From an uncultured Pseudomonadales bacterium (GTDB lineage Bacteria > Pseudomonadota > Gammaproteobacteria > Pseudomonadales > Azotimanducaceae): 64,000 bases of DNA. Of this stretch, positions 1-64,000 are shown in pieces. Each line of letters begins with the position of its first letter. Positions within the stretch are counted from its first letter, which is position 1. Position numbers and translations under genes: made by a program. Under the pieces are notes generated by a model. That model had not been told where the DNA came from and ran no database searches. It saw only the letters and a program-made list of their open reading frames with translations. The DNA is taken from contig OY282455.1 in assembly GCA_958296195.1 (NCBI GenBank), positions 1,550,001 through 1,614,000 of the forward strand. Direction: 5' to 3'.

Positions 1-1
1 C

Positions 2-598
2 CGTGAGCACGGTCGCCGCGTTGGCGGCGATGCGTGCCGTGACGGTGCTGCGTCCTGCGGTGCCCCGGTCATCGGTGCCCGCGATGGTCGCTGACACTGC
101 GGTGCCGGAAGGATTCACGATGCGCAGGATACTCCGTTGCGTCGTGTTGCTGCCGGGGTTGAAGATATGCACCCGGTAGGCGCCGTCTTCATCTCTGGGC
201 ACGGTGTCGTGCAGGGAGGTCAGAAAACCGTCCTGCCTGGTCCGCATGTAGACGGGAGCCGTAAAGACGAGGTCACTGGTCAGTTCCAGACGCCAGTCGC
301 CGTCACCGGGACCGATGCCCGTCAGAATGCCCTTCGCCGTGTTGCCGTTCTCCAGGTCATTGGCGGTGAAGTGTTTGACTTCTTCGCCTTTCTCAAACGC
401 GATGGTCTCCGTCCGCCGTGCACCGGTATCGGTGTAGGCGGTGATACGGAGTGTGCCGGCCTGGGCATACGGGTTGATCACCCGTATGAAGCCCTGCCGA
501 TTCTCCGAAGCCGCGGGAAACAGGGGCACGGTCTGTGTCACTGCTGCCGCTTCACAGACCAGCAGCAGCGGCAGAATGCCTATGGCAAATCGGCGCAT
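2..598 (-). CDS. Secreted protein of unknown function, 3' end outside window (partial)
   Basis: The minus strand is open from an ATG at 598 to the left edge. It begins MRRFAIGILPLLLVCEAAA, a short basic and hydrophobic signal peptide, so export is likely. The mature part (about 180 residues seen) appears to hold two related beta-rich modules: one starts near RVINPYAQAGTLRITAYTDTG and the other near RIVNPSGTAVSATIAGTDDRG, each followed by a stretch ending in a small-residue segment. An AGGAAAA purine run sits just upstream of the ATG. I do not recognise a named family. The C-terminus is outside the window, and the plus-strand reading of this stretch is a shadow. Confidence 0.7.
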   Translation of the reverse strand, partial: MRRFAIGILPLLLVCEAAAVTQTVPLFPAASENRQGFIRVINPYAQAGTLRITAYTDTGARRTETIAFEKGEEVKHFTANDLENGNTAKGILTGIGPGDGDWRLELTSDLVFTAPVYMRTRQDGFLTSLHDTVPRDEDGAYRVHIFNPGSNTTQRSILRIVNPSGTAVSATIAGTDDRGTAGRSTVTARIAANAATVLT

Positions 599-731
599 GG
601 CGGATTTTTCCTTTGGCTGCTGAATTTTGCCGTCCACGGCCTTGTCGGCGTTCGCTGCGCCAGTGGACGGGCTGCAAGGCTAAGTATATGCATTTCTCCG
701 CCCCGTGCTACCATGAGGCGCATGACTGCAC

Positions 732-1583
732 ATGAGCACAACCAACTGCAGGTCGTTGACCAGAGGGGGCACCGTGGTCAGGTCTGACGTCGAAAGCAGG
801 CCAAAGCCCGATCTCGCCAAGGTTGACTCGGTGCTTCAGTACGCACTGCTGGTTGCCGGGGAGCAGGACGACCACTTCGACCGGCAGTTGGGGCCGATCC
901 ACCTACTGAAATACGTCTATTTGGCGGACCTTGCCTATGCCGAAAAGCATTTGGGTCTTACCTATACCGGCATACCATGGAAATTTTATAAGTTCGGCCC
1001 TTGGTCCCAGATGGTTCATGATCGAATTGAACCAGCGCTTCATGCAATCGGCGCTGAGAGGAAGTCTTTCCAAAGCAGTTACGAGGAAAGGAAGGACTGG
1101 GTGCGTTGGTCAATGCGAGACGCCGCCTTGCTAAGGGAAAAGGGCCGTGAACTCCCGCCCGCCGTCACCGCTCACTTGAGGGCCAACGTGCGCGAATTTG
1201 GAAAGGATACTGCAAGGTTGCTGCATTATGTGTACGGCACCGCCCCCATGCGCACCGCTGCGCCCAATGAGGATTTGGACTTTGCGGTGGCGGAGGATGC
1301 ATCGGAAGATGACGCCGATCCACCATCCCTAAGGATGGATAAACTGTCGAACAAAGCAAGAAAGCGCTTGCGGCAGCGCTTGCTGGCGCTAAGACAGAAG
1401 CGAAAGAGTATAAAGACAGAGGCCAGTTCGGCCAATGAGCCTCCGTATGATGAAGTCTATTATGATGGGCTTGCTTGGCTTGACAGCTTGGCGGGACAAG
1501 CATTTTCGGAGCGAAGAATTGTAGTTGAGTTTTCGGATGAAGTGTGGAAATCCAACTCTAGAAAGGGCGAAGATGTATCCTGA
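732..1583 (+). CDS. Panacea/DUF4065-like protein, putative antitoxin
   Basis: A 283-residue protein. Residues about 35-100 carry the pattern LGPIHLLKYVYLADLAYAE followed by GIPWKFYKFGPWSQMV, which resembles the Panacea (DUF4065, SocA-like) fold found in many antitoxins. The C-terminal half is charged and lysine/arginine-rich (near KARKRLRQRLLALRQKRK). The next gene starts 11 bases before this stop, so the two are probably translationally coupled, as in toxin-antitoxin pairs. The start is uncertain: the ATG at 732 gives a non-conserved leader and a GTG at 774 is also possible. Base composition is lower in GC than the neighbours, consistent with acquired DNA. The family call is from memory of motifs; the antitoxin role is inferred. 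Confidence 0.6.
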   Translation: MSTTNCRSLTRGGTVVRSDVESRPKPDLAKVDSVLQYALLVAGEQDDHFDRQLGPIHLLKYVYLADLAYAEKHLGLTYTGIPWKFYKFGPWSQMVHDRIEPALHAIGAERKSFQSSYEERKDWVRWSMRDAALLREKGRELPPAVTAHLRANVREFGKDTARLLHYVYGTAPMRTAAPNEDLDFAVAEDASEDDADPPSLRMDKLSNKARKRLRQRLLALRQKRKSIKTEASSANEPPYDEVYYDGLAWLDSLAGQAFSERRIVVEFSDEVWKSNSRKGEDVS

Positions 1584-2286
1584 TGACAGCATCCAATTCG
1601 CCTTCTTCAGCGAGGGGGATTGGTGGGAAAAGAACGATGAGCGTGTACCGAGACGTGGTTCTCTGATATGGGCGATTGTGCCCTATGTCGATCAAATTCC
1701 CTATGCTTTTGACCCGGTAGGCAGACGCCAGCCTGATCGACACAATGACGCGGAATTTCGGATTGTCCCCATGGACGCCAAGCAGTCACTTGGACAAGCT
1801 GATTTGCCCGTTGCTGCGTTTCCGGTCCGGGAGGGGGAAACATGGGCTGCGTATCGATCAAAGAGACGGCCGTGCTTGGTGTTGGGTTGCCCCGGCGAGC
1901 GGGTAACCCGGGATCTGACGATGGGCAAGCCCAAAAGTGGAACTGCTCCCACTCTTCTCGTTGCACCCTACTATGGGGCGGATCGGAGCTCCAGGCGAGC
2001 CGGATATCGCCCGGAATTTCTGGAGAGAATTCGGCACTTGCGTTATCCGCAGTTCTTTCTGGACAGTTTGCCGATAGGCGGTGTTGCGGAATCGGTTCTA
2101 AGATTGGATCAGTTGCAGCCAGTCGGCGCTCATTATAAATCTTACGCAATGACCGAGTACGGCCTCAGCGAGGATGCGTTGGAAGTCATGGATGAACTCC
2201 TGCAATGGTTTATTTTCCGGGAAGCCCTCGACGCCAACGGCTCAATCGCCATGTTTAAGCATGAAGTAGAGTCGGCGTTGGGATAG
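1573..2286 (+). CDS. PemK/MazF-like putative toxin partner
   Basis: The reading frame is open from 1525, but the likely start is the ATG at 1573: it follows a GAAAGGGCGAAG purine stretch and overlaps the upstream stop. The 237-residue protein contains SKRRPCLVLG, then PTLLVAPYYGAD, then VLRLDQLQPVG. In order and spacing these recall the PemK/MazF SH3-barrel toxins (RPVLVLS ... VVVAPITS ... LLDQVRAVD), which are ribosome-independent mRNA endonucleases. It is longer than typical PemK (about 110 residues) and has an N-terminal segment beginning MYPDDSIQFAFFSEGDWW. Paired with a Panacea-like protein, a toxin role is plausible but not shown. Confidence 0.5.
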   Translation: MYPDDSIQFAFFSEGDWWEKNDERVPRRGSLIWAIVPYVDQIPYAFDPVGRRQPDRHNDAEFRIVPMDAKQSLGQADLPVAAFPVREGETWAAYRSKRRPCLVLGCPGERVTRDLTMGKPKSGTAPTLLVAPYYGADRSSRRAGYRPEFLERIRHLRYPQFFLDSLPIGGVAESVLRLDQLQPVGAHYKSYAMTEYGLSEDALEVMDELLQWFIFREALDANGSIAMFKHEVESALG

Positions 2287-2334
2287 GGCATATAAAGTGC
2301 ATCCGCTCAACCCCATAGACGGTTCGCACTTCTA

Positions 2335-2435
2335 CTTCAGCAGATTGCCCACCACCCGCCCTAAGTGCATCAGGGAGTTGCACTCCTCCGCTTAGTGGCA
2401 GTAGGCGCTTTAGTGGCAGTAGGCGCTGTAGCGGG
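2335..2435. repeat. Direct-repeat copy of the 3' end of the VWA gene
   Basis: This stretch repeats, in the same orientation and with few differences, the sequence at about 6467-6552, which encodes the last residues of the VWA-domain gene. This copy has an extra internal tandem duplication (TTTAGTGGCAGTAGGCGCT-like unit at about 2391-2428). The two copies bracket a segment of about 4.1 kb. Just left of it (2287-2334) I see no gene. Confidence 0.8.
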
Positions 2436-2509
2436 CCGCAAAGGTGGTGCCGGTTTTTAGACAGCTCCTTAAGGTAGCCTTTTCAGCCCTTCAGGAGAAG
2501 GGGAATAGC

Positions 2510-2990
2510 TGGAACAGGAACGCAGCGACGCCGTTACACGGCGAAGTTCAAGCTCCAGGCGGCGAGGGACGCCATCCGGAATGAGGAGGTCCACCACGGT
2601 GCGCATCCGAACCAAGTTCGGGATTGGCGCAGCCAGGTACGACGAAGCGGGAAGGGGTGCCTTCCAGAACAAGGCCAAGCGCGAGGCGGACCAAGCCACC
2701 ACCATCAAGGACCCATACCCCAAGATGGACGAACTCACGATGGGGAGGGACTTTTTTGTCCTGTGTTAGGGCGATGAGCAAGGCGGAGCGTCTAGCCTAT
2801 GTGTCCGATAGCGAGGTGCCGAGCGTAGCCCGCCAATGCCGATTGCTCGGCGTCAGCCGCAGTGCGTTTTATCGTCCCGCCCGGCAAGCCCCACAGCGTG
2901 GTTTGGACTTGATACGCCTTGATGGACGCACTGCACATCATACTTCGCCAAATAGGACCCTCGGAAGATTATGCGGCATTATTTAGGTCG
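2510..2990 (+). pseudogene. IS3-family transposase remnant (orfA and orfB fragments)
   Basis: Near 2530 one frame reads RRRYTAKFKLQAARDAIRNE, the typical start of IS3-family OrfA (helix-turn-helix), and a different frame soon after reads HPNQVRDW, so the OrfA copy is frameshifted. From about 2770 the frame reads SKAERLAYV...SVARQCRLLGVSRSAFYRPARQ, the standard N-terminus of IS3-family OrfB. No DDE catalytic core follows before 2990. This is a decayed insertion sequence; I could not find its terminal repeats. The rest of 2287-3073 holds only this remnant and the VWA-gene repeat. Confidence 0.75.
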
Positions 2991-3073
2991 TTATGTTTAG
3001 CTCCAAAATGAACGGACTTGAAAGAACCTCGGTCATTTATGCTTTCTCCGATTCCGCTAGAACGAAGGACAAA

Positions 3074-3340
3074 TTAGTCGAATTTGATGTCCTTTGGTGC
3101 CTCCATCCACATACCCACTTCTTCGTCAATAGACCCATAACGATATATGGTTGCTTGCCTTCCATTTTTTTGCAGGAGGGTAGGTAAACCAATGAAGGGC
3201 GGACACCATGAGGTGGGCAACGTAAGCAGGCCGGCACATTTGGAGCCGTATTTCTTAGAATAGTCAACGAAGCTGCCGTAGTCGGAGGAAACGCTGTCTA
3301 GTCGATGTTGATAAGTGATAGAGCTATTCTCCAGCGCCAT
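3074..3340 (-). CDS. Small hypothetical protein, last gene of a three-gene operon
   Basis: An 88-residue protein from the ATG at 3340 (MALENSSITYQHRLDSVSS...), preceded by TAGGA about 7 bases upstream and starting 10 bases after the stop of the membrane-protein gene. It has no signal peptide or membrane segment and is rich in Tyr, Ser and Gly; the end is MWMEAPKDIKFD. I recognise no domain. Position and spacing suggest co-transcription with the two genes upstream. An in-frame start at 3373 would overlap the preceding gene and is less likely. Confidence 0.5.
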   Translation of the reverse strand: MALENSSITYQHRLDSVSSDYGSFVDYSKKYGSKCAGLLTLPTSWCPPFIGLPTLLQKNGRQATIYRYGSIDEEVGMWMEAPKDIKFD

Positions 3341-3350
3341 TTTTATTGTC

Positions 3351-3935
3351 CTACATGGTGGAGGTTTCGTCATTCCCTATTGATGGCTCAGTTGCTCCAA
3401 ATAGCCGACTAGATGTCCTGTATAGATATGCGATCACATTGTCAGAGAAATATCCGAATAGAAATCCTAGACCCAGTGCCGCATACCACCCGAAAGGCTT
3501 TGCTCCAGTTAAGTTTACGAATCCTGCCTGCACGAGGAAAGCGAAAAAGACCGAGACGACACTGGAAATGAGAGGAACAACAATGCGCCAAAGAAGCCTG
3601 TCCCTATTCCAGGTGTTTCGCCCTACTGAGTGATACAGCCATTTCAAATCGTAGGTGGTGCCGCCCACAAGTCCGGCTAAGGCTACGGCTATCCACTTGA
3701 GAAATACCGTAGATGTCTCCCATTCGCATAGTTGAACAATGTCGCCTTCGGTGATGGAAATTTGGTGTCCGATACTAAGCAGCACGACCGATGTTGCGGT
3801 GAGGATGAGCAGAAGATAGATGAGCTCAGCTACAATCTGTAACCAAGCCTGACTGGGGTACCGGGATTGCCAATCTCCTGGCTTGCGGCCGTCCGTGGGG
3901 TCCACCTTGTTGGCGGATTTAGGCGTCATGGGCAT
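3351..3935 (-). CDS. Four-helix membrane protein of unknown function
   Basis: A 194-residue protein with a charged N-terminus (about 30 residues) and hydrophobic segments near residues 33-56 (AELIYLLLILTATSVVLLSIG), 80-96 (WIAVALAGLVGG), 118-138 (LISSVVSVFFAFLVQAGF) and 146-165 (WYAALGLGFLFGYFSDN). It is a likely inner-membrane protein with four helices. Its start overlaps the end of the HIT-like gene by 17 bases, so the two are probably co-translated. The DNA is visibly AT-richer than the surrounding genes. I do not recognise a family; a 4-TM protein next to a small enzyme gene can be an effector, but that is only analogy. Confidence 0.65.
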   Translation of the reverse strand: MPMTPKSANKVDPTDGRKPGDWQSRYPSQAWLQIVAELIYLLLILTATSVVLLSIGHQISITEGDIVQLCEWETSTVFLKWIAVALAGLVGGTTYDLKWLYHSVGRNTWNRDRLLWRIVVPLISSVVSVFFAFLVQAGFVNLTGAKPFGWYAALGLGFLFGYFSDNVIAYLYRTSSRLFGATEPSIGNDETSTM

Positions 3936-4629
3936 CGATTTGGCCGACCAATTGGACCGTTTCGCGAATATTTTCCAGACCGGAATGGGTTTTGTAATCC
4001 CAGTGATCTTGCTGATCAGTCTCCACCGCGATCAATCTTCTGAACCACTGCGACCTTGGTGATGTCGGTAAGCCGATCATGGCCCTGTCACGGGAGTCGG
4101 TAACAAAGAGATACTCTCTGTGTCTAACTCTCAATGAGTGCGCTTGGCAAGAAATGGGGTTCCAAGCTACGCCTGGCTGCCGGATGGCAGCTTCAATTAG
4201 GTCGAATGGAAGCGGTACGATGTGGAGATGTGCTTGGTTTACACCACAAGAGGACAGGCTGCCAAGTACACTGCCGTGTTCAAAATAGAACACTTGCTTT
4301 TCAAGGTGGTTGAGCCGAGATTGGATAGCCGCAACGAGTTTTTGTAAACCCTTGCGCTCGTTGGTATCAAGGCTGGTCAAGTTTGCCATTGGCCTTCGCG
4401 GTATGACCAGAAGCCAGCCTGGCACCAAACACCCTAGCGTAGGCATCACAACGAAAAGGTTGGAGACAAATAACGGAAAATCGTGGTCTGGTATTGCAAT
4501 TTCTTGTCCTGGGTTCAGGATCCACTGAAAACGTGACATCTTGAATTCGCTCCCAATGTCCATGCATAAGGATGTTGATTGAAGCCCATCCAAAGTGGTT
4601 ACCGTAGAGAGAGCTAGTTCTTTTTGCAT
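3919..4629 (-). CDS. HIT-like domain protein
   Basis: A 236-residue soluble protein. Around residues 125-145 it carries FEHGSV...CGVNQAHLHIVPLP, the HxHxhP-type signature of the histidine-triad superfamily (nucleotide hydrolases/transferases such as Hint, GalT and Ap4A phosphorylase relatives). PTLGCLVPGWLLVIPRRP before it fits the beta-sheet that precedes the triad. The third His is not obvious (HLHIVP rather than HxHxH), so catalysis may differ from Hint. A second candidate start is the ATG at 4539 (MSRFQWILNPGQ) with GGGAG upstream. It is the first gene of a compact AT-rich leftward operon with a 4-TM protein. Confidence 0.65.
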   Translation of the reverse strand: MQKELALSTVTTLDGLQSTSLCMDIGSEFKMSRFQWILNPGQEIAIPDHDFPLFVSNLFVVMPTLGCLVPGWLLVIPRRPMANLTSLDTNERKGLQKLVAAIQSRLNHLEKQVFYFEHGSVLGSLSSCGVNQAHLHIVPLPFDLIEAAIRQPGVAWNPISCQAHSLRVRHREYLFVTDSRDRAMIGLPTSPRSQWFRRLIAVETDQQDHWDYKTHSGLENIRETVQLVGQIDAHDA

Positions 4630-4726
4630 CTTTCGCTTCTTCGATAGCCGCTTGTCAATCAGGGCGCCTGCACCGCCAACTGCTGACTAGTTATCGGTGC
4701 GTGTTGCAGCATAACCTATCTTTTTG

Positions 4727-5137
4727 TCAGTTGTGGAAGTACTGAATACCGCCGTAGGGGCCCCCAGTCCCTTGACATGGGTTGCTTAGTTGGTGTTGGG
4801 GGGTGATTGGGGCAGCTAGAAATCCTGGATGAGGATGGTGGGAACGGCCTGTACTTTGGTATTTCTTTGGCGCTGCGCCTTGGATGCACTGGCTGTGACT
4901 GAGGGCCAACTGCTGCGGCTCCTCCCGCAGCAGCACGGTGATGGCGTTGTTGGCGGCATCGACGGCGCTGTTGGCCCCGCTGGCGGAGGCGGTCAGGTTG
5001 GCCAGCAGGTTCAGGCCCCACATCAGCGCGGCCAGCCCGGCCACCGCAGCAAAGGCGAACAGCCCAAGCTGGCGCACGGCCAAACTGGTGGATGAGAGTG
5101 CCTTGCTGGTTATGGGTTTGGTTGCCTTTCGGTTCAA
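4727..5137 (-). CDS. Small single-TM hypothetical protein, possibly decaying
   Basis: Up to 136 residues from a TTG at 5137 that overlaps the stop of a short upstream frame (TTGA). It has a basic N-terminus (NRKATKPITSK), one hydrophobic helix (QLGLFAFAAVAGLAALMWGL) and a small-residue amphipathic stretch (SASGANSAVDAANNAITVLL). After about residue 75 the sequence turns His/Pro/Gly-rich and looks non-coding, so the natural C-terminus may have been lost. No family recognised. It lies downstream of the methyltransferase in the same orientation, separated by 5138-5224, where a short open frame (reading IIGEVERLLEIVEP at its end) may be another fragment. Confidence 0.35.
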   Translation of the reverse strand: MNRKATKPITSKALSSTSLAVRQLGLFAFAAVAGLAALMWGLNLLANLTASASGANSAVDAANNAITVLLREEPQQLALSHSQCIQGAAPKKYQSTGRSHHPHPGFLAAPITPQHQLSNPCQGTGGPYGGIQYFHN

Positions 5138-5224
5138 GGTTCCACGATTTCAAGCAGCCGTTCGACCTCGCCGATGATCGTCAATGCCGCTTGGGTCTTT
5201 GAGGACAGAACATTTCCAGCAACT

Positions 5225-6274
5225 TCAATGCGCCGCCAGCCGCTTGACGGCGGCTTCGTAGAATTCGTTGTTCATCTCCGCCGCGTTGTATTTTCGGCCA
5301 AGGAGATGGGAGACCACCGCGCCAGGGCACAGACCGCCGAAAGGCTCCTACACGGCGTCGTCCTTGTCCGTGGAGGCGCGGATGATCCGGTCGATGAATT
5401 TCAGTGGCTTTTGGCTGCCGTGCAGGCTGCGGAACTTGTACTTCATGCCGCTTCGCGCTCCCTGAATGCGCTCCGCTCCGCTGACTTGCGGCTCGCGCCA
5501 AACGTTGGTCACGCCCAACTCGCACTTGAACTTGGCGCGTAGCTTGGCCCACTTCCTTGCGGAGACCGGGGACTTGCCGTCCATGCTGAAGTAGGGCCGG
5601 CCTTGCGGGTTGCCGTGCCGATTGGCGTAGGCGGCCAGTTTTGCAAACGCCTCCTGCGGCGGGTAGTACCAAAGGTGGTCGGCGGTTAGGTATTTGCGCG
5701 TCGCCGCGTTCAATGTGCCGCAGGCCGCATTGGCTAGGCGCAGAGGCAAGCCGGACCGCTTCCACTCATGCCGCAGCCAAGCCTGCATGGAAAGGGTTGC
5801 GCCGCCAACCTTGAACTGGGCGGCCTTGACGTAGTGGACGCACACCTCCGTCACCACCGGGTACTTTCTTAGGGTGCGGGTATTGGCGTTGCCGGCGATG
5901 TGCCCCAGCCCTTTGTCCCAGATGTTGCAGCAGCGGTACTCCCAGCCATTGGCGATCAGCAGCGGATGCACCGCCGCCCAGCCGGCTTCGGTGTTCCAGA
6001 ACCAAAGCGTCGTTTCCGGCGTCGCCCGCTCGCTCCAAGCCTTGACATGGGGTTCGTACCAGTCCGCCAACGAGGCCGGGGTGTGTGCATCACCCGGAAA
6101 GCCAATGACGCCGTAGGGGCCATCGGCGACGATGCAGGTGGGCTCCGGCCAATCCGCATAGTGGTTTTCCGCCAACCCGAAGCGGATCGACACTGGCCCC
6201 CGAGCGTATTCCTGGTGCGCTTCCGGTGCCTGTCGGGGCGACGGGTCAGACAGTAGGGCTTGGACTTGCGCCAT
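5225..6274 (-). pseudogene. DNA N4/N6 methyltransferase with an internal amber stop
   Basis: From the ATG at 6274 the frame encodes 308 residues of a site-specific DNA methyltransferase, with catalytic motif IV as ADGPYGV (a DPPY variant) near residue 51 and HGSQKPLKFIDRII near the end. It is stopped by TAG at 5348-5350. Translated through that codon, the frame continues EPFGGLCPGAVVSHLLGRKY ... FYEAAVKRLAAH to a TGA at 5225. The expected motif in such enzymes is VWEPFGG (SAM-binding motif I region), so a TGG to TAG change has removed the Trp. The rest is intact, so the change is recent, an assembly error, or read through. No cognate restriction enzyme is visible nearby. Confidence 0.8.
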
Positions 6275-6454
6275 TCCTCAGCTTTCCCCACCATCTGCTG
6301 ACTTTTTCGAGAGAGGGCATAGCGGATGTTCAGTTTCGTAGTTCTCGGCCACTTCCCGATGTTCCCCTAGCTCTGAGGAAAATTCTGACAGTCAGAGCAT
6401 AGCATCCTAATCTCCCGCTAGGGGTTCGGCGGGTTTGTCGGGGCGGTTGCTTGC

Positions 6455-7957
6455 TCACCGCACCGTCTTCAGCAGATTGCCCACCACCCGCTCTAAGTGC
6501 ATCAGGGAGTTGCACTCCTCCGCTTGGTGGCAGTAGGCGCTGTAGCGGCGCATCTCCGCGTCTCCCACTTGCCAGGAGTTGCGCGCCTCCGGGTTCAGCC
6601 AGATGAGGCGTTTGCAGCGCTCGTACATCTCCTTGAGCACTTCCGCCTTGGGGTCGCCGTAGTTGTTGCGGGCGTCGCCCAGGATGATGATGGTGGTGCG
6701 GTTGTCCACCTCGTCCAGGCACAGGCGCTTGAAGTCGGCGAAGGCTTGGCCGTAGTCCGTGGAGCCGCCGGCGTAGTCGCGCAGGGTCTTGGCGATGGCG
6801 TCCTCGATGCGGTTGCGCTCGAACAGTTCGGTCACCTCCGCCAAGTCCGAAGAGAAGGCGAAGGAGCGCACCTTGGGCATCACCTCCTCCAAGCTGTACA
6901 GGAACATCAGCATGAAGCGGGCGTAGTTGGCCACGGAGCCGGACACGTCGCAGATGGCGAACACCCGGGGGCGGTCGATCTTCACGGAGCGCCAGCGCAG
7001 GTCGAAGATGGCGCCGTCGTAGGACATGTTGCTGCGCAGCGTGCGCGGAACGTGCAGGTGGCCCTTCTTGTGTACCTTTTTGCGGCGGGCGTGCAGCGTC
7101 GCCAAGCGCTTGGCCATCTTGTAAACGATCTCTTGGATCAGGCGGAAGCTGCGGTGCTCCACGTTGGACAGCTTCACCTTGCGCAGCAGCTCCTCGCGCA
7201 GGCGCCGGCCGGTGACGTCGGCGTGCAGCAGGAACTGCCGCTCCACATAGTCGCGCACTTGCTCGCGCAGCCACTCCCGGCGCCGCCGCAACTCCTGCCC
7301 CAAGCGTCTTTCGGGAACCGCGGCGCTGTCGCGCAGGTCGGCGATTTCCCGGTTCAGTTCGGCAAGCCCCATCTCGTCCATGATGCGGCGGGTGTAGAGG
7401 CCCTTTTGGGTGAAGATTTGGATGTCCCGCACATTGACCGCCTCTCCGGCGGTGGATACGGCCAAGGAGATCTCCACCTTGGAGTCCTGCATCAGCAGGG
7501 TGCCTAGGGTGGAGGTGGAGGCGCTCATCTCGCCGGGGCCTAGATCCGGTTCGGCCTCCTCTCCGTCTTGCAGCGTCGTTCTTGGCTTGCGCTTGCGGTT
7601 GCCTTGGCGGTCGGAAGCGGGGCTTGACGGCTGCTCGCTGTCTTGGCGTCCACCGCCGGCGCCGCCCTCTCCTTCGCCATCGCCTTGTGCGTCCTCGCCC
7701 GCGTCAGATGGGACGCCGTTGGCTTGGCGGCTGCCGCTGACTTCGCGGAAGGCGAAGAATTGATCGAAGCAGGCGTCAAAGGTCTCCTTCTCGTCGGCGG
7801 TCTTGGGCAGCGCCAAGGCCAGGGAGCGCTTCAGTAGGGCGCGGTCCCGGTAGCCGACTAGCTGCACGGCGCTGAAGGCGTCCAGGGTTTCAGCCGTGGA
7901 GACGCGCACCTCGGCGTTGCGCAGGGCGTGGATGAAATTGGTGAGGGTGCGGTCCAT
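6455..7957 (-). CDS. VWA-domain protein, CoxE-like partner of MoxR ATPase
   Basis: A 500-residue protein. The C-terminal half is a von Willebrand A domain of the CoxE type: VFAICDVSGSVANYARFML supplies the MIDAS DxSxS motif, followed by a Thr in AGGSTDYGQAF and the Asp in IIILGDARNNYGDP. The N-terminal half has a low-complexity acidic linker (QGDGEGEGGAGGGRQDSEQ) and a helical region. MoxR-family AAA ATPases with VWA partners act as chaperone-like pairs that help mature or load cofactors into enzymes. The gene follows the MoxR gene by 48 bases in the same direction, so it is very likely co-transcribed. The target enzyme cannot be told from this window. Confidence 0.85.
   Translation of the reverse strand: MDRTLTNFIHALRNAEVRVSTAETLDAFSAVQLVGYRDRALLKRSLALALPKTADEKETFDACFDQFFAFREVSGSRQANGVPSDAGEDAQGDGEGEGGAGGGRQDSEQPSSPASDRQGNRKRKPRTTLQDGEEAEPDLGPGEMSASTSTLGTLLMQDSKVEISLAVSTAGEAVNVRDIQIFTQKGLYTRRIMDEMGLAELNREIADLRDSAAVPERRLGQELRRRREWLREQVRDYVERQFLLHADVTGRRLREELLRKVKLSNVEHRSFRLIQEIVYKMAKRLATLHARRKKVHKKGHLHVPRTLRSNMSYDGAIFDLRWRSVKIDRPRVFAICDVSGSVANYARFMLMFLYSLEEVMPKVRSFAFSSDLAEVTELFERNRIEDAIAKTLRDYAGGSTDYGQAFADFKRLCLDEVDNRTTIIILGDARNNYGDPKAEVLKEMYERCKRLIWLNPEARNSWQVGDAEMRRYSAYCHQAEECNSLMHLERVVGNLLKTVR
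6467..6552. repeat. Parent copy of the direct repeat in the VWA gene 3' end
   Basis: The final coding segment of the VWA gene is repeated at 2335-2435 in the same orientation. The pair brackets the islet holding the IS3 remnant, the HIT/4-TM operon and the methyltransferase. The stretch 6275-6454 between the methyltransferase and the VWA gene holds no gene I can support. Confidence 0.75.
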
Positions 7958-8005
7958 GAACGCTTAGCGCCCAACAGGGCGCTGCCGAGGGTGGAGCATA
8001 GGCAT

Positions 8006-8929
8006 CTATCCTTTCACTGCCTTGTTGGTGAGGATGGGTACCTCAGCCTGCACGTTCTCGATGTCCTCCTGAAACTTGAGGATGACGTTCAGCGTCTCCC
8101 GCACCAAGTCCGGGTGCAACGCTTCGCTGTGCAGCAGCACCAAGGTTCGCGCCCAGTCGATGGTCTCGGAGATGGCCGGCGCCTTCTTCAAATCCAAGCC
8201 GCGCAACTCCTGAATGAACTGCACCAGTTGGCGGCGCAGCTCCGGCGGGATTTCCGGCACCCGCGCCTGAATGATGCGCTGCTCCAGCGCCGTGTCCGGG
8301 AAGGGGATGTACAGGTGCAGGCAGCGGCGCTTCAAGGCGTCCGAAAGCTCGCGGCTGTTGTTGCTGGTCAGGAACACCATGGGCGGTTCGGTGACTGCCT
8401 TGACGGTGCCGATTTCCGGGATGGAGACTTGGTAGTCGGAGAGGATCTCCAGCAGCAGGGACTCGAACTCGTGGTCGGCCTTATCGACCTCGTCGATCAG
8501 CAACACGCAGCCGTCCCTCTCGCGCAGCGCCTTGAGCAGCGGGCGCGGCTCCATGAACTCCTCGGAGAAGAAGATGTCGCCGAACTCGTGCAGCCGGGTA
8601 ACGGACTCGGCGAAGCCCTTGGCCCCTTGCAGCACCTCTTCCAAGGTCTCCTTGAGCACTTGGGTGTAGAGCAGTTGCTTGCCGTACTTCCACTCGTAGA
8701 TGGCCTTGGCCTCGTCCAGCCCTTCGTAGCACTGCAGGCGGATCAGCGGCAGAGCGAACATCGCCGCAGTAGTCTTGGCCAGTTCCGTCTTGCCCACCCC
8801 CGGCGGCCCCTCGATCAGCACCGGCTTGTGCAGGTGGTAGGCCAAATAAACCGCGGTGGCGATCTGCTCGCTGCAAATGTAGCGATGCGCCTCCAAGCGG
8901 CCGCGCACCGCCTCCGCGGTTGCCGTCAT
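8006..8929 (-). CDS. MoxR-family AAA+ ATPase
   Basis: About 307 residues from MTATAEAVRGRLEAHRYICS; an ATG at 8992 would add 21 residues with no family match. The Walker A motif is EGPPGVGKTE, Walker B is CVLLIDEVDKAD, sensor 1 is PMVFLTSNNSRELSDALKRR (including the arginine finger region), as in MoxR ATPases. It couples ATP hydrolysis to remodelling of a client, usually together with a VWA protein, and that partner lies directly downstream (48-base gap). No clear Shine-Dalgarno separates the two start choices. The region 8993-9150 upstream has no gene. Confidence 0.88.
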   Translation of the reverse strand: MTATAEAVRGRLEAHRYICSEQIATAVYLAYHLHKPVLIEGPPGVGKTELAKTTAAMFALPLIRLQCYEGLDEAKAIYEWKYGKQLLYTQVLKETLEEVLQGAKGFAESVTRLHEFGDIFFSEEFMEPRPLLKALRERDGCVLLIDEVDKADHEFESLLLEILSDYQVSIPEIGTVKAVTEPPMVFLTSNNSRELSDALKRRCLHLYIPFPDTALEQRIIQARVPEIPPELRRQLVQFIQELRGLDLKKAPAISETIDWARTLVLLHSEALHPDLVRETLNVILKFQEDIENVQAEVPILTNKAVKG

Positions 8930-9150
8930 TGTCTTGATTGCCGTCAAGTGGATTGCCTCCCAGCCGCGTCCTTGGCGATGTGCCCGGCGCATGAAGCGAA
9001 CGCGAAACCCTCATTATCCCGTTCTGCGGAGGGTAAGCCACACCTAATTTCGCGGCTGACGCGCTTCCTGATTAACGCACCAAACGCCGCCGCGCCACCC
9101 CGCCGGATAAACAGCGTCAGGGGGAAGCCACGCCCATTGATGGGCAAGAG

Positions 9151-10802
9151 TCAATTCCAATACCGAAATGAGCCTGAACGAAGGGCGATGTTCGGTGCCT
9201 TGGGCCGAGTCGGGAATTGGTTGAGATGGTGGGCGATGATGCCGAAGGCGCTTTCGGATGGCAAGTCTTCGGAGGGCCGTGCGACAGCCGAGGAAGGGCT
9301 TGGAGGCGGTCTGGCGGTTCGCCGGGTTGATTGGGCCGCATAGCGTTTTCCATGGTCTTTCCACGGGCGCGATCCCCCAAGCATGAAAGCGGCGGTGGGA
9401 AGGCCGTGGGAAACGCGGGGTCGGTCGTTTCGAGGCGGGTCGGGCGGAGCGTCGTCACGCCGCGCTCGGCCATGCGGCGCCGACGGCTCGGAACAGCTTG
9501 TCGCGCTCGCGGTTGACGAGGCGGGCGGATTCGAGGTCGCTCATGGCGCTTGCCTCGGCGTCGAGCGCTGCGAAGGAGAGGCCGGGCTTGAGGAGGCGCT
9601 CGGCGCCCTCGATGGACTTGAGCCGTTCGTGGGGCGTGGCGACGTCGTCGTCGCGGTAGGCCTTGCGGACCCTGCCGTTCCCGTCGGCGACCGGCGTGGC
9701 GAACAGGCAGGGGCGGTGGAAGTTGAGGTGGGGGGAGAGCACGGCGCTGGCGAACTGGTGAACCAGCGGCGCGAAGCGGGCGGGAATGTGGGCGTGGCCG
9801 AGATGGCGGCGCACGACGCTGGCGTTCTTGCTCTCGACCAAGGCGTTGTCGTTGGAGCGGCGCGGACGCGAGCGGGTGAACTCGGCGCGCAGCTTCTCCA
9901 GCAGGGCGGCGACCCTGCGGTTGACGTACTCGGAGCCGTTGTCGGCGTGGAACCCCTTGATCACAAAGGGGAAAAGGTCCAGGAGGCCCGCCAGCACGGG
10001 GATCATGAAGCGTTCCGAGATGGCCTCGACCGCGCCCACGAACTCGTACTGCGTGACCTCGTCGACCAGGTTGATCTCGTAGACGCCCTTGCGTCCGTCG
10101 AGGTCGCCCTGGTGAACGGAGTCCACCCGCACGAAGCCGGGCCTTCCCTCGGGACGCGGCTTGCGGCGCTCGCCGATGGGCGCCGCGGACGGCTTCGTGC
10201 GTGTGCGGACGACGCGCTGGCGCTGGTAGGCGTTCGACTTGCGCAGGTTGTAAAGATGACTGGTCGAGATGCCGGCCAAACGCTCGAAGCGGGCGTCGCC
10301 GAACACCTCGAACTCCCGCCGCATCACCGCCCGCGTCGCCTGCCCGCAGACCTGCCCCAGCGTCCCGTCCACCTCCGCCAGCAGCGCCGCGTCCACCGCC
10401 GTGTAGCGCCGGACGAACGGCCTCGCCGGTGCGCCGCCGCGCCGGTCCTCGACCCGCCCCGTCCTCGCGTGCTGGCGAACCAGCCGCGTCAACTGCGCCC
10501 GCGACAGCCCGGTGGCCTTGCGCAGGAACCGCCTCACCAACCCCTTGTCGGCCTTGCCCAGAGTCCCGTACTCGAACTTCACGAGCATGCGCCGCACGAA
10601 GTCGTTCCGCGAGCTCCGGTCCGACCCGACGAAGTCCAAACCCCCGCTGCCCTCCACGAAGGCGCGAACCTGCTCCAAGCTCTCCAGCCGCTCGGTGGCC
10701 ATTGTCACGATCATCCTCCGATGATCCCGGATCGGCCCCCTTCAGGCTCATTTCTCGTTGGAATCGCTTTCCCGCTTCAGGCTCACTTCTCATTGGACAA
10801 GA
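9151..10802 (-). mobile_element. Insertion sequence of integrase (IS481-like) type
   Basis: The element carries one transposase gene and related terminal sequences. The left end (about 9151-9178) reads TCAATTCCAATACCGAAATG then AGCCTGAA. The right end, reversed, has two tandem versions of the same motif at 10776-10802 and 10741-10764, sharing GAGCCTGAA and TCCAA. The right boundary abuts a 9-bp piece of CRISPR repeat at 10803-10811, so the element sits in the leader-distal end of the array. No repeat sequence is seen to its left, so I cannot define a target duplication. Apart from the transposase gene, 9179-9454 contains no supported gene. Confidence 0.75.
9455..10714 (-). CDS. DDE integrase-type transposase
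   Basis: A 419-residue transposase with an N-terminal helix-turn-helix region (residues about 20-90, LSRAQLTRLVRQHARTGRV), a second DNA-binding region, then an RNase H-like integrase core: first Asp in FVRVDSVHQGD, second Asp in IKGFHADNGSEYVN, Glu in NDNALVESKNASVV. This order and spacing fit IS481/IS3-like rve-domain transposases. It is the only gene of the element and appears intact. Long open frames on the opposite strand here are products of GC bias. Confidence 0.85.
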   Translation of the reverse strand: MIVTMATERLESLEQVRAFVEGSGGLDFVGSDRSSRNDFVRRMLVKFEYGTLGKADKGLVRRFLRKATGLSRAQLTRLVRQHARTGRVEDRRGGAPARPFVRRYTAVDAALLAEVDGTLGQVCGQATRAVMRREFEVFGDARFERLAGISTSHLYNLRKSNAYQRQRVVRTRTKPSAAPIGERRKPRPEGRPGFVRVDSVHQGDLDGRKGVYEINLVDEVTQYEFVGAVEAISERFMIPVLAGLLDLFPFVIKGFHADNGSEYVNRRVAALLEKLRAEFTRSRPRRSNDNALVESKNASVVRRHLGHAHIPARFAPLVHQFASAVLSPHLNFHRPCLFATPVADGNGRVRKAYRDDDVATPHERLKSIEGAERLLKPGLSFAALDAEASAMSDLESARLVNRERDKLFRAVGAAWPSAA

Positions 10803-13800
10803 CGGGAAGTTGCGGCGCGAGGGCAAGCGCGGTAAAATATCGGTGCGGCCTTCAATGAGGCCCGCGCATTATGCGCGGGAAGTTCGGCATCAAAAAGTAG
10901 TTCGGGTCGGCGGGGTTGTACCTTCAATGAGGCCCGCGCATTATGCGCGGGAAGTTTCCGGTGTTTTTCGCCGGCACAGCGTATTCGTCAACCTTCAATG
11001 AGGCCCGCGCATTATGCGCGGGAAGTTTCCGGTGTTTTTCGCCGGCACAGCGTATTCGTCAACCTTCAATGAGGCCCGCGCATTATGCGCGGGAAGTTAC
11101 CACGCCGAACGCGCACCGTTGGAAGCCGAAGTGCCCTTCAATGAGGCCCGCGCATTATGCGCGGGAAGTTCGCACCGCAGGTGAAACGATCGCTGGTCGT
11201 GGACATCCTTCAATGAGGCCCGCGCATTATGCGCGGGAAGTTCGAGCCGCCGTCGCTCCAGGCGATGCGCCGCAGGTCCCTTCAATGAGGCCCGCGCATT
11301 ATGCGCGGGAAGTTTATCTGACATCATACCCGCCCGCTCACCCCATCCTCCCTTCAATGAGGCCCGCGCATTATGCGCGGGAAGTTTTGTGCATATATCT
11401 CCTCCCACCCCCAAATATATGCACCTTCAATGAGGCCCGCGCATTATGCGCGGGAAGTTCAAGTCATGCCGCCGTGGGTGGAAAAGCTGGTAATCCCTTC
11501 AATGAGGCCCGCGCATTATGCGCGGGAAGTTGGACGGCAGGCCGGGCATCGGCGGCATCGGCGGCATCCTTCAATGAGGCCCGCGCATTATGCGCGGGAA
11601 GTTCCAGGTCGATCTCGGCGTCGCCCTGCAGCAGCAGCTCCCTTCAATGAGGCCCGCGCATTATGCGCGGGAAGTTACCCACGGCTTTGGACGCCGACAC
11701 CACCGCCAAGAACCTTCAATGAGGCCCGCGCATTATGCGCGGGAAGTTCTCGGACGGGCGAGCCAGGATGGATTGTATCCAATACCTTCAATGAGGCCCG
11801 CGCATTATGCGCGGGAAGTTGTGGGCGCTGGAATCCCCGGACAGCTACAACCAAGGCCCTTCAATGAGGCCCGCGCATTATGCGCGGGAAGTTCCCGATT
11901 CCGGCCAAGGCCGCCGTTCCAGCGAACACCCCTTCAATGAGGCCCGCGCATTATGCGCGGGAAGTTGTCCCGTGGGTTCGCATGGAGGTGTATGATGCTT
12001 GCCCTTCAATGAGGCCCGCGCATTATGCGCGGGAAGTTAGCCTCCACGCTATCCAGCCGAACGCCCATCGCATCCCTTCAATGAGGCCCGCGCATTATGC
12101 GCGGGAAGTTCTGCTTTATTGACTGAAGAGGACGGCGCAGTCATGCCTTCAATGAGGCCCGCGCATTATGCGCGGGAAGTTATAGACAAGATGGCTAAGC
12201 GCATGAAAGGGCGTCGACCTTCAATGAGGCCCGCGCATTATGCGCGGGAAGTTGACAAACTAACCGCGTCAAATAGCGCTACTCTTATCCTTCAATGAGG
12301 CCCGCGCATTATGCGCGGGAAGTTAAGCTACAGCACATTCAAAGCCAGATAGGACAGATGCCTTCAATGAGGCCCGCGCATTATGCGCGGGAAGTTGAGG
12401 TTTGCCCCGTGTTAAGAATTCCTGCGCAGCCATCCTTCAATGAGGCCCGCGCATTATGCGCGGGAAGTTGTGCGCCGATCTTTGGCCCGCAAACAGTATG
12501 CCGGAGCCTTCAATGAGGCCCGCGCATTATGCGCGGGAAGTTTTGACGTAGCCGGCAATCGGAAGCTCTATCGGAGACCTTCAATGAGGCCCGCGCATTA
12601 TGCGCGGGAAGTTGTTGCCGCCGATTTGCACCATGATATCCTCTATGTCCTTCAATGAGGCCCGCGCATTATGCGCGGGAAGTTCACGCCTGAGACGTCG
12701 TCGTCGGGCCTGCGGGTGCTCCTTCAATGAGGCCCGCGCATTATGCGCGGGAAGTTTGCATTCTGGGGGTTTGTGCCTCGCGCACGACCGCCACCTTCAA
12801 TGAGGCCCGCGCATTATGCGCGGGAAGTTGTACAGCGACAACCCCATCCTCGCCTGGGCCTACTACCTTCAATGAGGCCCGCGCATTATGCGCGGGAAGT
12901 TGTTCCGTCCGCGGTCTGGTAGGTGCGCAACTGGATCCTTCAATGAGGCCCGCGCATTATGCGCGGGAAGTTAAAGCGGCGCGCGAGTCAATCCGGTGGC
13001 GCATCGACCTTCAATGAGGCCCGCGCATTATGCGCGGGAAGTTCGCCAAGCCCCAGGCAGACGATCCGCCCCTCGAGGGCCCTTCAATGAGGCCCGCGCA
13101 TTATGCGCGGGAAGTTAAGGAAAGCACATCGTCAACGCGCAGCATTGTGATCCTTCAATGAGGCCCGCGCATTATGCGCGGGAAGTTGAGAGATGCAAAG
13201 AAGGGCAGCCTAACCGCGTTCGCCTTCAATGAGGCCCGCGCATTATGCGCGGGAAGTTGTCGATGCTGGCGTTGATGGCCTTCGTCAGACCGGCCCTTCA
13301 ATGAGGCCCGCGCATTATGCGCGGGAAGTTCGTGACGCGGCTGATGCTCAAGTGGCGCAACGAGTCCCTTCAATGAGGCCCGCGCATTATGCGCGGGAAG
13401 TTATATCCAGGGTCACTATTCACTAGCAGCCAACTAACTCCTTCAATGAGGCCCGCGCATTATGCGCGGGAAGTTACGTTTGCCGAACGCTAACCAAATC
13501 GGCGCAACCATGCCTTCAATGAGGCCCGCGCATTATGCGCGGGAAGTTGAAGACACGCCGCCCGAATTCTGAACGACGATCCACGCCTTCAATGAGGCCC
13601 GCGCATTATGCGCGGGAAGTTGTGCACGTTGACGGAGGGCCACCAGGACTGCCTTCCCTTCAATGAGGCCCGCGCATTATGCGCGGGAAGTTCTCAGCTT
13701 GCCCGAAGCCTTGCGCGCCGCCAGCCTTCCTTCAATGAGGCCCGCGCATTATGCGCGGGAAGTTACGTTTGCCGCGGGCAGCGGTCTTGCGATCTTCGAC

Positions 13801-16800
13801 CTTCAATGAGGCCCGCGCATTATGCGCGGGAAGTTATGGTGGTGCATGGAGAGACTGTCTGGATTGAGTTCCTTCAATGAGGCCCGCGCATTATGCGCGG
13901 GAAGTTCTGGCTGCGGGTCCGTAGGGGCTGGCGGGGATGCTATCCTTCAATGAGGCCCGCGCATTATGCGCGGGAAGTTGAGCAAATAGACGCCTTCGTT
14001 GCCGACTGCAACACAACCTTCAATGAGGCCCGCGCATTATGCGCGGGAAGTTTAGTGGAAGAATCGAAGCTAAAGACTTCCGAACCAACCTTCAATGAGG
14101 CCCGCGCATTATGCGCGGGAAGTTGTCCAACATCTGGATCGGCACCACTGTCGAGGACCACCTTCAATGAGGCCCGCGCATTATGCGCGGGAAGTTTCCG
14201 AGGTCCCCGTCTGCGAATTGGTGGCCAGCCTTCCTTCAATGAGGCCCGCGCATTATGCGCGGGAAGTTCGCTGTCCTGGGCGTCGATCTTGACCCGCGTT
14301 GCGCCCTTCAATGAGGCCCGCGCATTATGCGCGGGAAGTTCCGACCGCGTCACCACGCCGGCCCGGCCGTGCGCGTCCCTTCAATGAGGCCCGCGCATTA
14401 TGCGCGGGAAGTTACGGGCTGGCACCCTTCGGCGCAGCAGCAGGGCCTCGCCTTCAATGAGGCCCGCGCATTATGCGCGGGAAGTTTCCCCGGCGACATC
14501 GATTGGAAAGCCGTCCACCTCGTCCTTCAATGAGGCCCGCGCATTATGCGCGGGAAGTTGAGGCAAGAATCTTGCGTTTGGCGGTTTAGCCTGGTCCTTC
14601 AATGAGGCCCGCGCATTATGCGCGGGAAGTTGGCTCATCGTCGCGCCCCAGGTGGTGGTCCTCTTCGACCTTCAATGAGGCCCGCGCATTATGCGCGGGA
14701 AGTTGCGTTCGCGCCGCCTCCTTTCGATTTCGCCTGTCCTCCTTCAATGAGGCCCGCGCATTATGCGCGGGAAGTTGCTGCGGGACTACCACAGGGCGCA
14801 GGTGGCCAAGCGCCTTCAATGAGGCCCGCGCATTATGCGCGGGAAGTTTGCGGCGGCCCTGCTGCAGTACGCCGAGAACCTGATCCTTCAATGAGGCCCG
14901 CGCATTATGCGCGGGAAGTTTGCGGCGGCCCTGCTGCAGTACGCCGAGAACCTGATCCTTCAATGAGGCCCGCGCATTATGCGCGGGAAGTTCCGGAAGC
15001 CCGTGCGGCCTGCACGGCAGCCAACTTCCCTTCAATGAGGCCCGCGCATTATGCGCGGGAAGTTCCCGTGACAATAGCCGCTTTCTGCGAAAGTTTGGTT
15101 CCTTCAATGAGGCCCGCGCATTATGCGCGGGAAGTTCGTGCGTGGCGGACCGCGAGATTCGAGCGTCGACGACCTTCAATGAGGCCCGCGCATTATGCGC
15201 GGGAAGTTAGCAGAAGCGGCAGCGCTGCGCCGTTCGGGATCTCCCTTCAATGAGGCCCGCGCATTATGCGCGGGAAGTTTTACGTAGGAAAGTTGACAAG
15301 AAATGTCGCAAATATGCCTTCAATGAGGCCCGCGCATTATGCGCGGGAAGTTAACGCCACCGGCGAAACGCTATGCGGCGAACCCATTCCTTCAATGAGG
15401 CCCGCGCATTATGCGCGGGAAGTTTCGCCTTCCTGCAGGCCCTGCCCCTTCGGGACCGTCCCTTCAATGAGGCCCGCGCATTATGCGCGGGAAGTTGGAC
15501 AGGGCTCCCTTGACGTGGCACAGGGACTCAATCCTTCAATGAGGCCCGCGCATTATGCGCGGGAAGTTCGGGAACACGTCGCCCAAGGTGGCGCCATCCC
15601 AAATCCTTCAATGAGGCCCGCGCATTATGCGCGGGAAGTTGTCATGGGAGTTGCCGAACGTCGCCAGCATTGTCCTCCTTCAATGAGGCCCGCGCATTAT
15701 GCGCGGGAAGTTGGGCTGTCCCTGGGCCTCGACTCGATTCAGATCGTCCTTCAATGAGGCCCGCGCATTATGCGCGGGAAGTTGAGGATGGGAGCCGCCG
15801 AATGGCTACTGTTACAACAACCTTCAATGAGGCCCGCGCATTATGCGCGGGAAGTTCCCACGGCAAGCGCCCCGGGTGGTGCGAATACATCCGTCCTTCA
15901 ATGAGGCCCGCGCATTATGCGCGGGAAGTTCGCGCCTGCTCCAGTTTCACGGTGTTGTCCCATGCACCTTCAATGAGGCCCGCGCATTATGCGCGGGAAG
16001 TTGGCCAAAAGCGGTTGCCGCCGCCCGGCGCCCGCTGCCTTCAATGAGGCCCGCGCATTATGCGCGGGAAGTTCGCACCACGTCGTTCCCGCGAACCCAC
16101 GGCCCTTCGTCCTTCAATGAGGCCCGCGCATTATGCGCGGGAAGTTAGCGTAGTTTCAATCTGCGGAAGACGGGCGAGGTTGGCCTTCAATGAGGCCCGC
16201 GCATTATGCGCGGGAAGTTTGCATGGCGACCATGTTCGGCGGTTGTGCGCCAGCGCCCTTCAATGAGGCCCGCGCATTATGCGCGGGAAGTTAACCAAAA
16301 GGAACGCAATTATGGCTACTGCTCGCAACCTTCAATGAGGCCCGCGCATTATGCGCGGGAAGTTAGCAACGCCATCTGCCGACGCATTGCGTCAATCTCC
16401 GCCTTCAATGAGGCCCGCGCATTATGCGCGGGAAGTTCTCGCTCTCAAGGCCGCCGCACTCGCCAAGCAAGTCCCTTCAATGAGGCCCGCGCATTATGCG
16501 CGGGAAGTTAACGAAAAGTTCGAGCCCGCCAAGCGAAAGCAGGTGCCTTCAATGAGGCCCGCGCATTATGCGCGGGAAGTTAAAGTGGAAGGCGCGGTCG
16601 CCGTCCATCAACCCCACCCTTCAATGAGGCCCGCGCATTATGCGCGGGAAGTTAGCAGTACGCAGTGGGGATCTGACATGGACCAATTTCCTTCAATGAG
16701 GCCCGCGCATTATGCGCGGGAAGTTGTACCTCAATTCGCGTCCCCGGCGGCGCCGGCGGCTCCTTCAATGAGGCCCGCGCATTATGCGCGGGAAGTTTAC

Positions 16801-19468
16801 ATCGGCCTGTGGAGCGGCATCGACATCCAGGTCCTTCAATGAGGCCCGCGCATTATGCGCGGGAAGTTTTGCCTACGCTCCACGCTCGCCCCAGGGTTCA
16901 CGACCTTCAATGAGGCCCGCGCATTATGCGCGGGAAGTTGCTGGCGCACCGCTGGCGGAAACGGAGACCGAAAATCCTTCAATGAGGCCCGCGCATTATG
17001 CGCGGGAAGTTGCGCCGTGGAGGTGATCACAAGGTCAATCGCCATCGACCTTCAATGAGGCCCGCGCATTATGCGCGGGAAGTTGACAAGCCGCAACCTT
17101 GCCAGCCTTGCCGTCGCAGGCCTTCAATGAGGCCCGCGCATTATGCGCGGGAAGTTGCCCCAGCGCCACGACCACCCCGCCCGGGCGGGTGCCCCTTCAA
17201 TGAGGCCCGCGCATTATGCGCGGGAAGTTAACTTTCCTACGTAATTCCCAAATTTTTCATGGTGCCTTCAATGAGGCCCGCGCATTATGCGCGGGAAGTT
17301 TGTAGGAAAAAGGGGGACCTTCGCCCAAAATTCTGACCTTCAATGAGGCCCGCGCATTATGCGCGGGAAGTTGCCTTGGGTTGAAGTCGGCCAATGGCCG
17401 CACCCACACCCTTCAATGAGGCCCGCGCATTATGCGCGGGAAGTTAAAGACCCTTGGCCATTCAAGACCCTTGGATTTGTGCCTTCAATGAGGCCCGCGC
17501 ATTATGCGCGGGAAGTTTATGGGACCCACCCCATAACTCCGTAGCATAAGGTACCTTCAATGAGGCCCGCGCATTATGCGCGGGAAGTTCTGAGACGTTT
17601 CCCCAATACGGCGGCCCGTGCAGGCCCTTCAATGAGGCCCGCGCATTATGCGCGGGAAGTTAATGGATTTCGCCCCAATTCCTGTACGGAAATTGTTCCT
17701 TCAATGAGGCCCGCGCATTATGCGCGGGAAGTTGAGGAGGTGGTGGCGACAAAAGACTACAAGCATGACCTTCAATGAGGCCCGCGCATTATGCGCGGGA
17801 AGTTCATTTGCGAAAATCCACCTCCCGACGGCCGCCCATCCCTTCAATGAGGCCCGCGCATTATGCGCGGGAAGTTAACCAGCATTGCCTGCTGCTTCTC
17901 GCTCATACCGTTCCTTCAATGAGGCCCGCGCATTATGCGCGGGAAGTTAAGGGGAAATGATGGAGCTTTGATGGAGCTTTTCTGCCTTCAATGAGGCCCG
18001 CGCATTATGCGCGGGAAGTTTGCAAAATGAACATCTCTTCGCCAGGGCCCCAACCCACCTTCAATGAGGCCCGCGCATTATGCGCGGGAAGTTGCGGCTT
18101 TGGGCCTTATAGGCGATCCCCCGTAGCTCCTTCAATGAGGCCCGCGCATTATGCGCGGGAAGTTCTACTCAGCCGCCGAGAAGCAGAAGTTGGCCGCCAT
18201 CCCTTCAATGAGGCCCGCGCATTATGCGCGGGAAGTTAGAACCCGGTGAAGCCCTCAATGCCCCCCGGCTGGTCCCTTCAATGAGGCCCGCGCATTATGC
18301 GCGGGAAGTTTTCGGAGTACACGGTGTTCGGCAAGCCGACGAAGAACCTTCAATGAGGCCCGCGCATTATGCGCGGGAAGTTCGCCGGAGAAGTTATTGA
18401 GCATGAACCTCGTAGACTTCCTTCAATGAGGCCCGCGCATTATGCGCGGGAAGTTAGGCGCCCGTAAGCGCAAGGAGCTAGCAGTGAAGACCTTCAATGA
18501 GGCCCGCGCATTATGCGCGGGAAGTTACCCATACGGGAACAACTGCCATTCCCACACCCATCCCTTCAATGAGGCCCGCGCATTATGCGCGGGAAGTTTT
18601 CGCCCGTGTCCGCAAGCGCGTCCTCAAGGCGCTCCTTCAATGAGGCCCGCGCATTATGCGCGGGAAGTTTGCGGACTGGCTGGTTGACCAACTGCCGCAG
18701 TACAGCCCTTCAATGAGGCCCGCGCATTATGCGCGGGAAGTTGCGCATATCGTGGGGGCGCTCACTTGGCCGCCCCTGCCTTCAATGAGGCCCGCGCATT
18801 ATGCGCGGGAAGTTGACGTCCTGCTGTGGGGGCGCAAGCTGCGAACGCTGATCCTTCAATGAGGCCCGCGCATTATGCGCGGGAAGTTGCCACACCCTGT
18901 CGATCAGGCTGCGGGCGGACGACCACCTTCAATGAGGCCCGCGCATTATGCGCGGGAAGTTCGGCGTGGTCCTGGACCAGTGCGTCACGCTTGCCTCCCT
19001 TCAATGAGGCCCGCGCATTATGCGCGGGAAGTTCATCGATGTCCACCACCGTCACTTTTGGTTCGTCCACCTTCAATGAGGCCCGCGCATTATGCGCGGG
19101 AAGTTGCGTCGGTCGTGGACCGAAATCCCCGCAGGCCGGACTCCTTCAATGAGGCCCGCGCATTATGCGCGGGAAGTTGCACGCAACGTTGCTATGCGTT
19201 CGCTACGGCCGAGGTCCTTCAATGAGGCCCGCGCATTATGCGCGGGAAGTTGGCCAAGTGCCGCTTCGAGAGCGACGTGACCATAGCCCCTTCAATGAGG
19301 CCCGCGCATTATGCGCGGGAAGTTGCGGGCGCGTCCCCCAACACGAGGCCCAACCCCAGCCTTCAATGAGGCCCGCGCATTATGCGCGGGAAGTTCTGCG
19401 GCGGACGCCTTGACGGATTCGATGCCAGCCTGCCTTCAATGAGGCCCGCGCATTATGCGCGGGAAGTT
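10803..19468 (-). CRISPR. Type I-G CRISPR array, about 120 identical 36-bp repeats
   Basis: Counting by hand I find 120 full repeats, the first at 10849-10884 and the last at 19433-19468, at intervals of 71-74 bases (spacers 35-38). I saw no variant repeat. Each contains the near-perfect palindrome CCCGCGCATTATGCGCGGG. Read on the minus strand the repeat ends ATTGAAGG, like the 3' ends (ATTGAAAC/G) of many type I repeats, so crRNAs are probably transcribed leftwards from a leader next to cas2. A partial repeat (CGGGAAGTT, 10803-10811) and one more spacer (10812-10848) lie at the far left against the IS. Spacers at 10957-10991 and 11028-11062 are identical, as are those at 14849-14884 and 14921-14956. 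Confidence 0.98.
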
Positions 19469-19673
19469 GGCCCTTGCGGAAACCCGCACCACAAGCACCT
19501 CGTGGGCGACCACTGCGAGAGCTTAGCGTTTCTGCCCGGCCTAGCGCAAGCCCAAGCCGTCCGTGGGGGCCAATGCTAACCCGTAATTCCCTGATTCTTA
19601 AAGAGCAACCACCCAACGCGAGCGGTGGCCGGAGAACAGGGCACGACCTCAGCGCTCGCAATGGGGCGGCAGG
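19469..19673 (-). promoter_or_regulatory. CRISPR leader between cas2 and the array
   Basis: This 205-base non-coding stretch separates the end of cas2 from the leader-proximal repeat. Read on the minus strand it includes the AT-richer core GCTCTTTAAGAATCAGGG then AATTACGGG, the only such patch in an otherwise GC-rich stretch, consistent with a leader/promoter and with integration of new spacers at the 19433-19468 repeat. Orientation is inferred from cas gene direction and the ATTGAAGG repeat end. Confidence 0.7.
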
Positions 19674-19973
19674 TTACACGATGATAGGCTCGCGGGCGAC
19701 GGGTGTATAGGGGCGTTTGCCTAGGGAGACCACTTTTGGCTCCACCTTGTCCGCCGGGCCGATGTCCATCAGCACGATGTGGTCCTCGTCGTGATGGATG
19801 ATCCTGTCTAGGTCGGCGATCAGTTCAGCGTGGCGCACCCGGCTCAATCGGCACTGGAAAACCGAAAGCTGCACCCATTCGCCGTACCCCCGCATGGTGC
19901 GGAAAACGGACCGCCACCGTTTTGCGTCGGCGATGTCGTAAACGACGAAATAGAGCCTCTCATCCGCTGGCAT
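19674..19973 (-). CDS. cas2: Cas2 endoribonuclease-fold adaptation protein
   Basis: About 99 residues from the ATG at 19973 (MPADERLYFVVYDIADAKRW). The frame extends upstream to 20027, but that leader matches nothing. YDIAD after the first beta-strand is the Cas2 metal-binding Asp region, and GYGEWVQLSVFQCRLS matches the following conserved strand and helix. Cas2 bridges two Cas1 dimers in the integrase complex that adds spacers. It lies directly next to the leader and downstream of the cas4-cas1 fusion in the same direction. Confidence 0.93.
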   Translation of the reverse strand: MPADERLYFVVYDIADAKRWRSVFRTMRGYGEWVQLSVFQCRLSRVRHAELIADLDRIIHHDEDHIVLMDIGPADKVEPKVVSLGKRPYTPVAREPIIV

Positions 19974-20082
19974 GGCTAACCCACCTGCCGGCGGCTGTCG
20001 GGCATCGGCCCCGAAGTCCCCGCCCAACTCCCATAGGCTGGCACAGTCCAGCTAGCTGTAAACGACAATAATTTCATTTTTT

Positions 20083-21819
20083 TCAGCGGGTTACAAAATT
20101 GGGATACTCCAGTACCTCGCCCAGCAGGAAGCGGCCAAGCAACCGCGCCTGCATCTCCAGAAGGCGGCGGTACTCAACCCGGTAGCCGAACAGGGGGTGG
20201 GTCACTTCTTGGGTTAGGCGGCGCTCGAAGGTGGCGATGAAGCGCTTGCGGCCGGAGTCGGTCAAGTTCACGCCTAGGGACGACTGAACGAAGTCCTTGG
20301 CCCGAACCTCCCCGTTGTTGATGGCGGTGACCACAACGGAATCGACAATCAGGGGGCGGAACGGCTCCATCATGTCCAAGGCCAGAGCAGGGCGCCCGTA
20401 GCGCGGTTGGTGAAAAAAGCCGCGGTAGGGGTCGAAGCCCGTTGCGGACAGCGCCACCAGAAACGCCCGCGTGAGCATGGCGTAGCCGAACGACAGCATG
20501 GCGTTCACCGGATCCGTGGGCGGACGACGGTTGCGGTTGTGCATTTGGAAGTCCGCCATTTCATCATTCGCTTTCAGCATATCCGTGAAGTGTTGGAAAT
20601 AGCGGGCCGCCGCCGCGCCCTCAATGCCAAGCAAGCGGTCTATCTCGCGTGCCCGCCCTGCGCGGAAAGCCAGCCGCTTCAGGTCCTTCAGAACGGCTTC
20701 CACATCGGTTTCGGACCGCCGATTCCGACGCAACAGTGTCCGGCAGTTGCGAATCTTCGCCTGCACCCAGCCCCGCGCCAACTTCAGACAGACTTGATCT
20801 TCAAAGGATCCTTTGTATTGCGCAGTGCGCAACTCCACATTAGCGTGGCCGGTGCCCATGCTGTGGCCAAGGAACCAGCCGCCGAAAGACTGCCATGTAA
20901 CGGGAATGTTGCGTCGCATCAGTTCGTGCAGCGTAGGCGTGGTGACGTAAACGTTGCCCATCAGCACCAGTTGGGAGGTTTCCGCCAGCCGCGCATGAAC
21001 CGGCTCCTCATCATCCTTGGTGATGACCAGCCGCTCCCCGTCCTTGGCCACCTTGCCGCGATGGGTTTGCACATACACCGGCAGGGCGCGGGTTTGCTGA
21101 ACGCTGATGGGGCGCACTTTATCCACCAAGGACCGCAGCACGTTGGTTTCATCCGGCAAGCAGATGCCCACTAAGGAGCAGCGCGTGCATTTGGGGCTGT
21201 CCTCAAGCGGCGGCGGAATCCGACCGCCTTCGACGACATCCCGCAGGACCTCCAAAGACTCGCGGGTCAGCGCCCGCAACTCTGCATCAAACGGAACCCG
21301 CACCCGTTCCCGCGAGCCGGCGAAGTACAGCACTCCAGCGGAGCATTTGTAGCCGTGCTCCTCCAGCAGCAAGCCTTGGGCGCATAGCTGCACCCGCTCT
21401 GGGTCGTATGCGTGGCGCGGCACATGGGGGCGCTTGCCGCGCTTGTAGTCCACTGGCGTGACCTCGCCGTTCTTGCTTTCGACCAGATCGATCTTCGCCA
21501 CAAGGTCCAGCTTCCTAGAGGAAAGCTCGACGGACTTCGCCCGCGACAACTCCTCGAAGTTCTCATCCGGTTCAGGAAGCGAGCCGCTTTGCACATCAAC
21601 GCGCCGATGGATGTGGCGGCCCTCCACGGTGTCGGCCGAATCGGCCCATTCCTTCTGTACCCACTCCAAATAGGCAAGACGCGGGCAGTAAACAAACTCA
21701 TTGAGGATGCGGGCCGGAATCAGGGGCGCATCTTCACGGCGCCGCCCCACCCGAAGAGGCAGGGCCGGCTGCATCGGTCCATCTTCCTCCGGCGCGGAAA
21801 AGTCATAAACGTTTGACAT
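20083..21819 (-). CDS. cas4-cas1: Cas4-Cas1 fusion protein
   Basis: About 578 residues from the ATG at 21819 (MSNVYDFSAPEEDG), which has AGGGG upstream. The N-terminal about 230 residues are Cas4: FVYCPRLAYLEW gives the first cluster Cys, KIDLVESKNGEVTPVDYKRG the Asp-(Asp/Glu)-x-Lys nuclease core, and CTRCSLVGIC the remaining three Cys of the Fe-S cluster. The rest is Cas1, with Glu in GIEGAAAARYFQHF, His in GFFHQPRYGRPALALD and the downstream acidic residue in MMEPFRP. Cas4 trims prespacers by PAM and Cas1 integrates them; the fusion is characteristic of type I-G (formerly I-U). It is separated from csb2 by about 2.9 kb of inserted genes. Confidence 0.95.
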   Translation of the reverse strand: MSNVYDFSAPEEDGPMQPALPLRVGRRREDAPLIPARILNEFVYCPRLAYLEWVQKEWADSADTVEGRHIHRRVDVQSGSLPEPDENFEELSRAKSVELSSRKLDLVAKIDLVESKNGEVTPVDYKRGKRPHVPRHAYDPERVQLCAQGLLLEEHGYKCSAGVLYFAGSRERVRVPFDAELRALTRESLEVLRDVVEGGRIPPPLEDSPKCTRCSLVGICLPDETNVLRSLVDKVRPISVQQTRALPVYVQTHRGKVAKDGERLVITKDDEEPVHARLAETSQLVLMGNVYVTTPTLHELMRRNIPVTWQSFGGWFLGHSMGTGHANVELRTAQYKGSFEDQVCLKLARGWVQAKIRNCRTLLRRNRRSETDVEAVLKDLKRLAFRAGRAREIDRLLGIEGAAAARYFQHFTDMLKANDEMADFQMHNRNRRPPTDPVNAMLSFGYAMLTRAFLVALSATGFDPYRGFFHQPRYGRPALALDMMEPFRPLIVDSVVVTAINNGEVRAKDFVQSSLGVNLTDSGRKRFIATFERRLTQEVTHPLFGYRVEYRRLLEMQARLLGRFLLGEVLEYPNFVTR

Positions 21820-22441
21820 CGTGACCCCTAAAGGGCTGTTCGATCTACCTATTGGAACAGATTTGCGGCTAGTGCGGGCCAATTTCGCACAAGCATTCTA
21901 GCAAAATCCGCTTTTCTGTGGGTCTGTGCGTCCTCCAACATGGGCATCATGGCCAAGTCCGACCCCGCCAACAAGCTCATCTTCTCCGATGACCGAACCG
22001 TCACCGACCTGCTGCGCGGCTTCGTAGCGGCGCAATGGCGGGATGAGCTGGATTTCGGCACTCTGCGCAAACGCTCGGCGGAGTTCATTGGGGAGGCGTT
22101 GCGCAAGCGGATAGGCGATATGGCCTGGACCGTTGAGTTCAAGTTGGACGAACCGCTTGACGACGGCGGGCAGCCATATTTGGCTGTGTTGCTGGAGTTC
22201 CAGTCCCGGGTGGACAGAAACATGGCTTGGCGGGTCTCCGAATACGCCCACTTGCTGCACCGGGAACTTCACCGCAGCGGAGTTTACCGACGGGAGGGGC
22301 GAATGCCCCCGGTTCTGCCAGTGGTCATTTACAACGGGAAGCGGCCTTGGCCCCGCTCCGCGGAGCGCCCCGCCCAATTTGTTAGGGCGTTGGGGAACGG
22401 TGGCATGCCCCGCACCATGTTGGGGCGTGCATACACGGTGC

Positions 22442-23793
22442 TGTTAGCAACATTTAGAAATGTCATCCTTTTTAACAAATGAAATGTCGTGTTTCATGGT
22501 GCGTTGGCGGGGGCCGATCGGCCCCCGCCAACGCAGCCGTTTCCGTTGACGGGTTCCCCGTTGGGGGCGTACTCGCCCAAGGTCATGTGGCCATGCCCGA
22601 CGCTGATGAAGCCGTTCAGGTGTCGGCGCACCGTCACCTTGGCCCCCGCGAACGACCGGACGCCCCGGATCCGGGCGACCTGCAGCGCCAGCCCGTCGAA
22701 CTGGACGCAGTTGTCCCGCCCGACCATGCGGGAGTGATGCTCGCACAGGATGTCGTCCACGACGCCCATCGAGAGGACGGGAGCGTAGGCGCTTCCCTGC
22801 TCGCGGGCGGGCCGCATGAACTCCGCGTTGTGCCTCGGCAGGAAGTCCGACGCCAGAAAGGCGTTCGCCTCGGCCATGTCCGCCACGCCCGCCAGCGCGA
22901 GCTCCTGCGGCAGCCGGCCCTGCAAGGTGCCGAACATGCGCTCCGAGCGCCCCCGGGCCTCCGGCGAGTAGGCCGGGATCATCTCGACGCCGAGCTGCGA
23001 CATGGCCCGCCCGAACTGCGTGGGGCGCCCCTTGTCCACCTTGCCGCCCGCCTCCGGCGTGAACCAGTAGTGGGACGCCCTGTCCGTGTACAGGGAGCAG
23101 AAGACGCCCTTTGAGGCGACCACCTCCCGAACGCCGCGGAAACTGCTCGCGGTCCCCTCCTCGCCAACAAGGAACATGGAGCAGCACTCGTTCGTGGCGT
23201 CGTCCATCGTGACCACCAAGTCCCACGTGCGCCCCGCAACCCACTCGTGCGAACTGGCGTCCTGATGCAGCATCATGCCGGGCAGGGGGGCGGGCTCCCT
23301 CCTGAGGCGATGCCCCGCCCTCCTCCTGCGGGGCGGAACCTCGCCCGCCTTCTGAAGGTGCAGCCGCACCCAGTTGTAGCTGCGCGTTCCGCCGACCGCC
23401 CTGTAGCGGGCGTGGTAGTGACGAACGTTCCAGCCGCGATGGCGGGCGCGGTAGTCGTTCACCATCGCCATCACCTCGTCCACCGGGGCGGCCCGGTGCG
23501 AGGCCTCCACGACCCGCCTGTCCTCCAGAGCCTCCATCCCCCCGTCCTCGTAGCGGTCAATCCAGCGCTGCAGAGTCCGAACGCTGACGCCCAGGGCCAG
23601 GGCCGCCTCCTCCTGGGTCATCGTCTTGCCCCTCCATCGGGCCAAGACCTCCTCGAACCGCATTCTCCGCACCTCGCGCCGAAACTCGCCCGCATCCATG
23701 CCGTAGCCCCATGCCTGAAAACACGGCGCGACAGTGGAGCAGAACACGACAGTTCATGTGTGAAAACACACGACACTTTATTTGTTCGTAACA
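22442..23793 (-). mobile_element. ISNCY/IS1202-like insertion sequence with 8-bp target duplication
   Basis: The ends are TGTTAGCAACA on the left and, reversed, TGTTACGAACA on the right, followed inwards by related subterminal motifs (ATGTCGTG/TGTCGTG). The 8-bp direct duplication CACGGTGC lies at 22434-22441 and 23794-23801. The element is 1352 bp and carries one transposase gene. Precise removal of the element and one repeat regenerates the Rpn coding frame. Related to the element at 33334-34849. Confidence 0.9.
22494..23747 (-). CDS. ISNCY-type DDE transposase
   Basis: Up to 417 residues; the conserved part starts near MDAGEFRREVRRMRFEEVLARW. An N-terminal helix-turn-helix (MTQEEAALALGVSVRTLQRW) is followed by an integrase core with Asp in WDLVVTMDDATNE, Asp in CSLYTDRASHYW, and Glu in SPEARGRSERMFGTLQGR. 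A C-terminal beta-rich region (LNGFISVGHGHMTLGEY) is typical of ISNCY/IS1202-like transposases. The gene looks intact and is close kin of the transposase at 33580-34761. Confidence 0.88.
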   Translation of the reverse strand: MFCSTVAPCFQAWGYGMDAGEFRREVRRMRFEEVLARWRGKTMTQEEAALALGVSVRTLQRWIDRYEDGGMEALEDRRVVEASHRAAPVDEVMAMVNDYRARHRGWNVRHYHARYRAVGGTRSYNWVRLHLQKAGEVPPRRRRAGHRLRREPAPLPGMMLHQDASSHEWVAGRTWDLVVTMDDATNECCSMFLVGEEGTASSFRGVREVVASKGVFCSLYTDRASHYWFTPEAGGKVDKGRPTQFGRAMSQLGVEMIPAYSPEARGRSERMFGTLQGRLPQELALAGVADMAEANAFLASDFLPRHNAEFMRPAREQGSAYAPVLSMGVVDDILCEHHSRMVGRDNCVQFDGLALQVARIRGVRSFAGAKVTVRRHLNGFISVGHGHMTLGEYAPNGEPVNGNGCVGGGRSAPANAP

Positions 23794-24474
23794 CACGGTG
23801 CTTGACGAGTCGGCCTGGTCAGGGGACTATGGCGGCTTGTTGCGCAGCCGCCTGCCCAGCGGCAACCGGATAACGACCTTGATTAGCTTGGAAACTGGCC
23901 GGCGGGAGGCGTTGGCCGGTTTGCTGGCAGCGGCGTTTGAACGGCACGGCGGCAACGATGAGGCTGGTGTGCGGGAGGGCTTCTACGCCCGTGTGGAGGA
24001 CCGGCTGCGGCGCTATGGCAGTGTAGGATTGCCGCCACTGGCCGAGTTGGAGCGAACCTTGGCGGAAAGACGAGGAGGCGAGATGGCGACATTGTTGGAT
24101 GCAAGCGTTAGGGCATGGCGGGATGAGTTGGTTGAGCAGGGTCAAGCGCAGGGCATTGAGCGAGGCATTGAGCGAGGCCGCGCCAACGAGCGGGCGCTTC
24201 TGTGTCGCTTGGCGGCCAGGCGATTCGGTGCGGAGACAGCGCAACGGCTGTCGGGTTTGCTGGAGAGCCTTAAGGCAGCGGAGGAGCTGGCAGTCGTGGG
24301 CGACTGGATTATGGACTGCGAAACCGGCGCCGATCTATTGGCGCGGGTTCGGCGGCGGTGAGGTGGAGAGGTATTGGAGCGCTGCACCATTGTGATTTGG
24401 GCGGCTTGGCCGCTGGCCGATGATCCGCAAGGACTGATCCTCCATCAAGGTTGTTCAGATGCTGCTGGAGCAGG

Positions 24475-24687
24475 ATGATGGAAGATGAGAAATGGATCCA
24501 AGCGGTTGAGCGTTGGCGAAAACTGCCCGCCGAGGAACGTAAGCGTCGCCATCTGGAAGCGATTCCTCGCCGTGTCGCCAACTCTATGGCCATGGAGGGT
24601 GAACCAGTGGATGAGGACTGGATTCGGGAACGTTTGGCCCATCTCATCAACGAGAACGAAGTTTCAACCCCTGATTCGGATTCCTGA
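24475..24687 (+). CDS. Small hypothetical protein downstream of the Rpn gene
   Basis: A 70-residue, highly charged helical protein (MMEDEKWIQAVERWRKLPAE ...), with GGAGCAGG directly before its two adjacent ATG codons. It has no membrane segment. The sequence reads as two or three helices with a conserved-looking middle (AIPRRVANSMAMEGEPVDED). It lies 113 bases after the Rpn gene, same strand, and ends just before the convergent csb2 gene. It could be a partner of the Rpn nuclease, but no similar gene follows the intact copy at 32021-33070. Confidence 0.5.
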   Translation: MMEDEKWIQAVERWRKLPAEERKRRHLEAIPRRVANSMAMEGEPVDEDWIRERLAHLINENEVSTPDSDS

Positions 24688-24761
24688 ATTAGTGTTTTTA
24701 GTAAGCTATTGTTTGTCGAGGCTGGTCACGGCAATGCACGGGCGCTAAGAAGTGGAAAAGA

Positions 24762-26966
24762 TCAGCAGCCGGCAAACAGTCCTCCACCTTTGTGCGAGGT
24801 GGCACCTATCAGTAGCGGGCCGTGTTGGGCGGTAGGGAAGGTGAGGCGCAGACGGCCGGTCAAACGGCCACGAGGCCCGCGGTTTGCAGCGAGGACTTTG
24901 ATGGCATCCGGTTTCAATTTGGGCCAGCCCCGTCGCATTAATTCCATAGTGACATCCGTCTTAAGCGCTTCCTCGTCACTGAGTCGCCGGCTGTGGCGCG
25001 TCACTTGATAATCCGTTACGCTTCCCCAAATTCGTGCGCTTGAGAACAGAGGATCCCTTTCCTCATGAAGCATGGTTGGAGCAACCGTTAGCCTACCAGC
25101 TGCGCCAGCCCGAAGAATATCCATGCCTTCAAGCGCCTGAACCGTCTGGCGATGATCCGCTGAAATCTCCTGCCAATCTACGCCGCTGCGGTGAAGGCGC
25201 GTAGGTGCGATATAGAGAAGGCGGCGGCGCGGCAGGTCGGCAACGACCGCGATGTGACGGTGGCGTCCATCGCGAAGTGGGGTGCCGTCTTCTTCGTGTC
25301 CAGTCGCGTAAGCAAGCAATTTCCCTCTGCGCCCTAGCTGAGTTTGCAACCGGGCCATCATGGCGCGGCGAGCGGCGGAGGCAACCGTAACGGCGTCGGC
25401 ATCGTCCGCCAATCCCCCAGTAATGGCAAAGGAGAGAACATCTCTGCGCATCTCTTCACATGGAAGCATCAAGCCGAGGCCGAGAAAGCGCCCATTACCC
25501 ACCACCAGCGGTCCGGTCACGGGTTCAGAAAAGGTGATTTTCGCGTGCCAAAGGGAATGCTTGGAGAAGCGTGTGCCGAAGGCAAAAAATTCCGCTCGAA
25601 CGCCACGATTGTCATAAGGCTCGCGTTGTACGCTTACGCTAGCAGACAGCGCGTCTATTCCGGCATGGCGCAACGCATGGTTTAGGGCGGCGGCGGCGCA
25701 AGTTTCTTCCGCAATTCGTTCAGCAGCCCCTTTCTCTTCTCCAGAACGAAGGCCAGGTTCTATCCGGCGACGGGGCGCTTCCGGCAAGGCAAGAGGCGTC
25801 ACACTGCGCCAATGCTGATCGGTGGCCTCAAAGCGCTTCGTCATGCGGTCGTCCTCAGTGCGCTGCAGTTCTCGGTAAATCACGCCATCCGTGTCCACCC
25901 AATCGACTTGAGCAAAGGCCCAAGCCAGATCGTCCGCGTTCAGGGGGCAAGATTGCGGCACATAAACGGCGACCCGACGAATCCCCATGTCGGCATGTTC
26001 ATGACCTACCGACGGAATTGGAACGATTTGCACACGCTTTGCCTTGTCCGCATCCTTTGCGTTGCGCCCGACTAGATAAATATCCACTTGTTCCGAAAGA
26101 CCAGGCAGATGGTCGCGCAAAAGATTGGCGGCTTTATCGCGTACGTCTTGGACTAATTTCACCGCGGTGTTCAGAGGCCGATTGGAAAACTCTCGTTGAG
26201 AGGCAGGATCTCTCAGATCGAACACAAACTGCTGCCTTGGGGCGTTGTAGGCAATTTTGGCCAGTGTCGGTTTGGGGGGCTGGACAAATACATAAGACCG
26301 TCGGCGATTATCTCCTGTGGGATGGAAGCGATTGCGCATGCCCTGAAAGCGCTCCAACAAACTGCTTCGCAACCCTGGACGAGGGCATAGTAACTCTCGA
26401 CCTGGACCACCTCCTTCCGAAGGCTTATACAGGATCCCGCCGTGCTCGGCCATTTGCCGCTTGGCGCTTTCCGAGTCTGTAACTTCCGCTTGTGCCCAAG
26501 CCATATCGACGCCCCGACCGAGTTGGTAGAGCCCATTTGCAGCGGCAGCTAGGGCGGTTGCCGCTTTGGCGTCTCCGTTGAAGAACCAGCAATAGAGAAT
26601 TGGCGTTCCATGGTCGAACAGGGTGGGCCGAATCGATTTTCCGATCCGTATTGCGGCAACTGCGTTGTCGATGTTTGGCGCCTTTCCCTTAGCCAGCTCT
26701 GCATCTAGGTCATTATTGGGAACATAGCTGGTAAAGGCTTGGCCCGGTGTTCCGTGCGGCGCGGCAATCACTGGCGGCGGAAGCTGCTCCAGCCAATCAA
26801 GCGCCGTCGCCGTTGCTTGGGGAACCGTTGCGCCTTGCGCTGACCCAGCCATAAGGGCTTGGAACAGGCGGGCCGGCGCAGGCGGCCACTCGGGCGCTTT
26901 GCGGTTATCTAGGCCGTGATAGCGGCCTTCATGGAAGCGCAACGTGAATATTAGGGCCCGCTCCAT
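24762..26966 (-). CDS. csb2: Csb2, Cas5-Cas6 fusion of type I-G
   Basis: 734 residues starting MERALIFTLRFHEGRYHGLD then PAPARLFQALMAG, the usual beginning of Csb2 (GSU0054-type, Cas5 with a Cas6-like C-terminal half). In this subtype the protein is thought both to cap the Cascade complex at the crRNA 5' end and to supply the crRNA-processing endonuclease, which fits the absence of a separate cas6 gene here. His residues that could serve Cas6-type cleavage occur in the C-terminal half (KHSLWHAKITF region, DGRHRHIAVV), but I cannot pick the catalytic one. It follows csb1 by 3 bases. Confidence 0.9.
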   Translation of the reverse strand: MERALIFTLRFHEGRYHGLDNRKAPEWPPAPARLFQALMAGSAQGATVPQATATALDWLEQLPPPVIAAPHGTPGQAFTSYVPNNDLDAELAKGKAPNIDNAVAAIRIGKSIRPTLFDHGTPILYCWFFNGDAKAATALAAAANGLYQLGRGVDMAWAQAEVTDSESAKRQMAEHGGILYKPSEGGGPGRELLCPRPGLRSSLLERFQGMRNRFHPTGDNRRRSYVFVQPPKPTLAKIAYNAPRQQFVFDLRDPASQREFSNRPLNTAVKLVQDVRDKAANLLRDHLPGLSEQVDIYLVGRNAKDADKAKRVQIVPIPSVGHEHADMGIRRVAVYVPQSCPLNADDLAWAFAQVDWVDTDGVIYRELQRTEDDRMTKRFEATDQHWRSVTPLALPEAPRRRIEPGLRSGEEKGAAERIAEETCAAAALNHALRHAGIDALSASVSVQREPYDNRGVRAEFFAFGTRFSKHSLWHAKITFSEPVTGPLVVGNGRFLGLGLMLPCEEMRRDVLSFAITGGLADDADAVTVASAARRAMMARLQTQLGRRGKLLAYATGHEEDGTPLRDGRHRHIAVVADLPRRRLLYIAPTRLHRSGVDWQEISADHRQTVQALEGMDILRAGAAGRLTVAPTMLHEERDPLFSSARIWGSVTDYQVTRHSRRLSDEEALKTDVTMELMRRGWPKLKPDAIKVLAANRGPRGRLTGRLRLTFPTAQHGPLLIGATSHKGGGLFAGC

Positions 26967-26969
26967 GGT

Positions 26970-28908
<1,939 letters not shown>

Positions 28909-28909
<1 letters not shown>

Positions 28910-31809
28910 CAGCCTTGTCCCTTTTCATCCACCATGAACATATCTTGCTGCTTCCCTAGAGCAATTGACGGCAGAGGGGGTTGAAGGAACTCCTTTTCTT
29001 GCTTCCATGACACCCTTTCAACGAGCGCTTTGGATGCCCTTTGGTCCGCGGCCCTTAACAAGGCTTCCCACCAAGCAAGCCCCCAAGGCCCCCATTGCCG
29101 TTGCAACCGGGCAAAGCGCAGAGCGATTTCATGGGCTCGTGCTGCAGCCGCAGTTGGTGGCAGCGAGTCACAGCCCTCCACGGAGATGGTCGGGCGGGCA
29201 TGGCCGTGGTGTGCGGCCATGAGATGGAGTGCCAAGTCGAATCGGGGATCGGATCGGTCTAGGCTCTCAAGACCGCTTTTCTCTGCGTCAAGCACCGATT
29301 GAAACTCGTGGCGATAGCCGTTCAGATGGTGTCGATTCACAGGGCCAGGCGTTTTCGCGTAAGGACCTCCACCTTTTCGGGGAGCGTTGAAGGCCCTCTG
29401 CCAGCGGGCTGCTTTCTTGCCGTCGTCATGACGGCAGGCGGCTGTCCGAAGCATTGCCCGATCTTCCTCGGGCAGGTCAAGCGCATCGGCTATCTGTGCG
29501 GCTTCCTCAGCGGCCCATTCTTGATGCTCCCTAAGGCTTTGCCAGATGGGTGCGATTGCACGGGCTTCTTCGTCGGCATCTGCATTGCGCCACTTTTCCA
29601 CCACAAGCCACTTAACGGCCTCACCTTCCGCTGAAAGGCAGCAGGGTATAGCCAACACCTCCTGCCAAGATTCCGGTTGAGATTTGTTGATTTCCTGCAC
29701 TTCTTCGTCCTTGGGCAATTGCTGGCTTCTAGCGCTTTCACTCAATACTTGAACTCGCATCGCTGGCTGCCTGCCGCCGTCAGTTTGCTCACCCTTGCCG
29801 ATATTGAGATTGCCCCAGTTGTCCTCGATCGTCAAAACGGCTTTGTCGTCGTCAACCAGCAAACCCTCATTCAATCCGCCTAATCGGGCATCCAGCACCA
29901 ACTTCTGTCCCTCAAGTTTCCGCAGCAGATCATCGGGTTTCCCGTCGTCTATTGAACGCAAGCTGAGATGTTCCGGCCTTTCGGCATGTCGGATTAGGAA
30001 AGCGACTGGCCCATCGAGAGTCAACGGCGGAAGGCTAGGTGCGGTCTCCTGCTGTTTTGTTGCTGCTACAAGAAGTTTACGAGCCCGCTTTCTCAGCCAA
30101 TCCCGAACCCGCCAAGCCTCTGTCTCAAGTAGCTCGGCCGCCTGCGGGGTCGCCACCTCGAAGAATGCCTCAACATCGCGGTCTGCCATGCGTTTCGGAT
30201 CGGTGGTAGCGTCCCAGCGTACGGGCAGGTGGCGGCGCCAAATCAGGGTGGTTTGTGGTTCTTCGTCCACCCAGCCGCGCAGCCACGGCCCAACCTCCGG
30301 CCGCCCGGTATGTTCCACCAGCGATGTCATCGCCCAAGCATCGACCAGCGGGCGGGTCAACTCGGGATGCAAAGGCAGGGGCGTGGTGGCTTTATCGAGT
30401 AGTTGGCCAGCGTCCGCATTCTCACGAAGGCCGATAAGCGCACCGGGACCGGCTTGATGGCCACCGCTGCCATCCAAAGGCAACTGCTCAAGTAAATTTC
30501 GTACCGCTTTATGGCGAGCTTTCGCGGCCTCGTCCTGGTTCTTGGTGTTTGGTGGTCCTTGATCCATTACCAGCACTTGCGCTACACCCTTGCCGCGGCG
30601 ATTGACGCGGCCAAGCCGCTGCACCATGCGCTCCCAAGGCACTAGGTCGCAAACCATGTGGTCGGCGTCAAGATCAACCCCCACCTCCCCGGCGGAGGTC
30701 GAAACCAAAAAGACAGATGCATTCGGACTGGTATCGGCATCTGCAATGAACCCGTGCTCCTTCAGGTGGTCAGCAGCCGCTTCGCGCTCATGGAACCGTC
30801 TTCCTCCGACAAACAGGATCACCGCTGGTTCAGGGGCTTCATCCTTGGCGTGTTTTCGGAGATGAACAGCAACTTGCTCTGCATCCTTCCTTTTGTCGCA
30901 ATAGATCAATATTCGGACCGGCTTCCCGGCTGCCTCCACCTGTTCGTGTGCTAGGCACCAAGCTCTTTTCGCCAAAACGATTGGCAATTCCACGGCACCG
31001 CTCAAGTTCTCAATCTGCAATGTCTTCGCGGCATTCAGCCTTGCACTCACGGTTTCATCGTTCAGATCAGCGTCGTTGATGGAAAATGCTTGCGCGGTTT
31101 CTGCGGCATTACCTAAAGTTGCCGACAGTGGCAATACCCGAAAGGGCGGTGGCACACTGGCACTGGCCCGTGAACCGGTGAAGCATCCCCTTGATGCCCC
31201 AGCGCTGCCCGTAGTTGATACTCGTTGCTCCTCTTCAATGGTTTTCAGGAGCCGCTCAAACGGGCGAGACAGGTGCGCCTCGTCCAGCAGCACCAAAGTA
31301 TCGCACCCCATCAGACCTGCCGCGTACGGCCGCATCTTCCGGGAGACGCCGTAACCCTCGAAAAGCAAGCGAGAACCCACCATATCCACAGTGCCGACTA
31401 TGATTGCCGAAGCAGCGGGGTCCGACAACCACTCCCGGTTGTCCCTATGCTGACCGCGCAAGGTGGAGATTGCCAACGGGCGGTCGCCGATCTTCAGCCC
31501 TGCCCGCACTTGCTCAAGATCTGAGCAGTCCTGCAGCGTCTTGCGGATTTTCTCAGCGAAATCCGTGGCCTGATCCACCACGGCACGGCGATCAACGACG
31601 TAAACCAAGCGACGGGGGAGCGATGCGCCAGCCGCCCGCGCCAGCAGCCAGATCCCCATTACGGACGTTTTGCCGAGACCAGTTGGAATGTCAACAGCAG
31701 GCGGCAGCTCGCACTCGCATAGTTGCTTGAACAAGCGGGCCTGCCAAGGAAAGGGGCTGTATCCAGTCAATGCCCGGAATGTTCTGTCGAATTCAATCAC
31801 TACCGCCAC
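28909..31809 (-). CDS. cas3: Cas3 helicase-nuclease with C-terminal HD domain
   Basis: 966 residues. An SF2 helicase core comes first: Walker A DIPTGLGKTS (about residues 40-49), Walker B/DEAH in TLVLLDEAHLSRPF (176-179), and motif VI region ERMVQRLGRVNRRGKG. The HD nuclease motif is at the C-terminus (CRHDDGKKAARW, about residue 792, with further His in HHLNGYRHEF and HLMAAHHGHARP). The HD-last order is the reverse of most type I Cas3 proteins and is known for type I-G. It unwinds and degrades target DNA recruited by Cascade. The start is uncertain: GTG at 31809 or the GTG three codons later. First gene of the interference operon. Confidence 0.95.
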
Positions 31810-32020
31810 GGCCTCGGTGCCCTCTCCTGTCTAAATCCTCTTGGGGATAGTAATCCAGTCCACTCTACCGGCCTCCCTAGTTCTTCAAGCCGTGGGAATC
31901 CCCAAGTGGCGTTGATAGTAAGACGGTTAACCAAGGGTAGCAATCCGTTTGCCAAAGGGCGGATCTCACACAAGCACTTCAGAGAACGCCGCTTTCCCCC
32001 GCCCCTAGCTGTCCCCCAAC

Positions 32021-33070
32021 ATGGGCGCCATGGCAACTTCTGACCCCGCCAACAAGCTCATTTTCTCCGATGACCGAACGGTCGCTGACCTGCTGCGCGG
32101 CTTCGTTGTCGCCCAGTGGCACGGCGAATTGGACTTCAACAGCCTAACAAAGCGGTCGTCGGAGTTCATCGGTGAGGCCCTTAGACGGCGCATCGGCGAC
32201 ATGGCGTGGACCGTTGAGTTTAAGGTGGGCGATCGGCTTGACGACGGGGCGCGGCCCTACTTGGCCTTGTTGCTGGAATTTCAGTCCCGAGTGGACAAGA
32301 AAATGGCTTGGCGAGTCTCCGAGTATGCCCACCTGCTGCACCGGGAACTGCACCGAAGCGGTGCCCACCAGCGCGAAGGCCGGATGCCCCCCGTACTGCC
32401 CGTGGTGGTTTACAACGGAGAACGGCCTTGGTCTCACTCGCTAGAGCGGCCGGCGCAGTTTACGAGGGCACCGGGAAACGGTGCCCTGCCCCGTAGCCTG
32501 TTGGGGCAGGCTTATACCGTGCTTGACGAATCGGCTTGGGCGGAGGACGATGGCGACCTGTTCGGCAGCCGCCTACCAAGTGGCAACCGGGTCACAACGC
32601 TGATCGGATTGGACGGAGGTCCGGGAGACGAGTTGACCCAGCGGTTGGCGGCGGCGTTTGAGCAACACGACGGTAGTGACGAGGCCGGTCTGCGGGAAGG
32701 CTTCTACGCCCGTGTGGAGGACCGGCTGCAGCGTTTAGACTGTGATGGCCTGCCCCCACTGGCGGAGCTGGAGCGGGCCTTGGCGGAAAGACGAGGAGGC
32801 GAAATGGCGACATTGTTGGATGCAAGGCTAAGGGCCTGGCGGGATGAATTGGTTGAGCAGGGCCAAGCGCGGGGGATTGAGCGAGGCCGCGCCGACGAGC
32901 GGGCACTGCTGTGCCGCCAAGCAGCGCGGCGGTTCGGTGCGGAGACGGCGCAGCGGCTTTCGGGCTTGCTGGAGGGCTTAAGAGCGGCAGACGAGTTGGC
33001 TGTGGTGGGCGACTGGATTGTGGACTGCGAAACCGGCGCCGACCTGCTGGCACGGGTTCGCGCCCGGTGA
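32021..33070 (+). CDS. Rpn-family nuclease/putative transposase (intact copy)
   Basis: 349 residues. The N-terminal PD-(D/E)XK core includes Asp/Glu in WTVEFKVGDRLDDG and LALLLEFQSRVDKKMAWRV, as in the Rpn (recombination-promoting nuclease, YhgA-like) family. A DUF4351-like helical tail (ERGRADERALLCRQAARRFG) ends the protein. A second ATG at 32030 could be the true start. The gene diverges from cas3; the 211 bases between (31810-32020) probably hold both promoters, but I see no clear -10/-35. It is very similar to the IS-split copy at 21940-24361 and to the 3' fragment at 35899-36063. Rpn proteins have been linked to recombination and to phage defence. Confidence 0.85.
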   Translation: MGAMATSDPANKLIFSDDRTVADLLRGFVVAQWHGELDFNSLTKRSSEFIGEALRRRIGDMAWTVEFKVGDRLDDGARPYLALLLEFQSRVDKKMAWRVSEYAHLLHRELHRSGAHQREGRMPPVLPVVVYNGERPWSHSLERPAQFTRAPGNGALPRSLLGQAYTVLDESAWAEDDGDLFGSRLPSGNRVTTLIGLDGGPGDELTQRLAAAFEQHDGSDEAGLREGFYARVEDRLQRLDCDGLPPLAELERALAERRGGEMATLLDARLRAWRDELVEQGQARGIERGRADERALLCRQAARRFGAETAQRLSGLLEGLRAADELAVVGDWIVDCETGADLLARVRAR

Positions 33071-33103
33071 TGCCCCAAGATTGGGTGACGCCCCTACGCA
33101 GAT

Positions 33104-33333
33104 GTGAATTCGGCCTTGCGGAAATCCGGTTCGCAGCCCGAGGGTGCATCTTCCGGCGTCACTCCCGCCATCGACCCCACCGATCACCTTGCCGCCGGCT
33201 GCTTGGCCTTGGGCTTGGAGGTCGGCCGCAAAGAGAGCCGCCTCCACGCCTGCGCCGCTATCCGCCAAACGCCCGCCCATCCGCCGCTTCAGCTAAAAGT
33301 CGCTACAACGCAACTCACTGTCCCCATATTGCG
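33104..33333 (+). pseudogene. Decayed 5' end of an exonuclease-helicase gene
   Basis: From a GTG at 33104 the frame reads VNSALRKSGSQPEGASSGV ... CLALGLEVGRKESRLHACAA. It aligns over about 50 residues with the start of the 1790-residue helicase at 36080 (MNSPSQEPSSRLAGGSSGAT ... CLALDLEVSCKNKRIHAFAA). The first catalytic Asp of the exonuclease motif (DLEV) is Gly here. After about 33265 the similarity stops, and an IS interrupts at 33334. In both places the fragment directly follows an Rpn gene end, so an Rpn-helicase unit was once duplicated. Confidence 0.75.
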
Positions 33334-34849
33334 TGTTAGCAACAAATAGAAGTGTCCGGTTTTAGAACAAATAAACTGTCCGGTTTGGCTGCGGTGGGCG
33401 CGGGCAAGGCTTTGGCGCTTCCCGCAGCGCAAGTTTGCATCCGGACGGCCGGCGCTTGAAGCCGGCGCCGTTCGGGTTTCAGTCGGGCTTTGCGCCTCGG
33501 GCGAAGGGAGCGCAGCGACCGCAGCCGGAGGCGCAAAGCCCGGCGGCGGCTGGATTGGGGCGCACCGTTCGGCATGGCGCTACGCGGCGGCGGCCAGTTC
33601 GCCTTCCGCCAACGGTTCGCCCCCGGCGGCGTACCTAGCCAGCCGGCGGGGGCCGTGCCAGACCGACAGCGTCCCGTCGGCGTGGCGGCGGACCTTCACC
33701 TTGGCCTTCATGTAGTGCGCCCGATGCCGGTCCGCCGGCAACTGCAGGGCCAGCCCCTCGAACCTCACGCAGTTGTCCCGGCCCACGGCGCGCTCGTGAA
33801 TCTCGCACAGGACGTCGTCCAGCGCCGCCGGGTCCCGGCAGGGCACGAACGCCGAACCCGACTCCCGCGCCGGCTGCGCGAACTCCGCGTTGAAGGCCGG
33901 CATGTAGACCTCCGCCAGGTAGCGGTTGGCGGACTCCAGGTCCGTCGCCCCGGCCAGCGCCAACTCCTTCGGCAGCCGGCCTTGGTGGGTGCCGAACGCC
34001 CGCTCCGAGCGCCCCCGCGCCTCCGGCGAATAGGCCGGGATCATCTCGATCCCCAGACGGGCCATCGCCCGGCCGAACTGCGTCAGGTTCTCCCGGTCCA
34101 CCTTCCCGCCCGCCTCCGGCGTCGTCCAGTAGTGCGAGCCCCGATCCGTGTACAGCGAGCAGAACAGGCCCTTGGCCTCGATCGTCTCCCGAACGCCCCG
34201 AAAGCTGCTCCACAGCCCCTCCTCCCCGCACAGGAACATCGAGTGGTGCTCGCTCGTCGCGTCGTCCATCGTCACGATCAGGTCCCAACGCCGGCCCTCG
34301 ACCCACTCGTGGCTGCTGCCGTCCTGGTGCAGCAGCATCCCCGGCCAAGGCGCCCGCTCCCGCCGCTTGCGGTGCCTGCCCCGGCCCTTCGACCTGGGCA
34401 CGGCGCCCGCCCGCTGAAGCTTGTCCTTCACCCAGCCATAGCTGCGCTCCCCGCCGTCGCGGCGGTACCAGGAGTAAAAGTGTCGAACGCTCCAGCCCTC
34501 ATGCCGCGTCCGGTACCGATCCACCATCCGCATCACCTCGTCCACCGGCGCCGCGCGGTGCGACGCCCCCGACAGCCGCCGGTCACGAAGACCGTCGATC
34601 CCGTCCTCCTCGTAGCGCTCGGTCCAACGCCGGAACGTCCGGGGGCAAACCCCCAACAGCTCCGCCGCATCCTCCTGCGTCAGCCGACGCTCCGTCCAAA
34701 CCCCGTAAACCTCCTCGAACACCATGTCCCGCTTCTCCTGAGCCAAGCTCGCCTTGCCCATGTCAATGCGCTCCGGTTGTCAAACCGGGCGACAGTAAAA
34801 CCGGACAGTTCCTGTGTTCTTAAAGCGGACACTTTATTTGTTCTTAACA
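33334..34849 (-). mobile_element. ISNCY/IS1202-like insertion sequence with 17-bp target duplication
   Basis: The ends are TGTTAGCAACAAATAG on the left and, reversed, TGTTAAGAACAAATAAAG on the right, each followed by GTGTCCG-type motifs and a subterminal second copy (ACTGTCCGG). The flanking 17-bp repeat ACTGTCCCCATATTGCG lies at 33317-33333 and 34850-34866. The element is 1516 bp with one transposase gene; 33350-33579 inside it, between the left end and the gene, holds no supported gene. Confidence 0.92.
33580..34761 (-). CDS. ISNCY-type DDE transposase
   Basis: 393 residues (MGKASLAQEKRDMVFEEVYG ...). Helix-turn-helix RLTQEDAAELLGVCPRTFRRW; integrase core with Asp in WDLIVTMDDATSEH, Asp in CSLYTDRGSHYW and Glu in SPEARGRSERAFGTHQGR; beta-rich C-terminus DGTLSVWHGPRRLARY. 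It is clearly related to the transposase at 22494-23747 along its whole length, yet the two elements produced target duplications of different length. A long open frame on the opposite strand (33490-34875) is a shadow. Confidence 0.9.
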   Translation of the reverse strand: MGKASLAQEKRDMVFEEVYGVWTERRLTQEDAAELLGVCPRTFRRWTERYEEDGIDGLRDRRLSGASHRAAPVDEVMRMVDRYRTRHEGWSVRHFYSWYRRDGGERSYGWVKDKLQRAGAVPRSKGRGRHRKRRERAPWPGMLLHQDGSSHEWVEGRRWDLIVTMDDATSEHHSMFLCGEEGLWSSFRGVRETIEAKGLFCSLYTDRGSHYWTTPEAGGKVDRENLTQFGRAMARLGIEMIPAYSPEARGRSERAFGTHQGRLPKELALAGATDLESANRYLAEVYMPAFNAEFAQPARESGSAFVPCRDPAALDDVLCEIHERAVGRDNCVRFEGLALQLPADRHRAHYMKAKVKVRRHADGTLSVWHGPRRLARYAAGGEPLAEGELAAAA

Positions 34850-34936
34850 ACTGTCCCCATATTGCGTTGACGTAGGGAGCGAGGAGGCGTAGCATTCAAT
34901 CGTCGCCCCGTGTAATGCAATGGGGCGGCTAGCTAG

Positions 34937-34964
34937 GGGGCTCCTTCGGGAGCCCCTTTACTTT
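34937..34964 (+). terminator. Rho-independent terminator with TTCG loop
   Basis: GGGGCTCC, loop TTCG, GGAGCCCC, then TTTACTTT. This is an 8-bp GC-rich stem with a stable tetraloop and a short T-rich tail on the plus strand. It lies 55 bases before the NYN gene start and would stop transcription arriving from the left. The rest of 34850-35018 contains only the IS target duplication and no gene. Confidence 0.7.
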
Positions 34965-35018
34965 CTGCTAGAATGGCAAGCGTCGTCTTGCTGCCCTGGG
35001 CAGGGAGGAGGCCCGATT

Positions 35019-35876
35019 GTGGACCGAGTCGCGGTTTTCGTTGACGCTGGCTATCTTTTCGCGCAAGGCTCCAAAGCGCTATGTGGCCAGAAGTTGGAAC
35101 GCCGTTACGTGTCACTTGACCACCAAGTTGCGGTTGACCGGCTGACGGAGTTTGCGGAGGCCACATCTAAGCTCCCACTGCTGCGCATTTATTGGTACGA
35201 TGGCACATCCACCGGACCAACGCCACAACACAACACGCTGGCCGACCGGCCGAACATCAAGGTGCGCCTCGGCATCGTGAACTCCATGGGCGAACAGAAG
35301 GGCGTGGACTCCCTGATCGTCACTGACATGATCACACTGGCTCGTAACCGGGCTATGGCGTCTTGCGTACTCCTTTCGGGAGACGAGGATATCCGCGTCG
35401 GCGTCCAGCAAGCTCAGGAGTATGGGGTGCGTGTGTATCTTCTCGGCATTAAGCCTGCACGAGGTAGCCAGTCCCTGTTTCTTCTCCGGGAGGCGGACAG
35501 CTCGCACGAGTGGTCCGAAGACCATCTCAGACCGTTCCTGAAGTGCGAGCCGCCAACGTCAACCCGCTACCCAGCATCCCGCCCCGACGCCAACATTTCG
35601 GCGATACGACCGACGGACCAGCGAAATGTGGATGACAGACTGCTTCACATAGCCCGCGAAGTGGCGGACGACATGCCGCTTGCGGAGGTGCCCTCGACAG
35701 TTGACGAAATCCTCGCGACCAACCAACGACCACGCCACATAGACGCGAGGCTGCTGGCGATGTCTCGAAACGCGATCGGCCGCGACCTAGCCCCAGATGA
35801 AAAGCGCACTGTCAGAAACGGGTTCCTCACCGCCTTGCAGGAGCGTTTGACCAATTCCGAGGCACGGCCTGAATGA
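35019..35876 (+). CDS. NYN-domain (PIN-like) putative ribonuclease
   Basis: The frame is open from 34920, but GGGAGGAGG at about 35003-35011 points to the GTG at 35019 (VDRVAVFVDAGYLFAQGSKA), giving 285 residues. Residues 1-170 fit the NYN/PIN nuclease fold: FVDAGYLF supplies the first Asp, QKGVDSLIVTDMITLARN the central acidic pair, and CVLLSGDEDIRVGVQQAQEY the last Asp cluster. The C-terminal about 100 residues (DDRLLHIAREVADDMPLAEV...) form an unassigned helical region. NYN proteins usually cut RNA. It lies between an IS and the Rpn fragment in the nuclease/helicase island. Confidence 0.8.
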   Translation: MDRVAVFVDAGYLFAQGSKALCGQKLERRYVSLDHQVAVDRLTEFAEATSKLPLLRIYWYDGTSTGPTPQHNTLADRPNIKVRLGIVNSMGEQKGVDSLIVTDMITLARNRAMASCVLLSGDEDIRVGVQQAQEYGVRVYLLGIKPARGSQSLFLLREADSSHEWSEDHLRPFLKCEPPTSTRYPASRPDANISAIRPTDQRNVDDRLLHIAREVADDMPLAEVPSTVDEILATNQRPRHIDARLLAMSRNAIGRDLAPDEKRTVRNGFLTALQERLTNSEARPE

Positions 35877-35898
35877 TTGATATCTCAAGGCCCATATT

Positions 35899-36063
35899 AT
35901 GCTCTCGCAGCCAAGCGGCGCGGCGGTTCGGCGCGGAGACGGCGCAGCGGCTTTCGGGCTTGCTGGAGGGCTTAAGAGCGGCAGACGAGTTGGCAGTCGT
36001 GGGCGACTGGATTGTGGATTGCGAAACCGGCGCCGACCTGCTGGCGCGGGTTCGCGCTCGGTG
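35899..36063 (+). pseudogene. 3' fragment of an Rpn-family gene
   Basis: The frame starting at SQAARRFGAETAQRLSGLLE and ending DLLARVRAR repeats the last about 54 residues of the intact Rpn gene at 32021-33070 almost identically, including the wording around the stop. There is no nuclease core: the upstream DNA is the end of the NYN gene. It directly precedes the helicase gene, in the same arrangement as the intact Rpn gene and the decayed helicase start at 33104. Confidence 0.85.
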
Positions 36064-36079
36064 ATGCATCAAGACAGAT

Positions 36080-39000
36080 GTGAATTCGCCCTCCCAAGAA
36101 CCTAGTTCGCGGCTGGCGGGCGGATCCTCCGGCGCCACCCCCGCTTCCGACCGCTTCGCCGCCAGTTGCCTTGCTTTGGACTTGGAGGTCAGCTGCAAAA
36201 ACAAGCGCATCCACGCCTTTGCCGCCGTGTGCGACGATGCGCCGTCCCTGGTTTACCACCGCGGCGACTTAGCGGCGGCATTGGGCAAGTTGGATGCCTT
36301 CGCGGAAGGTGCAACCTACCTTCTAGGCCACAACCTCATCGCTTTCGACTTGCCCCATCTGCGGGCCGCAAAGCCTGACCTTCGGCTCCTGCAACTGCCG
36401 CCCATCGACACCCTGTGGCTCAACCCTCTGGCCTTCCCGCGCAATCCCTACCACCACTTGGTCAAGCACTACCAAGACGGGCAACTTAGGCGCGGGCGGG
36501 TGAATGACCCGGAACTGGACGCCCGGCTTTCGCTGCAAGTGTTGGCCGACCAACGCAAGGCGTTGCGCAAGGCCGACTCGGATCTGTTGACCGCATGGCA
36601 CTGGCTGACGACAGCGGAGGGCGCAATTCCGCCCGACTTGGCCAGGACGCGCATCTCAGCCGCCGGCTTTGACGCCTTTTTCGCCACCCTGCGCCAAGCG
36701 CCGCGGCCATCCGCCGCCGAGGCCCGAGCGGCCATTCGCCAAAGGCTTGCGCAAACGGCTTGCCGCAGTCAAAGCCGGGAAATCCTCGCCCAGCCGGCGC
36801 AGCATGGTTGGGCGCTGGCGTACGCTTTGGCGTGGCTTTCCGTAGCCGGCGGGAACTCCGTGATGCCGCCCTGGGTGCTGTATCAGTTTTCCGAGGCCGG
36901 GCGGTTGGTGCGCCGCTTGCGGGACTTGGCCTGCACCGATCCCGCCTGCGATTGGTGCCGGGAGCGGCAGGACGCCCGCAAGGAGCTCAAGCGCTGGTTC
37001 GGCTTTGACGATTTCCGCCCAGAGCCAAAGGATGGCCAAGGCAAGCCCATGCAGCAATCCATTGTGGAGGCGGCCATGGCCGGCACAGCGGTGCTGGGCA
37101 TTCTGCCCACGGGAACCGGCAAGTCCCTGTGTTACCAGATTCCCGCCCTGTCCCGCTACGACAAAACCGGGGCGCTGACGGTGGTGATCTCCCCCTTGGT
37201 GGCGCTCATGGCGGATCAGGTGGCCGGCTTGGAGCGGCATGGCATCGGTTGCGCCGTCACCATCAACGGCCTGCTGTCCATGCCGGAGCGCAAGGAGGCG
37301 CTGGATCGGGTGCGCTTGGGCGACGCCGGCATTCTCATCATCGCCCCGGAGCAGCTTCGCAGCGTCTCCGTGCGCCAAGCCCTCGCCCAACGGGAGGTCG
37401 GCGCTTGGGTGCTCGACGAGGCGCACTGCCTGTCCCGCTGGGGGCATGACTTTAGGCCGGACTATCGCTATGTAACACGCTTCATCCGCGAAAAGGCCGC
37501 CGCTGCGCCGGTGCTGTGCCTGACCGCCACCGCCAAGCCGGACGTGCGGGAGGACATTCTTCGCCACTTCCGCGAACGGTCCGGCGTTGACTTGACGGTT
37601 TTCGATGGCGGCGCCAGCCGCGCCAACCTGGAGTTTGTGGTCGTGCAGACTACGCTCGGCGAGAAGTTCGCCCACATCCACCAAATTCTGGAGGCGGACT
37701 TGCCGCCGGAGGTTCCGGGCGGCGCCATCGTCTATTGCGCGACCCGCCGCAGCAGCGAAGACATTGCCGGTTTCCTGCGCGGCAAGGGCGTTGTCGCGGA
37801 CCACTTCCACGCCGGCCTGTCGCCGGAGATCAAGAAATCCGTCCAGCAGCAGTTCATTGCAGGCGAAACGCGGGTGATTGTCGCCACCAACGCCTTTGGC
37901 ATGGGCATCGACAAGCCGGATGTGCGCTTGGTGATTCACGCCGACATTCCCGGCTCCTTGGAAAACTACCTGCAGGAGGCCGGCCGCGCCGGCCGGGACC
38001 GGGCCTTGGCCCGCTGCGTGCTGCTCTACACCGCGGACGACGTGGAGCGGCAGTTTGGCCTGTCGGCCCGTTCCCGCCTCAGCCGCCGGGAGATTCAGGG
38101 CATTCTGAAGGCGCTGCGCAATCTGCACCGGAAGAAGCGCCTAGCCGGCGAGGTGGTCGCCACCTCCGGCGAAATTCTGGGCGAGGACGAAGAGGCCGCG
38201 TTCGAGCGGGACTCCACCACCGACGACACCCGGGTGCGCACCGCCATCTCCTGGCTGGAGGAGGCGCAGCTGCTCACCCGCGAGGAGAACCGAGTGCAGG
38301 TCTTCCCTTCCTCCCTGCGGGTGGATTCCGTGGGCGAAGCTCGCCGCAAGTTGGCCGGGCGCAAACTTCCGGCGGACTACCGCGCCAGTTTGCTGGCCAT
38401 CGCCAAAGCTCTTATCGAGGCGGACCCGGACGAAGGCATCTCCACCGACGAGCTGGTGGGGGTCTCCGGTTTGACGCCGGAGCGGGTGCGCCACGCCATG
38501 TTTGACTTGGAGGCGTTGGGAATCGCCAGCAACGACACGGCGCTGACCGCCTTCGTCCATGTGGGGGTGCCGCGGGCATCGCACAAGCGCCTAGCGGAAG
38601 CGACGGCCTTGGAGGGAGCTCTCATCGAGGCGCTGCAGGAAACGGCGCCGGACATGCAAAAGGGCGACGCATCCACCCTGCATCTGCGCCTTGTCACCCA
38701 GCGCCTAAAGGACGCCGGCCACGCCCAAGCCTTGCCGGAGGGCGTATGGCGCCTGCTGCGCAGCATCGCCGGGGATGGGCGCAACGAGGGCGCTGGCAAA
38801 GGCAGCCTCGGATTGCGCCGCCGGGACCCGGAAACGGTGCGGGTAACTCTGCAACGCTCTTGGAAGGCGCTAGCCGAAATCGCCTTGCGCCGCCGCGCCG
38901 CCGGGCAGCGCCTGCTCGAGCATTTGCTTGGCTGCCTGCCGCCCGGCATCCGGGGCACGGATCTGCTGGCCGAAACCACCCTCGGCAAGCTGATGGCAGC

Positions 39001-41452
39001 CTTGCAGTCCGACTTGGAACTGAAGGCCAAGGTCGCTGACGCAGAGAAGTTCTCGAAGCTGCTGGACCGCGCCTTGCTGTGGCTGCATGAGCAGGAGGTC
39101 GTGCGCCTCAACAAGGGGTTGGCGGTGTTTCGCCCCGCCATGTCCATCCACTTGCTGCAGGAGAGGCGTGGCTTCGCCAATACGGATTTCAGGCCGCTCG
39201 GGCTCCACTACCAAGATCAAGTGCTGCAAATCCATGTGATGGCGGAGTTTGCGCAGCGCGGCCTGCGCACCATGGCGGAGGCGCTGGGCTTGGCGATGGA
39301 CTACTTCAGCCTAAGCCAAGCGGACTTCCTGCGCCGCTGGCTGCCGGACAAGGATCGGGACTTGGCCCGCCAGACCACCGCGGCGTCTTGGCGCAGCATT
39401 GTGGAGAGCCTGAAGAACCCGGTCCAGCAACGCATCGTCGCCGATGACCGAGAGCAGGCCAACGTGCTGGTGCTGGCCGGCCCCGGATCCGGCAAGACCC
39501 GGGTGCTGGTGCATCGCATCGCCTATCTGCTGCGGGTGCGGCGCGAAAACCCAAGGGGCATCCTCGCCCTAGCCTACAACCGGCATGCAGCGGCGGAAAT
39601 CCGCCGTCGCCTTGCGGAATTGGTTGGCGACGACGCCCGGGGCGTTCTGGTGTACACCTGCCACGGCCTCGCCATGCGTTTGGTCGGGGCCAGCTTCAGC
39701 GACCGCGCTGAACCCTTGGGCGATGCTGCGTTCGAGGAAGTGATGCAGCAGGCCGTTGCCCTGCTGCGCGGAGACGGCCTGCCACCAGAGGAAGCCGATG
39801 AGCACCGATCTCGGTTGCTGGCCGGCTTCCGCTGGATATTGGTGGACGAATACCAGGATGTCGGCGCGGAGCAATACGAGTTGATCGCGGCGTTGGCCGG
39901 CCGAACGCTGGCCAATGAGGACGACAAGCTCGGCTTGTTCGCGGTGGGTGATGACGATCAGAACATCTATGCCTTTGCCGGGGCATCCGTGCGGTTCATC
40001 CGCCGCTTCGAGGCGGACTACCGAGCCAAGCCAACCTTCCTGACGGACAACTACCGCTCCACGGCGCACATCGTGGCCGCCGCCAACGCCGCCATCGAAC
40101 CGGCTGCTGAAAGGATGAAGGCCGACCATCCCATTTGCATTGACCACAACCGCACCAGAGCCCCACCCGGCGGGGACTGGGAGGCGTTGGACCCGGTCGC
40201 CCGGGGTCGGGTGCAGGTGCTCCCGGTGCGCCGGGCGCCGATTGCCCAAGCCCAGGCGGCCATGGCGGAGTTGCAGCGCCTCTCCACTTTAACGCCGGAT
40301 TGGGACTGGTCCGCCAGCGCCGTCATCGCCCGAAAATGGAAGTATCTGGAGCCGGTGCGGGCTTGGTGCGAAATGCATGGGGTTCCCGTGCAGATGGGCA
40401 ATGAGCGAATCCCCAACTTTTGGCGCCTGCGCGAAACAGCAGCGCTGCGCAATTGGCTGCGCCGGCTTGACTCCGCCATCGTCGATCTCGCAGCGCTGCG
40501 GCAATGGTTGGCTCAGCAGTCCCCCAGCCCTTGGCTCGAGTTGCTGCACGAAGCCGCCGATGAACTCTCCTTGGAAACCGGCGGCGCGGAACTGCCGACG
40601 GCCCACTGCATCGAATGGCTGGCGGAGTGGGGCCGGGAGGCGCGCCGCCGCCAACGCGGACTGCTGCTGTTGACCGCGCACCGCGCCAAGGGCTTGGAGT
40701 TCGACCATGTGGTCGTCTTGGACGGTGGCTGGCGCGACGCCAACCAAGGCGAGGACGCCGATGCGCCGCGCCGCCTGTTCTATGTGGCCATGACCCGCGC
40801 CCGGAAGACCTTGGCGCTGATGCGCTTTCAGGAGGAGCCCAACCTGCGTAATGAGGCTGCGCCGCTGAATCCCGGGGAAGAACGAACGTCGCACAGCGTC
40901 AATGAGCGCATCCCCTATCGCGTCAAGGCGCCACCGCCACCGCCGTACCTGGCCGAACCGCATCCCCTTCAGGCTGCCCTGCACAGCAATGCCTCGGTGC
41001 TGCACCGTCAGCCGGCGCCTTTGCCGCCGTTCGGCCCCGAACTTGAATCCCGCTACCGGCGGCTTGCCATGAGCGACGTTGATCTTGGCTTCGCCGGGCG
41101 GCGGGCCGCCGGCCACCCCATGCACAAAGCCATCGCCGCCCTCGCTCCCGGCGACCCGCTGACCATGCGCGAGACGAAGCTGGATCCCGTCACTTCCAGC
41201 ATTTCGCCGACCGCGGGCAAGACGGGTGAGGGCGGCAGCCGTTGGGAGTTGTTCGACAACGCCGAACATCGGGTGGGCCGCCTCGCCAAGGACTTCAAGC
41301 CCCCGCCCAGGATGCGCTGCTGCTCAGCAACGGTGCTGGCCATCGTCACTTGGAGTCGGGAGCTTTCCGAGCCTCAGTTCCAGCCCAGCGTCAAGTGCGA
41401 TGCTTGGGAGGTGGTCGTGCCGGAATTGATGTTTGCGCCGGACGACGCCTAG
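36080..41452 (+). CDS. Exonuclease-RecQ-UvrD fusion helicase
   Basis: 1790 residues from a GTG at 36080. (1) Residues about 25-190: DnaQ/DEDD-like exonuclease fold, with DLEV, GHNLIAFDLPHL and DPELDARLSLQVL as acidic motifs. (2) About 320-720: RecQ-type SF2 helicase, Walker A PTGTGKSLCYQIPAL, DEAH box VLDEAHCLSRWGHDFRPDY, motif VI QEAGRAGRDRA. (3) About 720-1100: a winged-helix/linker region. (4) About 1115-1600: UvrD/Rep SF1 helicase, Walker A AGPGSGKTRVLV, Walker B LVDEYQDV, GDDDQNIYAFAG, and motif V/VI AHRAKGLEFDHVVVLD and YVAMTRARKTL. It would process branched or broken DNA with both helicase polarities and an exonuclease. RecQ-UvrD fusions exist; function in repair or defence is unknown to me. 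Confidence 0.88.
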   Translation: MNSPSQEPSSRLAGGSSGATPASDRFAASCLALDLEVSCKNKRIHAFAAVCDDAPSLVYHRGDLAAALGKLDAFAEGATYLLGHNLIAFDLPHLRAAKPDLRLLQLPPIDTLWLNPLAFPRNPYHHLVKHYQDGQLRRGRVNDPELDARLSLQVLADQRKALRKADSDLLTAWHWLTTAEGAIPPDLARTRISAAGFDAFFATLRQAPRPSAAEARAAIRQRLAQTACRSQSREILAQPAQHGWALAYALAWLSVAGGNSVMPPWVLYQFSEAGRLVRRLRDLACTDPACDWCRERQDARKELKRWFGFDDFRPEPKDGQGKPMQQSIVEAAMAGTAVLGILPTGTGKSLCYQIPALSRYDKTGALTVVISPLVALMADQVAGLERHGIGCAVTINGLLSMPERKEALDRVRLGDAGILIIAPEQLRSVSVRQALAQREVGAWVLDEAHCLSRWGHDFRPDYRYVTRFIREKAAAAPVLCLTATAKPDVREDILRHFRERSGVDLTVFDGGASRANLEFVVVQTTLGEKFAHIHQILEADLPPEVPGGAIVYCATRRSSEDIAGFLRGKGVVADHFHAGLSPEIKKSVQQQFIAGETRVIVATNAFGMGIDKPDVRLVIHADIPGSLENYLQEAGRAGRDRALARCVLLYTADDVERQFGLSARSRLSRREIQGILKALRNLHRKKRLAGEVVATSGEILGEDEEAAFERDSTTDDTRVRTAISWLEEAQLLTREENRVQVFPSSLRVDSVGEARRKLAGRKLPADYRASLLAIAKALIEADPDEGISTDELVGVSGLTPERVRHAMFDLEALGIASNDTALTAFVHVGVPRASHKRLAEATALEGALIEALQETAPDMQKGDASTLHLRLVTQRLKDAGHAQALPEGVWRLLRSIAGDGRNEGAGKGSLGLRRRDPETVRVTLQRSWKALAEIALRRRAAGQRLLEHLLGCLPPGIRGTDLLAETTLGKLMAALQSDLELKAKVADAEKFSKLLDRALLWLHEQEVVRLNKGLAVFRPAMSIHLLQERRGFANTDFRPLGLHYQDQVLQIHVMAEFAQRGLRTMAEALGLAMDYFSLSQADFLRRWLPDKDRDLARQTTAASWRSIVESLKNPVQQRIVADDREQANVLVLAGPGSGKTRVLVHRIAYLLRVRRENPRGILALAYNRHAAAEIRRRLAELVGDDARGVLVYTCHGLAMRLVGASFSDRAEPLGDAAFEEVMQQAVALLRGDGLPPEEADEHRSRLLAGFRWILVDEYQDVGAEQYELIAALAGRTLANEDDKLGLFAVGDDDQNIYAFAGASVRFIRRFEADYRAKPTFLTDNYRSTAHIVAAANAAIEPAAERMKADHPICIDHNRTRAPPGGDWEALDPVARGRVQVLPVRRAPIAQAQAAMAELQRLSTLTPDWDWSASAVIARKWKYLEPVRAWCEMHGVPVQMGNERIPNFWRLRETAALRNWLRRLDSAIVDLAALRQWLAQQSPSPWLELLHEAADELSLETGGAELPTAHCIEWLAEWGREARRRQRGLLLLTAHRAKGLEFDHVVVLDGGWRDANQGEDADAPRRLFYVAMTRARKTLALMRFQEEPNLRNEAAPLNPGEERTSHSVNERIPYRVKAPPPPPYLAEPHPLQAALHSNASVLHRQPAPLPPFGPELESRYRRLAMSDVDLGFAGRRAAGHPMHKAIAALAPGDPLTMRETKLDPVTSSISPTAGKTGEGGSRWELFDNAEHRVGRLAKDFKPPPRMRCCSATVLAIVTWSRELSEPQFQPSVKCDAWEVVVPELMFAPDDA

Positions 41453-41781
41453 CCCACCGAGCCTGCTGCTTCTTCTACGGTCATCTCAAAGCCGCTCAAA
41501 GCCGCATGTGGCGATGGATGGTGGGATGAGAACCGGAATCGACCTTGGTTTTTCATCGGAGCGGAAAGGTCAATGTGCCGCGCTTGACTTTGGAATGGCC
41601 TTGACCGCTCCTTTAAGAACCTTTAGGAGAATTCCTTGCTCCTGTGGATAATGCACAGGGTTTGCCAACCCTTGTCCCGCCTTGGCCCTTAGCGGCGGCG
41701 CCTAGCCGCAAGCCAAGGCGGAAGTGGGCTGGAGTGCGCGAACCGGCGGGCCACCCAATCACGCAAATCAGGAGAAAACCC
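41453..41781. other. Gene-free interval with a GC-rich inverted repeat
   Basis: No convincing gene lies here. The pair CCGCCTTGGC / GCCAAGGCGG (41679-41688 and 41712-41721) encloses a second small GC-rich palindrome, so RNA from this region could fold into a strong hairpin about 60 bases before the methyltransferase start. It may be a regulatory leader or a terminator without a T-run. Confidence 0.35.
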
Positions 41782-42786
41782 ATGCTGCAACGCCTAATCC
41801 GCACCTTGGCGGTCGCCGCCCTCATAGTCAGCGCCGCCCATGCGCAGGATTCCCCAAGCGCCGCCGAAGGGCAGGGCTTGTCGGACGCCGACGCCAAGCG
41901 CCTGCAACAGGTGCTCGATGCCCAGCCGGAAGAAAACCAAGCCCGCTACCAATGGCGGCATCCGCGGGAGACCTTGACGTTCTTCGGAATCAAGCCGGGC
42001 ATGACGGTGGTGGAGGTGCTGCCCGGCGGCGGCTGGTACAGCGCCATTTTGGCGCCCTACTTGGGTGCGGAGGGCACCTTGATAGGGGCCGACTATCCCT
42101 TGGGCCTGTGGCCCAACTTCCCCTTCACAACCGACGAGTTCATGGCCGGGCGGCGCAGTTGGCCGCAGGATTGGCCGGCGCAGTGGCGCCAGGACGGCGG
42201 CGCCAAGGTGCTGGCGGTGCGCATCGGCGGCGCAACCGACGACCTAAACGGCAGCGCGGACGCGGTGCTGTTCATCCGGGCGCTGCACAACCTGAACGCC
42301 TTTGAGGGCAAGGGCGGCTTCCGTTCGGCTGCCTTGGCGGACGCTTGGTCGCTGCTGAAGCCCGGCGGCGTGGTCGGGGTGGTGCAGCACCATGCGCCTG
42401 AGGGTCGCTCGGACGAGCGGGCGGACGGTTCCCGCGGCTACCTGAACCGGTTGGAGGACGCTTGGTCGGTGCTGAAGCCCGGCGGCGTGTTCGAGGTGGT
42501 GCGGCACTATGCGCCCAAGGGTCGCTCGGACGAGCGGGCGGACGGTTCCCGCGGCTACTTGAGCCGGGAGGCGTTGGTGGCCAATTTCCAGGCGATTGGT
42601 TTTGAGCTGGCCGGCGAGTCGGACATAAACCGCAACCCCAAGGACGTGCCAACGGAGGATGAGGTCGTTTGGCGCTTGCCGCCTAGCCTAGACGGCAGCG
42701 ACGATGATCCAGAACTGCGGGCCAAATACGAAGCCATCGGCGAGTCCAACCGCATGACCTTGCTGTTCAGGAAGCCGGCCGGCTAA
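41782..42786 (+). CDS. Exported SAM-dependent methyltransferase-like protein
   Basis: 334 residues from the ATG at 41782, with AGGAGAAAA upstream. MLQRLIRTLAVAALIVSAAHA is a signal peptide, so the protein is probably periplasmic. The core FFGIKPGMTVVEVLPGGGWY and LIGADYPLG matches class I methyltransferases of the exported COG4798 type. A 117-base segment starting at 42340 is repeated in tandem at 42457 in frame, so 39 residues (from DAWSLLKPGGVVGVVQHHAP to the next DAWSVLKPGGVFEVVRHYAP) occur twice. That doubles a core strand-helix unit and may disturb the fold. Substrate unknown. Confidence 0.8.
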   Translation: MLQRLIRTLAVAALIVSAAHAQDSPSAAEGQGLSDADAKRLQQVLDAQPEENQARYQWRHPRETLTFFGIKPGMTVVEVLPGGGWYSAILAPYLGAEGTLIGADYPLGLWPNFPFTTDEFMAGRRSWPQDWPAQWRQDGGAKVLAVRIGGATDDLNGSADAVLFIRALHNLNAFEGKGGFRSAALADAWSLLKPGGVVGVVQHHAPEGRSDERADGSRGYLNRLEDAWSVLKPGGVFEVVRHYAPKGRSDERADGSRGYLSREALVANFQAIGFELAGESDINRNPKDVPTEDEVVWRLPPSLDGSDDDPELRAKYEAIGESNRMTLLFRKPAG

Positions 42787-43112
42787 GCAACTGGTGCGAC
42801 GCTGCGAATGCCCTGGCCGCGAGGCAACCCAAAGCAGGGTGAACTTGGCGATGAACACCACCGCCACTAAGTAAACCGCCGCCGGGCATTCGCGCCAACG
42901 GCCAGTCAGCAGCTGGATGGCGGCATAGGCGATGAAGCCGACGCCGAGACCGTCGGCGACGGAATAGCTTAGCGGCATGGCGATGGCGGCTAGCGCCACC
43001 GGGGCGAAGGAGGCTAGGTCCCCAAAGGACACCAAGGTGGCGGGGGCGTCGATGGTGACGCCAGCCTTGCGCAATGCCTTGGCGACAGGCGCAGCCAAAA
43101 ATGTGGTAAGTT
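42775..43112 (-). pseudogene. C-terminal remnant of an AzgA-type NCS2 purine permease
   Basis: The minus-strand frame reads TTFLAAPVAKALRKAG ... FAPVALAAIAMPLSYSVADG then LGVGFIAYAAIQLLTGRWRE, the last helices of an NCS2 xanthine/uracil/adenine permease (AzgA branch, MPLTYSI-GIGxGFIxYA pattern). Nothing corresponding to the first ten helices is present, and the extreme C-terminus runs into unrelated sequence. It is a decayed fragment between the methyltransferase and the receptor gene. The remaining interval to 43232 holds no gene. Confidence 0.7.
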
Positions 43113-43232
43113 TCCGGCCCGCCGTTCAACCCGCACGGTGCGTCAAGCGGCTTGGTTAGCGGCGGTGCAGGCTAGGCGTTGTGGATGGGGTTGGCTGCGT
43201 CCGCACTAAGGCGGCGCTATCGAGGAGGAGTG

Positions 43233-45671
43233 ATGCAAGCAGGTTGCAACAGGCGCCGCAGGAGCGGTTGCTTGCCGGGCGGTGCGCTGGCTTTGGCGAT
43301 GGCGCTGGGCGCCCCGGCTTGGGGCGCCGACGAGCCGGCGGATGCTGCAAGGGCGGACGAAGCGGCGGTTGAAACCCTAACCGTCACTGGCCAAGCCTTG
43401 GATGAAATCGGCATGATGCTGCGGGAGCCGGTGGACGCCGTGTTCGGCTTCGACAAGACGCTGCTGCAAACCCCCCGCTCCGCCACCAGCCTAACCATCG
43501 AGACCATCAAGCAGTACGGCATCACGGACATTGACGACTTCGTGGTGTTGTCGCCGGGCAGCTTCACCCAGTCGTTCTTCGGGGTGTCCGGTTCGCTGGA
43601 CTTGCGCGGCACCTCCGGCGAGACCTACTTCAACGGCGTCCGGCGGCTGGACAACCCCGGCAACTACACCACGCCCATCGCCGCCGCGGACCGGGTGGAC
43701 ATCGTGCGCGGGCCGGCCTCGGTGATCTACGGCCCCAGCAAGATCGGCGGCTACATGAACTTCATCCCCAAGTCGGCCCGCGCCGATACCGGCCAGTTCC
43801 TGTCCCGTCCGACCGGCGGCCTCTCCTTCACCGGCGGCAGTTGGAGCAAGGCCATGTTCACCGCCGAAGTGGGCGGGCCGGGCCGGCTGGGCGGTCGCAC
43901 CTTCGGCTACTACCTGTTCGGCGAAGTGGAGGATTCCGACAGTTACTACAGCAACACGGGCACGGACAACGTGATTGTGCAGTCGGCGTTCAATACGGAC
44001 CTAACGGACCGCGCCCGCATCGCCTTCGGCGGCATGTACCACGACTACCAGAGCAACCAGGTGGCGGGTTGGAACCGTTTGACCCAAGCGTTAGTCGATG
44101 ACGGCACCTACACCACTGGCTTGGCCAAGCCGCTTGACGCCGACGGCGATGGCTTCATCTCCCATCAGGAGTACAACGCCGCCAACGACGGCGGCGGGCT
44201 GTTTTCGTTCATCTTCGACCCAGCCGGCCTTGCCGAGCCGCCGTCCTTCGGCCCCGACTTCGCCCTGGACCCAGCAACCGTAGGCATGGCCCGCCTCGAT
44301 ACGGACCAGGTTTTGGTTGCCCCGGACGACACCTTGGAGAGCGAGGATTTGATCCTTTACTTCGATTTCATCATGGAAATTGACAGTAGGTGGACCCTCA
44401 CCAACAAGCTCTACTACGAGTTCTACGACAACCTGAACGAAACCACCTACGGCTTCTCCCAGTTTGCGGACTCCTGGGTGGTGGAGAACCAGCTGATCGT
44501 CGGCTTTTCCGACCAGTTCGGCGGGCTGAAGCTAGATGCGCTGTTGTCTCCATCCATCCGCCACACCGGCTTTGATCGCGGCGATGACTACAACAACGAA
44601 TACTTTGACCGGCGGGATCTGACCCAGCCCTCCAGTGCGCTGGACCGCCGCCTGCTCGCCACCAGCATCGGCAAGGACTACGCCGAATACTACGAGGGCG
44701 ACTACACCGTTTACGGGCTGGCGCTGCTGACCGACCTGACCTTCGCCAACGGCCTCGGCATCCTGCTCGGCGCCCGTTATGACGCCATCGACATGAACAG
44801 CAGGCAACCGGCGGAGAAAGTCCTGCCCGCCAACGGCCTCGACGCCAGTGACAGCGAGGGCGCCTTCTCCTGGACGGCCAGCCTTTCCTACACCACGCCG
44901 CTGGGCCTTGTGCCCTACGTCACGGCGTCGGAGCAAACCACGGTGGTGGTCGGCCAAGGTGCGGACATCCCCGCCGCCAACATCTTGGAAGGGAACGCCG
45001 TGGCCAGTTCCGAACTGCTTGAGTTGGGCGTGAAGGGCTCCCTGCTGAACGACCGGCTGTTCTTCCAGGCCATCTACTACGAACAGGAGCGCATCGACTT
45101 CAGCGCCCAATCAACCGTCACCAACCAAGCCTCGGAAACCGAAGGCTTCGAGTTTGAACTGCGCTGGCTGGCCACGCCGAGGCTGACGCTGACCGCCGCC
45201 TACACCAACATTGAAGTCACCAATCTCAACACCCTCAACGGCGGCGGAAGGTTCAGTTTCCTAGGCGCTGAGGACTTGCCGGGCACGGACCCAACCCTTT
45301 TCTACGGCGGCACGGCCGGCGGCTTCGTGACCCTGACCGGCAACCCCAAGGCGCGACGGGCGGGAGTGCCGGAGAACATCATCAGCTTAAGCGGCATCTA
45401 CAACTTCCAGAACGGCTTGCAGTTTTTCGGCAGCCTAGTTGATGTGGACAGCGTTTATTCGGGCTTCTCGCAGACGGTCAAGCTGCCCGCCTACACGCTA
45501 GTCAACGCCGGCCTCAAGTACGACGTTGGCGGTTGGTCGTTGACCCTCACCGGCAAGAACCTGACCGACGAGCGCTACTTCCGCAGCAACTTCCCGAACC
45601 TGTTCGGCTCCACCATCGTCCTGCCGGAATTGCCCCGGCACTACCAAGCCAGCATCGAGTTCAAGTTCTAG
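43233..45671 (+). CDS. TonB-dependent outer-membrane receptor (siderophore-type)
   Basis: 812 residues from the ATG at 43233, with GAGGAGGAG upstream. A signal peptide (ALALAMALGAPAWG) is followed by a TonB-box-like VETLTVTGQ, a plug domain (ARSATSLTIETI-like, DRVDIVRGPASVIYGPSKIG), and a long beta-barrel ending in Phe (YQASIEFKF), the usual outer-membrane assembly signal. It imports iron chelates or similar ligands using TonB energy. Within the barrel, residues about 302-313 form a canonical EF-hand loop, DADGDGFISHQE, so calcium may stabilise an extracellular loop. No regulator or transporter gene lies beside it. Confidence 0.92.
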   Translation: MQAGCNRRRRSGCLPGGALALAMALGAPAWGADEPADAARADEAAVETLTVTGQALDEIGMMLREPVDAVFGFDKTLLQTPRSATSLTIETIKQYGITDIDDFVVLSPGSFTQSFFGVSGSLDLRGTSGETYFNGVRRLDNPGNYTTPIAAADRVDIVRGPASVIYGPSKIGGYMNFIPKSARADTGQFLSRPTGGLSFTGGSWSKAMFTAEVGGPGRLGGRTFGYYLFGEVEDSDSYYSNTGTDNVIVQSAFNTDLTDRARIAFGGMYHDYQSNQVAGWNRLTQALVDDGTYTTGLAKPLDADGDGFISHQEYNAANDGGGLFSFIFDPAGLAEPPSFGPDFALDPATVGMARLDTDQVLVAPDDTLESEDLILYFDFIMEIDSRWTLTNKLYYEFYDNLNETTYGFSQFADSWVVENQLIVGFSDQFGGLKLDALLSPSIRHTGFDRGDDYNNEYFDRRDLTQPSSALDRRLLATSIGKDYAEYYEGDYTVYGLALLTDLTFANGLGILLGARYDAIDMNSRQPAEKVLPANGLDASDSEGAFSWTASLSYTTPLGLVPYVTASEQTTVVVGQGADIPAANILEGNAVASSELLELGVKGSLLNDRLFFQAIYYEQERIDFSAQSTVTNQASETEGFEFELRWLATPRLTLTAAYTNIEVTNLNTLNGGGRFSFLGAEDLPGTDPTLFYGGTAGGFVTLTGNPKARRAGVPENIISLSGIYNFQNGLQFFGSLVDVDSVYSGFSQTVKLPAYTLVNAGLKYDVGGWSLTLTGKNLTDERYFRSNFPNLFGSTIVLPELPRHYQASIEFKF

Positions 45672-45692
45672 TCCGGCTATGAGGAGCGAACA

Positions 45693-45914
45693 ATGACGGG
45701 CAAGACCGCCCACATCGTCAATTGCCCCACCTGCGGCAAGGGCGCCAAGTGGACGCCCAAGAACCCCTTTCGCCCGTTTTGCTCCGAACGCTGCAAGCTC
45801 ATCGATCTAGGCGCCTGGGCGAGCGGTGAGCGGGTAATTCCCGGTTCTGACGCCGACGGCGCAATGAGCGGCGAAGACGAAGAAGGGGCGCACCGCCTCA
45901 GCCCGGTCAACTGA
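45693..45914 (+). CDS. yacG: DNA gyrase inhibitor YacG
   Basis: 73 residues. [10 protein letters not shown] and [18 protein letters not shown] supply the CxxC...CxxxC zinc-finger of YacG, which binds GyrB and blocks its DNA binding. The acidic C-terminal tail is typical. An AGGAG stretch lies 8 bases before the ATG. Length is normal for the family. In many proteobacteria yacG sits with coaE and zapD; here it follows a TonB receptor, so its context is atypical. Confidence 0.93.
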
Positions 45915-45986
45915 TGCCATCGATCCGTTCACGCCCAGCCCTAGGGCCGGCCCGCCAACAATGACCGTCTTGCTCAAGAAGCCCTA

Positions 45987-47897
45987 GTGATGCGTCGCAT
46001 CACGCTGGCGGAGGCGCTGCTGGGCGGCGTCTGGGTGGGTTTGGGGCTGCTCCTGCTAACGCCCTTCGTAGTTTCCCCAGAGACGGTCTTTCCGTTCGTT
46101 GTCGGCAAGGCGCTCTACTCCAGAACGATCATCGAGATCGTCTTCGCGCTCTGGGTCCTGCTGGCGCTTCTGCGTCCGGCCTATCGCCCGCCGCGCTCCT
46201 TTCTATTGCTCCTGCTGGTCGCCGCCTTGGGCGCAGCGCTGCTCAGCGCCTTGCTGGGCGCCAACCCGCAGCGCAGCCTTTGGTCGAGTTACGAACGCAT
46301 GCAGGGCGTCATTGATTCCGCCCACTGGCTCGCGTTCGCCGTCGTCGCGGCTGCTGTGCTGCGCACGATGCGGGATTGGCGGATTCTGCTGAACTTGAAT
46401 CTGGCCGCCAGCCTAGCGATGGCGCTGCTGGCCATTTCGCAAAGCCTCGACCTGCTGGATGCGCCTTGGCTGGGCTGGCACAAGACGAAGGTGACCGCAA
46501 CCTTGGGCAACGAAGCGTTCCTAAGCACCTACGCCGTCCTAAACGTCTTAATTGCTTTGGGGTTTCTGCTTCATTCCCTCATCCGCAACGCCGCAGCGCG
46601 GCGGCGGCTTGCAGTTTGGAGCGGGCGTCTGTTCTGGGTGGGGACGGTGGTGCTCAATCTCTGGGCCTTCAGCCTTACTGGCGTGCGCGGCGGGCTGCTG
46701 GGGCTGTTGGCCGGCTTTGGCTTCCTGCTTTTCATGGGCGTATTCTTCGGCCAGGCGCGGCTGGCCCGGCTGGCCATCACCGTCATCAGCTTACTCGCCG
46801 GGGTGGTCACCCTGATGGTGATCCTGTTCCTGCGGCCCGGCTTTTTCGCTTCCGAAGCGCAGTTCTCCAATCCTTTTTTGGACAGCCTGGTGAATCCCAT
46901 TCATGGGCGCACCGTGGATATGCGCCAAGCCATCTGGAGCGCAGGCGCCAAAGGGGTTGCCGAGCGACCGTTGGCCGGCTGGGGACCGGAAAACTACGAT
47001 TTAGTCTTCGGCCGCCACGTCACGAGCGAAAGGATCGACCTGCCGGTTCACGACCGTGCGCACAACCAATTGCTGGAACTGGCCGCAACTCAGGGTCTGC
47101 TGGGCGTCCTGCCGTATCTTGGGATTTGGCTGTTCGCCTTCTATGCGGTGGTGCGCATCGCCGGCGCCTTGGGCGCCGGAGAGCGCATCCCCATCTTTTT
47201 TGTAGGAGCGGCCCTCATGGCCCAGTTCGCCCAAAGCCAAACCTCGGTGGATTCATCCGTCATCACCCTGCAGTGCATGTTGTTGCTCGCCTTGGTCGCT
47301 CGGCTGGAGGCCGAAACGGCCCTGACCAGCGGCCGCTGGGCGCAGTTGCGGGAGTGGATTCTGAGCGGAGCGCACCGGCTGGGGTTGAGCAGTTGGCCTT
47401 GGCGCAAGCCAGCTCTAGCAATGGCGGCAACGGCGGCGCTGGCCGCACCGACCATCGGCATCAGTCTGAACCACTCCATGCACGCCGGCGCACATGCGTT
47501 CTGGAGGGGCGCGACCGCCGAATCCGCCGATCAAGTCATTGGCTTCCTCAAGCAGGCGATAGTTGAGTTCGAGCCACTGGCTAGTGACCCGCGGCGGGTG
47601 CTTTTCGACAACGCCGCAAGACAGTGGCCGGTTTTGCAGGCTGAAGAGGACAGCGGGGCGACGCAGACGCTGGCGCTCGTGGAGGCCGAGGCCGCCGCGG
47701 CCTTGACCAGGGAATCAGACAATTGGCGCACCCAGGCGGCGCTGGCGAACTTCTACTGGGCGGTGTCCATCTTTGATCCACCCTACGATGAGAAGGCTGT
47801 CCAGCACTTCGAGAAAGCCTTGAAGCTTGCCCCCTATGCGGCGGTCTCGGCGCTCAACGTTGCGGTCATGCCGTCTCCGCCTCCACCGGAGTCCTAA
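45987..47897 (+). CDS. O-antigen ligase/polymerase-like membrane protein (Wzy_C)
   Basis: 636 residues with about ten hydrophobic helices in the first 440 residues (for example LLGGVWVGLGLLLLTPFVV, SFLLLLLVAALGAALLSAL, LAGVVTLMVILFLRPG). The large loop WGPENYDLVFGRHV...VHDRAHNQLLELAATQGLLG is the Wzy_C signature of O-antigen ligases/polymerases, with Arg and His residues that bind lipid-linked sugars. The soluble C-terminus (VLQAEEDSGATQTLALVEAE ... AVQHFEKALKLAPYA) looks TPR-like. It may ligate glycans to lipid A or act in protein glycosylation. No other polysaccharide genes are nearby. The start ATG at 45987 has no strong Shine-Dalgarno; an adjacent ATG could serve. Confidence 0.82.
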   Translation: MMRRITLAEALLGGVWVGLGLLLLTPFVVSPETVFPFVVGKALYSRTIIEIVFALWVLLALLRPAYRPPRSFLLLLLVAALGAALLSALLGANPQRSLWSSYERMQGVIDSAHWLAFAVVAAAVLRTMRDWRILLNLNLAASLAMALLAISQSLDLLDAPWLGWHKTKVTATLGNEAFLSTYAVLNVLIALGFLLHSLIRNAAARRRLAVWSGRLFWVGTVVLNLWAFSLTGVRGGLLGLLAGFGFLLFMGVFFGQARLARLAITVISLLAGVVTLMVILFLRPGFFASEAQFSNPFLDSLVNPIHGRTVDMRQAIWSAGAKGVAERPLAGWGPENYDLVFGRHVTSERIDLPVHDRAHNQLLELAATQGLLGVLPYLGIWLFAFYAVVRIAGALGAGERIPIFFVGAALMAQFAQSQTSVDSSVITLQCMLLLALVARLEAETALTSGRWAQLREWILSGAHRLGLSSWPWRKPALAMAATAALAAPTIGISLNHSMHAGAHAFWRGATAESADQVIGFLKQAIVEFEPLASDPRRVLFDNAARQWPVLQAEEDSGATQTLALVEAEAAAALTRESDNWRTQAALANFYWAVSIFDPPYDEKAVQHFEKALKLAPYAAVSALNVAVMPSPPPPES

Positions 47898-47937
47898 GCG
47901 AGTGCGGTGTTGGCGAAATAGGCCGGTTATCCGGAAT

Positions 47938-48720
47938 CTATGTCAGGGAACCCGGCATCCCCGGCAGGTACTGCCCGGCGATCATGCCGCCGTCAATGAC
48001 CAGTTCGGCGCCGTTGCAGTAGCTGCCGGCGTCTGACGCCAGGAACAGGACGCCCTTGGCGACCTCATCCGGGCGGCAACCGCGCTGCAAGGGCACGAAT
48101 TGGTAGTTCTGATCGATCACTTCCTGGGGCTGGCCAAAGGGGTTGGTCATCGGTGTGTTGACGCCGCCGGGGTGTACGCTGTTCACTCGGATGCCGTGCG
48201 GCCCAAGCTCCAGGGCGGCGCTGCGGGTCAGCCCGCGCACGGCGAACTTGCTGGCGCCGTAGGCGCCGGTGGCGTTGTTCGGCACCACGCCGGACACCGA
48301 GGAGGTGTTGATGATGACGCCGCCGCCCTTCTTCATGTGCGGCGCCGCCGCCTGGATGCCGAGAAAGACGCCGTTGACGTTGACGTCCATCAAGCGCCGA
48401 AAATCGTCGAAGGGCGTGTCCTCCAGCAGGTTGAAGACCAGAATGCCGGCGTTGTTGATGAGAATGTCCAAGCCGCCTTGCGCGGCAACGGTGGCGGCGG
48501 CCAGCTTGCGCCATGCGTCTTGATCGGTGACGTCGAGGACGGCGGCGGTGACCCGAGCATGCGCTTCGGCGAGTTCGTTGAGCTCGTCCTGCAAAACGTC
48601 AGCCGCCACCACATGGGCGGCGTCCGCCTCCACAAACGCCTCCACAACGGCCTTGCCGATGCCTCGGGCGGCGCCCGTAACGATGGCGACCCGACCGGTA
48701 AGCAGGTAGGGATTCGACAT
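47938..48720 (-). CDS. Short-chain dehydrogenase/reductase
   Basis: 260 residues with the classical SDR layout: cofactor motif TGAARGIGKAV (TGxxxGxG), NNAG in LINNAGILVF, and catalytic Ser-Tyr-Lys in NTSSVSGV and GAYGASKFAV. It most likely oxidises or reduces an alcohol/ketone with NAD(P). It is the last gene of a six-gene leftward operon, 8 bases after the KstD-like gene, so a hydroxysteroid- or terpenoid-type substrate is plausible but not shown. Confidence 0.88.
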   Translation of the reverse strand: MSNPYLLTGRVAIVTGAARGIGKAVVEAFVEADAAHVVAADVLQDELNELAEAHARVTAAVLDVTDQDAWRKLAAATVAAQGGLDILINNAGILVFNLLEDTPFDDFRRLMDVNVNGVFLGIQAAAPHMKKGGGVIINTSSVSGVVPNNATGAYGASKFAVRGLTRSAALELGPHGIRVNSVHPGGVNTPMTNPFGQPQEVIDQNYQFVPLQRGCRPDEVAKGVLFLASDAGSYCNGAELVIDGGMIAGQYLPGMPGSLT

Positions 48721-48728
48721 GGCGCTCT

Positions 48729-50438
48729 CTAGGGCGCGACGCTCATTTGCGCCGCATGGTGCGCGGCCAGGTAGCCGAAGGTCATGGCCGGCCCAAGGGT
48801 GGAGCCGGCACCGGGGTAGGAGCGGCCCATCACCGAGGCGCTGGTGTTGCCGATGGCGTAGAGTCCGGCGATGGGCCGGCCGTCTTCGTCCAAGGCGCGG
48901 CCATGCTCGTCGGTGACTACGCCACCCTTGGTGCCGATGTCCCCAGGGAATATCTTGAGAGCGTAGAAAGGCGCTTTGCGCAGCGCCTTGAGGCAGGGGT
49001 TGGGGGCGTTGCGCGGGTCGCCGTAATAGCGATCGTAGCCGTTGACGCCGCGCCCAAAATCCGGATCCTCGCCCTTGTCGGCGTATTCGTTGAAACGGGC
49101 GAAGGTGGCCTCCAGCACCTCCGGCGCCACCTCAATGCCCGCCGCCAGCCCCGCCACCGTGTCGCCCACGCGCAGCACCTCCATGAAGCTGGCCTTCAGC
49201 CTGCGGTCCATGGACGAAGGCCCGGGCAGCATGGGGCCGAGGGCGTACTTGCCGCGGTATTCGGCGTCAAAGACGAACCACGAGGGAGCGGTCGGGCACT
49301 CTGGTGAATTGAGCCGCATCATTTCACCGCCGGCCACATGGTAGGAGGCGGATTCGTTCATGTAGCGCTGGCCGAGTCGATTGACGATCATGCAGCCGGG
49401 CAGGGCCCGCTCCACGAACATGGGCCGCGCCCGCTCCTCGTCGCTGAGGCGGAAGGCCGGCGCCCACCAAGCCGCATCCATCAAGTCGAGAGCCGCGCCG
49501 GCCCGCTGGGCGGCCTGAATGGCGTCGCCGGTGTTGTTGCGCTGGGAGCCGGACCAGTCCGCTGAGGAGGCGGTCTGAAAATTGGCGTTGCGCATCTCCG
49601 TGTTGCGCTCGAAGCCGCCGGCGCCGAGCACCACGCCACGCCGGGCGCGTATGACGCGCCGTTCGCCGCTCAAGTCCACCACGGCACCGACCACCCGGCC
49701 CTGCTCCACGATCAGATCCTTGCAGGACAGGCCCAGCTGCACCGGCACGTTGCGGGCGTTCAGCCCTAGGCGCAATTGCGCCAGCAAGGCGTTGCCGGCG
49801 GTGAGGCGGCGGTCCTTCGGCGAGCGGTAGCGTTGCGGCAAGTCCAGCCAGTAGCGGCCCATGACCTTGAGGACGGTCCACAACCAGCCCTTGCCGCGGG
49901 TGATGATGGGACGCGCCTCGCTGATGGTCCAGTTGACCCGTCCGAAGGCTTGGCCGGCCTGATGCACGGGTTGCAGGCTAGCGTAGTCTGGACCGAGCTG
50001 GCCGGCGGTGATGGGCACCGTCTCGTGGGAGCGGTTCTGCTTGGCGCTCGGCAGGTCCATGTGGTAGTCCGCATAGTTGACGCAGCGGAACTTCGGCCCG
50101 CCGTGCTGCTCCAGAAAGTCCAGCATCTTGGCGGCGTTGTCGATGTACGCCTTGATCTTGCTGTCCGGGGTCTCGTCGCCCACTAGGGCCTTGACGTACT
50201 CGAACGCCTCCTCCGGCGTATCATCGAGGCCGGCTTCGCGCATGTGGCGGCTGCACGGAATCCACAGCGTACCCCCGGAACTGGCGGAGGTGCCACCCCA
50301 GAGGTGGCCCTTCTCGACCACCAAGGGCGCCAGGCCGAGCTCCGCGGCGGTGAGCGCCGCGGTCAGGGCACCGGCGCCGGAGCCGACCACCAAGACGTCA
50401 ACTTCCCAAACGGGCGGGGACTCATCCGTCAAACGCAC
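48729..50438 (-). CDS. FAD-dependent 3-ketosteroid dehydrogenase-like flavoprotein
   Basis: 569 residues. VDVLVVGSGAGALTAALTAA is the FAD Rossmann motif, and EKGHLWGGTSASSGGTLWIP follows as in the KstD/fumarate reductase flavoprotein family. The C-terminus GLYAIGNTSASVMGRSYPGA then GSTLGPAMTFGYLAA is characteristic of 3-ketosteroid delta-1-dehydrogenases and relatives. It would introduce a C=C bond next to a ring ketone. Neighbours include a Rieske oxygenase and SDRs, as in steroid-ring opening. Related family members act on other cyclic ketones, so the substrate is open. Confidence 0.85.
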   Translation of the reverse strand: MRLTDESPPVWEVDVLVVGSGAGALTAALTAAELGLAPLVVEKGHLWGGTSASSGGTLWIPCSRHMREAGLDDTPEEAFEYVKALVGDETPDSKIKAYIDNAAKMLDFLEQHGGPKFRCVNYADYHMDLPSAKQNRSHETVPITAGQLGPDYASLQPVHQAGQAFGRVNWTISEARPIITRGKGWLWTVLKVMGRYWLDLPQRYRSPKDRRLTAGNALLAQLRLGLNARNVPVQLGLSCKDLIVEQGRVVGAVVDLSGERRVIRARRGVVLGAGGFERNTEMRNANFQTASSADWSGSQRNNTGDAIQAAQRAGAALDLMDAAWWAPAFRLSDEERARPMFVERALPGCMIVNRLGQRYMNESASYHVAGGEMMRLNSPECPTAPSWFVFDAEYRGKYALGPMLPGPSSMDRRLKASFMEVLRVGDTVAGLAAGIEVAPEVLEATFARFNEYADKGEDPDFGRGVNGYDRYYGDPRNAPNPCLKALRKAPFYALKIFPGDIGTKGGVVTDEHGRALDEDGRPIAGLYAIGNTSASVMGRSYPGAGSTLGPAMTFGYLAAHHAAQMSVAP

Positions 50439-50490
50439 ATCTCCAATTGAAGGGGGGCTGTCATGGCGCAGATAGGCGGCGGCGCTTTGT

Positions 50491-51711
50491 CTAAGCGGCG
50501 AAGCTCTCCCGCCGCGGCCCCACCCGCTCGGCCACCTTCCCCAGCCCCGCTTCGTCCATGCCGTAGAAGGTCACGGCGTTGCCGCCGAGCATGGCGGCCA
50601 CGTCGTCGTCCGGCAAGCCCTTGAAGGTCTCGATCATGGCCGGGGCGGTGTGCGGCCAAGTGCCTTCCGGATGGGGATAGTCGGTGCCCCACATGATCTG
50701 GCTCATGCCCAACTGATGGCGCATCTCCGCATCGGATCTCGGCATGCAGGAGGCGCCGATGGCGCAGTTGCGGCGGAAGTAGTCGGTTGGCGACATGGAG
50801 AGCTGGCTGCGGTAGTCCCCCAGCTTGGCGCTGAAGTAGGTGTCGTAGTAGTGGTGGTCCAACATGCGGAACAAGGGCGGCAGCAGCCAGCCCTGGCCGG
50901 TTTCGGTGACGCTGGCCTTCAACTTGGGATAGCGCTCGAAGACGCCGCCCCAGAGCATGAAGATGAGCGGCCGGTAGGTCCAGAAGAACACCTCGGAGAT
51001 ATAGACGCCCACCGCACCGGGGTACTGGCTTTGGTCGTTGTCCGGGAAAGTTCCGCCAAAGAAGTCATCGAATGGGCCGGGGCCGGAATGGAAGCAGACC
51101 ACCAGCCCAAGGTCTTCGCAGGCCTCCCAGAACGGGTTGTAGCGGGGGTGGTGGTAGTGCTCGAAGCCCTGCATGATCACCGGAATCAGCATGCCGCCCA
51201 AGCCGTTTTCGGCGGCAAACTTGGCCTCCTGCACCGCCCGCTCAACATCCCAAAGGAGGGGGCAGACAGCCACTCCGAAATGGCGCACCGGATTGCGGGC
51301 GCAGAGCTCCGACAGCCAGCGGTTGTGCGCCCGAGCGCCGGCCCATTGCAGGTCCGGCACGATGTTCTTGGTGGGCAAGGCCAGACCGGCACCGAAGGGT
51401 GGCGTGTTTTGCTCCGTTATGCCGTCCGGGAAGATGATCTCCCCAGCCAAGCCGTCGCCGTCGAGCACCTCCAAGCGGCGCTCGTAGTCCCAAGCGCCGG
51501 TGAGCTGGGCCTCCACCCCGGAGCGCCACTGCTCGTTGGCCTCCTTCACCAAAAAGACCTTCTCGAACTTGTCGGTCATGCTCTTTTGGATGGGCAGCGC
51601 CATGTCGAAGGTTTCCCGATGCTGCGGGTCCAGGTACTCGCGGTACTGCTCCGGCGGCAGCCCGGCATGGCAGTCGGAGGAAATGACGAGGTAACGGTCC
51701 ATGATGTTCAC
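50491..51711 (-). CDS. Amidohydrolase-family metal-dependent hydrolase
   Basis: 406 residues. ISSDCHAGLP has the DxH metal ligands of amidohydrolase_2 TIM barrels; LGLVVCFHSGPG supplies a third His and IMWGTDYPHPEGTWP the C-terminal Asp. Such enzymes include decarboxylases (ACMSD-like) and C-C or C-N hydrolases in ring degradation. The start is MNIMDRYLVI at 51711; the second Met is also possible. It lies 45 bases after the Rieske oxygenase gene and 52 before the flavoprotein gene, within the operon. Confidence 0.88.
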   Translation of the reverse strand: MNIMDRYLVISSDCHAGLPPEQYREYLDPQHRETFDMALPIQKSMTDKFEKVFLVKEANEQWRSGVEAQLTGAWDYERRLEVLDGDGLAGEIIFPDGITEQNTPPFGAGLALPTKNIVPDLQWAGARAHNRWLSELCARNPVRHFGVAVCPLLWDVERAVQEAKFAAENGLGGMLIPVIMQGFEHYHHPRYNPFWEACEDLGLVVCFHSGPGPFDDFFGGTFPDNDQSQYPGAVGVYISEVFFWTYRPLIFMLWGGVFERYPKLKASVTETGQGWLLPPLFRMLDHHYYDTYFSAKLGDYRSQLSMSPTDYFRRNCAIGASCMPRSDAEMRHQLGMSQIMWGTDYPHPEGTWPHTAPAMIETFKGLPDDDVAAMLGGNAVTFYGMDEAGLGKVAERVGPRRESFAA

Positions 51712-51756
51712 CTTTGCAAATTGTCGATGGTTTTTGCAGGGATTTCGCCGCAGGGT

Positions 51757-52761
51757 CTAGGAAACCACGCGCATCGGCATCCGCTCCGCCGCCGGGTCGT
51801 CGTAGAACTGGCTGAACCAGCGGCGGTACTTGGCGATGGGGCCGTCGCCGTCGCACAGGATGGGCGACTCCTGATACTTCTTGTTTTGCCAGATGGGTAT
51901 GTCCTGGCCCACCTGGTAAACGATCTCGGCGATGGTGCCCTCGGCGAGCAAGTCGAACTTCTCGGAGATGTCCAGTGGCTTGGCGAACGCGAAGCGCAGC
52001 TTCATCTTGTTGGCGCTGATGGGCGTCACCGTGCCCATCAGAAACGTCTTGAACGCCTTGCTGAACATCTGGGTGCTCATGCCGGGGCCGCAGTTCTTGC
52101 TGAGCAGGTGTATGTCCACCTGCTGGTTGAAATCGATGTTGCCCTCTTCGTCAATGTGCGGGCCGACGGAGGTCATGTCCGTGGAGCGCCGATGCCCCTC
52201 TAGGGTGATCTTGGCGGTGGGCATCTTCATGGCCCGATGCACATAGATGAAGTGGGCGATGTCAACGGCGTTCTCCCCGGTTTCCTGAATGGGCGCGTTG
52301 ATCTCCCAGTCGTAGCACTTGAACTCGCTCCAGTTGGGGTCGGCGAGCTCCGGCACTTCGTCCAGTTCAAAGAGCGGCGGCAGCCGACGGGGATGGTACC
52401 AAGCCCAAACCATGCGGTTGCACTCCCGCACCGGATAGCTGTACAGGCATTGCCCCTCCCGCGCCCGCTTTGGAATTTCCTTGGCATAGGGCACGCCGAC
52501 GCATTCGCCGCCGCCGTTGAACTCCCAGCCGTGGAAGGGGCAGGCGATGGCCTCCCCATGCACTTTGCCGCCGTGCCCCAAGTGGGCGCCTAGGTGGGGG
52601 CAGAACGCCTCCAGCGCCCGAGGCTCACCCTCTTCGGTGCGGAACAGCACCATGTGCTCGTCGAAGAAGTAGTGCGGCTGCACGTCGCCGGAGGCCAACT
52701 CGCTGCTGTAGGCCAAGGCGTACCAGCCGAAGGGAATGGGCAAATTCGCGTTCTGTTCCAT
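51757..52761 (-). CDS. Rieske non-heme iron oxygenase, KshA-like
   Basis: 334 residues from MEQNANLPIPFGWYALAYSS at 52761; the frame extends upstream to 52872 but with no family match. The Rieske cluster ligands are CPHLGAHLGHGG and CPFHGWEF (CxH ... CxxH). The mononuclear iron site is ENAVDIAHFIYVHRAMK (Asn/Asp plus two His). Architecture and length resemble 3-ketosteroid 9-alpha-hydroxylase KshA and related monooxygenases. A reductase partner is not in the operon and must come from elsewhere. It follows an SDR gene by 11 bases. Confidence 0.88.
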   Translation of the reverse strand: MEQNANLPIPFGWYALAYSSELASGDVQPHYFFDEHMVLFRTEEGEPRALEAFCPHLGAHLGHGGKVHGEAIACPFHGWEFNGGGECVGVPYAKEIPKRAREGQCLYSYPVRECNRMVWAWYHPRRLPPLFELDEVPELADPNWSEFKCYDWEINAPIQETGENAVDIAHFIYVHRAMKMPTAKITLEGHRRSTDMTSVGPHIDEEGNIDFNQQVDIHLLSKNCGPGMSTQMFSKAFKTFLMGTVTPISANKMKLRFAFAKPLDISEKFDLLAEGTIAEIVYQVGQDIPIWQNKKYQESPILCDGDGPIAKYRRWFSQFYDDPAAERMPMRVVS

Positions 52762-52772
52762 GATTTGGCTCC

Positions 52773-53651
52773 TTACCCCAAGGTCGGGATGGGTGGATTG
52801 GTGCGGTTCAGGATGGAGTCCATGCGCTCCTTGATGCGGGCTTCCGTGCCCGGATTCAGCGGCAGAATCCAAAACTTGCCGTCGCGCACGCCTTGCAGGG
52901 CGGTCTGCGCCACCTCGTCGGGATGGGTGGTGGTCAGCTTCATGCCGAACGCCTCCATCATCCTGCGCATGTCATCCACGGTGCGGATGCCGGTGTCCGG
53001 CGCGTCCGCTGGTTTCTCAAAATGGGCGGGCCGGACCCGGTCCGAATCGAAAATGCCGGTCTCGACGATGTGCGGCCCCGGAAACAGGGCATGCACCTGC
53101 ACGGAGCTCTGCTGGTTCAGGCATTGGTAGTGCAGGGCCTCCGTGATCGCCTGCACCGCCGCCTTGGTGGCCGAATAGACGGGCTGGTCGGGATACACCA
53201 GGAAGGCGCCGTTGCCGGAGCCGGTGATGACGAGGTGCGCCTCCTCGCCTTGGTCCGTAAGCCTGGGCATGAAGGCGTTGATGGTGCGCACCACGCCCCA
53301 GAAGTTCACATCGAAGCACCACTTCCAGTCATTCTCCGCATAGCCCCACATCGGCCCGGCCTCTCCGGCGGCGATGCCGGCGTTGGCGAACACCAGATGG
53401 GCGCCGCCCAGCTCGTCAAAGGCGCAGGCGGCCAGCGCATCGAGGCTGGCCTGATCGGTGACGTCGCAAGTTTGGGCGTGGGCGTCCGCGCCCTTTTGCC
53501 GTAGTTCCGCTTGGACGGCGGCCAGCCCGGTCTCGTCAACATCGGCGATGAGCACCCGCCCGCCCACGTCCGTCAGAGCGTGGGCCAATGAGCGGCCAAC
53601 GCCGCTGGCGCCGCCGGTGATGACGGCCAACTTGTCCTTGAAATCCTGCAT
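52773..53651 (-). CDS. Short-chain dehydrogenase/reductase
   Basis: 292 residues from MQDFKDKLAVITGGASGVGR at 53651, with the frame upstream being unrelated. Motifs: TGGASGVGRS, NAGIAAGE in VFANAGIAA, Ser in ITGSGNGAF and Tyr/Lys in YSATKAAV. The longer C-terminus (TVDDMRRMMEAFGMKLTTTH ...) is typical of SDRs with an added helical substrate lid. It is the second gene of the operon, 19 bases after the decarboxylase-like gene. Confidence 0.88.
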   Translation of the reverse strand: MQDFKDKLAVITGGASGVGRSLAHALTDVGGRVLIADVDETGLAAVQAELRQKGADAHAQTCDVTDQASLDALAACAFDELGGAHLVFANAGIAAGEAGPMWGYAENDWKWCFDVNFWGVVRTINAFMPRLTDQGEEAHLVITGSGNGAFLVYPDQPVYSATKAAVQAITEALHYQCLNQQSSVQVHALFPGPHIVETGIFDSDRVRPAHFEKPADAPDTGIRTVDDMRRMMEAFGMKLTTTHPDEVAQTALQGVRDGKFWILPLNPGTEARIKERMDSILNRTNPPIPTLG

Positions 53652-53670
53652 TTTGCGGTTGCTCCTTGTG

Positions 53671-54438
53671 CTAGCTGGCCGGCGGGCCGCCGAGCTGGCC
53701 GGGGAAGCGGGTGCCGCCAATGGTGTCCGCAAAGGGCCAAAAACCCTCCGGGTCCAAGGGGCCGGCCAGCGTGATTTCCCGGGCCAGGAACTCCGGCCAC
53801 CAGAGGCGGGCGTTGATTGCGCCGGCCACCGGCAGCTTTTGCGCGATGGGGTCCCAAGCGCTGTCCCGCAGGATCAGTTCGCCGTCCAATGCCTGCTGGA
53901 AGGCGGTGCGGTACTTGGCATAGACCTTCAGCACCTGGGGCGAATAGTCGTACTGGTTGGGCTGCATGGTCAGGGAGCGGGACGCCTTGATCCACCATTC
54001 GTTGACTTCCGTGATCTCTCCCGGCTCGTCGTCTTGGCTGACCGTGCCTTGGTACTCAAAGAAAGTGCAGCCCTTGTGCTCCACGAATGCCTCCACCTTG
54101 TTGTGCAGGCGGTAATAGCGGACGCTGGCCAAATACTTGGGCTGCCCCCAATGCTCCCGGCTGATGTAAACAGCCTGCTCCTGGTCGATGGCGTAGCCTA
54201 GGGAATATTCCCCCTCCACGCCGTCGTAGGCCGCCGCCACGTTCATCACCAAACCCAGTTCGGGTTCGTTGTTCACGGGGAAGTTGTAGAGGGTGAGCCG
54301 GACTTCGGGGCTGCTCGCCGGGCTTATGCCGGGCGGCAGCAGGGCGGCGAGCTTGTCGGCATCCGTCAGATAGTCGATCTTCAGCATCGGCCAGTTCAGG
54401 TTGTCTCCGGGAATGCCCTGGGGCGCGGCGTCGCTCAT
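53671..54438 (-). CDS. Acetoacetate decarboxylase-family protein
   Basis: 255 residues. The sequence SREHWGQPKYLASVRYY resembles the REHxGxPKxLA stretch that carries the active-site Lys of acetoacetate decarboxylases, preceded by EPELGLVMNVAAAYDGVEGE. The family includes beta-ketoacid decarboxylases and enzymes that act on other keto compounds through a Schiff base. It is the first gene of the operon, transcribed from the region that faces the TetR gene. Its substrate is unknown. Confidence 0.83.
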   Translation of the reverse strand: MSDAAPQGIPGDNLNWPMLKIDYLTDADKLAALLPPGISPASSPEVRLTLYNFPVNNEPELGLVMNVAAAYDGVEGEYSLGYAIDQEQAVYISREHWGQPKYLASVRYYRLHNKVEAFVEHKGCTFFEYQGTVSQDDEPGEITEVNEWWIKASRSLTMQPNQYDYSPQVLKVYAKYRTAFQQALDGELILRDSAWDPIAQKLPVAGAINARLWWPEFLAREITLAGPLDPEGFWPFADTIGGTRFPGQLGGPPAS

Positions 54439-54571
54439 GTCGCTCTCCTTTGCGCTCTTGTCCTTCGTTCCGCCAACCCGCGTTACGCCGGTTGGCTGCG
54501 TCCTTTTGCTGCGGCGTTCCGGCCACCAGCCTGCTTAAGGGCCATCCACGGCCCCTTCGCTCCGTCAATCA

Positions 54572-54598
54572 CGGAACAGAATACACAATTTTGTTCCG
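54572..54598. promoter_or_regulatory. Inverted repeat, likely TetR operator
   Basis: CGGAACA and TGTTCCG form a 7-bp inverted repeat with 13 bases between, and a further GGAAC half-site lies to the right (about 54613). The site lies in the AT-rich divergent region between the catabolic operon and the TetR gene (54439-54642), which holds both promoters. A TetR-family dimer binding here could repress both genes; binding is inferred from position and symmetry. Confidence 0.6.
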
Positions 54599-54642
54599 AC
54601 ACAATAGCAAAATGGAACTTTTTTCGGTATTTTATTCCGCCC

Positions 54643-55299
54643 ATGAACGTCGCCACCCTGCCCAGCCGTCAACAAGCCCGCACCGAGGACACCCGCCGGA
54701 CCATTCTCGATGCGGCGGTGGCCCTCTATGCGGCACAGGGTGTCGAGGGCACCACCACCAGCGCCGTCATCACCCGCTCAGGCTTGGGCCGCACCACTTT
54801 CTACCGCTACTTCAAGGACGCCGACGAGGTGCTGAACCAAGCGGTGATCCGGGATTTCGACGCAGTGATGGCGGACTTCGCCGCGCAACGCTACGAACAC
54901 GCCAGCCTGGCGGCGCAGATCGTGGAGGACATGCTTTGGTTCATCCACCAATTGCGCCGCCGCCCTGCCCTGAAACTGCTGTTCGCAGACAACAGCGCCC
55001 AGCTCTACGAGCGCCTGAACGTGGCTCTGAACGCCTGCTCCCGGGCCACCCTAGCCTGCATTCGCCCCACTTTCGAGCGGGCGCAACGCCAAGGCCGGCT
55101 GCGGCCGGGCATCACCTTGGAGAAGTATGTGGAGTGGTGCAGCTTCGTCGGCATGTCCTTGCAGATTGTGGACTTCTTTCTCGCCGGCGATGAAGCCCAA
55201 TTGCGCGAAATGCTGCAGGACTTCCTGGTGCCTTCCCTAATCGTCCCGGATGCCGAAGCGGCACCTGCAAGTGCTCCCCAAACCAGACAATCCGCCTAA
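54643..55299 (+). CDS. TetR-family transcriptional regulator
   Basis: 218 residues. The N-terminal helix-turn-helix reads RRTILDAAVALYAAQGVEGT then SGLGRTTFYRYFKDADEVL, the TetR signature; the rest is a helical ligand-binding domain. It diverges from the acetoacetate decarboxylase-like gene and probably represses the catabolic operon until its inducer (substrate or pathway intermediate) binds. The start ATG at 54643 lies in an AT-rich stretch with no strong Shine-Dalgarno. Confidence 0.9.
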   Translation: MNVATLPSRQQARTEDTRRTILDAAVALYAAQGVEGTTTSAVITRSGLGRTTFYRYFKDADEVLNQAVIRDFDAVMADFAAQRYEHASLAAQIVEDMLWFIHQLRRRPALKLLFADNSAQLYERLNVALNACSRATLACIRPTFERAQRQGRLRPGITLEKYVEWCSFVGMSLQIVDFFLAGDEAQLREMLQDFLVPSLIVPDAEAAPASAPQTRQSA

Positions 55300-55332
55300 C
55301 TAAGGAGCGGCGTGGGGTAGCTGCACGGTGCA

Positions 55333-55833
55333 TCAGCTACAGGAATTTTGCGGCAGCCCCAGCGCCCCAATTGGCTGGCGAACCGACGCCGAAGATGCCG
55401 TTCCACCCAGCAGACGGGCCATCTTTTTCGGGAAGAGTGCGGCTCCCAAGACGGCCAGGGAGAGGAACAGGTGTTGCACCAACATCTGAAAAGTGGCGAG
55501 CAGGCCCGCCGCCGGATGCGCGGCGATGGTGGCTGCCAAACTCTTGGCGCATGCCATGCCTGCCACCATCCAAAGCAGAGCCAGTGCGCTGCCGGCGACC
55601 CGCACGGACAAATTGGAGCGGCCGGCGATTTGCGGCCGAAACGCCAAGGCCATGCCGGTCACAGCCAGCAGAATGGAGAAGGGGAACAGGAGCGCGTAAA
55701 AACCTTCGTAGGCGTTCAACCCGGTGGCGTACTTATAGGGAACGTAAACAGCCAAGCTAGCCCCGGATGCGAACAGGGCCAAGCGAATCATGCGGATGCG
55801 CCGTTCCTGGGATTTGTGGATTTGGGAAAACAT
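55333..55833 (-). CDS. Four-helix membrane protein of unknown function
   Basis: 166 residues from the ATG at 55833 (MFSQIHKSQERRIRMIRLAL), chosen because GGAGGAACG lies upstream; the frame extends to 55926. Hydrophobic stretches lie near residues 19-38 (LALFASGASLAVYVPYKY), 48-68 (FYALLFPFSILLAVTGMALA), 82-102 (AGSALALLWMVAGMACAKS) and 112-132 (LLATFQMLVQHLFLSLAVLG). I recognise no family. It converges with the TetR gene and seems unconnected to the operons either side. Confidence 0.65.
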   Translation of the reverse strand: MFSQIHKSQERRIRMIRLALFASGASLAVYVPYKYATGLNAYEGFYALLFPFSILLAVTGMALAFRPQIAGRSNLSVRVAGSALALLWMVAGMACAKSLAATIAAHPAAGLLATFQMLVQHLFLSLAVLGAALFPKKMARLLGGTASSASVRQPIGALGLPQNSCS

Positions 55834-55980
55834 GTGCGTTCCTCCTACGGCGTCAACCGTATCCGTCAAGCGATGGTTAAATGCTAATGTGGGCGGGCGG
55901 GCAGTGCAAGTGCTTTGCGTCAACATGGGGGGATAGGGCGATTTTAGAGTCGCTCGTTGTGGAAGTTGCTGCGTTGGGCC

Positions 55981-56345
55981 TTAGTTTTCAGGACGGGGAT
56001 GAGTGAGGGGCTGTGTTCGGGAGGGGCGGAGAGGGGCGTTTTTCCACCTGTTCGAAGCAGTTGGGGGTGTCCCGGCAGGGCGGCCAGTTCGTCGGGGGCT
56101 CCGTCCAGCGGGATGGGCGCGGCAGCGGCGGGTCTCGATCCGGCCGTGACCCTTCTCCAAAGATCTCGAACTCCGTCGCCGCATCTCAGCCCAGCAGCCG
56201 GATGTCATCAAGCAGCGCCGGCTCGAGGCTCCCGCAAAACAATGCCATCCAACCGCTTCGCCAAGGCGAGGATCCTCGACAGCCAACTCAGACGGCTTTG
56301 CGGCACATTCCCAAATAAATGTCCAGAGCCAGGCTTTCTTCAATT
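55981..56345 (-). pseudogene. Possible ISAs1-type transposase fragment
   Basis: The minus strand contains RRRSSRSLEKGHGRIETRRC, in which EKGHGRIETR resembles a conserved stretch of ISAs1-family transposases. Around it the frame is not convincingly protein-like. There are no clear ends. The interval 55834-56473 otherwise holds no gene; 56346-56473 is AT-richer and probably contains the hydrogenase promoter. Confidence 0.35.
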
Positions 56346-56473
56346 ATATCAGCTAGTTAGGGGATCTATAAAATCGTCCTACATGGGAGGGACCATTGGG
56401 GTTGACTCCGCCTCAAAAGGAAATATGATTAGTCAATCGCCTTGAACAAAGTCGGTCACTAAATGGCGCAGCC

Positions 56474-57793
56474 GTGCTGAAGAGGGAAAGCAAGACGGAA
56501 GAATCCCGCCGTGCCGCCCTCATGGCCAGTGGCGGCGATTCCTCAGCCCTGACCAACGCCCATGTTCCGCCTTTCGCCTTGGCAGCGGGTCCGATCACCG
56601 AGGTCCATGCCTTTTGGCTGGCGGGCATGAGCTGCGACGGTTGTTCGGTGGCTGCGGTCGGCGCCAAGAACCCCAGCGTGGAGCAGCTGCTGAACGCCGA
56701 CATTCCCGGGCTGCCCAAGGTGGTTTTGCATCATCCGGTGCTGGCCGTGGAAGCCGGCGAGAAGTTCATGGAACCCTACTACCAAGCCGTTCGGGGTGAA
56801 CTTGATGCACCCTACGTGGTGCTCTACGAAGGTTCCGTGGCCGATGAGCAGATCGCCGGGGACTACGGTGGTTATTGGTCGGCGATGGGCATGGAGCAGC
56901 TTCCGGACGGCGCTTGGCGCCCCTACCCCACCGCGAAGATGCTGCGCGACCTTGCGCCCGCTTCCGCCGCGGTCATCGCTGTCGGCACCTGCGCCACTTG
57001 GGGCGGCATCCCCGCCGCCTTGGGCAATGTCACCCACGCCATGGCGACTATGGACTTTCTTGGCAAGGATTTCCGCAGCGCCTTGGGGCTGCCGGTCGTC
57101 AACATTCCCGGTTGCGCTCCCCTTGGGGACAACATCACGGAGACCATCGTTGCGGTGCTGATGTTTCTTGCCGGCGTGGGGCCGCTGCCGGAAGTCGACG
57201 AACTAGGCCGCCCTGCTTGGATGTTCCAGGACACGGTGCATCGCAACTGCACCCGGGCCGGCAACTACGAAGAAGGCATTTTTGCCGACAAATACGGCGA
57301 TCGGGAATGCTTGGTGGAGCTTGGCTGTTGGGGTCCCGTGGTGCAGTGCAACATGACATCCCGGGGTGCCATCGGCCACAACGGCGGTTGCATGAACACG
57401 GGCGGCATCTGCATCGGCTGCACCATGCCAGGGTTTCCCGACGCTTTCGCGCCCTTCTACAAGAAGCCGCCGGGCCGTTTCCTTTCCGCAACCACCAGTC
57501 GCTTGACGGGCAGTTTCATTCGCCCCTTGCGCCGTATTAATCAGCGCAAGGGCAATCTGACCCGTCGCTGGGAAAAAACTGGCCATATCCCCAGCGGCTG
57601 GGGGCATGTTGAAGTGCCCGGACCGTTCATGCGAACCGCTCATTACTTCTACAAGAAGCTGCAAAGTTGGGGAAGCGCCTATCATCCTGACGGTACCAAT
57701 TTGCAGCATCGGTTGCAGGCGGATGCGCATGGCTGCATCAAGGAAGCGGAAGAGCGGGCGAACCGGAGAATGCATCAGGAGGCCAGCGCATGA
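56474..57793 (+). CDS. hhyS: NiFe hydrogenase small subunit, group 1h-like
   Basis: 439 residues. Fe-S ligands are visible in GMSCDGCSVAA, VGTCATWGG and NIPGCAPLGDN (proximal cluster region) and in HRNC ... CLVELGCWGPVVQCNMTSRG and GGCMNTGGICIGCTMPGFPD (medial and distal clusters). There is no twin-arginine signal (the start MLKRESKTEESRR is not hydrophobic), so the enzyme should stay in the cytoplasm, as for the high-affinity actinobacterial-type group 1h enzymes. It passes electrons from the NiFe site towards the respiratory chain. The start is GTG 56474 or the ATG at 56522; neither has a strong Shine-Dalgarno. It overlaps the next gene by 4 bases. Confidence 0.9.
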   Translation: MLKRESKTEESRRAALMASGGDSSALTNAHVPPFALAAGPITEVHAFWLAGMSCDGCSVAAVGAKNPSVEQLLNADIPGLPKVVLHHPVLAVEAGEKFMEPYYQAVRGELDAPYVVLYEGSVADEQIAGDYGGYWSAMGMEQLPDGAWRPYPTAKMLRDLAPASAAVIAVGTCATWGGIPAALGNVTHAMATMDFLGKDFRSALGLPVVNIPGCAPLGDNITETIVAVLMFLAGVGPLPEVDELGRPAWMFQDTVHRNCTRAGNYEEGIFADKYGDRECLVELGCWGPVVQCNMTSRGAIGHNGGCMNTGGICIGCTMPGFPDAFAPFYKKPPGRFLSATTSRLTGSFIRPLRRINQRKGNLTRRWEKTGHIPSGWGHVEVPGPFMRTAHYFYKKLQSWGSAYHPDGTNLQHRLQADAHGCIKEAEERANRRMHQEASA

Positions 57794-58113
57794 ACGCCGG
57801 GGCGATCTACTTCTGGTGGGGCCTCTGGTTGGGTGTGGGTGGACTCATTTTGGTCGCGGCCGCGGCCTTGTTGATCGTTGTCCTCTTGCTGGCCCGTCGA
57901 ATTGCGGCGCTGGCGCAGACAGCTATTGAAACGGTGGGGCAGATAGAGGAAAACACTAAGCCCATTTGGCAGTTGAACGCCTCCAAAAAAGCCGCTAAGA
58001 ATTTACTGAGGGGCGCCGGTGCCATTGAGGACAACGCGGTGTCGATTTACAGTGCGCTAACCCAGCAGGACAGCGAAGGGACGACTGGGCAAAGAGGGAG
58101 GCCGGCAGCATGA
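57790..58113 (+). CDS. Small membrane-anchored protein 1 of hydrogenase cassette
   Basis: 107 residues, AGGAGG 10 bases upstream. An N-terminal membrane helix (WGLWLGVGGLILVAAAALLI then VVLLLARR) is followed by a helical cytoplasmic segment (IAALAQTAIETVGQIEENTK) and a polar tail. Start and stop overlap both neighbours by 4 bases (ATGA), so translation is coupled to the small subunit and to the next small protein. No family recognised. By analogy with HucM, which anchors and organises the mycobacterial Huc hydrogenase, it may tether the enzyme to the membrane or quinone pool. Confidence 0.75.
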   Translation: MNAGAIYFWWGLWLGVGGLILVAAAALLIVVLLLARRIAALAQTAIETVGQIEENTKPIWQLNASKKAAKNLLRGAGAIEDNAVSIYSALTQQDSEGTTGQRGRPAA

Positions 58114-58436
58114 TTCTGCCTGAGCATCCAGACCAAGCCGCCGAGTTCGTTTGGTGGACGTCGCTCGTGTTGGGGCTGGTTGTTAGCCTCGTGGTCGCCC
58201 TGCTGCTGTGGATGATCCACCGAGAGGCGGTCGTCGTCCAAAGGCGAGTCGCCAAAATATGGGAGTTGGGCCAGCGTGTGGCGAACAACACGATTCACAT
58301 TCCCATTCTGTATCCCATTAACCGCGTGGCGGAGGACATTCTACAAACGGCGTTGCGCATTGCCGAGGGTGCTTGTGGCATCGAATCGCACGTCCGCGAC
58401 TGTCCCGGCTGCCCTCACTGCCTGATGGAGCCCTGA
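58110..58436 (+). CDS. Small membrane-anchored protein 2 with CxxCxxC tail
   Basis: 108 residues, GGGAGG upstream. One membrane helix (WWTSLVLGLVVSLVVALLLW) is followed by helical IHREAVVVQRRVAKIWELGQ and a C-terminus VRDCPGCPHCLMEP. The CPGCPHC cluster, with an earlier Cys (GACGIES), could bind zinc or an Fe-S cluster. It overlaps the previous gene by 4 bases and precedes the next by 1 base. An electron-transfer or structural role at the membrane is possible; nothing more can be said from sequence alone. Confidence 0.75.
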   Translation: MILPEHPDQAAEFVWWTSLVLGLVVSLVVALLLWMIHREAVVVQRRVAKIWELGQRVANNTIHIPILYPINRVAEDILQTALRIAEGACGIESHVRDCPGCPHCLMEP

Positions 58437-58437
58437 C

Positions 58438-58731
58438 ATGATCCTTATGACGGCCTTGACGGTTCTCCTAGTCTTGGCTTTCTTCCTGGTGCTCGCCATC
58501 GCTCTGTTCAAGATCGGCACCGTGCTCCGCGCCATCGGCGGCGCCCCGGACAGCTTTCTGGCCAAGCTCCGGCTGGGCTTGCGCGCTATAGATTCGGAAA
58601 CAGGCCATCTGCGGTCCGAGATTCCCCGTTTGCACCAAGGGCTCGGGCAGATTGGCGATGGTTTGAAGACCATTGACGGACATCTGGCGGGCGTCATCCA
58701 AGCAGCTCAGGAACAGCGGAGGTACCAATGA
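58438..58731 (+). CDS. Small membrane-anchored protein 3 of hydrogenase cassette
   Basis: 97 residues, GGAG upstream. The start is almost entirely hydrophobic (MILMTALTVLLVLAFFLVLA then IALFKIG), then a long amphipathic helix (LRLGLRAIDSETGHLRSEIP ... LGQIGDGLKTIDGHLAGVIQ) whose heptad-like pattern suggests a coiled coil. Its stop overlaps the next start by 4 bases (ATGA). Same topology as its neighbours: one N-terminal helix and a cytoplasmic helical rod. Confidence 0.75.
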   Translation: MILMTALTVLLVLAFFLVLAIALFKIGTVLRAIGGAPDSFLAKLRLGLRAIDSETGHLRSEIPRLHQGLGQIGDGLKTIDGHLAGVIQAAQEQRRYQ

Positions 58732-59051
58732 TGGGCTTGGAAATGACGCTTCCAACCACGATTTACGCTATCTGGTGGACCGCCCTGCTGGTGGTCCTGC
58801 TGGTAATCGTGCCGCTTGCTCTGGCCTTGCTGCAGCGGACGCTGAAGGCCGCTTGGGCCATACGGCGGTACATGGCGGACATGCTCGCAGCCGGCGCAGC
58901 TATCGCCGAGAGCACTGGTTCGCTGGCGGCGTTGGAAGGTGTGACCACCGTAGCCGGCGACATGGTCGATTCCGGGAAGAGCTTGCGCAGTCGCAGCGCG
59001 GCCATCGCCGAGGTGCTGGTGGCGCGGGCCACTGCAGGGACGGCATCGTGA
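58728..59051 (+). CDS. Small membrane-anchored protein 4 of hydrogenase cassette
   Basis: 107 residues; GGAGG lies 5 bases before the first of two adjacent ATG codons. A membrane helix (IYAIWWTALLVVLLVIVPLA then LALLQRTLK) is followed by a helix rich in Ala and Gly (ADMLAAGAAIAESTGSLAAL) and a second helix (VAGDMVDSGKSLRSRSAAIA). The stop overlaps the next GTG start (GTGA). The segment after the membrane helix recalls the one in protein 1 (IEENTK versus IAESTG), suggesting that the cassette grew by duplication. Confidence 0.75.
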   Translation: MMGLEMTLPTTIYAIWWTALLVVLLVIVPLALALLQRTLKAAWAIRRYMADMLAAGAAIAESTGSLAALEGVTTVAGDMVDSGKSLRSRSAAIAEVLVARATAGTAS

Positions 59052-59332
59052 CCCAACTGCTGCTTTACCTGACTTTGGGCGCAATCGCGCTGATCGTTGG
59101 AGCCTTGGTGGCCTATCTGCTTGGCATCATCGCCGCACTCTGGAAAACCCGGCGGGATCTGGCCGCGCTCGTGGCTGGGTTGGCCACAGTGCGCGACCAC
59201 ACGCAACCCTTGTCAGGGCAAGTGGAGCAGATGAATCAGGGCTTGGCGCTGCTCCTCACGGATCTTCTTGCTGTGAACGGCAGCTTGGCGGCCATAGTCC
59301 GACTTGCAGCCCAAGCCAAGCGCGGCAAATAA
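59048..59332 (+). CDS. Small membrane-anchored protein 5 of hydrogenase cassette
   Basis: 94 residues from the GTG at 59048 (VTQLLLYLTLGAIALIVGAL), chosen because it overlaps the previous stop as GTGA; the frame is open further upstream only as a shadow of protein 4. One membrane helix continues VAYLLGIIAALW, then a helical region (TRRDLAALVAGLATVRDHTQ ... QVEQMNQGLALLLTDLLAV) with coiled-coil character. The large-subunit gene starts 14 bases later. Confidence 0.72.
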   Translation: MTQLLLYLTLGAIALIVGALVAYLLGIIAALWKTRRDLAALVAGLATVRDHTQPLSGQVEQMNQGLALLLTDLLAVNGSLAAIVRLAAQAKRGK

Positions 59333-59346
59333 TAAGGGAAACTGAC

Positions 59347-61224
59347 ATGTGCTTTCAGAATCTACCCATAGAATTCGACGAACAAGGCAATGCGCACCTG
59401 AAGGAAGGCGTCAGCAACCCCTATTCTTACGAAACCCGAACCGTTGAAGAAAGGGATCGGATGCTTGAGGAGATCGCCAAGAAAAACGGACAGATTCACG
59501 ATGTGGATTTTGACCCGGTGACCCGGGTGGCCGGAGCCTTGGCCTTTCATAGCACGGTGGATCTGGAAAACCGCAAGGTGCTGGACACAGCATCCATGGC
59601 CACTTTGTTCCGCGGCTACGAGGTCATTCTGCGGGGTCGGGACCCTAGGGACGCGGCCTTCATCAGCTCCCGCGCCTGCGGCGTGTGCGGGGGGGTGCAT
59701 GCCACTACTTCCGCCTTGGCCATCGAAATGGCGCTGGGCATCCGACCGCCGCCGCTAGGCATCGTCATTCGCAACCTGATGCTAAGCTGCGAATACCTGT
59801 ACGACAACCCACTGCATCTGTTCATTCTCGCGGGTCCCGACTTTTCCGAGGCGCTGGTCCGCGACACCAATCCCGAAGTCTGGCACCGGGCGCAGACCGC
59901 CAAAGCCAAATACACGGACATTCACGGCTATGTAACCATTGCGGAGATCATGACGGACTTGAACCCACTGACGGGCAAACTCTATCTTGAGGCGTTGGAG
60001 ATGACCCGGGTGGCCCGGGAAGCCTATGTTCTGCTGGGTGGCAAGTACCCGCACCCGGAAACGGTTATTCCAGGCGGCGTCACCACTACGGTCACCACCA
60101 CCACTTTAAGCGAGTTCTACCTGAAGTTGAAAACCTTCTTCGACTACAGCAAACGGTGCATCCGCATCTGGGACGATGTTTACGATTTCCTGTATGAAGC
60201 GAACCCAGAATATCGCCGGGTAGGTGAATTGCCCGTCAACATGGTCGATTTTGGGCAGTGGGACCACGAAGACCACTACGATGCGACCTACCAAAACTGC
60301 AACGCCTGGGGCGAGCGTCGTTGGTCAACGCCAGGAGCCGTGGTGAACGGCAAGCTGGCAACCACTCGGCTGACCGACCTGAACGTCGGCATTGAGGAAT
60401 TCATAGAGCATTCCTACTATGAGCAGTGGAGGGAATATCCGTTCAAGACGGACCCTTTGGGAAACCCTATCAGCCCCCACCACCCTTGGAACAAGACCAC
60501 AATACCCAAGCCGGGTGAACAAAATTGGAAGCAGCGGTACAGCTGGTCCTGCACGCCCACTTGGGATCGCCTAACCTTTGAGGCCGGAGCCTATGCCCGG
60601 GTGTATATTTCCGCCTTGGCGAAAAAGCTGCCGCCGAGCAACTATTTTTCGTCCACAGGCAGCAGCTTGGTGCTCAACATCCCCAAGGACAAGCTGCCGG
60701 CTGTGCAATTGGAATGGAAGGTCCCCAAGATGTGGAACGCCTTCGAGCGCAACCGCGCCCGAGCCTACGCCGTAGCGTTCAACATGATGGTGACCATGGA
60801 GAACTGGGTTCGCGCCCAAGACCTGCTCAAACGCGGCGAGACCCAAGTCGCCACACCCTTCAAAATTCCCAAGGATGGCCAGCACATAGGGGTCGGTTTC
60901 TGGGGTGCCGGCCGGGGTTTTTTGGCGCACTGGTGCGTCATCGAAAACGGTGTGCTGGCGAACTACCAGATTTCCACACCCTCTACGGTGAACGCTTGCC
61001 CCAAGACCCCTTGGGGGAAATGCGGGGCCTATGAACAGGCCGTGCTGAACACGCCCATCGTAGAATCCAACTTCAGCGACGCGGACGATTTCAAAGGCAT
61101 CGACATCCTCAGAACGCTGCGCAGCTTCGACCCCTGCATGCCCTGCACCACCCATGTCATGGTCGAAGGTTCCGACCGGGTGGTTACCCGGGAGGTGACC
61201 ACCTGCGCCTGCGGCATCGAATGA
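59347..61224 (+). CDS. hhyL: NiFe hydrogenase large subunit, group 1h-like
   Basis: 625 residues. SSRACGVCGGVHATTSALAI (about residue 108) is the N-terminal L1 motif (RxCGxCxxxH), and DPCMPCTTHVMVEG near the C-terminus is the L2 motif (DPCxxCxxH); the four Cys bind the Ni-Fe(CN)2CO centre. About 22 residues follow the final His and would be removed by an endoprotease after nickel insertion. It oxidises H2 at the dinuclear site. GGGA precedes the ATG at 59347. The stop overlaps the next gene by 4 bases. Accessory hyp genes are not in the window. Confidence 0.93.
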   Translation: MCFQNLPIEFDEQGNAHLKEGVSNPYSYETRTVEERDRMLEEIAKKNGQIHDVDFDPVTRVAGALAFHSTVDLENRKVLDTASMATLFRGYEVILRGRDPRDAAFISSRACGVCGGVHATTSALAIEMALGIRPPPLGIVIRNLMLSCEYLYDNPLHLFILAGPDFSEALVRDTNPEVWHRAQTAKAKYTDIHGYVTIAEIMTDLNPLTGKLYLEALEMTRVAREAYVLLGGKYPHPETVIPGGVTTTVTTTTLSEFYLKLKTFFDYSKRCIRIWDDVYDFLYEANPEYRRVGELPVNMVDFGQWDHEDHYDATYQNCNAWGERRWSTPGAVVNGKLATTRLTDLNVGIEEFIEHSYYEQWREYPFKTDPLGNPISPHHPWNKTTIPKPGEQNWKQRYSWSCTPTWDRLTFEAGAYARVYISALAKKLPPSNYFSSTGSSLVLNIPKDKLPAVQLEWKVPKMWNAFERNRARAYAVAFNMMVTMENWVRAQDLLKRGETQVATPFKIPKDGQHIGVGFWGAGRGFLAHWCVIENGVLANYQISTPSTVNACPKTPWGKCGAYEQAVLNTPIVESNFSDADDFKGIDILRTLRSFDPCMPCTTHVMVEGSDRVVTREVTTCACGIE

Positions 61225-61925
61225 CGCCGGTAGCCGCTGCGCCACGCGACGTTCTCATTGGCCTGGTTGGCTACTGCCAATTTGTGCCCAGCTACCCGTT
61301 GGGACCGGAACTCAAGGCGCGGCTGCGGCGGGTCGCTTGGCCGCAAAGCGACAATGTTTCGATTTCGGAGATGAACTGGAGCCCAATCGCCATCGTGCAG
61401 GAATTTCAGGCCAGTGCGATGGGCTTCGATCGGATTGTGCTGGTTGCCCTTGCGGACCGCCAGCTGCCCCCGGGTTCGGTGACCTGCCGCCGATGGAAGG
61501 GCGGTCAGCTCGCGGCCCAAGCGGTGCAGGAGCGGATTTTCGAGGCGGTCACTGGAGTGGTGAACTTGGACAACCTGCTAGTGATTGGCGAGCATTTCGG
61601 CATCTGGCCGCAGGAGGTGGTCGCCATTGAAGCTCAGGGACCCGAAGCGGGCCTTGGCGACTTCATTCTCTCCGAAGTGGCCGCTGGCCAGCAGGGCGCA
61701 ACGGCGGGTGTCGTCGGGCAGGGCCCCCCAAGTCCGGAGGCGGAGAGACTAATGGATGGCATCGCTGCGGCGGTGTGCAGGGCGGCGTTGGGCAAGACCT
61801 TGCAAGGGCCGGAATTCCCGGCGCTGACCGCTCAGGATCTCAAACCGCCAAGCGACCTGTGCCATACTAGGTTCAAGCAGCGGCGCCAACCCTCCGCCCC
61901 GTTCCACGACTCTCAGGCTATGTAG
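61221..61925 (+). CDS. Divergent hydrogenase maturation protease-like protein
   Basis: 234 residues. The layout faintly recalls HupD/HybD-type endoproteases: FDRIVLVALADRQLPPGSVT is like the YDxLILLDA...PG stretch, and VNLDNLLVIGEHFGIWPQEV then VAIEAQGPEAGLG resembles the later IYILGCEP region. The GxGNxLxxDDGxG nickel-binding start is replaced by LIGLVGYCQFVPSY, so protease activity is doubtful. It may be a maturation or assembly chaperone for this hydrogenase class. Coupled to the large subunit by ATGA. Confidence 0.55.
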   Translation: MTPVAAAPRDVLIGLVGYCQFVPSYPLGPELKARLRRVAWPQSDNVSISEMNWSPIAIVQEFQASAMGFDRIVLVALADRQLPPGSVTCRRWKGGQLAAQAVQERIFEAVTGVVNLDNLLVIGEHFGIWPQEVVAIEAQGPEAGLGDFILSEVAAGQQGATAGVVGQGPPSPEAERLMDGIAAAVCRAALGKTLQGPEFPALTAQDLKPPSDLCHTRFKQRRQPSAPFHDSQAM

Positions 61926-61939
61926 GGAGAAACCGCCCA

Positions 61940-62323
61940 ATGGCTCAGTCCGATGGCCAAGCGCAAACCCAAGGCGCCCTCAACAGAATGATCCTACGAG
62001 AGGAAGTTCTGCAAATCTGCTACTGGTATCAAGGCGAAGGGTTTGGCGACCTGTATGCTCCGGATACGCTGCAACCGTTCTTGAACAACAATCGTGCGGC
62101 CATCCAAGCGGCACTGCGATCATTGCAGGAGGGCGGCTATCTGGAAGCAGCGTCTGAAGCCATTTCCGCCTACCGGTTCACGGAAAAGGGAAGGAAGGAG
62201 GGGGGCCGTTTGTTTGCGGGGGAATTTTCCGACTACCAAAGAACCGGGCACGGCGAATGCGCAGCGGGATGTTGCGACGACGAAGACCACTCCGAGTGCG
62301 GGGACGACTGCACCTTGCACTGA
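61940..62323 (+). CDS. Winged-helix-like protein with Cys/His-rich acidic tail
   Basis: 127 residues. Residues about 20-85 (REEVLQICYWYQGEGFGDLY ... ALRSLQEGGYLEAASEAISA) look like a winged-helix domain ending in YRFTEKGRKEGG. The last 23 residues (GECAAGCCDDEDHSECGDDC then TLH) hold five Cys, two His and several acids, a probable metal-binding site. It could sense or carry nickel, iron or an Fe-S cluster for the hydrogenase. It lies 14 bases after the protease-like gene and appears to belong to the operon. Confidence 0.6.
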   Translation: MAQSDGQAQTQGALNRMILREEVLQICYWYQGEGFGDLYAPDTLQPFLNNNRAAIQAALRSLQEGGYLEAASEAISAYRFTEKGRKEGGRLFAGEFSDYQRTGHGECAAGCCDDEDHSECGDDCTLH

Positions 62324-62409
62324 CTTGCGGGCCTTGATACGGAGCGTGACGGGGCGTACGCATCTTGGTCCAAGCCTAAGCTCCCTTAGAATAATCGGCG
62401 CAGGATGGA

Positions 62410-63180
62410 GTGGCCGTGCAAAAGAAACAAACCACAACGAAGCTGTTGCCGGACAATCCTCAGCCCTTGGTCGGCTTCATGAGCAATGAGGCGCTGGACG
62501 CGAACCTCGCCCATCTGAATGCCTTGATTGCCGAGATGGAGGCGCTTCCCTTGCCTGATGTCAAGGAGAAGGTGTTCGCCATGCTGGCGGGGATCGATGC
62601 CATCCATCGAGAAGGATTGCGGCGGCTGGTTCGTTTGTTCAAGGAAGGGGTGCTCGAACAGGTCATCACCGACCCGGCCATTCACATCTTGATGGAGCTG
62701 TACGATCTGCTTCCAGGAAGCGGCACCCAAGAGCCGCCGGCCCCGCAGTCGGCAACAGGTGCGCACCGCGGCGACATTCCGGTCACGCAGGTTCCGACCG
62801 AGCCCATGCCGCAACCCAAGCCGGCGGCCGAGGGGCATCCCCACTGGGCGCCGGTCTTGGCCGACGCGGCGGAATGGCCTCCAGATGAAGTGCGCGTTCT
62901 GAGGTTGGAAGGGCGAGAAGTGGTACTCTGCCGGGTTGCGGACGAGATCTTCGCGTTGGACAACGCCTGTGCTCGGGATTCCTCCAGTTTGGTGGGGGCG
63001 ACGCTGAACGGCTTCACCCTGTGCTGCCCGAATCATCGGGGCTGCTACTACGACGTTCGCAACGGCACCGAGCTGGCGAGCAACCGGTCCATCACCTGCT
63101 ACCCGGTGCGGGTCGTCGCCAGCGGCGCGGTGATGGTCGGTTTGGGCATGGCTTTCAAGCCCAAGCTGCCGGCGTTCTGA
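62410..63180 (+). CDS. Rieske-like protein of the hydrogenase operon
   Basis: 256 residues from GTG 62410 (a second GTG at 62416 is also possible). Residues 1-100 are helical with a Pro-rich linker (PVTQVPTEPMPQPKP). The C-terminal about 110 residues are a Rieske-type fold: ALDNACARDSSSLVGATLNG then FTLCCPNHRGCYYDVRNGTE. Canonical CxH...CxxH ligands would be Cys187/His189 and Cys206/His209, but residue 189 is Arg, so one His is missing. HucE/HhyE Fe-S proteins have been proposed to relay electrons from related hydrogenases in mycobacteria; this could be the counterpart with an altered or lost cluster. Confidence 0.75.
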   Translation: MAVQKKQTTTKLLPDNPQPLVGFMSNEALDANLAHLNALIAEMEALPLPDVKEKVFAMLAGIDAIHREGLRRLVRLFKEGVLEQVITDPAIHILMELYDLLPGSGTQEPPAPQSATGAHRGDIPVTQVPTEPMPQPKPAAEGHPHWAPVLADAAEWPPDEVRVLRLEGREVVLCRVADEIFALDNACARDSSSLVGATLNGFTLCCPNHRGCYYDVRNGTELASNRSITCYPVRVVASGAVMVGLGMAFKPKLPAF

Positions 63181-63183
63181 GGG

Positions 63184-63702
63184 ATGCCGGTGCCCGGCCC
63201 TTCCATATTGATCGCCGGAGTCGGCAACGTGCTCCGCGGCGACGACGGGTTCGGCATAGAACTGGCCAACCGCCTGCTAGCGACAAGCGATCTGCCGCCG
63301 TCGGCGAAGGTCATTGAAACCGGCATCGGGGGCATGACGCTGGTTCAGGAGGTTATGCTCGGCTACGACCTCCTGATCCTGCTCGACGCCTACCGGAACA
63401 ACGGCAAGCCTGGGGAACTACACCTTTTGCAACCAGTCGTCTCCGACCTCAGCGACCTGTCCGTTCATGAACTGAGGGACTATTTTTCCGATACCCACTA
63501 TGCGACGCCGATGCGGGCACTCAATTTGCTGGCGCAAATGCGCAAGCTGCCCGAAACGATCTATATTCTTGGTTGCGAACCGGAAAGCCTCGACGGCTTG
63601 AGGATCGGCCTAAGCCCAGCTGTGGCCGCGTCCGTTGACAAGGCGGTCCGCATGGCGCTGCGCTGCGTGGAGCGCCATCTCAGTTCCAAATTCGCCGAAT
63701 AG
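63184..63702 (+). CDS. Hydrogenase maturation endopeptidase (HupD/HybD family)
   Basis: 172 residues. ILIAGVGNVLRGDDGFGIEL is the complete nickel-binding start of the family (GxGNxLRGDDGxG), with the Asp that coordinates nickel; LVQEVMLGYDLLILLDAYRN carries the second acidic site and TPMRALNLLAQ the region around the conserved His. It cleaves the C-terminal tail of the large subunit after the NiFe centre is assembled. It starts 4 bases after the Rieske-like gene, and its presence agrees with the tail seen on the large subunit. Last gene of the operon in the window. Confidence 0.93.
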   Translation: MPVPGPSILIAGVGNVLRGDDGFGIELANRLLATSDLPPSAKVIETGIGGMTLVQEVMLGYDLLILLDAYRNNGKPGELHLLQPVVSDLSDLSVHELRDYFSDTHYATPMRALNLLAQMRKLPETIYILGCEPESLDGLRIGLSPAVAASVDKAVRMALRCVERHLSSKFAE

Positions 63703-63713
63703 CCGGTAATGGC

Positions 63714-63733
63714 ACCGCCAAGAGGGTGGCGGT
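63714..63733 (+). terminator. Weak candidate terminator hairpin
   Basis: ACCGCC and GGCGGT form a 6-bp stem between the convergent hydrogenase and ATPase genes. No T-run follows, so it may not terminate by itself. Confidence 0.3.
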
Positions 63734-63744
63734 CCATGGAGAGC

Positions 63745-63999
63745 CTAGACGCATTCAGTTGAATTGACGTTCATAGTGGCCTCCAGGGCCCGGATTTCAC
63801 TGGCCAGCGCCCGAACAGCCCGGACGCCAGGACTGTCAGGCGCATGGTCTATCGGTGCCCTTGCTGTGCGCTCAGCCTCCAGAAAGGCTTCATCTTGAGG
63901 CACTTCGCCGATGATGGTCATGTCGTGCCTTTGGCAGAACTCGGTTATCGCGGCCCGATCCTCCCGGTTGCGAACCTTGTTGGCAACCACGCGAATTTG
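63745..63999 (-). CDS. C-terminal part of a ParA/CooC-like P-loop ATPase (partial)
   Basis: The frame enters from the right edge (QIRVVANKVRNREDRAAITE ...) and stops at 63745. VVANKV matches the nucleotide-binding NKxR/NKxD region of SIMIBI ATPases (ParA, MinD, CooC), followed by IIGEVPQDEAFLEAERTARA, a usual C-terminal pattern. CooC-like members insert nickel into enzymes, which would suit a hydrogenase neighbour, but the P-loop is outside the window and the family cannot be fixed. Confidence 0.6.
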   Translation of the reverse strand, partial: QIRVVANKVRNREDRAAITEFCQRHDMTIIGEVPQDEAFLEAERTARAPIDHAPDSPGVRAVRALASEIRALEATMNVNSTECV

Positions 64000-64000
64000 C

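Follow-up and report, generated by a model that had tools for sequence, protein, structure and literature searches.

Layout of the locus and assignment of its hydrogenase

The window (the whole stretch of 64,000 nucleotides that was analysed) contains a hydrogenase operon in which five small genes lie between those of the two enzyme subunits. Its features are listed below, and the counts given for the downstream genes refer to the 65 group 1l loci in which no less than 4.5 kb follows hylL.

56474..57793, + strand: hylS, hydrogenase small subunit (439 aa, GTG start; PF14720 and PF01058 above cut-off)
57790..58113, + strand: hylTM1 (o1), 107 aa, type A, one membrane helix
58110..58436, + strand: hylTM2 (o2), 108 aa, type A, C-terminal H-x4-CPGCPHC
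58438..58731, + strand: hylTM3 (o3), 97 aa, type B
58728..59051, + strand: hylTM4 (o4), 107 aa (106 if the start is 58731), type A
59048..59332, + strand: hylTM5 (o5), 94 aa, GTG start, type B
59347..61224, + strand: hylL, hydrogenase large subunit (625 aa; RACGVCGG and DPCMPCTTH; PF00374, E 2.7e-77; group 1l clade)
61221..61925, + strand: conserved operon protein, 234 aa (63/65 1l loci)
61940..62323, + strand: conserved operon protein, 127 aa, with a Cys/His-rich C-terminus (57/65 1l loci)
62410..63180, + strand: protein with a C-terminal Rieske [2Fe-2S] domain, 256 aa (PF00355, E 5e-7; 45/65 1l loci)
63184..63702, + strand: hydrogenase maturation protease, 172 aa (PF01750, E 8.5e-15; 59/65 1l loci)

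For the 234-aa operon protein neither a Pfam nor a PDB match was found at E 1. An earlier note on this DNA had described five consecutive genes that split the subunit genes, and this is borne out by open reading frames of 94-108 aa on the + strand at 57790-59332. The 4-base overlaps that it had seen between them are present at hylS/o1, o1/o2, o3/o4 and o4/o5, but o2 and o3 lie one base apart; o5 is followed by a gap of 14 bases before hylL. Among 49 unique five-gene cassettes, read with script-chosen starts, gaps of up to 30 bases outnumber overlaps of 1-4 bases at each counted junction (24 versus 21 at o4/o5, 32 versus 7 at o1/o2). As a consequence, junction overlaps are not a conserved trait.

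The subunit genes had been given the hhy names of group 1h, and these do not hold. In a quick hylL tree built with no bootstrap and leaving out two wrongly framed rows (L010 and L034), the window groups with 81 other 1l-type rows, on a branch separated from three 1h rows with an SH-aLRT of 100. Marinovum algicola, named as a 1l carrier in the available text of PMC10305171, sits inside the 1l side of this tree. Group 1h can be ruled out, since identity to the nearest 1h large subunits is about 40% and they stand apart in the tree. The cysteine motifs of the NiFe site (RACGVCGG and DPCMPCTTH) are intact in HylL and match those of the Marinovum and Hymenobacter rows, and the layout of the window shows the published 1l feature of five short transmembrane proteins between the subunit genes. 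The window enzyme is almost certainly a group 1l [NiFe]-hydrogenase and its five small genes hylTM1-5. Enzymes of this group are described as widespread in soil and sea in the available parts of PMC10305171 and PMC9561532.

The best PDB match of HylS is HofK of Cupriavidus (5aa5_A, E 9e-102). We found no RR-x-[FLIVM] motif in its first 60 residues, and on this ground an enzyme exported through Sec or Tat was rejected.

The HylTM proteins and their cassette

The HylTM proteins of group 1l loci are of two types, carry one N-terminal membrane helix each followed by amphipathic helices, and stand in a fixed order. The types are paralogous, A comprising TM1, TM2 and TM4 and B comprising TM3 and TM5: hhalign yields 98.4-98.6 within A and within B, and 17.8 for o2 versus o3. 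As the earlier note had stated, each of o1-o5 is strongly hydrophobic in one stretch near its N-terminus (best 19-residue Kyte-Doolittle mean 2.75-3.09). Lysine and arginine are richer after this helix than before it in 47, 45, 46, 49 and 44 of the 49 cassettes for o1 to o5, respectively. The soluble parts are amphipathic: every segment shows a helical power above that of its shuffles, with the opening part of o1 as the weakest case (93/2000) and at most 28/2000 elsewhere. Single-chain AlphaFold models consist of helices only (mean pLDDT 86.7 for o2 and 90.4 for o3); the 'helical rod' noted before is in each predicted as two helices rather than one, at residues 7-59 and 64-97 in o2 and at 2-35 and 40-96 in o3. 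The pattern C-x2-C-P-x-C occurs in 38/49 HylTM2 proteins, each with a His 3-6 residues ahead of the first Cys, and no CxxC was found in the cassettes' four remaining families. None of the five window proteins matches the isp1 b-type cytochrome or isp2 iron-sulfur families in Pfam or NCBIfam.

HylTM-type genes are present in 75 of 81 group 1l loci. Where hylS is in view (70 loci), the gap between the subunit genes holds five of them in 52 loci and four in 8; among the remaining 10, 7 carry HylTM genes elsewhere in the stretch examined, so that relocated copies occur in loci with adjacent subunit genes. The order is A-A-B-A-B in the five-gene form and A-B-A-B in the four-gene form. A possible joining of hylS to a HylTM gene in the four-gene locus L121 was ruled out, since HylS stops at 5715 and the first HylTM is separate, running from 5766. 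HylS C-terminal length does not distinguish the two kinds of locus: it spans 83-136 residues where the cassette lies in the gap (L121 left out) and 101-123 where it does not (leaving out the misread L122).

Leave-one-out profile HMMs assigned all 245 proteins of the 49 cassettes to their own position, and no score above 14.6 bits was seen among 9398 control frames, which lay outside the gap or on the opposite strand of 60 loci with a cassette. Together, these results rule out chance or stray open reading frames. The association with the hydrogenase claimed earlier is supported by the searches: the o3 profile has matches in 2 of 369 genomes of the class, precisely those with an intact 1l hylL, while the hylL query matches 149 of them at E 0.001. 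No match to o2 or o3 was found in 72,556 plasmids, and no HylTM match above 12 bits in three 1h loci. Homologous cassettes unrelated to hydrogenases, which by the terms of the earlier note would refute its interpretation, were not encountered in the sequences searched.

A candidate membrane stalk and its alternatives

With a probability of about 0.6, we propose that the main role of HylTM1-5 is to tether a cytosolic hydrogenase, as a hetero-oligomeric membrane stalk built of helices, and we give the same value to the explanation as a whole, that is, group 1l HylTM1-5 together with a tether or stalk. Held together by their membrane helices and by the coiled helices at their C-termini, the five proteins would build a single hetero-oligomer that stands in the cytosol, each HylTM having its N-terminus outside and its C-terminus inside. 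This oligomer would grip HylS and anchor at the membrane a hydrogenase that has no Tat signal and would otherwise be soluble, so that electrons of H2 could enter the respiratory chain. Judged from sequence, a cytosolic form of the membrane stalk that the earlier note had suggested for an otherwise soluble enzyme appears reasonable because the cassette is tied to a hydrogenase, each protein has one membrane helix with a positive C-terminal side, the soluble helices are amphipathic and there is no Tat signal. Our literature searches found no demonstration of HylTM function, nor did the available text of PMC10305171 and PMC9561532 yield an explanation of how 1l enzymes attach to the membrane.

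Several observations count against this explanation. According to the available part of PMC10305171, Marinovum algicola and Robiginitalea biformata show no substantial H2 consumption in culture. In Thermoleophilia and two Acidobacteriota loci the HylTM set is not between the subunit genes, and no HylTM gene was found in 6/81 loci (L102, L112, L113, L118, L119 and L123), of which L102 (9.4 kb) and L112 (6.3 kb) are short contigs. The single-chain AlphaFold models have a low pTM (0.51 and 0.42). Finally, there is a weak Pfam likeness to generic anchor families among relatives (DUF948 in 11/28 o5, HemY_N in 9/28 o4); in the window, o5 reaches 20 bits against DUF948 and o4 18.6 bits against HemY_N, below the curated cut-offs of 37.2 and 31.

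The amphipathic character of the soluble helices would also suit a quinone conduit, in which A and B helices form a hydrophobic tube that lets quinone leave the membrane and arrive at HylS and its distal cluster, an idea put forward for HucM in Huc. In the models, the soluble helices of o2 (23 + 34 residues) and o3 (57) would reach about 85 Å if fully extended (1.5 Å per residue), near the 94 Å quoted for Huc in the available text of PMC10017518. On the other hand, a packed five-helix bundle is not necessarily hollow, and HucM is described in that text as a homotetramer without a membrane helix. HucM homology was sought by profile (o1-o4) and by fold (o2 and o3) and not found: no Huc chain appeared among the PDB matches listed for the profiles (one list holding the best 60 of 116) or among the PDB fold matches of the models, with the reservation that the library may lack HucM. 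We regard such a conduit as possible but doubtful. Unlikely, too, is that the amphipathic cytosolic helices of the A-A-B-A-B (or A-B-A-B) bundle form a tube lifting quinone out of the membrane to a soluble high-affinity hydrogenase, with a putative metal site on HylTM2 at its far end; if true, it would be a second answer, independent of HucM, to the same problem as in Huc.

It is improbable that the HylTMs are assembly or membrane-targeting factors for maturation, absent from the finished enzyme. They do share an operon with the maturation protease and conserved proteins, but three 1h loci with NifU, HypF and a maturation protease have no HylTMs, and five strictly kept paralogues are more readily understood as occupying set positions in a complex than as a chaperone. 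The restriction of the His-Cys3 motif to HylTM2 could point to an electron relay, in which a metal or cluster bound by the motif would hand electrons on from HylS toward the membrane. Its absence from 11/49 five-gene cassettes means that this would not be general, and a single site at the end of one protein makes no chain, so that we give this relay very little credence.

As a guide to how 1l enzymes reach the membrane, the family comparison provides a concrete plan: helices of two types in a fixed order, a form reduced to four genes, and a single protein whose motif resembles a metal site. With it, the way in which oxidation of trace H2 is coupled to respiration becomes accessible to direct experiments in a handful of model strains.

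Comparison with known systems

Five small membrane proteins in the operon are a known hallmark of group 1l hydrogenases. The earlier note had not seen such a device described, but PMC9561532, citing Ortiz et al. 2021, already names HylTM1-5 as five short transmembrane proteins between the 1l subunits; placement and hydrogenase group are the same, and we found no feature separating the window from the account available there. The A/B paralogy, the four-gene form, the relocation and the His-Cys3 motif do not appear in the text available there, though Ortiz et al. 2021 or supplementary material may already contain them. The group 1m cluster in the same source, compared by its available description, encodes two small one-helix proteins (82-92 aa) which, unlike the HylTMs, lie outside adjacent subunit genes.

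The premise that subunit genes are normally adjacent has a published exception in the Isp proteins of groups 1e and 1g (PMC11018855, available text). There, the interposed genes encode a b-type cytochrome with several helices (Isp1) and an iron-sulfur protein (Isp2), whereas the HylTMs are single-helix proteins without a match to any haem or cluster family. HofGK of Cupriavidus (group 1h, PDB 5aa5) is the closest solved structure for both window subunits, with a large subunit about 41% identical; in the three 1h loci examined, the subunit genes are adjacent and HylTM genes are lacking.

In function, the HylTMs would resemble HucM, a helical protein that ties a soluble high-affinity hydrogenase to the membrane and shares amphipathic coiled helices with the HylTMs. 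As described in the available text, HucM is one protein of 188 residues, present in four copies and peripheral to the membrane, in contrast to five HylTM proteins with a membrane helix each. The proposed HylTM stalk would work like HucM, yet is probably not its homologue.

The hydrogenase operon and its group

The subunit genes of the hydrogenase lie apart in the window:
56474-57793, hydrogenase small subunit gene
59347-61224, hydrogenase large subunit gene

Between them we found five ORFs, o1 to o5 (HylTM1 to HylTM5), of 107, 108, 97, 107 and 94 codons, each encoding one N-terminal hydrophobic helix, which confirms the earlier observation that five small one-helix genes split the subunit genes. 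The four-base overlaps described with it are present between the small subunit gene and o1 and at o1/o2, o3/o4 and o4/o5, but o2 and o3 are one base apart. The large subunit gene is followed by genes for conserved proteins of 234 aa and 127 aa, a Rieske-domain protein and a hydrogenase maturation protease. The 127 aa protein (61940-62323), whose end is rich in Cys and His, has no Pfam match at E 1 and is present in 57 of the 65 group 1l loci having enough downstream sequence. Past the end of the window, hypF lies on the minus strand (locus L004, 12836-15223; PF22521 and others) and is followed by an ORF (15370-16371) that we take to resemble an IS transposase. The contig is a single one of 4.31 Mb, and a PF00374 search of the genome confined large-subunit matches to this locus.

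Relatives of the large subunit were sought in 84,980 named species genomes, with three aligned large subunits as the query, two of them intact and the third degenerate. This yielded 105, and we retained the 80 best, which show 57-83% identity over the best segment. Among the relatives is Hymenobacter roseosalivarius, presumably linked to group 1l. Marinovum algicola FF3, a named carrier of group 1l in PMC10305171, was also found. The closest solved structures, HofG and HofK (5aa5), come from Cupriavidus necator, whose enzyme PMC9561532 places in group 1h, but the window's large subunit shares only about 40% identity with 1h plasmid records. A maximum-likelihood tree, built quickly and without two misread rows, has a branch with SH-aLRT 100 that parts 82 1l-type rows from three 1h rows. 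Given this identity and this tree, the 1h (hhy) label of the earlier note has to be abandoned, understandable as it was because HydDB is unable to separate 1l from 1h (PMC11519504).

Conservation of the cassette and its link to the hydrogenase

We examined 81 loci (80 relatives plus the window), 70 of them with the small subunit gene in view. Five HylTM genes occupy the gap in 52 of these 70; exactly five gap ORFs are found in 50, and L090 and L091 carry one extra ORF matching none of the families. Eight loci have four HylTM genes in the gap (seven called by script, L121 from reading its sequence), and ten have none there. Seven of these ten carry HylTM-type genes in another part of the fetched stretch: L101 and L105 (Acidobacteriota) have a set of four upstream of the small subunit gene, L116, L117, L120 and L122 (Thermoleophilia) have all five genes with their order kept, and L111 has four frames on the opposite strand. 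No HylTM gene was detected in the gap or the rest of the fetched stretch of L112, L118 and L119. When the small subunit is not in view (11 loci), HylTM genes directly precede the large subunit in eight, and none was found in L102, L113 and L123. The HylTM profiles were trained on 49 of the examined cassettes and, because matches inside these arise by construction, the fair test is leave-one-out placement, which was correct for 245/245 proteins. The 9398 control frames, taken in 60 loci from the opposite strand or from beyond the gap, had a maximum score of 14.6 bits.

The link was also examined in 369 genomes of the window's class. Some relative of the large subunit is present in 149 of them, and two, the window's genome and G416, have a good 1l match; G342 has a degenerate match and G284 a 1h-like one. 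The o3 profile matches exactly the window's genome and G416. Together with the presence of HylTM genes in 75 of the 81 loci, this upholds the claim that the cassette is tied to the hydrogenase. Within the window's genome, matches of the o2 type are confined to the cassette, and neither o2 nor o3 has a match at E 0.01 in 72,556 plasmid records. The only full-length match among 200 genomes of the family is the window itself, one other genome showing short pieces about 40% identical, and the window is likewise the only match at E 1e-100 in a phylum sample of 398 genomes. This rarity suggests horizontal gain.

Several loci deserve mention on their own. Two genome bins hold two 1l large-subunit genes each, L051 and L052 in Paracoccaceae BWSM_50 and L113 and L117 in Thermoleophilaceae YX2bin39; the cassettes of L052 and L053 are identical, with genomes named differently. 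Three Thermoleophilia loci show a second small-subunit-like match, 53-54% identical and ~3.7-3.8 kb upstream of the first (L119 2017-3120, L120 1972-3075, L122 1973-3076). Finally, two genes that resemble the large subunit (L038 9623-11455, in G342; L123 7001-8698), with about 51-59% identity to that of the window, pair in the tree and carry STASGICGG where the first NiFe cysteine motif would stand. Neither stretch has a HylTM gene over 12 bits; L123 yielded no small subunit either, and L038 was read by eye alone. These genes may represent a relative of hydrogenases that has taken on a different function.

Two paralogous types and their predicted topology

The five proteins belong to two paralogous types, A (TM1, TM2, TM4) and B (TM3, TM5). 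Profile comparison gave 98.4 for TM1-TM2, 98.5 for TM2-TM4 and 98.6 for TM3-TM5, against 17.8 across types (TM2-TM3). The five-gene order is A-A-B-A-B, and most four-gene loci, likewise L101 and L105, are A-B-A-B. L107 reads A-A-hybrid-B, its third gap gene (112 aa) scoring 52 bits with the o3 profile and 38 bits with that of o4, as if o3 and o4 had been joined through a deletion.

Positive charges are commoner after the helix than before it in 47, 45, 46, 49 and 44 of 49 proteins (o1 to o5). By the established positive-inside rule, the C-terminal part is predicted to lie in the cytosol. No twin-arginine motif is present among the first 60 residues of the small subunit, HylS, which argues that the hydrogenase should be on this same cytosolic side. 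The C-terminal parts show helical hydrophobic periodicity above shuffles. In seven of the eight segments 0-28 of 2000 shuffles were equally strong, against 93 of 2000 in the weakest, the first part of o1. Single-chain models are all-helical for o2 (helices 7-59 and 64-97; mean pLDDT 86.7, pTM 0.51) and o3 (2-35 and 40-96; 90.4, 0.42). In 38 of 49 cassettes the end of HylTM2 carries C-x2-C-P-x-C, always with a His 3-6 residues ahead of it; the motif is absent from the other 11, and the remaining four protein families of these cassettes are free of CxxC. Weak Pfam matches were obtained to DUF948 (11/28 o5) and HemY_N (9/28 o4), the window's o5 and o4 scoring under the curated cut-offs.

Possible role and comparison with Huc

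Starting from the observed genes, order, paralogy, topology signal, helix propensity and linkage to 1l enzymes, we propose that the HylTM proteins would form a hetero-oligomer held together by five membrane helices, whose cytosolic helices would grip HylS and act as a tether. A quinone path through the set is a further and more tentative step. At full extension the soluble helices of o2 and those of o3 would each measure about 85 Å, near the 94 Å that Huc spans (PMC10017518), but the o2 and o3 models do not constrain the inter-helix angle. The tether is the reading we favour.

The earlier note had not seen such a device described. The arrangement is in fact already known and named (HylTM1-5, PMC9561532), and the window's cassette is an instance of it in one more organism. 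We found no functional study of HylTM in the literature searched, which covered few subscription papers and preprints. The remaining interest is in the function of the set and its A/B anatomy. HucM, the helical membrane-associated protein of Huc, was not matched by the o1-o4 profiles (among the best 60 of 116 matches for o3) nor by the o2 and o3 models. Its role is alike to the one proposed here, but HucM is one 188-residue protein present in four copies, whereas the HylTM set consists of five proteins.
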